9,144 bases of DNA from Candidatus Methanomethylophilaceae archaeon (lineage in GTDB: Archaea > Thermoplasmatota > Thermoplasmata > Methanomassiliicoccales > Methanomethylophilaceae): positions 1-9,144 of the forward strand of contig JAFZXW010000078.1 in NCBI GenBank assembly GCA_017616575.1, read 5' to 3'. The position numbers were made by a program, and so were the translations under genes. Below the pieces are notes generated by a model. The model had not been told where the DNA came from and did no database searches. It saw nothing but the letters and a program-made list of their open reading frames with translations. Positions 1 to 9,144 of this stretch are shown piece by piece (positions within the stretch are counted from its first letter, which is position 1; every line of letters starts with the position of its first letter).

Positions 1-78
1 AACGACATCGATGCCGTCGATGAAGCGGACGGCATCGTCAACGCTGCAAGTCTCCTGTATCGAACAAGTCGCTCCCAT
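1..78 (-). CDS. Unrecognised protein, N-terminal 26 residues only
   Basis: Reading leftward from an ATG at 78-76, the frame stays open to the window edge and begins MGATCSIQETC, ending DGIDVV at the edge. I do not recognise the family. The start is supported by a TATA-like box (101-107) centred 26 bp upstream, the same leaderless geometry seen at other genes here. It would be divergent from the Sel1 operon. A competing reading is the C-terminus of a plus-strand gene: frame 1 is open from base 1 to a TGA at 82-84. The two readings share codon boundaries, so this short stretch cannot settle it. I prefer the minus strand because of the promoter match. Confidence 0.4.
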   Translation of the reverse strand, partial: MGATCSIQETCSVDDAVRFIDGIDVV

Positions 79-100
79 GATTGATTCCACGGAAGATGGG

Positions 101-107
101 TATTTAA
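101..107 (-). promoter_or_regulatory. TATA-like box for the leftward gene
   Basis: On the minus strand the sequence reads TTAAATA, an archaeal TATA-type (TBP-binding) motif. Its centre lies 26 bp before the putative ATG at 78, so transcription would begin at or very near the start codon. No separate ribosome binding site is visible. It could also be a chance A/T-rich patch in a G+C-rich genome. Confidence 0.4.
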
Positions 108-166
108 TCGTATGAAGGGGAGGGGTGGCCGAAAGTGGTTCCTCCGACCGAGGCCCGGAGAACTTC

Positions 167-177
167 TAATATATATT
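167..177 (+). promoter_or_regulatory. TATA box of the Sel1/CoA-ligase operon
   Basis: TAATATATATT is the most A/T-rich stretch in the window and a strong archaeal TATA-box match. Its centre is about 23-25 bp upstream of the ATG at 196, predicting a leaderless or nearly leaderless mRNA. This favours 196 over the in-frame ATG at 112, which would put the box inside the coding sequence. Confidence 0.6.
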
Positions 178-195
178 CTCGCTATAGAGCGGTAT

Positions 196-1671
196 ATGTC
201 CGACGATACGATCTCCTTGGACGGCCAGTATGTGCCGGCCCGTTCTTTGATGGATTGCGGCTCCATGGGCTATGATCTGAAGAAGGCCGCCGCCGCAGCC
301 GAGCGCAGAGCGGAAGCAGGGGTTTTGGACGCGCAGTACCTTTATGCGCTGTTTCTTTACGTCGGGGATGCGGGAGTTTCGATAGACAGGAAGACGGCTT
401 GCGAGCTTTTTTCACTGGCCGCGTCCGGAGGATGCCGTCCCGCGTCGATTGTGGAAGCGGAGATCGAAAGGAATTCCGAGGAGACCATGGAGGGCCTGCT
501 CGGGTTGAGGCTTAGGGGCGAGCAGCGCGACGTCGACGCCTGCTCGAAGCTGTTCGACATGTACGACCACGGGACCTCATCCGTCAGAAAGGATCACGCG
601 GAGGCGATAAGGTGGTATACCGTCTGCGCGGAGAACGACGACGTGGCCGCTCAGAACACGATAGGGTTTATGTATCTCATGGGCAAAGGCATCCGCAAGA
701 ACCGCGAGAAGGCCGTGTTCTGGCTCCAGAAGGCGGCCGAGAACGGCTCCGCCGAGGCCATGTACCACATGGGGCAGATGTACGACCAGGGGCTATGCGA
801 CACGGAGCCCGACCTGGCGAAATCGGTGGAGTGGTTCTCCCGCGCCGCAGACGCCGGGGACACCGACGCCCTGTTCTCGATGGGATGCATTTGCTCCACC
901 CCCAAGACGAAGTACACCGACGGCAGGAAGGCCATATCGTATTTCGAGAAGGCGGCGGAGCAGGGCCATGCCGAGGCCCAGTACCAGATCGGAATGATCT
1001 ACGCCTACGGGGACGGCGTCAAGAGGGACCCCTCCGTGGCCGCGCACTGGCTGGAGAAGTCGTGCGAGAACGGGTTCCAGCAGGCGATGGTGGACTATTC
1101 TAACATGCGCCTCGACGGCCAGCTGCTCCCTATGGATTACGAGAAGGCCGCGCACTGGCTCACAGTGGCCGCCGAAAGGTGCAACGGATACGCCCAGTAT
1201 ACGTTGGCTTGCATGTACGGCAACGGGATGTACTTCGAGCAGGACGACAAGGAGGCGTTCAAATGGTTCACCGAGGCGGCCGAGATGGGCGAGATCAACT
1301 CCCAGTACTGCCTGGCCCGCTTCTATTACGAGGGCCGCGCCGTGGGGAGGGACCCGAAGATGGCAGCTGTATGGTTCGACCAGGCCGCGGACCAAGGGCA
1401 CCCTGCCGCCAAGGCGTTCCTAGGCATGATGCGCGTGACAGGTTCCGGAGTCGAGAGGGACGTGGAGCAGGGACTTAAGGACCTGAACGAGGCCGCCGAG
1501 TCCGATTTCCCGGATGCCGATTTCTATCTGGGAAAGCTGTATTACGACGGCGAGTTCGTGGAGAAGAACCTCTCCCGCGCCAAGAAGCACCTCACAAGGG
1601 CGGCTAAGAAGGGGGATCCCGACGCCGCCGCCTTCCTAGAAGCCATGAAGAGGGAGAGGAGACGCTGGTGA
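196..1671 (+). CDS. Sel1-like repeat (SLR) protein 1
   Basis: A 491-residue protein made almost wholly of Sel1-like repeats, the TPR-related alpha-solenoid units of about 36 residues. About ten are visible from roughly residue 35 onward, with the typical A-x-x-G-x-x-Y-x-x-G-x-G-V-x-x-D/N-x-x-K-A-x-x-W-x-x-x-A-A pattern. Clear examples are around IGFMYLMGKGIRKNREKA and IGMIYAYGDGVKRDPS. SLR proteins are scaffolds for protein-protein interaction; the partner is unknown. No signal peptide or membrane segment is seen, so it is likely cytoplasmic. The start at 196 is chosen from the TATA box at 167-177. An in-frame ATG at 112 would add 28 basic residues that include two CGA codons, a codon absent from every gene body here. 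It is the first gene of the operon. Its TGA stop (1669-1671) overlaps the GTG start of the next gene as GTGA. Confidence 0.85.
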   Translation: MSDDTISLDGQYVPARSLMDCGSMGYDLKKAAAAAERRAEAGVLDAQYLYALFLYVGDAGVSIDRKTACELFSLAASGGCRPASIVEAEIERNSEETMEGLLGLRLRGEQRDVDACSKLFDMYDHGTSSVRKDHAEAIRWYTVCAENDDVAAQNTIGFMYLMGKGIRKNREKAVFWLQKAAENGSAEAMYHMGQMYDQGLCDTEPDLAKSVEWFSRAADAGDTDALFSMGCICSTPKTKYTDGRKAISYFEKAAEQGHAEAQYQIGMIYAYGDGVKRDPSVAAHWLEKSCENGFQQAMVDYSNMRLDGQLLPMDYEKAAHWLTVAAERCNGYAQYTLACMYGNGMYFEQDDKEAFKWFTEAAEMGEINSQYCLARFYYEGRAVGRDPKMAAVWFDQAADQGHPAAKAFLGMMRVTGSGVERDVEQGLKDLNEAAESDFPDADFYLGKLYYDGEFVEKNLSRAKKHLTRAAKKGDPDAAAFLEAMKRERRRW

Positions 1672-2741
1672 GGGACCCCATCTTCCGCGCGGCCGAGATG
1701 GGCGACCCGTACGCCTGCCTCGGGGTGGCTTACTACTACCACCAAGGGAAAGAGGTGGAGCCGGACATGGCCAAGGCCGTCGAATGGTATCGGAGGGCCG
1801 CGTCCGGAGGTTGCCCCAGGGCCCACTGGGAGCTTTCCAGGCTCTATTCCGAAGGATACCTGGACGGTTCCGACGTATCGTCGTATGCGAGGCATCTTAG
1901 AACGGCGTCGGAGATGGGAAACGTCGACGCCCAATACGCATTGGCGCAGGAGCTATATTCAGGGGATCTTCTCGGGCGCAACGTCAAGGAGGCGGCCGAA
2001 TGGTACCGGAGGGCGGCCGAGAAGGGGCACGTCCTGGCCAAGTTCATGGTCGGGTACCTCATACATAGCGGGGAGGCCGCGGGGACGTCCGAGGACGCGG
2101 AGATGTGGTTCATGTCCGCGGGGCTGTCCGGCGACGGCGACACCTTCCTGGAAATCGGCTTGGACTACGAATACGGCCTGAACGGAATATCAGTGGACCG
2201 GGAGGAGGCTTTGCGCTGGTACAAGTGCGGCGCCGACATGGGCCATGAGAAGTGCATCCTTTGCTACAGGTCCGTCCTTTCGGAAGACGGCCCGGAAGGG
2301 TATGCCGAGCGCATGGAGGGAATCAGCAAGACCGCCGTCCAGAGGGAGACCGACGTGAGGGAGGCCGCCCTCCGCCGCGGGGATAGCTGCCTCGCCGAGG
2401 GGGACGAGGAGGCCGCCTACGAGAACTATTCTAAAGCAGCGGACCTCGGGGACCCTGACGCCATGGTCGCCATCGCCATGATGCACCACCAGGGCATCCA
2501 CGTCAGGAGGAACGACAGGAAGGCGATGGAGCTGTTGACCCGCGCCGCGTCCGCAGGATCTTGCGACGCCCAGTTCATGCTGGGGAGGTTCTACGACAAC
2601 AGCGAGTACCCCCGCGACGAGACCCTGGCCATCCAGTATTACGCCCAGGCCGCCGCGAACGGGTTCCTGGCTGCGTTTTACTATCTCGGGAACTATATGG
2701 AGCATCCCGAGACTTACGTTCGCAGGGTGAGGGGGCGCCGA
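1668..2741 (+). CDS. Sel1-like repeat protein 2, ending at CGA
   Basis: A 357-residue SLR protein with repeats from its first residues (AAEMGDPYACLGVAYYYHQG) to the end (AANGFLAAFYYLGNYME). A less regular helical stretch lies around residues 205-255. It starts at a GTG overlapping the previous TGA, with a purine-rich Shine-Dalgarno sequence (GGAGAGGA, 1653-1660) seven bases upstream. No standard stop occurs at the natural end. The frame meets CGA at 2739-2741, whose A is the first base of the next gene's ATG (CGATG). Under the standard code it would run to a TGA at 2919-2921, adding 60 Arg/Ser/Pro-rich residues that are an out-of-frame shadow of the next gene. I infer termination at the CGA. 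A one-base frameshift reaching the TGA at 2728 is the main alternative. Confidence 0.8.
2729..2735 (+). promoter_or_regulatory. Shine-Dalgarno for Sel1 gene 3
   Basis: GAGGGGG lies five bases before the ATG at 2741, inside the last codons of Sel1 gene 2. It fixes the start of gene 3 and implies translation coupled to gene 2. Confidence 0.5.
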
Positions 2742-2743
2742 TG
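2739..2743 (+). other. CGATG: putative CGA stop overlapping a start codon
   Basis: In-frame CGA (2739-2741) of Sel1 gene 2 shares its A with the ATG (2741-2743) of Sel1 gene 3. It has the form of the common TGATG stop/start overlap with T replaced by C. It is one of six gene ends in the window marked by CGA. Confidence 0.6.
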
Positions 2744-3478
2744 TCCTTCGAATCCGTCCTCGAATCCGCGAAAGCGGGCGACCCGGACGCGCAGGTCGCC
2801 ATCGGGTACATGTTCTTCAAGGGGGATGGCGTGGTCCAGGACCGGAGGGAGGCGGCCAGGTGGTTCGGCCTCGCCGCGGACCAGGGCAATGCCGAGGCCA
2901 TGTGCAACCTCGGGCACATGAGGGCGCACGGGGAAGGGCTCCGTCCGGACCTGGAGAAGGCCTTGGAACTCTACAGGAGGTCGGCCGAGCTCGGGTACCC
3001 CAGGGCGATGTTCAACCTCGCGTTCATGCTGACGGACGTCGAAGGCGTCGAGCAGGACTGGGAACAGGCGTTCGAATGGTATTCCAAGGCCGCCGAAGCC
3101 GGGAACCTCATAGCCATGTACCGCGTGGGCGTCATGTGCGAGGAGGGTCGCGGGACGCCGCAAGACCTAGGCAGGGCCGCCGAGGCCTACAAGGTCTGCA
3201 TGGACAACGGCCATCCGAAAGGAGGATACCGCCTGGGGATGATGCATCTCGACGGGAAAGGCGTTCCCAGAAACCCCGGAAAAGCCGTCAAATGCTTTGT
3301 CAAAGCGGCGGACGCCGGCTCGGAGGACGCGATGCTCATGCTCGGCAAGCTGTCCCTGTCCGGGGAGGGCATGGTCAAGAGCGAGCGCAACGCGGAGAAG
3401 TGGCTCAGGAAGGCCGCAGGGCGCGGAAGCCTGGAGGCGGCCGAGATGCTGGAGAGGATCAAGGAGGAAAAGAGATGA
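2741..3478 (+). CDS. Sel1-like repeat protein 3
   Basis: A 245-residue SLR protein with about six repeats; clear units are VAIGYMFFKGDGVVQDRREA and YRLGMMHLDGKGVPRNPGKA. The start MSFESVLESAKAGDPDAQ is a natural SLR N-terminus and has a good Shine-Dalgarno sequence. An upstream in-frame ATG at 2561 would only add a shadow of gene 2. It ends with a typical SLR C-terminal helix and a TGA (3476-3478) overlapping the next gene's ATG as ATGA. Together with genes 1 and 2 it forms a tandem family of divergent paralogues, probably from duplication. Function beyond scaffolding is unknown. Confidence 0.85.
   Translation: MSFESVLESAKAGDPDAQVAIGYMFFKGDGVVQDRREAARWFGLAADQGNAEAMCNLGHMRAHGEGLRPDLEKALELYRRSAELGYPRAMFNLAFMLTDVEGVEQDWEQAFEWYSKAAEAGNLIAMYRVGVMCEEGRGTPQDLGRAAEAYKVCMDNGHPKGGYRLGMMHLDGKGVPRNPGKAVKCFVKAADAGSEDAMLMLGKLSLSGEGMVKSERNAEKWLRKAAGRGSLEAAEMLERIKEEKR
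3461..3468 (+). promoter_or_regulatory. Shine-Dalgarno for the CoA ligase gene
   Basis: AAGGAGGA sits six bases before the ATG at 3475. It supports that start over the nearby in-frame ATG at 3481 and shows that internal operon genes use Shine-Dalgarno initiation. Confidence 0.7.
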
Positions 3479-4710
3479 GGATGAACGGCTACCAGAAGGA
3501 GAACATAATCAGGCTTCTCTCCACCATAAAGGACAAGAGCCCTTTCTACGCGAAGAAGTTCGAGGGCATAGACGTGGCCTCCATGACCACCCAGGAGGAG
3601 TTCGAGACCCTGCCTTTCACGGACAAGGGCGACCTGCGCGAGGCGTACCCGCTGGGTCTGGCCGCGGTCCCGGAGAGGGACATCGTGAGGATCCACTCCT
3701 CCTCGGGGACCACCGGGACGCCCGTGGTGATACCGTACACTAGGAGGGACGTGGAGGACTGGGCCGTCATATTCGAGCGCTGCTACAGGATGGCCGGCGT
3801 GACCGAGGCCGACAGGGTCCAGATAACCCCAGGGTACGGGCTCTGGACCGCCGGGATCGGCTTCCAGGCGGGATGCGAGAGGCTCGGGGCGATGGCGATA
3901 CCCATGGGGCCCGGAAACACCGAGAAGCAGATACGGATGATGAAGGACATGAGGTCCACGGTGATCACCGGCACGTCCTCCTACGCGCTCCTGCTCGCTG
4001 AGGAGATCGAGAGGCGCGGCATAAGGGACGAGCTCTTCCTCAAGAAAGGCATCATCGGCTCCGAGCGCTGGGGCGACAAGATGAGGCAGAGCATCGCGGA
4101 CAGCCTCGGGGTGGACTTCTACGACATCTACGGGCTGACCGAGATCTACGGCCCTGGAATCGGCATAAGCTGCGACTACCGCAACGGCATCCACATGTGG
4201 GACGACTACGTCTATTTCGAGATCATCGACCCTGACACCGGCGAGGTCCTCCCGGACGGGGAGACCGGCGAGCTGGTCATCACCGCCTTCAGGAAGGAGG
4301 GCGCCCCCCTGATAAGGTACAGGACCCACGACCTCACCAGGATCATCCCGGGCGAGTGCCCCTGCGGATCCAGGTTCCCCCGCATAGACATCATCATGGG
4401 GAGGACCGACGACATGGTCAAGGTCAAAGGGGTCAACATGTTCCCGGCGCACTTCGACGAGGCCATATCCCTCGTGGACGGCGCCACCGGCGAGTATCAG
4501 GTCATGATAGACCACCTCGAGGGCAAGGACATCGTCACACTCTACTTCGAGACCGGCTTTCCTCCGGAGTCCCGCCGCGCCCTGGAGCAGGAGATGACCT
4601 CCTTGATCAAATCACGCATCGGGGTGACCGTGGTGTCCAAGGCAGTCGACCTGGGATACCTCCCGCGCAGCGAGAAGAAGACGAACAGGTTCTTCGACAA
4701 CAGGTACCGA
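3475..4710 (+). CDS. Phenylacetate-CoA ligase-like AMP-forming enzyme, ending at CGA
   Basis: A 411-residue adenylate-forming enzyme of the PaaK type, which activates an aryl or other carboxylic acid as acyl-AMP and then forms the CoA thioester. Visible motifs: the ATP-binding loop SSSGTTGTP (75-83), YGLTE (219-223), RYRTHD (about 281-286), GRTDDMVKVKGVNMFP in the C-terminal region, and SEKKTNR (399-405) carrying the probable catalytic lysine. Archaeal PaaK homologues are common in methanogens and their substrates are often unclear; this one cannot be assigned. The ATG overlaps the previous TGA (ATGA) and has a strong Shine-Dalgarno. The protein reaches its natural C-terminus at FFDNRY, followed at once by in-frame CGA (4708-4710). 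Under the standard code it would instead fuse to the following phosphatase. I infer two separate proteins. Confidence 0.85.
4708..4710 (+). other. Putative CGA stop of the CoA ligase gene
   Basis: CGA follows the expected last residue of the ligase. Its GA begins the Shine-Dalgarno-like GAGGCGG (4709-4715) for the ATG at 4720. With T in place of C this would be an ordinary stop nested in a ribosome binding site, a common operon arrangement. Confidence 0.6.
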
Positions 4711-4719
4711 GGCGGCCAC

Positions 4720-5505
4720 ATGGAAGCCTCATGCGAGCTGGAGACCCTCAAACGGGCGCTGCTGAAGGCGTCCGCCGTTCTCGGAGACAGGACCGCCAGG
4801 TCGAAGGCCAACCCGCAGGGGGTCTACGACGCGGTCACCCCCTCCGACCTGAAGGCGGAGGACGTCATATTGTCGGAGATACGCTCGCGGTTCCCCGACG
4901 ATTCCGTCATATCGGAGGAGTCCAACCCGGATGCCGAAGGCTCTTCCAGGTCCTGGGTGGTCGACCCGATAGACGGGACTTTGAACTTCTCCCGCGGGAT
5001 CCCGCTGTACGGCCTGCAGGCGGCGTTCCTGGAGGACGGCGTTCCCAAGGCCGCTGCGATATGCCTTCCCGAGTACGGGGAGATGTTCTACGCGTCGGAG
5101 AAGGGGGCGTTCCTAGGGGACGTCCGCATTCGCACTTCGCCTCCCCGCCCGTTGAAGGAGTGCCTTGTGTCCACCGGCGACTACAGCCGCAGGTCGGAGG
5201 CCTTCAGAAGGGCCCAGGCCGCGGTGTTTTCCGAATGCTACGGCGACGTGGGGAGGTTCAAGATGTTCGGCGCCGCCTGCACCGACTTCGCGTTCCTCTC
5301 CTGCGGCCGCACCGACGTGCACCTGCGCTTCACGAACAGGATATGGGACTACCTGCCGGGCTTGTACATAGCCGAGCAGGCGGGGGCCGTCTACGATAAG
5401 GATCTTCAGAAGGAGAGGGACGTGCTCCTGCTCTGCTCGTCCCGCGAGGTTCTGGAAGAGGCGACCGAGAAGATGCTTCCGAGGATAATGGCTGCTTTAA
5501 GCCGA
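4720..5505 (+). CDS. Inositol monophosphatase-family phosphatase, ending at CGA
   Basis: A 261-residue Mg-dependent sugar phosphatase of the IMPase/FBPase/CysQ superfamily; family members are usually 250-270 residues. The metal-site signature is complete: SEES with E67, WVVDPIDGTLNF with D82 and D85 (79-90), and WDY with D210 ahead of an AEQAG motif. Archaeal members can act on inositol-1-phosphate, on fructose-1,6-bisphosphate, or both; the substrate cannot be told here. It begins nine bases after the ligase's CGA and is the last gene of the operon. The C-terminal helix ends at AALS followed by in-frame CGA (5503-5505). The standard-code frame would run to a TAA at 5704-5706 across the antisense of the conserved RfcS C-terminal region, which is not credible as protein. 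Confidence 0.82.
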
Positions 5506-5510
5506 CGTCG
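5503..5510. other. Palindrome CGACGTCG holding CGA stops of two convergent genes
   Basis: The eight-base palindrome places CGA in frame with the phosphatase on the plus strand (5503-5505) and CGA in frame with RfcS on the minus strand (5510-5508), two bases apart. Neither gene has TAA, TAG or TGA here. No oligo-T transcription terminator is apparent on either strand. The same octamer, with AGC on one side, occurs at the second convergent junction (8624-8631). Confidence 0.6.
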
Positions 5511-6467
5511 CCTCCGGTTGCCGCCGATCATCACCAGGTACGCGAGAAGAGCCTCGAGCTGGATCCTCTCGTTGCTTCCCTCGACGATCCTGAACTCGAT
5601 CTCCCCGGTCTTGTCCACAAGCCTCACCTTGTCAGAATCGGAGAGGCTGAGGTCGAAGAACGTGGAGTGGATCTGCCTTATGATGTCCTGCCCGGACAGG
5701 CCGTAATCGATCATGACGTTCTCGAGAGAGTCGCGGGCTTTGATGAAGTTCCCGCCGAGGGCCGTCTCGAGAATCTCCTTCACGGTCTCCGGGTTCGCGA
5801 TTCCGATGGTCTGATAGATGAGGTCGAGGTCTATCCTCCTCCCGAGGGATGCCGCCACCTGCAGGGAGTTGACCGCCCTCCTCATGTCGCCCTTCGCGAC
5901 CATCACCAGCCCCTTCATGGCGTCGTCGTCGATCTCGATGTTCTCGCTGTCGACGATCCTTCTCAGATAGGTCTCCACGTCCGCTGCGGAGAGAGGCTTG
6001 AACCTGAACACGGCGCATCTGGACTGGATGGGGTCTATGATCTTGGATGAGTAGTTGCAGGACAGTATGAAACGGCAGATGGAAGAGTATTTCTCCATCG
6101 TCCTTCTGAGCGCGGCCTGGGCGTCGGATGTCAGGGCGTCGGCCTCGTCCATGAAGATGATCTTGAATTCCGCGCCTCCCAGGGGGGCGGTCCTGGCGAA
6201 CTCCTTGATCTTCCCGCGCACCACGTCAATGCCCCTCTCGTCGGAGGCGTTGAGCTCTATGAAGTTGCCCTTCCACTCCCCTCCGAACATCTCCTTTGCG
6301 AGGGCGAGGGAGCAGGTGGTCTTCCCGGTGCCGGCGGGTCCGGAGAACATCAGGTGGGGCATGTTCCTCGAGGCGACGTACGCTTTAAGCCGCTCGGAAA
6401 CGTGCTTCTGTCCCACGACGTCGTCCAGCGTCTTCGGCCTGTACTTCTCCGTCCAGATCTCGTTCAT
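5508..6467 (-). CDS. rfcS: Replication factor C small subunit, ending at CGA
   Basis: A 319-residue clamp-loader AAA+ ATPase that loads PCNA onto primed DNA together with the large subunit. Motifs in order: EKYRPKTLDDVVGQ at the N-terminus, Walker A GPAGTGKT (43-50), Walker B DEAD (107-110), sensor 1 SCNY (136-139), the SRC motif (149-151), sensor 2 GDMRRAVNSLQ (193-203), and the helical collar. The length matches archaeal RfcS. The start MNEIWTEKYRP is the canonical N-terminus; upstream in-frame ATGs (6488, 6614) lie in or beyond the promoter region. The protein ends at MIGGNRR, then CGA (5510-5508). The standard-code frame would continue to a TGA at 5408-5406 through the antisense of the phosphatase C-terminus. 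It contains no inteins. Confidence 0.93.
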
Positions 6468-6494
6468 TGCGTCCGTCCGTATGCCCATCCACCG

Positions 6495-6500
6495 ATTAAA
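6495..6500 (-). promoter_or_regulatory. TATA-like box for rfcS
   Basis: On the minus strand it reads TTTAAT, centred about 30 bp before the RfcS ATG at 6467, predicting a leader of only a few bases. It lies in the 88-bp divergent region shared with the hydrolase gene. Confidence 0.45.
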
Positions 6501-6526
6501 CGTTGCCGTTCGGGTCACCGCATCTG

Positions 6527-6532
6527 TTATTA
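6527..6532 (+). promoter_or_regulatory. TATA-like box for the isochorismatase-like gene
   Basis: TTATTA is centred 26-27 bp before the ATG at 6556, the spacing expected for a leaderless archaeal transcript. No Shine-Dalgarno is seen before that ATG. Confidence 0.45.
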
Positions 6533-6555
6533 GCGCGCAAGCCTTGCGAGCCGGC

Positions 6556-7074
6556 ATGGTCGTGAAGGTGGAAGGGAAGAGGGCCGCCTTGGTGGTGGTG
6601 GACGTCCAGAACAAGTTCTATACGGTCACCGAAGGCCTGTATAATTCTGTCAACCGTCATCTGGAAGCGATGAACCGTGCCCTCGACCTGTTCCATGAGG
6701 CCGGGTCCCCCGTGGTCCTCGTGTGTTACGACGTGATGAACAGTTGCACTTCGGATTAGATGGACGACCCGGAGGCGTTCGTCGACGGTCTAAGAGTGGC
6801 CGATTCCGACATCCGCGTCCACAAGAAGGAGATGAATTCCTTCTTAGGAAGCGACCTCTTCCGCGTGCTCCGCGACGCCGGGGCAGAGTGCGTGGTATTG
6901 GTCGGTCTTGTGGCCCACCTCTGCGTGCTTTCCACGTATTACTGCGCCTTCGACCTGGGGTTCTCCCCGGTCATATTGGAAGGGGCCGTCGCGGCCACCG
7001 ACGAGGCGAACGTGGAGCGCGTGGAGGCGATCTGCCGCACCGTGACCCTGGAGAGCCTCTCTAAATCCCGCTAA
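6556..7074 (+). CDS. Isochorismatase-like hydrolase with in-frame TAG (probable pyrrolysine)
   Basis: A 172-codon cysteine hydrolase of the isochorismatase-like superfamily (nicotinamidase, isochorismatase and related amidases). The catalytic triad is intact: D16 in VVVDVQNKF, K90 in HKKEMNSF, and C123 in GLVAHLCVLSTYYCAFDLG. Codon 68 (6757-6759) is TAG, in the segment between the second strand (PVVLVCYDVM) and the catalytic lysine. The frame continues without shift through both halves to a TAA at 7072-7074. Because the halves share frame, codon use and a complete active site divided by the TAG, read-through as pyrrolysine is likelier than decay. An alternative is a recent nonsense mutation. 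The substrate is not predictable. The gene is divergent from rfcS and followed closely by the MFS gene, which appears to have its own promoter. Confidence 0.8.
6757..6759 (+). other. In-frame TAG, candidate pyrrolysine codon
   Basis: TAG at codon 68 of the isochorismatase-like gene is followed directly by in-frame ATG GAC GAC. Methanomassiliicoccales decode UAG as pyrrolysine through PylS and tRNA-Pyl. No gene in this window needs TAG as a stop under the CGA model. The ATG after it could permit internal initiation of a 104-residue product, but that would lack the catalytic aspartate. Confidence 0.6.
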
Positions 7075-7077
7075 CCC

Positions 7078-7083
7078 TTTTAT
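7078..7083 (+). promoter_or_regulatory. TATA-like box for the MFS gene, also a T-run
   Basis: TTTTAT begins four bases after the hydrolase stop and is centred about 26 bp before the MFS ATG at 7106, matching the leaderless spacing seen elsewhere in the window. The T4 run could also act as a weak archaeal terminator for the upstream gene. Confidence 0.45.
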
Positions 7084-7105
7084 CGGGCACCTGACATGAG
7101 GGGGC

Positions 7106-8626
7106 ATGACGGCCGAGGCTCTCGTTCCACGCGCAGGCATGGACGTGTCGGCGAGGAGGCTCCTTCTCGTCGGCATGTGCATGATATACGTCGTGACGTG
7201 CCTCGACGGAACTATCATCAGCATCTGCGGCAAGCAGATAATGACCGACCTGGACGGGATGCAGTTCTATTCCTGGCTGACTGCGTCGTTCCTTCTCACC
7301 CAGACCGTCCTGATACCCATCGCCGGAAAGATGTCCGACCAGTTCGGACGCAAGCCCGTCCTGTACCTGGGGGTCGCGTTCTTTGCGGTCGGGTCGGCGA
7401 TGGCCGCGGCCTCGTTCAGCCCGGAGATGATGATAGTCAGCCGTGCGGTTCAAGGGATAGGGGGAGGGATGGTTTCTCCGGTGTCGAACGCCCTCGTGGC
7501 CGACGTCTACCCTCCAGAGGACAGGGCCAAGGTCATGGCCAGCATCAATCTCCTCTGCATGCTGAGCATGGTCGGGGGCCCGTTCGTCGGCGGGGTCATC
7601 TGCGCTGTGACCACCTGGCACTGGGTGTTCATCATCAACCTCCCGCTGGTCGCCCTCTTCTTCGCTCTCACGGCGAGGACGTTCCCGGAGGCCGCCCCTG
7701 AAGGGAACAAGACGATAGACTACATGGGCATGGCCGCGCTCTCGGCGATGATCCTGGGGTCCCTGTTCGCCTTCCAGTTCTACTCGTCCATGGACCTCGT
7801 CCAAATCGCGGTGATAGTGCTCGCCGTCGTCGTCCTGTTGGTAATGTTCATCCGTATCGAGACGAGGTCGGCAGAGCCCGTGATGGCCCCAAGCCTTCTG
7901 CGCAGGAAGGTGGTGAGGCTTTCCTCGACGTTCATGTTCGTCAACAACCTCGGGCTGTTCGGCGTGGTGTCCTTCATCACGCTTTACGGCATGTTCGTGT
8001 ACGGCCTGACCGAGATCGATTGCGCCATGCTCTGCATCCCGATGTTCGTCACCATGGGCGTGTTCACCGCCCTCAACGGGGCCTTCCTTCCGAAGACCGG
8101 GTACAGGCTGTGGGTGGTGGCCGGGTTCCTCCTCATGGGGGCTCCGCTGATCTTTCTTTACATCTGCGGACCCGACGCCTCCTTGACGGTGGTGGCAATT
8201 GTGATGGCCGTATTCGGGGCAGGATGCGGGGCCCTGGGGAGCACCATATCCGTGTCCCTTCAGAATCATACGGCCAAGAACGAGATGGGCATGAGCCTGG
8301 CCACTGTCAACCTTGTCCGTTCCGTGGGCTCCACGCTCGGCGCGGCAGTCTCCGCGTTCGTCATCTCGTTCATTATGGATTCGGAGATGGCAAGGTCTTC
8401 TTTCGCCTATGTTTCGGAGGAGACGGGTTTCAGCGGTACAGGCCTGCTGGACCTGGTCTCGGACACGTTCGAGGCGTTGTATCCTGGAATCAGCGAGGCC
8501 GTCATAGGGTTCTTCGGGGACGGGTTTGGGGTCTGGTCGGCCGTCATCGGCGTGGCATACCTGTTGCTTGCCCTCCTCGGGATGAAGATGGACAAGGGGT
8601 ACACGGTGTGCGAGGACGGCAGTCGA
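7106..8626 (+). CDS. MFS drug/metabolite exporter, DHA2 (EmrB/QacA) type, ending at CGA
   Basis: A 506-residue polytopic membrane transporter with hydrophobic helices throughout; length and motifs fit the 14-helix proton-antiport DHA2 group. Visible motifs: LDGTIIS in helix 1 (D34), motif A GKMSDQFGRKP (74-84), motif B RAVQGIGGG (113-121), motif C around MVGGPFVGG, and WHWVFIINLP, typical of EmrB-like proteins. It probably exports a small molecule; the convergent NRPS gene suggests a peptide product, but this is inference. The ATG at 7106 is favoured by TATA spacing; no Shine-Dalgarno sits at the right distance. The protein ends with a short hydrophilic tail (VCEDGS), then CGA (8624-8626). 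The standard-code frame continues to a TAG at 8720-8722 across the antisense of the NRPS domain. Confidence 0.87.
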
Positions 8627-8631
8627 CGTCG
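8624..8631. other. Palindrome CGACGTCG holding CGA stops of MFS and NRPS genes
   Basis: Plus-strand CGA (8624-8626) is in frame with the MFS gene, and minus-strand CGA (8631-8629) is in frame with the NRPS gene. The arrangement repeats the junction at 5503-5510, including AGC directly 5' of the octamer on one strand. On the minus strand a second in-frame CGA follows one codon later (8625-8623). Confidence 0.6.
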
Positions 8632-9144
8632 GCTGAGCGAATCCGTCAGGAACATCACCGCTTTGTCGAACTCCTCCGCCACCTTTGAGACGGTCTGGTC
8701 GTCGTATCTCTCCGAGGAGTAGATCTGCATCGAATACCCGTCCCCGTCGTCGCCGACCTTTATCCACAGGTCCGTCAGAGGCCGGTAATCGCTCCTGATA
8801 AGGGGCTCCACTTCGAACGGAGCGCTGTCGACCGCGTCGACGTCTATCTCTGTGAAATGGGCGTACTGCAGCCTGACAGTGGACTCGACGTCCATGTACC
8901 TTCTGAGCTCCCAGTAGGGGTACTCGTCGTAGGTCATCGACGCCATGACGTGGTCGGTCATCTTGCCGAGCACCCTTTTCGGGTCGCGGTCCCTTATCGC
9001 CACGGCGGCCGGGAATCCTTTGGCGTACATCCCGACGGACCCGGACAGGTCCATGTGGCCCCTTCCGTCCTCGGTAATGAAGAACAGGCACTTCTCCTTC
9101 CCGGACATGTTCCTGAACGCATATTCGAGGGCGGTGGCGAAGAA
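8629..9144 (-). CDS. NRPS condensation-type domain, C-terminal part, ending at CGA
   Basis: The last 171 residues of a larger protein whose start lies beyond the right edge; the frame is open to base 9144, so the ATG at 9108 is not its start. It resembles the second half of a condensation or epimerisation domain of non-ribosomal peptide synthetases: FFATALEYAFRNMSG, then EDGRGHMDLSGSVGMYAKGFP, which corresponds to the family's GRE-x-D-x-S-x-TVGWFT-x-x-FP region, then PLTDLWIKV and YSMQIYSSERY near the end. Ending right after this domain would fit a terminal condensation or epimerisation domain. It ends at TDSLS, then CGA (8631-8629). The standard-code frame would continue to a TAG at 8409-8407 through MFS antisense. 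A stand-alone condensation-like acyltransferase is an alternative. Confidence 0.65.

Follow-up and report, generated by a model that had tools for sequence, protein, structure and literature searches.

Sense codons that became stop codons are known from green-algal mitochondria (Sphaeropleales), in which UCA and UCG have changed in this way in a manner linked to the release factor (PMC6821328), and the sense-to-stop changes described so far in the literature examined are all mitochondrial. In bacteria, Codetta assigned CGA and CGG of Absconditabacteria to tryptophan (PMC8629427); this widely used code-prediction tool is, by its own statement, unable to detect sense-to-stop changes (PMC9825746). 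A release-factor gene may itself carry an in-frame stop codon, as in the case of prfB, which is autoregulated through an internal UGA, an element that can be lost (PMC13245932). In Methanomassiliicoccales, UAG is used as pyrrolysine (PMC4153887).

The archaeon analyzed here belongs to the same order, in which one stop codon is thus already handled unusually, although UAG went from stop to sense, whereas CGA would have gone from sense to stop (PMC4153887). Its genus consists of methane-making gut archaea. Since CGA is nearly gone from gene interiors and stands at ends where relatives stop, it is likely an extra stop codon at the gene ends of several species of the genus, this archaeon among them; no earlier report of such a change in an archaeon was found in our literature searches. 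As in the mitochondria of Sphaeropleales, a sense codon vacates gene interiors and marks gene ends, but the algal case concerns an organelle, serine codons and an altered mtRF1a, whereas in the present case the genome is that of an archaeal cell, the codon encodes arginine and the aRF1 motifs are unchanged (PMC6821328). The CGA/CGG cases of Codetta are similar in that the same CGN arginine codons shift their meaning together with changes of CGN tRNAs; they are, however, sense-to-sense changes of low-GC bacteria, unlike the change from CGA to stop considered here (PMC8629427).

The window, i.e., the whole analyzed stretch of 9,144 nucleotides, contains nine genes, six of which have CGA as their in-frame end. 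All six in-frame CGAs reported in a preliminary description of this DNA were found in place. On the plus strand, they are the likely stops of Sel1-repeat gene 2 (1668-2741; CGA at 2739-2741, within a CGATG overlapping the next start), a PaaK-like ligase (3475-4710; CGA at 4708-4710), an inositol-monophosphatase-family gene (4720-5505; CGA at 5503-5505), and an MFS exporter (7106-8626; CGA at 8624-8626), and on the minus strand of RfcS (5508-6488; CGA at 5510-5508) and an NRPS-like fragment (8629-9144; CGA at 8631-8629), the Condensation match of which scores below the Pfam cut-off. The remaining three genes, all on the plus strand, end with TGA in start/stop overlaps (Sel1-repeat gene 1, 196-1671, overlapping a GTG start, and Sel1-repeat gene 3, 2741-3478, overlapping an ATG start) or with TAA (the isochorismatase-family gene, 6559-7074, PF00857). 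Inside the nine genes (2939 codons) there is no CGA, compared with 190 other arginine codons. Under the standard code, proteins of these gut methanogens would come out fused or lengthened; here, the ligase reads on into the phosphatase as a single frame of 948 codons. The predicted tail-to-tail overlap of 300 bases between RfcS and the phosphatase on read-through was also confirmed (RfcS would extend to 5406, and the other frame would not close before 5706). Each convergent gene pair of the window has its two stops inside a palindrome, CGACGTCG; this palindrome was rejected as a common stop signal, being present at none of the CGA ends in three other genomes of the genus (G020, G043, and G006).

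The claim that these CGAs lie at the natural C-termini was upheld for the ligase and RfcS, whose orthologues stop at the same place, and approximately for the phosphatase, judged by the ends of its relatives. For the other three (Sel1-repeat gene 2, the exporter and the NRPS-like fragment), no fetched relative reached the C-terminus (0 hits each), and their probable ends are taken from the ORF layout. The 20 other ligase orthologues of the genus end with ...FDNRY, followed by TGA (19) or CGA (one, G043); six rows at 36-38% identity were left out of this comparison as paralogues. Across 29 RfcS loci, CGA occurs in G000 (the genome of the window), G001, and G043, TGA in 24 and TAA in one, and one locus is incomplete. 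For the phosphatase, the C-terminus was reached in 20 relatives, 13 with CGA and seven with TGA, and in nine of the 13 a TGA or TAA follows 0-1 codons after the CGA, which makes this comparison weaker than the 13 of 20 would suggest.

Gene 3' ends were compared with those of homologues, as proposed in the preliminary description. The exact position of the orthologue's stop is occupied by CGA in 15 of 74 genes of G000 and 5 of 330 genes of the outgroups (Fisher p = 1.8e-8; the p-values for CGA counts given here are rough, because related genes are not independent). Hits of more than 99.9% identity, those ending more than three residues before the reference C-terminus, and a small duplicate of G000 (L231, contained in L326) were dropped from this test. 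High values were also obtained for G043 (12/26), G001 (4/16), and G046 (4/12). CGA at the exact position is scarce in G006 (1/71), G020 (2/71), G007 (0/32), G013 (0/22), and G008 (1/15), as well as in the other genus loci (5/181, pooled), and the use of CGA as a stop is thus rare or unseen in several species, e.g., G006, G007, G013, and G020. In G043, CGA is the commonest stop among the genes tested. TAG ends only 1 of 550 aligned genes of the genus.

A census based on coding potential, in which each codon was scored by whether the coding signal ends or continues at it, covered 228 kb of the 1.25 Mb of G000, 358 kb of G020, 700 kb of G006, and 57 kb of G043. In G000, the end/continue counts were 61/9 for CGA, 74/12 for TGA, 11/0 for TAA, and 125/997 for AGG; several of the nine "continue" cases of CGA are the next gene beginning in the same frame. 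Within these 228 kb, CGA therefore behaves like TGA and TAA, and unlike other arginine codons. The counts were 26/0 for CGA and 20/1 for TGA in G043, and 59/2 for CGA in G020, against 10 end, 56 continue and 14 ambiguous CGAs in the outgroups. The CGAs scored as ends were the first in their frame in 49 of 61 (G000), 50 of 59 (G020), 16 of 18 (G006), and 22 of 26 cases (G043), and the rest follow another CGA; in G006, a normal stop lies within three codons of 6 of the 16. For training of the coding-potential model, frames had been broken at CGA; breaking them at CGG instead changed the CGA counts of the pooled genus loci, which come from two partly overlapping genome sets, very little (26 end, 39 continue and 2 ambiguous vs. 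27, 38 and 2). Another candidate explanation, a general first-base relaxation of aRF1 with CAA also serving as a stop, was rejected because CAA mostly continues (56 continue, 15 end and 10 ambiguous in G000; 80, 16 and 20 in the outgroups).

Internal codons were counted at one best hit per place, after removal of hits below 40% identity or 80 residues. G000, in which L231 is still contained in this count, has 3 CGAs in 29,863 codons, about one sense CGA per 10,000, vs. 247 in 111,366 in the outgroups (p = 1.1e-21); two of the few internal CGAs retained in this genome lie in plausible proteins (L034:8646 and L277:2932). All genus sets together have 38 in 176,619 codons, at least 10 of which are codon 78 of aRF1. 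Many conserved internal CGA arginine codons, listed in the preliminary description as evidence against a stop function, were searched for and are absent, the one conserved exception seen being that in aRF1. Genome-wide and comparative tests, i.e., the census, the exact-stop positions, the ligase and RfcS orthologues, and the internal codons, thus support a stop function of CGA.

A search for the tRNA that would read CGA, tRNA-Arg(UCG), had been proposed in the preliminary description; contrary to the simplest expectation, this tRNA is present in G000, though in altered form. All 26 copies examined in the genus are altered, with a 31-39 mismatch in 18 and C33 in eight, whereas neither occurs in any of 15 outgroup copies among the matches listed, three of which have a mismatch at the far end of the stem (27-43). 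Complete loss of this tRNA was rejected as a general cause, as most genomes of the genus, including the G006 group (ARAGORN on G006 stretches), retain the gene, though altered. In G043, none of the 33 identified tRNA matches of class-I length (33/33) was UCG, and 10 longer matches were read in part; tRNA-Arg(UCG) is apparently lost there. No tRNA-Arg lies within 1.5 kb of hypE in G043, and this synteny is only supportive of a clean deletion, because G008 likewise has its tRNA away from hypE. In G012 and G015, the gene was not found in the incomplete assemblies, and CGA-78 of aRF1 is kept in both.

In 26 of 27 genomes, CGA occupies codon 78 of aRF1, which encodes a conserved arginine, and no other CGA occurs in the portion of the gene that was read; in G043, codon 78 is CGC. 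CGA-78 stands in the context U-CGA-CU, and the third base of codon 77 is T in 25 of 26 genus sequences vs. 2 of 58 in the outgroups. Arginines 50, 186, and 189 of aRF1 are likewise fixed in codon, so that being fixed does not by itself set codon 78 apart. Frame 0 continues through Arg 78, collinear with solved aRF1/eRF1 sequences, with no +1 frameshift, and no RNA structure was detected 3' of the codon (mean z -0.43, 18 sequences, simple mononucleotide shuffle). Substitutions in the NIKS and YxCxxxF motifs, another suggestion of the preliminary description, did not materialize, both motifs being unchanged in the genus; A76 is the sole genus-diagnostic residue near the codon-reading motifs. The aRF1 gene of G000 itself was not found in the 61%-complete assembly. 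Two further loci with CGA at codon 78, L133 and L137, carry seven and four CGAs, respectively, in about 2000 codons, and independent CGA stops are therefore not supported there.

Taken as a stop codon, the CGA at position 78 would likely be autoregulatory, like the internal UGA of bacterial prfB. In both cases, a release-factor gene retains an in-frame stop codon which its own factor would read; prfB, however, needs a +1 frameshift, whereas the frame of aRF1 is unchanged at codon 78 and a tRNA must read the codon, which makes it prfB-like rather than a member of that class (PMC13245932).

Judging from these sequence comparisons, we consider it quite likely that CGA is a stop, predicted to be read by aRF1 as a variant of UGA, with the cognate tRNA altered in all genus copies examined and apparently lost in one species. 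The altered tRNA-Arg(UCG) would decode CGA poorly, aRF1 would outcompete it, and translation would end. When aRF1 is scarce, the tRNA would win at U-CGA-CU in the aRF1 mRNA and full-length aRF1 would be made, a feedback loop similar to that of prfB that may act via same-frame read-through and would explain the retention of tRNA-Arg(UCG). In G043, both elements are apparently gone (the tRNA was not found, and CGC replaces CGA at codon 78).

Among the mechanisms proposed in the preliminary description, direct reading of CGA by aRF1 would be the simpler one, although the motifs are unchanged. The other, C-to-U editing of CGA to UGA in mRNA followed by normal termination, would likewise place CGA at gene ends and let the tRNA decay, and it fits the unchanged aRF1 motifs, but base composition shows no fixed base after the CGA ends, an enzyme acting on many unrelated sites would be required, and at aRF1-78 some copies would have to stay unedited or be read through; we regard it as unlikely. 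CGA might instead be merely unassigned, with ribosomes stalling for want of a good tRNA and being rescued without true termination. The altered or missing tRNA and the unchanged aRF1 motifs agree with this, yet 12 of the 26 exact-position ends in G043 are CGA, RfcS and the ligase end in CGA there, and stalls on so many mRNAs would presumably cost much, which renders such a state very unlikely. The fragmentation of the G000 assembly (247 contigs, 61% complete) might suggest errors of sequencing or assembly, or else long overlapping genes in which CGA is a normal arginine codon; however, the pattern recurs in other assemblies, G007, G020, and G001 match records of three separate projects, and the tRNA and aRF1 genes are changed alongside. 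The artefact that was to be excluded is for these reasons extremely unlikely.

A double meaning set by context, in which CGA is not fully reassigned but read as arginine at sites such as aRF1-78 and as a stop where genes end, is possible, though we hold it only tentatively. It would account for the conserved context of CGA-78, the tRNA kept in most genomes, the few remaining internal CGAs, and the several species that rarely use CGA as a stop; the rarity of sense CGA in G000 and the failure to find the tRNA in G043 speak against it. This reading overlaps the preferred one, and the likelihoods expressed here therefore do not sum to one.

Coming back to CGA as a stop read by aRF1, we regard as somewhat more probable than not a scheme in which an arginine codon of a cellular organism became a true stop. 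CGA would have been added to UGA and UAA when the genus arose, the tRNA would have been crippled but kept for self-sensing of aRF1 at codon 78, and the lineage of G043 would have lost both brakes, with CGA becoming the leading stop. Species of the genus are apparently at different stages (CGA purged and the tRNA kept; CGA a minor stop; CGA the most frequent stop, with no tRNA found), which would allow a direct test of the path of a code change. A CGA stop also raises the question of how a C in the first codon position would be tolerated by aRF1.

Separately, the isochorismatase-family gene of the window contains an in-frame TAG (6757-6759), likely pyrrolysine or another read-through. PylS was not found in the incomplete G000 assembly, and it was found in most of the genus. 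Both pieces of the gene around the TAG match PF00857, the first one below the cut-off.

Coding sequences in the window, a contig (C184) of the 1.25 Mb, 61% complete assembly G000, suggest that the arginine codon CGA probably serves as a stop. The preliminary description had claimed six gene ends at in-frame CGA, and this was borne out: among nine genes, six end in CGA, two in TGA (at start/stop overlaps) and one in TAA, and none of their 2939 codons is an internal CGA, while other arginine codons number 190. Pfam matches agree with the gene bodies upstream of CGA, that of the NRPS-like gene being below the cut-off. Three Sel1-repeat genes lie in succession at 196-3478.

In a coding-potential test, codons with coding sequence upstream were scored by whether coding goes on in frame. 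Over 228 kb of G000, CGA gave 61 ends and 9 continuations, TGA 74 and 12, TAA 11 and 0, AGG 125 and 997, CGC 74 and 607, and CGG 29 and 89; several of the nine CGA continuations are the next gene beginning in the same frame (e.g., at 4708 of the window). The CGA was first in frame at 49 of the 61 ends, and in 36 of these 49 the next TAA or TGA lay over 10 codons away. Frames were broken at CGA in training the coding model; when CGG was used for this instead, the result for pooled genus loci was almost the same. The outgroups showed 10 CGA ends, 56 continuations and 14 ambiguous cases. Two apparent internal CGAs were seen in plausible proteins of G000 (L034:8646 and L277:2932); they may reflect read-through, pseudogenes or residual arginine.

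Homology agrees with these results. In alignments of gene 3' ends, a check that the preliminary description had proposed, CGA stands exactly where the relative's protein stops in 15 of 74 G000 genes (TGA in 22, TAA in one), and likewise in 12 of 26 genes of the genus relative G043 (TGA in seven), 4 of 16 of G001 and 4 of 12 of G046; the outgroup figure is 5 of 330. Fisher tests against the outgroups gave p = 1.8e-8 (G000) and 6.9e-12 (G043), both rough, since related genes are not independent. The PaaK-like ligase ends in ...FDNRY in all 21 genus members with a visible C-terminus (six rows of 36-38% identity were excluded as paralogues), the next codon being TGA in 19 of them and CGA in the other two, G000 and G043. 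The codon after RfcS is CGA in G000, G001 and G043, TGA in 24 and TAA in one, one further locus being cut off. The phosphatase gene carries CGA at its end in 13 of 20 relatives; a TGA or TAA follows 0-1 codons on in nine of the 13 (L338, L340, L341, L342, L345, L346, L349, L353 and L355), so these ends, which may be tandem stops or residual arginine, call for caution. The same applies to genome G006, where 6 of 16 first-in-frame CGA ends have a normal stop within three codons, which makes the stop function less sure there.

Sense CGA has been largely lost across the genus. This takes in record UBA71 (locus L171, same place as G041) and further records that bear the name Methanomethylophilaceae or Methanomassiliicoccaceae, many of them of animal-gut origin. 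Numerous conserved internal CGA codons had been named as evidence against a stop reading; just 3 of 29,863 codons are internal CGAs in G000 vs. 247 of 111,366 in the outgroups (p = 1.1e-21, again rough), and all genus sets together hold 38 in 176,619, at least 10 of them codon 78 of the release factor aRF1. Stop use is uneven, being common in G000, G001, G043 and G046 and low at the exact stop in G008 (1/15), G020 (2/71), G006 (1/71) and other pooled genus loci (5/181), with none in G007 (0/32) or G013 (0/22).

The tRNA-Arg(UCG), to which the preliminary description had drawn attention, is present in G000 (contig C169) and in 25 other checkable genus genomes, but in altered form: all 26 copies carry either a 31-39 mismatch with normal U33 (18) or C33 (8), neither of which occurs in any of the 15 outgroup copies among the matches listed, three of these having a stem mismatch at the far end. 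Since U33 is near-universal and the anticodon loop is closed by pair 31-39, it is reasonable to predict that the altered tRNA decodes poorly. Five genus genomes lie beyond these 26. G021 gave a pattern match only, and no tRNA-Arg(UCG) was found in G012, G015 and G016 (66-88% complete; G016 was outside one listing used). In G043 (87% complete), UCG was absent from the tRNA matches of class-I length (33 of 33 identified), whose arginine anticodons are CCG, CCU, GCG and UCU; ten longer matches were only partly read. G043 combines no UCG found, CGC at aRF1 codon 78 and more CGA than TGA at gene ends, and is the first branch of the genus in an aRF1 and RfcS tree, with weak support (71%).

The simplest account of these sequences is that aRF1 reads CGA directly. 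The substitutions envisaged in its NIKS/YxCxxxF region did not materialize, both motifs matching the outgroups, and the motif region holds one genus-diagnostic residue, A76 for M76, two residues upstream of CGA codon 78 (alanine in 26/26 genus proteins, L071-L095 and L098; methionine in 44/58 outgroups). CAA is not a stop in the coding-potential test, so any first-base relaxation of aRF1 is not general. Possibly, C-to-U editing instead converts the CGA ends. However, no base is fixed after the CGA ends, as judged by base composition rather than a formal motif search. The palindrome CGACGTCG encloses both CGA stops of each convergent pair in the window (5503-5510 and 8624-8631); as a common stop signal it was rejected, being at none of the CGA ends of G020, G043 and G006.

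Direct reading by aRF1 would bear on its own gene, which was read wholly or partly in 28 genus genomes, with codon 78 covered in 27. This codon is CGA in 26 (CGC in G043) and is the sole CGA in the part read; further arginine positions are also codon-fixed, but not as CGA. Arginine also occupies residue 78 in the three solved release factors with alignments shown. Of 26 genus genes, 25 have T directly before the codon, the exception being G043 with C, vs. 2 of 58 outgroups, and CTC, CTA or CTT follows directly. CGA also occurs here in 6 of 58 outgroup loci, which hold further CGAs. No RNA structure was found downstream of the codon. We infer that CGA-78 may be a feedback switch: high aRF1 would terminate its own mRNA at codon 78, and at low aRF1 the tRNA would read it. 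Such a switch would resemble that of prfB as outlined in PMC13245932, but with the reading frame kept.

A CGA stop in an archaeon was not found in the literature searched, which excluded most subscription papers. Three plant-mitochondrion papers reportedly carry CGA stop phrases, behind which RNA editing is likely, and a pedinophyte-organelle paper is said to use the phrase sense-to-stop. The sense-to-stop changes described in PMC6821328 are mitochondrial. In excerpts of PMC9825746, the authors of Codetta state that it is unable to detect such changes, which may be why a CGA stop has been missed so far.

TAG ends only 1 of 550 aligned genus genes vs. 29 of 328 in the outgroups, and PylS exceeds the cut-off in 27 of 31 genomes (G000, 61% complete, is not among them); stop codons are thus already treated unusually in this order, as reported in sections of PMC4153887. 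Within the window, an in-frame TAG at 6757-6759 splits the isochorismatase-family gene, both pieces of which match PF00857 (the first below the cut-off); since PylS is widespread in the genus, pyrrolysine or other read-through is likely at this codon.
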